Shown here: in pieces, positions 1-8,278 of the stretch
How the letters are laid out: each line of letters starts with the position of its first letter
Numbering within the stretch: position 1 is the stretch's first letter
Source: Pseudomonadota bacterium
GTDB taxonomy: Bacteria > Myxococcota > Polyangia > Polyangiales > Polyangiaceae
Assembly: GCA_023419055.1 (NCBI GenBank)
Contig: JAEZYO010000079.1
Location: 1 to 8,278, forward strand
Length of the DNA: 8,278 bases
Direction: 5' to 3'
The notes under the pieces: model-generated
Told to the model about the DNA's origin: nothing
The model's database searches: none
The model's input: only the letters and a program-made list of their open reading frames with translations
Position numbers and translations under genes: made by a program

Positions 1-9
1 CTAGCCAAG

Positions 10-63
10 CCTCCTGGGAGCTTCAGAAGCATTGGTTCGTTCCCTGAAGAACCTCCCGGGAGG
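10..63. repeat. Long imperfect hairpin upstream of the first gene
   Basis: Positions 10-20 pair with 53-63 over 11 bp, with a single G-T wobble at 15/58. After a 3-nt bulge (50-52), positions 21-26 pair with 44-49 over 6 perfect bp, leaving a 17-nt loop (27-43). The right arm contains a 12-bp perfect palindrome (52-63, CCTCCCGGGAGG). Neither strand has a T-run next to it, so a classical intrinsic terminator is not supported. It could be the 3' end of an upstream transcript, a structured leader or a small RNA. The pairing is seen directly; the role is unknown. Confidence 0.5.
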
Positions 64-234
64 GGTCTGAAGAGCCGAGACAAGGCTTGCAGGGCTCTGA
101 GGAGGATCTCCGGCAAAGTCGAACGGCCATGCAAAGCTTCGAGGAGGCCGTCGCATCAGACGTGTGCCGATTTCTAGCAACCGGGAGCCGTCGAGAACCG
201 ATAAAGGTACGGCTACTCGCAGAGGGGAGCTTTC

Positions 235-1044
235 ATGACAGAGCCGTTGGTTTTGGACACAGAGTCGCGGTCGCGGGCGGCGTACCGGCGGCTTTTACCG
301 GCGCTCGAGGCCATCCCCGACGAGCAGGTTCAGATCGTCAATCTCGACGTGATGCGCACCATCACGACAGCGCTCGGTGTCCTGCCCGAGGTTCGAGCGT
401 TCGAAGCGAGGCTCCGCGCGCTGCCGGAGTTCGACGTCCGGTGTTTCGAGGAGCTCGAGGAGCGAGCGTTCGCCCTGTTTCGGGCCGAGGTGCTGCATCT
501 CGCGACGACGGAGCCAGAGGAGCCGATCGAGAAGCTCGTCGAGTTGAACCTCGAGGCTCGCGGGCAGCTGCTCGCGAGTCTACGCTCGCTCACGGCTCAC
601 GGCGTGATCCAGCGCGAGGTCGAGAGCTACCGCGCGCCGCAGCGCGGCCGACTGGGGCTCGCGAGTCACGTGGGCATGCTCGTCGTGATCCTGCGCGAAC
701 ACTGGGAGCTCGCGCAAGGCAAGACGCCGCTCACCCTCCAGCGGCTCGAGGAGTGTGACGAGCTCCAGTTTCAGCTGATGCGCGCGCTCGGCCTCCGCGA
801 GCAACGCGCGAACAACGTGAGCCGCACGACCTCGATCCGGATGCGCGCGTTCACGTGGCTCGTCCGGGCGTACACCGAGGTTCGACGAGCGATCTGCTAC
901 CTGCGCTTTCACCAGGGCGACGCGGACACGATCATTCCTTCGCTCTACGAGAAGCGAACGCGCCGGCGAAAGCGCGCGAGCGACCCTATCGCTCACTCTC
1001 CGCAATCGACCTTCGAGGCCCAGTCCGAGGCCGAGGCCGGATAA
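235..1044 (+). CDS. Hypothetical, predominantly alpha-helical protein (269 aa)
   Basis: I do not recognise this family. The start ATG at 235 has a good ribosome binding site, GGGGAG, ending 5 nt upstream. The protein has no signal peptide or hydrophobic segment long enough to span a membrane, so it is probably cytoplasmic. It is rich in Glu, Arg and Leu and looks helical throughout. The C-terminal part (about residues 190-245) is Arg-rich with a basic cluster, KRTRRRKR, near residues 240-247, which could contact nucleic acid or simply be a linker. The last 20 residues are Ser/Glu/Ala-rich and probably disordered. It converges on the HAD/rlmI unit with a 39-bp gap and seems monocistronic. The overlapping frames are Arg-rich shadows, and this frame has the expected G/C-biased third codon positions. 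No function is assigned. Confidence 0.8.
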   Translation: MTEPLVLDTESRSRAAYRRLLPALEAIPDEQVQIVNLDVMRTITTALGVLPEVRAFEARLRALPEFDVRCFEELEERAFALFRAEVLHLATTEPEEPIEKLVELNLEARGQLLASLRSLTAHGVIQREVESYRAPQRGRLGLASHVGMLVVILREHWELAQGKTPLTLQRLEECDELQFQLMRALGLREQRANNVSRTTSIRMRAFTWLVRAYTEVRRAICYLRFHQGDADTIIPSLYEKRTRRRKRASDPIAHSPQSTFEAQSEAEAG

Positions 1045-1083
1045 CGTTCCGCCGGGACGAGGGCGCGGCGTCAACTCGCGGCG

Positions 1084-1872
1084 TCAGCCCGGTTCGCGCC
1101 GGAGCGCCATCAGCGTCTCCGCGAGCTCGGCGAAGCCCGCCCCACGCTCGCGCGACGTGATGAAGCGCGGCCGCACCGTCAACCTGCCGCGGAGGTTCGC
1201 GACGCCCACGCTCGTCTGAAAGGCGGCGAAGCAGGCGGCGTCGTTCTCGCTGTCCCCCACGAAGGCGTAGCGCAGCCTGCCTTCGGTCGGGTCGAGGCCC
1301 GTCTTTCGGTGGAGGAGCCAGAGCGCGCCGGAAGCCTTATCGGCGCGATCGAAGCTCACGTGCAGGTGCACGCTCGAGCTCGTCGTGAAGGCGCCGTGGC
1401 GCCGCGCTTCGGCGCTCGCGGCCTCCACGATCTCGTGAGCCACCTTCCTGGTCTCGCCGATGTCGAAGGTGAAATCGCTGCGGCGCGCGCCCACGTCGCT
1501 CGCGGGGACGAGCTCCTCGAACTGGGCTCTCAGGAGCGCGACGAGCTCGCGCAAGCGCTCGTTACGAGAAGCGCGCTCGGCGGGTGGAATGCGATCGACC
1601 ACGACCAGATGTCCGCCGTCCTCCACGACGCCGATGGCGCCGTTCTCCGCGATGGCGCCGTCGACCGGCCACATGCGACCGAGGACCTCGGCCCAACCCG
1701 AGGGGCGCCCGGTGACGATGTAGAGCGCAAGGCCCGCCTCTTTCATGCGAAAGAGCGCGCGATACGTGGCTTCGGCGAGGCGCCCGTGATCGAGCACGGT
1801 GTCGTCGAGATCGAACAGGAGCCCGGTGAGTCTCCGTGCTTCGGCCGCGGTCAGCTTCGAGAGGGGGAGCAT
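1084..1872 (-). CDS. HAD-superfamily hydrolase, Cof/IIB sugar-phosphatase type (262 aa)
   Basis: A probable cytoplasmic phosphatase acting on a phosphorylated sugar or similar small metabolite. All four HAD motifs are visible: motif I DLDDT at residues 21-25 (Asp21 nucleophile, Asp23 acid/base), motif II in VTGR (53-56), a motif III Lys at about 179 (RADKASG), and motif IV GDSEND at 206-211, which would bind Mg2+. The ENGA at 76-79 and the large insert between motifs II and III (about 80-170) point to the type IIB cap found in Cof-like, mannosyl-3-phosphoglycerate and sucrose/trehalose phosphatases. Length is typical for that group. The exact substrate cannot be read from sequence. The ATG lies one nucleotide after the rlmI stop (TGA-C-ATG) with no convincing Shine-Dalgarno, so translation probably depends on termination-reinitiation from rlmI. 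The gene ends 39 bp from the convergent upstream gene. Confidence 0.88.
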   Translation of the reverse strand: MLPLSKLTAAEARRLTGLLFDLDDTVLDHGRLAEATYRALFRMKEAGLALYIVTGRPSGWAEVLGRMWPVDGAIAENGAIGVVEDGGHLVVVDRIPPAERASRNERLRELVALLRAQFEELVPASDVGARRSDFTFDIGETRKVAHEIVEAASAEARRHGAFTTSSSVHLHVSFDRADKASGALWLLHRKTGLDPTEGRLRYAFVGDSENDAACFAAFQTSVGVANLRGRLTVRPRFITSRERGAGFAELAETLMALRREPG

Positions 1873-1873
1873 G

Positions 1874-3061
1874 TCAGAGGCTCGAGATTTCGGCGATGAT
1901 CGAGGTCAGGTAGAGCCCCTCGGGGAAAGCCGCGGGCACCGGGTGGTCGGGTCCCTGGTACCAGCGTTCGAGCACCGTGGCGCGCGCGCCGATGTCTCGA
2001 GCACCAAGAGCGAGCGCGCGCCCGAGCTCGGTCAGGCCCACCGCAGCGGAGCAGGAGCAGAGCACCAGCAACCCTCCGGGGCGAGTGGCGCGGGCTCCGG
2101 CTCCCGCCAGGCGCCGCAGGTTGTCTTGCGCGCGACCGCGGGCGCCGCGATTGGGCGCGAGCTTCGGCGGGTCGCAGATCACCAGATCGTAGCCGCCCTT
2201 CCGCCCGGCGTGGCTCAACATCTCGTGAGCGTCACCGCGCTCGAAGCTCACGCGATCCGAAAAGCCGTTCGCCGCGGCGGCTTCCGCGCCGACCTCGACC
2301 GCGAGGGCGCTCGAATCGATCGCTTCGACCCGGCGCGCGCCACCGCGGGCTGCTGCGAGCGAGATGGCGCCCACGTAGCAGAAGGCGTCCAGGACCTCCC
2401 GCCCCTTCGACAGCTCCTCGATCCTTGCGCGAAGCGGCCGCTGATCCACGTAAAAACCCGTCTTTTGCCCGAGCTCGAGCGGGATGCGGAATTTGATGCC
2501 CCGCTCCTGGAACTCGAAGGCGTCGAGCGTCGTGTCCCCGCGGATCACTCCGCTGCGCGGTTCGAAGCCTTCACTCTCGGCGGAACGACGCGCGGTGCGA
2601 TCGACGATGGCGCGCGGAGCCATCTTGCCGAGCGCGTCCAGGATCAGCCCCTCGCGGCGCTTCATGCCGATGGTCCCGAACTGGACGCACAGCACGTTGC
2701 CGAGGAGGTCGACGACGAGCCCGGGGAGGTCGTCCCCCTCGGCGTGGACCAGGCGCACGGCGTCGGTATCCCGACTCGGGAGCCCGAACTCGCGACGGCG
2801 CTCGATGGCGCGCTGGAGGCGATCGTTGATCAGCTGAGCGTCGATCCGTCGCCCGGGGTCGCGCGTGTAAATGCGCACGGGGATCGCGGACCCTGGGGAG
2901 TAGAGCCCACGACCGAGCGAGTTACCTCGGCTGTCCTTGACGTCGACCTCGTCACCCGGTTGAGCGCCACCTTCCACCCGCTCGATGGCCTGCGCGAATA
3001 CCCAAGGGTGCCCAGCCCAGATCGGCTGAACATGGCCGGCTTTGACGACGACGACGCCCAC
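1874..3061 (-). CDS. rlmI: RlmI-type class I SAM-dependent 23S rRNA (cytosine-C5) methyltransferase
   Basis: It resembles E. coli RlmI (m5C1962 of 23S rRNA) end to end and has almost the same length (395 aa). The N-terminal PUA-like RNA-binding domain covers about residues 2-70 (HPWVF at 18-22, RGLYSPGS at 51-58). A central domain ends in TGFYVDQR (201-208). The Rossmann methyltransferase domain has motif I around 225-250 (DAFCYVGA), motif IV DPPK (297-300) and motif VI LCSCS (334-338), where Cys337 of the SCS is the expected catalytic cysteine. The C-terminus has DHP (372-374) and PEGLYL (380-385), as in E. coli. The start is GTG with GGGGGTG upstream. One oddity is that the Y-K-D-x-N segment of E. 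coli RlmI after motif IV reads L-R-R-L-A here (315-319). The target nucleotide is inferred from the family. It is first gene of a unit with the HAD hydrolase. Confidence 0.9.
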   Translation of the reverse strand: MGVVVVKAGHVQPIWAGHPWVFAQAIERVEGGAQPGDEVDVKDSRGNSLGRGLYSPGSAIPVRIYTRDPGRRIDAQLINDRLQRAIERRREFGLPSRDTDAVRLVHAEGDDLPGLVVDLLGNVLCVQFGTIGMKRREGLILDALGKMAPRAIVDRTARRSAESEGFEPRSGVIRGDTTLDAFEFQERGIKFRIPLELGQKTGFYVDQRPLRARIEELSKGREVLDAFCYVGAISLAAARGGARRVEAIDSSALAVEVGAEAAAANGFSDRVSFERGDAHEMLSHAGRKGGYDLVICDPPKLAPNRGARGRAQDNLRRLAGAGARATRPGGLLVLCSCSAAVGLTELGRALALGARDIGARATVLERWYQGPDHPVPAAFPEGLYLTSIIAEISSL

Positions 3062-3178
3062 AGCGCACCCCCGATACCACGGCTCGGGGAGATCCGGTCC
3101 TCCTACCTTGTGGTCGAGTCGTGTGGTTTCGGCTTCTCCCCAGCTGTTAACGGTCCTTTACGGCGGAGGAGGGAGCCC

Positions 3179-3198
3179 CACAAATTCCCGCACAAATT
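3179..3198 (+). repeat. 8-bp direct repeat CACAAATT x2 upstream of the sigma-54 promoter
   Basis: CACAAATT occurs at 3179-3186 and 3191-3198, 12 bp apart start to start. These are AT-rich islands in GC-rich DNA, ending 13 bp before the -24 element. The spacing of about one helical turn suggests a dimeric protein binding site, perhaps an activator or a repressor of one of the divergent genes. Seen directly; function is inference. Confidence 0.35.
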
Positions 3199-3211
3199 GG
3201 CCCGTGGCGCG

Positions 3212-3227
3212 TGGCACCGCGGTTGCT
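3212..3227 (+). promoter_or_regulatory. Sigma-54 (RpoN) -24/-12 promoter of the outer-membrane protein gene
   Basis: The sequence TGGCAC-CGCGG-TTGCT matches the sigma-54 consensus TGGCACG-N4-TTGCW except for one base, with the invariant GG and GC exactly 10 bp apart. The predicted transcription start is about 3237, giving a leader of under 30 nt before the ATG at 3265; a GGAG sits at 3252-3255. Sigma-54 promoters need an ATP-dependent enhancer-binding protein, so expression should be conditional. A near-identical element precedes the lipoprotein gene at 6312. Confidence 0.72.
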
Positions 3228-3264
3228 ACCCTGAGCCACCGAGCCCGTTCTGGAGCCCCTGCCC

Positions 3265-4083
3265 ATGCGCTTCCGCTGTCTCGTTGCCGCGTCCGCCCTG
3301 GTTCTCGTGCCGTCCGTCGCCCTGGCGGAGTGTCCCGAAGGGGACTGGTTCTGCGAGGAGTCGGGCGCGCCTGCCGACTCACCCGATGTCCCGCCCGAGT
3401 ACGAATCGTCCTCGAGCGAGGCGCCGACTACCGAGGGGCCTGCTGGAAAAGAGGGGCCACCGGTCGTGGTCTACACCCCGAAGGGTGCTCCCCCGCCGAG
3501 CCGCGTGATCGTGGTGGAGAAGCCGGAGCCGAAGCCTCCCAAGCCTCGCCGTATCAAGGAGTGGGGCTTCAACCTGCACCTCACGGCGGCGCTGCTCGGT
3601 GACGATCCGAAGGCCGACGACGACGCCGGGATGGGCGGCGTCGGGCTCGCGTTCCGGTACCGGCCTGCGCGGATGTTCGCGCTCGAGGGCGGCCTGGAGC
3701 TGCTCGGCGGCACCGACTGGAACGGCTTCGAGCGCAACGAGACCGCGTTCCTCGCCAACGCGATCGTCTTCTTCAACCCGCGCGATCGCTTCCAGGTCTA
3801 CTGGCTCGGCGGCTTCGGCGGGAGCCGCGCGCACGTTCAGATCGAGGACGAGACCGGCAACTTCGAAGAACAATACTCTTACTTCGGCGTTCAGACCGGC
3901 ATCGGCGTGGAGGCGCGCGTCAGCAAGAAGGTCGCGCTTGGCGCTGATTTGATAGGTTTTCTGCGGGGTCGCACCGACGTGCGCGCCAACTCACGGCCGG
4001 AGTTCGTGGACCCCGAGACGCACCAGGCGACCAACGCGTCCGGCGGCGGCCTCCTGCGCGGCGGCGTGACGTTCTACTGGTGA
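3265..4083 (+). CDS. Outer-membrane beta-barrel protein with signal peptide (272 aa)
   Basis: Predicted secreted outer-membrane protein. Residues 1-21 form a Sec signal peptide: MRFR, a hydrophobic core, then an ALA cleavage site before Glu22. Residues 22-98 are a low-complexity Pro/Glu/Ser/Lys-rich stretch that is probably disordered, with Cys23 and Cys30 available for a disulfide. From about 99 to the C-terminus there are alternating amphipathic strands rich in Gly and aromatics (WGFNLHLTA, GVGLAFRY, FALEGGLELL, FQVYWLGGFGG, YFGVQTGIGVEA, VALGADLIGFL, GGVTFYW), consistent with a small barrel of about eight strands. The chain ends in Trp, as many outer-membrane barrels end in Phe or Trp. The specific function is not recognisable; channel, adhesin or structural roles are all possible. 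It is monocistronic, with a sigma-54 promoter just upstream and an inverted repeat 38 bp downstream. Confidence 0.85.
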   Translation: MRFRCLVAASALVLVPSVALAECPEGDWFCEESGAPADSPDVPPEYESSSSEAPTTEGPAGKEGPPVVVYTPKGAPPPSRVIVVEKPEPKPPKPRRIKEWGFNLHLTAALLGDDPKADDDAGMGGVGLAFRYRPARMFALEGGLELLGGTDWNGFERNETAFLANAIVFFNPRDRFQVYWLGGFGGSRAHVQIEDETGNFEEQYSYFGVQTGIGVEARVSKKVALGADLIGFLRGRTDVRANSRPEFVDPETHQATNASGGGLLRGGVTFYW

Positions 4084-4120
4084 CCCGCGCTCGCGCACGT
4101 CTTCACGAGCACAAAAGCAC

Positions 4121-4155
4121 TGTCCCCGGCGCTCTCTGACGAGAAGCCGGGGACA
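4121..4155. terminator. Inverted repeat between convergent genes, probable bidirectional terminator
   Basis: TGTCCCCGGC (4121-4130) and GCCGGGGACA (4146-4155) are perfect 10-bp complements. Inside, TCTC (4133-4136) pairs with GAGA (4141-4144) around a TGAC loop. It sits between the stop of the outer-membrane protein (4083) and the stop of the HU gene (4181). Reading on the minus strand the stem is followed by GTGCTTTTGTGC, a short T-run, so it fits termination of the HU gene best and may also serve the rightward transcript. Confidence 0.65.
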
Positions 4156-4180
4156 ACACCCGTTCCGGAAGCGCGAAGGC

Positions 4181-4492
4181 TTACTGGACGAGATCCTTGA
4201 GCGCCTTCAAGGCGGTGGCGCGCACCTTCTTGCTGGCGGGCTTGGCCGGGATCGTGATCGGCTCCTTCGTGAACGGGTTGATGCCCTGACGCTCCTTGGT
4301 CGCCGGCTTCTTGACGACGCGGAGCTTCACGAGGCCCGGAACCACGAACTCGCCGGGGCCGCGCGAGGAGAGCTGCTTGCGGATGAGCTCGGAGAGCCCC
4401 TCGAACACGCGGCTCACGCTCTTCTTGTCCAGGTCGGTTGCGTTCGCGAGCTCAGCAATCACCTGAGCCTTGGTAAGTCTTTTGCCTGCCAT
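4181..4492 (-). CDS. HU-family nucleoid DNA-binding protein (103 aa)
   Basis: A bacterial histone-like protein of the HU/IHF fold, which dimerises and bends DNA non-specifically. The N-terminal helical dimerisation part is clear (LTKAQVIAELA at 6-16, then a Ser/Arg-rich helix to about 42). It is followed by the beta-saddle (PGEFVVPGLVKLRVVKK). The DNA-intercalating arm reads GINPFTKEPITIPAK at about 70-84, in place of the common GRNPxTGExIxI form. The C-terminal helix carries KVRATALKALKDLV. Extra Lys residues give a strongly basic protein. Length is slightly over the usual 90 aa. The ATG at 4492 has AGGAG 7 nt upstream (4500-4504). The gene stands alone with a long upstream region, and codon bias is strong as expected for an abundant protein. 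HU is favoured over IHF, but a species-specific paralogue is possible. Confidence 0.9.
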   Translation of the reverse strand: MAGKRLTKAQVIAELANATDLDKKSVSRVFEGLSELIRKQLSSRGPGEFVVPGLVKLRVVKKPATKERQGINPFTKEPITIPAKPASKKVRATALKALKDLVQ

Positions 4493-4601
4493 TTGCGTTC
4501 TCCTGTTCTAAAAGTCTGCGCTTTTGTCGCCGAGTCCTGCATTCCCGGTAGTCGCAGGTCCGTTTTGTCGGCGGATCCACTTCGACCAACCAGGCACGCG
4601 A

Positions 4602-4631
4602 CGGATATCAGGCTTGTCCATGGGGTTTCAA
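4602..4631 (-). promoter_or_regulatory. Candidate sigma-70 type promoter of the HU gene
   Basis: On the minus strand, TTGAAA (4626-4631) lies 18 bp from TATCCG (4602-4607), with a TG one base before the -10, an extended -10 form. This would give a leader of about 100 nt. The -35 is good, the -10 weak; the call is tentative. Confidence 0.35.
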
Positions 4632-4657
4632 GAAGAAAAGCAGCAAATGAAGCGTTA

Positions 4658-4674
4658 TTCCCGGCGGTCGGGAA
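4658..4674. repeat. Inverted repeat TTCCCG-N5-CGGGAA
   Basis: A perfect 6-bp inverted repeat with a 5-bp spacer, about 27 bp upstream of the candidate HU -35. Its position suits an operator for HU control or a weak hairpin at the end of the ybeY transcript. Seen directly; role unknown. Confidence 0.35.
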
Positions 4675-4750
4675 AGGGTGCCGACCCGACTGGCTTCGGT
4701 CAGGGGGGTTTGGGCACCGCGTGGCCTCCATTCCCTTGTTCCATGCTGGA

Positions 4751-4790
4751 GCGCTGACCGGCTCCTGCAGGAGCACGCTTTTCTCAGCGC
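4751..4790. repeat. Nested hairpin with palindromic core, possible terminator
   Basis: The outer arms GCGCTGA (4751-4757) and TCAGCGC (4784-4790) are perfect complements. Between them is the 14-bp palindrome GCTCCTGCAGGAGC (4761-4774), able to form a 5-bp stem with a TGCA loop. On the plus strand the inner stem is followed by ACGCTTTTC. It lies 48 bp past the ybeY stop, so it may end that transcript, although no T-run follows the outer stem on the minus strand. Confidence 0.4.
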
Positions 4791-4837
4791 CCCCGCAGGC
4801 TTAGCTCATCACCTTGGAAGCTCTTTCCAGGGCAATT

Positions 4838-5353
4838 TCAGCGCTTCTTGGCTCTCGGGCGCTGCTTCGAGCGGCGCGAAACGGGGGCCTTGCGCCTCGA
4901 AATCGGCGGGGCGTCGGGGAGCGGTGCCGCACGGACGAGGCGGCGGGTCGCAGCCACCATGACCCGCTTTTCTTCGGGCTCCCCGTGATCGTGGCCGAGG
5001 AGATGGAGGAGCCCGTGCGCGAGGAGGAAGCGCACCTCTTCGAGGAGTGGTCGTCCGCGGCCGCGAGCCTGGCGCTCGGCGGTATCGAGCGAAATAACGA
5101 CGTCTCCGAGCAGGCGCGGAGAATCGGAGCTCGAGGGATCTTCGTCGAGCGGGAACGAGAGCACGTCGGTCGGCTTGTCCTTGTTCCGGTGCTCGCGGTT
5201 CAACACCTGAATCTGGCGGTCGTCGGTCAAGAGGACGCTGAGCTCGGCGTCCTCGAGCCCGAGCGACGCGAGCATGGCGTCTCCGAGCGCTCGCACGGTG
5301 TGACTCGAGAGCGCGGGAGAGCGCGGTGCTCTGCGGAGGACTTGGGTCGTCAC
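4838..5353 (-). CDS. ybeY: Endoribonuclease YbeY, rRNA maturation factor (171 aa)
   Basis: A zinc-dependent single-strand endoribonuclease that takes part in 16S rRNA 3'-end maturation and ribosome quality control. The family signature HGLLHLLGHDH is present at residues 113-123, giving the three zinc-binding histidines His113, His117 and His123. Also conserved are NKDKPTDVLSFP (57-68) and LLGDVVIS (81-88). I chose the GTG at 5353 because family proteins begin about this far before the first conserved block. The residues encoded upstream, back to a TTG at 5425, do not look like protein of this family. A GGGGAA at 5357-5362 precedes this GTG but at short spacing. The C-terminus has a Pro/Arg/Lys-rich tail (about 150-171) beyond the usual end, perhaps RNA-binding. 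The common partner gene phoH is not beside it. It diverges from the membrane-protein gene at 5460. Confidence 0.9.
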   Translation of the reverse strand: MTTQVLRRAPRSPALSSHTVRALGDAMLASLGLEDAELSVLLTDDRQIQVLNREHRNKDKPTDVLSFPLDEDPSSSDSPRLLGDVVISLDTAERQARGRGRPLLEEVRFLLAHGLLHLLGHDHGEPEEKRVMVAATRRLVRAAPLPDAPPISRRKAPVSRRSKQRPRAKKR

Positions 5354-5459
5354 GGGTTCCCCGTACAACGAGCGCCGAGAGCGGCAAATCACGAACTTTT
5401 CAGTAAACCCGTGGCGACTTTCCAAGGATTCGTCACGGCGCTACGTTCCATAACGTTGA

Positions 5460-6032
5460 ATGGCTCGTCCCTCGCGCCCTCCTGGTTTCGACATGACGTA
5501 TCGGCCGGACGAGACCGTCTTCGGCCCGCCGTTCGTGGTCCGCATCCCCTCGTTCCTGTACCTGGCGCTGGCCGTCGCGGCGGTCGTGATCGTCATGCTC
5601 GCGGAGCGCAGCGAGCCGGGGAGCTTTCTCTACGTGCACGTGCTCGAGCGCGGCGTAAAAGGCGTAATTAGCGCTCAAACGGTCGCGATCGTGATTTCTG
5701 TCGGGGCGATCGCCTCGATCATCCAGAGCAGCATGCGCGGCGTCCGCATCCGGGGCGACGGCGTGGAATACCGGGACATGGTCACGATCGGCATCCCGCG
5801 CGTGAAGCGCGTGCGCTGGGCGCAGATGGACTGCATCGTGCTCGATCTCCCGCAGACCATCGCGATCGATCTCTGGGACGGCACGCGCGCGTATTTGCCC
5901 GTCGTCAACGATCGCGCGCTGCTCTCGGCGACGCTCGAGAAGGTCGCGGCGGCTCGCGCCATCCCGGTGCGCGGCGGCGCGGGGCTCGACGAAATCCCGG
6001 AGAGCGCCGAGGACGAGCTCGAAGAGGCCTGA
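5460..6032 (+). CDS. Two-helix membrane protein with PH-like domain (190 aa)
   Basis: Unrecognised family. Hydrophobic segments at about 30-47 (SFLYLALAVAAVVIVML) and 72-89 (AQTVAIVISVGAIASII) should form a helical hairpin in the inner membrane. The following part, about 93-170, reads GVRIRGDGVEYRDM...GIPRVKRVRWAQMDCIVLD and then IAIDLWDGTRAYLPV. The pattern of beta strands ending in a helix (ALLSATLEKVAAA) resembles bacterial PH-like domains, which often follow two membrane helices. That assignment is an inference from pattern only. The last 15 residues are acidic. The start is uncertain: ATG 5460 and ATG 5493 (Met12) both lack a clear Shine-Dalgarno, and Met12 would give a 179-aa protein with both helices. 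It is transcribed away from ybeY and converges on the lipoprotein gene. Confidence 0.78.
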   Translation: MARPSRPPGFDMTYRPDETVFGPPFVVRIPSFLYLALAVAAVVIVMLAERSEPGSFLYVHVLERGVKGVISAQTVAIVISVGAIASIIQSSMRGVRIRGDGVEYRDMVTIGIPRVKRVRWAQMDCIVLDLPQTIAIDLWDGTRAYLPVVNDRALLSATLEKVAAARAIPVRGGAGLDEIPESAEDELEEA

Positions 6033-6034
6033 GG

Positions 6035-6059
6035 AGCGCCCTCCCCCCCTCGGGGCGCT
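6035..6059. terminator. Short inverted repeat between convergent genes
   Basis: AGCGCCC (6035-6041) and GGGCGCT (6053-6059) form a 7-bp stem with an 11-nt C-rich loop. It lies immediately after the membrane-protein stop (6032) and overlaps the lipoprotein stop codon (6058-6060). Its position suits a shared terminator, but there is no T-run, so strength is doubtful. Confidence 0.4.
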
Positions 6060-6312
6060 ACTCAGTGTCGCACTCGACCACGCAGTCGTCGTGATCGGTC
6101 GTGCAGGTCGCTTTGCAAGAGTCGTCGTCGCAGCCGGCGACGCAGGTGGTCCGCGTCTCCTCACAGGCGTCCTTGCAGTCGATGACCTCCTCGTCGTCAC
6201 CCGTATCCTGGTTGACCTCGGGGTTGTTCACTTCGGGATCGTCGACGGTACAGCCGACGCTGAAGAGAGCTCCCGCAACGAGACCGAGCGTGACGATTTT
6301 CTGAATGATCAT
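6058..6312 (-). CDS. Small cysteine-rich lipoprotein with tandem CxxxC-x6-CxxxC units (84 aa)
   Basis: Residues 1-20 form a lipoprotein signal (MIIQK, hydrophobic core, FSVG) with Cys21 as the lipidated residue. A flexible acidic Asp/Glu/Asn/Pro stretch runs from 22 to 45. Residues 46-61 and 66-81 are two copies of CxxxC-x6-CxxxC separated by four residues (Cys 46, 50, 57, 61 and 66, 70, 77, 81). Eight cysteines at such regular spacing suggest four disulfides stapling two antiparallel helix pairs, a design like plant alpha-hairpinins. That comparison is structural inference, not homology. The protein should be anchored to a membrane facing an oxidising compartment. The ATG at 6312 has AAGGAG (6319-6324) 6 nt upstream. 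A sigma-54 promoter lies just before it. Function is unknown; metal binding through the cysteines is an alternative. Confidence 0.82.
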   Translation of the reverse strand: MIIQKIVTLGLVAGALFSVGCTVDDPEVNNPEVNQDTGDDEEVIDCKDACEETRTTCVAGCDDDSCKATCTTDHDDCVVECDTE

Positions 6313-6322
6313 GGATGGCTCC

Positions 6323-6339
6323 TTCGGATATCTGCCGAA
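6323..6339 (-). promoter_or_regulatory. Small stem-loop touching the lipoprotein ribosome binding site
   Basis: In the leader RNA, TTCGG (6335-6339) can pair with CCGAA (6323-6327) across a 7-nt loop. The last two bases of the stem are the first two of the AAGGAG Shine-Dalgarno (6319-6324), so folding could reduce ribosome access. Pairing is seen; a regulatory effect is inference. Confidence 0.25.
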
Positions 6340-6354
6340 TGCAACCCTCCGAAG

Positions 6355-6370
6355 AGCAACCGATGTGCCA
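6355..6370 (-). promoter_or_regulatory. Sigma-54 (RpoN) -24/-12 promoter of the lipoprotein gene
   Basis: On the minus strand, TGGCAC-ATCGG-TTGCT matches TGGCACG-N4-TTGCW at all but one position, with GG and GC exactly 10 bp apart. Predicted transcription starts near 6345, giving a leader of about 33 nt that contains the AAGGAG site. It is the same as the element before the outer-membrane protein gene at 14 of 16 bases, suggesting both genes answer to RNA polymerase with sigma-54 and possibly the same activator. Confidence 0.75.
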
Positions 6371-6425
6371 TGCGAGCGGCGCGGCGCGCTGCGCGCGATA
6401 GAGCGGGGATCAGCGCGCTATTTGG

Positions 6426-6447
6426 TCACTGCACGTCGCGGCAGTGA
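6426..6447. repeat. Inverted repeat TCACTGC-N8-GCAGTGA
   Basis: A perfect 7-bp inverted repeat (6426-6432 and 6441-6447), followed by a further CACTG at 6461-6465. It lies about 56 bp upstream of the lipoprotein -24 element, where an enhancer-binding activator of sigma-54 could sit, and about 130 bp past the fur stop. Function not known. Confidence 0.35.
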
Positions 6448-6507
6448 GGCAGCGATGAGGCACTGTTCCCGGTTTCGCGCCCGTGCGGAGGGTTCGGTCC
6501 CGGCGCA

Positions 6508-6531
6508 GCGTGGTGCGCTGGTGCGCCACGC
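6508..6531. repeat. GC-rich hairpin downstream of fur
   Basis: GCGTGG (6508-6513) pairs with CCACGC (6526-6531) across a 12-nt partly pairable loop, about 48 bp past the fur stop codon. It may stabilise or end the fur transcript, but no T-run follows. Weak call. Confidence 0.25.
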
Positions 6532-6578
6532 GGGCGCGCGAGCCCAAGAAGCGTCCCGATCCGGGCCGGCAGGGGCGC

Positions 6579-7076
6579 TCAGCGCCGCTTCTTGCGCTGG
6601 CAGTCCGCGCAGCGGCCGTAGAGCTCGTGTTTGTGCGCCTGGACCTCGAAGCCGTACTTGCGGGCGACTCGATCCTGGAGCTCCTCGATCGCCGGCTCCT
6701 CGAACTCGGTGATTTTGCCGCAGTCGAGGCAGATGAGGTGATCGTGGTGGGCGTCGGCGTCCGCGAGCTCGTAGCGCGTATGACCGTCCCCGAACTTGTG
6801 CTCCTGCACGACGCCGCTCTCGGTCAGCATCTTGAGGGTGCGGTACACCGTCGCGTATCCGACGCGCGGATCGACGGCGCGCACCTGGCGGAGCAGCGCG
6901 TCGATCGTGATGTGCTCGGTGTTGTCGAAGAGCTTGTCGATGATCAGGCGCCGCTGCTCGGTCGAGCGTAGGCCGCGCTTGTTCATGAACGTCTCGAGAT
7001 CGGTCCGCAGCCGATCTTGATCCGGGATGCGCGGCTTCAATGCGCCCGAACCGCCCTTGGACGCTAGCGTCTTCAC
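6579..7076 (-). CDS. fur: Fur-family metal-responsive transcriptional regulator (165 aa)
   Basis: A cytoplasmic dimeric repressor that binds DNA with a metal co-repressor. The N-terminal winged helix covers about residues 27-105, with RSTEQR (37-42) and the recognition helix GYATVYRTLKML (73-84). The dimerisation domain has the metal-binding HHDHLICLDCGK (110-121). Structural zinc cysteines are Cys116/Cys119 and Cys156/Cys159. Glu124 occupies the position of PerR Asp104, the residue needed for peroxide sensing, so Fur (iron) is favoured over PerR; Zur or another metal cannot be excluded. The start is uncertain. The GTG at 7076 lacks a clear Shine-Dalgarno, and a TTG at 7040 (residue 13) would remove a Gly/Ser/Lys tail that precedes the domain. 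It lies 53 bp downstream of the P-type ATPase homologue on the same strand and may be cotranscribed with it. Confidence 0.9.
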   Translation of the reverse strand: MKTLASKGGSGALKPRIPDQDRLRTDLETFMNKRGLRSTEQRRLIIDKLFDNTEHITIDALLRQVRAVDPRVGYATVYRTLKMLTESGVVQEHKFGDGHTRYELADADAHHDHLICLDCGKITEFEEPAIEELQDRVARKYGFEVQAHKHELYGRCADCQRKKRR

Positions 7077-7129
7077 TCGGGATAGATTCCCAACCGGCGC
7101 GCCCGAGTCAAGCGTCCCTTCGCGGCCGG

Positions 7130-8278
7130 CTACTTCCTCGCTCGGAGGAGGGCCAAGGCTCCGCCCGCCGTGGCCGCAAAAGGCGCGAGCGCGGCTGGTG
7201 CGAGGCCGAGGGCGGCGAGGACGGAGAGCGTGACGGCGGGGGCGAGGACCAGGCCGAGATCGACGCGGGTCTCCCGCCGGCAGTCGTGGGCGACGCGCAG
7301 GGCGAAGGCGGCGTCACGGACGTCGTCCGAGGCGAGCTGGACGGCCCATTCGGCGCTGGTCGAGCCAGCCGCCCGAAGCGCCACCGCCACGTGCGCCGCC
7401 GAGAGCCCGGCGTCGTCGCTCGGGGTCCGCCCCACCACGGCTGCCACCGCGCCGCCCTCCTCCAGGCGCCGGACCTCTTCGCCGCGCTCCGCCGGAGGAA
7501 CCTCCGCTCGGATGTGGTCGATATCGAGCGTGCGCCCGAGCGCCTCGCAGGTCTCGCGGGAATCTCCGGAGAGGAGGACCGGCTCGAGCCCGACGTCGAG
7601 CAGGTGTTGCACCGCCGCGCGAGCTCCGGGGCGCAGGCCGTCCTGCAGCCCGACCACGCCGATGAGCCTGCCACCGAGCGCCACGAGCAGCACGCTGCGG
7701 CCCATCGCCTCGAGGTCGCTGATGGCGCGCTCGGCCATGGCGACGCTGACGTGCTCGCGCAGCATGAGCGCGCGGCTGCCCACGATGAGCGGTTGACCAT
7801 TCGAGGCGACGGCGGTCACGCCGAGCCCGGGTTGGAGCGTCGGGCTGCGCACTCCGTCGGGACGAACCCCGCGGGCTCGCGCGGCGCGCGTGACGGCGCT
7901 CGCGACCGGATGCTGCGCGCCGCTCTCGGCGCCGGCCACGAGCGCGAGCACCTGTTCGGGCTCGTGACCCGCGAGCGCGTCGATGTTCGCCACCTCGGGT
8001 TCACCGAGCAGCAGCGTTCCGCGCGCGCAGAAGACGACCGTCGAGACGCGGCTCGCCCGGTCGAAGCCGTCCGCGCTCCTGAACGCGACGCCGCGGCCGA
8101 GCGAGTCGAAGACCCCGGCGAGCACCCGCACCGCCCCGAGCGCCGCGAGGGCCGGCTGAGACAACGCCGCCTGCACCGCGGCGGCCATCATCAGCACCGC
8201 GACGAAATCGCCGTCGGCCGCGTAGGCGGCGAGCGCCGCGAGCATGGCGCCGAGGGGTGCCGCGCGTTCCGCAAACAG
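7130..8278 (-). CDS. P1B-type heavy-metal P-type ATPase homologue, degenerate catalytic motifs, 5' end outside window
   Basis: The frame stays open to the window edge, so only the C-terminal 382 residues are seen. The Met codon at 8243-8245 is internal and residue numbers here count from it. Order: membrane segments resembling TM5-TM6 (to about 45), a P/N domain pair (about 65-320), then two membrane helices (about 328-367) at the C-terminus. Kept features: RASRVSTVVF before the phosphorylation site, the P1B HP motif in SGAQHPVASAV (112-113), GLGV (140-143) and VGS (155-157) of the nucleotide pocket, and SGD (226-228). Lost features: the phosphorylated Asp (DKTGT reads CARGT, Cys73), GDGxNDxP (reads GRTPSDDA, 272-279), the conserved P-domain Lys (Arg254), and the CPC metal site (SQPA, 29-32). 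No frameshift or stop interrupts it. Transport by the normal phosphoenzyme cycle should be impossible, so a regulatory or scaffolding role, or slow decay, is inferred. Confidence 0.85.
   Translation of the reverse strand: MFAERAAPLGAMLAALAAYAADGDFVAVLMMAAAVQAALSQPALAALGAVRVLAGVFDSLGRGVAFRSADGFDRASRVSTVVFCARGTLLLGEPEVANIDALAGHEPEQVLALVAGAESGAQHPVASAVTRAARARGVRPDGVRSPTLQPGLGVTAVASNGQPLIVGSRALMLREHVSVAMAERAISDLEAMGRSVLLVALGGRLIGVVGLQDGLRPGARAAVQHLLDVGLEPVLLSGDSRETCEALGRTLDIDHIRAEVPPAERGEEVRRLEEGGAVAAVVGRTPSDDAGLSAAHVAVALRAAGSTSAEWAVQLASDDVRDAAFALRVAHDCRRETRVDLGLVLAPAVTLSVLAALGLAPAALAPFAATAGGALALLRARK

What the first reader, a model, noticed from the sequence alone, without database searches (positions are those of the whole stretch)
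7130..8278. Heavy-metal P-type ATPase homologue lacking its phosphorylation site: a candidate pseudo-pump
Seen: the aspartate of the invariant DKTGT motif is Cys (codon 8027-8029), followed by Ala-Arg-Gly-Thr. The Mg-binding GDGxNDxP reads GRTPSDDA (7409-7432), and the P-domain Lys is Arg. The D-to-C codon change needs two base changes and several motifs are altered together, so a sequencing error is unlikely. Known: P-type ATPases require the Asp for the phosphoenzyme cycle. Inference: because the frame is intact over 382 codons and the HP, GxGV and SGD motifs remain, this may be a maintained nucleotide- or partner-binding pseudoenzyme rather than a fresh pseudogene.
Basis: partly seen in the sequence, partly recalled or inferred. 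Interest (0 to 1): 0.75.

Follow-up and report, generated by a model that had tools for sequence, protein, structure and literature searches.

The report
Conserved dead heavy-metal pump family
An order of soil bacteria carries a full-size relative of metal-pumping ATPases that has lost its pumping chemistry yet is strictly maintained, usually beside arginine-making genes, so it probably senses or regulates something instead of pumping.

Summary
The window holds the C-terminal half of a heavy-metal P-type ATPase homologue whose DKTGT reads CARGT, with Mg site, P-domain Lys and CPC altered too. It is no isolated freak. At least 149 of 183 genomes held for its order (around Polyangiaceae MAGs) carry a family locus; none of 149 readable sequences (148 genomes plus the window) has the Asp, and none has an intact TGE, CPC or GDGxND. 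The N-domain ATP-pocket glycines, the last GDGxND Asp and an N-terminal four-Cys TRASH/L24e-like ribbon (outside the window) are kept. The 22 closest pairs show dN/dS 0.06-0.20. AlphaFold predicts a complete P-type fold for a relative (pLDDT 88). Of 125 loci with both flanks, 107 adjoin arginine genes: argD/argF upstream, overlapping by a few bases in 5 of 6 loci measured, or argH. Membrane helices hold no strongly conserved column; cytosolic domains do. Best reading: a membrane-anchored, non-pumping pseudo-pump that probably binds nucleotide and regulates or scaffolds arginine biosynthesis. Loss of pumping chemistry is very well supported by sequence; the arginine role is inference from neighbourhood. 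Ten literature searches found no description; FUPA24, with one dead half, is the nearest precedent.

The parts
7130..8278 (-). Pseudo-P1B-ATPase CDS, C-terminal half (end of M3, M4, P/N domains, M5-M6); 5' part lies beyond the window
   Evidence: PF00702 E 4e-12, TIGR01525 E 3.7e-47
8153..8161 (-). Codons aligned to the canonical M4 CPC metal site; here Ser-Gln-Pro
   Evidence: Alignment
8015..8029 (-). Former DKTGT phosphorylation motif, here CARGT
   Evidence: family column
7904..7912 (-). HP(V) of the N-domain, retained here
7817..7828 (-). GLGV, N-domain GxG loop (CopA G490/G492), retained
7562..7570 (-). SGD (canonical TGD)
7484..7486 (-). P-domain Lys position (CopA K600), here Arg
   Evidence: PAERGEE at 7475-7495; Arg in 136 of 150 family rows
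7409..7432 (-). Former GDGxNDxP, here GRTPSDDA: first Asp lost, last Asp kept
6579..7076 (-). Fur-family regulator, 53 bp downstream on the same strand; recurrent neighbour
   Evidence: PF01475 E 8e-38; fur within 400 bp downstream in 30 of 142 family loci

Best explanation
SHOWN by sequence: this is one member of an order-wide family, monophyletic in my tree, of full-length P1B-type ATPase homologues that lack the phosphorylatable Asp and an intact GDGxND, TGE and M4 CPC, with the P-domain Lys almost always Arg, yet evolve under strong purifying selection and, by prediction on one relative, keep the whole fold. INFERRED from established P-type biochemistry: it cannot form a phosphoenzyme, so it cannot pump by the Post-Albers cycle. 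INFERRED: the retained N-domain pocket (CopA G490, G492, G501, mostly E457 and H462) binds ATP/ADP without hydrolysis; the membrane part is an anchor; the N-terminal TRASH-like ribbon holds a metal ion. INFERRED, least certain: the protein is co-expressed with arginine-biosynthesis enzymes and works as a membrane-anchored, nucleotide- and perhaps metal-responsive regulator or scaffold for that pathway, by changing the A/N/P-domain arrangement on ligand binding rather than by turnover.
Against: No binding, localisation or phenotype data. Eighteen of 125 loci with both flanks have no arginine gene seen, so the link may be inherited neighbourhood rather than function: one branch has argD/F, the other argH, never both within the flanks. 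In one pair the pseudo-pump evolves faster than its argH, lysA and fumC neighbours (0.134 against 0.079, 0.061, 0.038). The first P-domain stretch is less conserved than in canonical pumps (4 against 10 columns at 0.9). H462 and E457 are lost in a third and a fifth of rows, so nucleotide binding may not be universal. Counts are over related genomes, not independent events.
Confidence: 0.4

Rival explanations
1. Regulatory or assembly subunit of an active pump: it pairs with a canonical P1B-ATPase of the same cell and tunes it, using its TRASH-like ribbon as metal sensor.
For: Canonical P1B pumps coexist in 7 of 7 genomes searched; predicted full fold; 4 of the 15 canonical proteins listed next to the family carry a YHS domain (P0235, P0236, P0240, P0246).
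Against: Neighbours are arginine genes in 107 of 125 loci; linkage to canonical pumps was not searched for systematically; membrane helices, a likely pairing surface, are the least conserved structured part.
Confidence: 0.15
2. Metal sensor or buffer that works with the neighbouring Fur regulator: the ribbon loads metal and the pseudo-pump signals to Fur.
For: fur lies within 400 bp downstream on the same strand in 30 of 142 loci, the window included; the four ribbon Cys are 0.99 conserved; YHS/TRASH modules are proposed metal sensors (PMC4626032, search listing only).
Against: 112 of 142 loci lack it there; all 30 fall in one of the two main branches, none among the 49 sequences of the other.
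Confidence: 0.15
3. A new enzyme: the HAD-like P domain has migrated or replaced catalytic residues (for example Cys instead of Asp) and does other chemistry.
For: Cys is the commonest residue at the Asp position (102 of 149); the last GDGxND Asp is kept in 147 of 150 rows.
Against: The position also holds Ser, Leu, Ala, Asn, Val, Met, Gln, Phe, Gly and Thr, so no single nucleophile is required; the first Mg Asp is replaced in 147 of 148 readable rows, mostly by Arg or His.
Confidence: 0.08
4. Decaying pseudogene or sequencing artefact.
For: Catalytic motifs lost; two of 150 frames (L141, L173) end inside the gene away from a contig end.
Against: dN/dS 0.059-0.196 in the closest pairs; 132 of 150 frames complete and 16 others cut by a sequence end; the same Asp loss in every readable row.
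Confidence: 0.01

Closest known systems
P1B-type heavy-metal ATPases (CopA/ZntA, TIGR01525)
   Same: Homologous over A, P, N and membrane parts; N-domain GxG and usually HP; predicted fold matches CopA structures
   Different: No intact DKTGT, TGE, CPC or GDGxND in any of 150 rows (five rows gapped at TGE); P-domain Lys kept in 1; forms its own clade beside the 20 sampled canonical P1B pumps, support 0.94
FUPA24 (M. tuberculosis CtpH/CtpI type; PMC3573892, passages read)
   Same: Contains a large N-terminal segment without the functional motifs; similar fusions occur in G001, G004 and G006
   Different: FUPA24 has an active C-terminal pump half with DKTGT; the present family stands alone and matches the dead half only weakly (9-23 bits)
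Apicomplexan guanylyl cyclase with P4-ATPase domain (PMC7858053, title and one passage read)
   Same: A P-type ATPase module tied to signalling
   Different: There a conserved catalytic Asp is described and the domain's activity is reported essential; here the Asp is lost
TRASH/YHS/L24e-like treble-clef ribbons
   Same: C-x2-C ... C-x3-C pattern; weak sequence and fold matches to L24e and MYM-type TRASH
   Different: Carries a family-specific DPLRA motif; of the 8 ribbons scanned only the first has its scores shown, and it passes one Pfam cut-off (DUF7576, 28.9 against 27)

Membership tests
Functional P-type ATPase (superfamily definition) | Phosphorylatable Asp in DKTGT | tested here: not met
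   0 of 149 readable; 0 of 233
Functional P-type ATPase (superfamily definition) | GDGxND with both Mg-site Asp | tested here: not met
   No intact motif; first Asp kept in 1 of 148 readable rows (L189), last Asp in 147 of 150; window reads GRTPSDDA
Functional P-type ATPase (superfamily definition) | TGE dephosphorylation motif in A domain | tested here: not met
   No TGE at the aligned place in 150 rows, 5 of them gapped; TGE followed by Ser or Pro occurs elsewhere in three sequences. The window itself does not reach the A domain
P1B heavy-metal pump | CPC/CPx/SPC metal site in M4 | tested here: not met
   No CPC in 150 rows; L076, L079 and L080 read PCA; canonical paralogues keep CPC
P1B heavy-metal pump | N-domain HP and GxG pocket | tested here: met
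   GxG glycines in 143 and 145 of 150, H in 99 of 150; all in the window
P1B heavy-metal pump | A, P, N domains and eight TM helices | tested here: met
   AF2 model of relative P0001; eight helices read from the model's helix list, no TM predictor run
Pseudoenzyme under selection | Catalytic residues lost but dN/dS well below 1 | tested here: met
Pseudogene | Frame disruption or dN/dS near 1 | tested here: not met
   132 of 150 frames complete, 16 cut by sequence ends, 2 interrupted; dN/dS
FUPA24 | Dead type I half fused to active type II half | tested here: not met
   Eight full-length proteins of 725-809 aa without a second half; fusions L214-L216 are 1473-1546 aa
TRASH/YHS clan domain | Four metal-ligand Cys in treble-clef fold | tested here: inconclusive
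   Cys 0.99, weak profile and fold matches; metal binding not tested

The most novel reading that the evidence does not exclude
A stand-alone, full-length pseudo-P-type ATPase family, ancient and widespread in one bacterial order, in which an ion pump has become a membrane-anchored ligand sensor or scaffold for arginine biosynthesis, with Arg/His replacing the Mg site so that nucleotide is read without hydrolysis.
Probability: 0.35. Interest if true: 0.85.

Novelty: new variant of a known kind. Interest (0 to 1): 0.72.

Why it matters
The phosphorylated Asp defines P-type ATPases. An order that keeps a pump without it, under selection, would show that this fold can be reused as a non-catalytic module, as happened with pseudokinases, and gives a natural test of which parts matter beyond catalysis. 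It also suggests that database names such as 'Cu+-exporting ATPase' or 'P-type Cu+ transporter' are wrong for these proteins, and it links an unexpected membrane protein to arginine biosynthesis.

Tried and rejected

Literature: ten searches of the open library gave no paper on a stand-alone pseudo-P-type ATPase; one search returned mainly Pseudomonas papers through the term 'pseudo', and searches returned nothing. Passages only were read in PMC6337498, PMC7949121, PMC7858053, PMC3573892 and PMC3924187; other papers were seen as listings. Chan et al. 2010 (P-type ATPase superfamily) is recalled, and seen only as a reference in PMC3924187.

Dropped or limited rows: in the neighbour dN/dS, fur comparisons of 11-35 codons and one argF of 52 codons come from mismatched pieces (dS above 1, or zero) and were not used; three usable fur comparisons (144-149 codons) gave ratios above the pseudo-pump in two pairs and below it in one. 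Several argD comparisons are partial (177-184 codons). The tree used 144 family sequences; fragments under 560 aa other than the window were left out. The context tally mislabelled argH in loci with a fumarase gene and was replaced. In one search one family protein (P0230) has no residue at the Asp column. The genome search flagged one stop inside 15 of the best hits; I used only open frames as found: 132 of 150 cover the model nearly to both ends, 16 are cut by a sequence end and 2 (L141, L173) are interrupted. Second copies per genome were not looked for.

Full report
What is in the window. The reading frame 7130-8278 (-) is open for 382 codons and runs off the window. It is the C-terminal half of a heavy-metal P-type ATPase homologue (TIGR01525 E 3.7e-47; CopA in the PDB E 6e-34). 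A Fur-family gene follows 53 bp downstream on the same strand (6579-7076). No whole genome is held for the window, so its own N-terminus and upstream neighbour are unseen.

Relatives. Eight MAG loci encode relatives of 50-66% identity in the matched half; their full-length proteins (725-809 aa) all lack the Asp. A protein search gave 397 hits among the 7991 candidates scored, of which 120 were listed. In the alignment of 129 proteins the Asp column holds C 87, S 31, A 8, L 2, Q 1, and the next residues are Ala-Arg-Gly-Thr in all 129. In these 129, TGE and CPC are gone; the last Asp of GDGxND is kept in all while the first is R, Q, K, H, T or C.

Census. A search of the 183 genomes held for the order of G003 (the genome of L003, a 'Polyangiaceae bacterium' MAG) gave 181 with some match, canonical pumps included. 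I fetched every listed best hit down to about 230 bits, one per genome: 149 genomes. With the window this makes 150 family rows. At the Asp column 149 are readable and none has Asp: C 102, S 19, L 16, A 5, N 2, V 2, M 1, Q 1, F 1. No row has an intact TGE, CPC or GDGxND; one (L189) keeps the first GDGxND Asp. Outside the main clade the motif is more varied than CARGT. Because weaker matches were not listed, 149 is a lower bound. In an even draw of 235 genomes of the phylum, the only matches outside the order at E 1e-60 or better were 4 canonical pumps. A second protein search, from the other main branch, showed the same sharp boundary: over both searches and the locus proteins, 234 proteins lack the motif (233 aligned at the column, none Asp) and the remaining 15 are canonical.

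Frames. Of 150 frames, 132 cover the family model nearly to both ends, 16 are cut by a sequence end, and two (L141, L173) are interrupted inside; whether these two are real or assembly errors is open.

Selection. Nei-Gojobori dN/dS of the 22 closest pairs (91.7% identity or more) is 0.059-0.196. Pairs of 77-84% identity range from 0.08 to 0.31, and distant pairs, where synonymous sites approach saturation, reach 0.59; the window against its nearest sampled relative gives 0.28 at dS 0.94. In six of six pairs with usable argD or argF the pseudo-pump ratio was lower. Against argH and lysA it was between them in one pair (0.235; 0.205 and 0.246) and higher in another (0.134; 0.079 and 0.061, fumC 0.038); with an acyl-CoA-synthetase-like neighbour it was equal (0.058 and 0.057).

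What is kept and lost. Over 150 rows, in CopA numbering (recalled, placed through the alignment): D424 0; K425 0; T426 Arg in 124; D618 kept in 1, Arg in 64, His in 57; K600 Arg in 136, Lys in 1; D622 kept in 147; N-domain G490 143, G492 145, G501 148, E457 119, H462 99. The N-terminal ribbon Cys are 0.99 each among rows with a residue there, with a DPLRA motif; among 222 database and locus proteins over 650 aa, a simple pattern finds the ribbon in 178 and a DPLRA-like motif in 194. Transmembrane segments have no column at 0.9 or above in the family, whereas 20 canonical pumps have 18. The A, N and second P stretch are as conserved as in canonical pumps (10, 12 and 20 columns against 9, 7 and 20), but the first P stretch, which holds the DKTGT place, is less so (4 against 10). 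This fits a protein whose cytosolic face matters and whose ion path and phosphorylation site do not.

Neighbourhood. Of 133 loci with at least 600 bp upstream, 80 have argD and/or argF upstream on the same strand. Of 142 with downstream flank, 30 have argH downstream on the same strand (lysA follows in 26) and 30 have fur; two more have argH divergently. Of 125 with both flanks, 107 have an arginine gene beside the pseudo-pump and 18 do not. The argD/F loci fall in one main branch of the tree (95 sequences, support 0.76) and the argH loci in the other (49, support 0.85); all 30 fur-linked loci are in the first. No locus shows both arrangements within its flanks (1.5-6 kb). Gene identities were confirmed for chosen loci (argD TIGR00707, argF TIGR00658, argH TIGR00838, lysA TIGR01048, all above cut-off; Pfam; NCBIfam). 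In six loci measured, the arginine frame and the pseudo-pump start that I chose overlap by 1-8 bases in five and are 6 bp apart in one, which suggests translational coupling.

Origin. The family is monophyletic (support 0.94) beside 20 sampled P1B pumps, so one ancestral loss is the simplest reading. Of the 15 canonical proteins listed next to the family, 4 are pumps with YHS domains, so a YHS-bearing Cu pump is a plausible ancestor (inference).

Conclusion. Sequence evidence shows a maintained pseudo-pump without the phosphorylation site. That it binds nucleotide is likely but untested. That it serves arginine biosynthesis rests on gene neighbourhood alone. Rivals are a partner of active pumps and a Fur-linked metal sensor.

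Known work. No paper on such a stand-alone family came up in the ten searches listed in Tried and rejected. FUPA24 (passages of PMC3573892) is the nearest precedent for a dead P-type module; apicomplexan cyclases (passage of PMC7858053) use a P-type module in signalling but keep the Asp.

Noticed in passing
L214, L215, L216 (G001:C12, G006:C16, G004:C500): Frames of 1473-1546 aa resemble FUPA24: a pump-like N-terminal half without DKTGT fused to a C-terminal half with TGE, DKTGT and GDGAND. A second kind of dead P-type module in the same genomes.
   Followed up: partly
P0010-P0129: Databases name many of these proteins 'Cu+-exporting ATPase', 'P-type Cu+ transporter', 'cation transport ATPase' or 'HAD family hydrolase' although the catalytic residues are missing.
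   Followed up: yes
L088 5024-6316 and relatives: In the argH branch the usual order is pseudo-pump, argH, lysA, with a fumarase gene divergent upstream in one subclade.
   Followed up: partly
L072, L077, L078: A subclade without arginine neighbours has an AMP-binding (acyl-CoA synthetase-like) gene on the opposite strand downstream.
   Followed up: no
L141 and L173: The only two family frames interrupted away from a sequence end; frameshift, decay or assembly error not resolved.
   Followed up: no
window 235-1044 (+) and 5460-6032 (+): Two coding-like frames without any Pfam or NCBIfam match at E 0.01.
   Followed up: no
window 4181-4492, 4838-5425, 1084-1872, 1874-3061 (-): HU/IHF-like protein, YbeY, HAD-IIB hydrolase and an RlmI-like rRNA methyltransferase; frames that look like the last two (by eye) also lie near the locus in L001 and L002.
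   Followed up: partly
window 7040-8278 (+): A 413-codon frame antisense to the pseudo-pump; probably a by-product of high GC.
   Followed up: no
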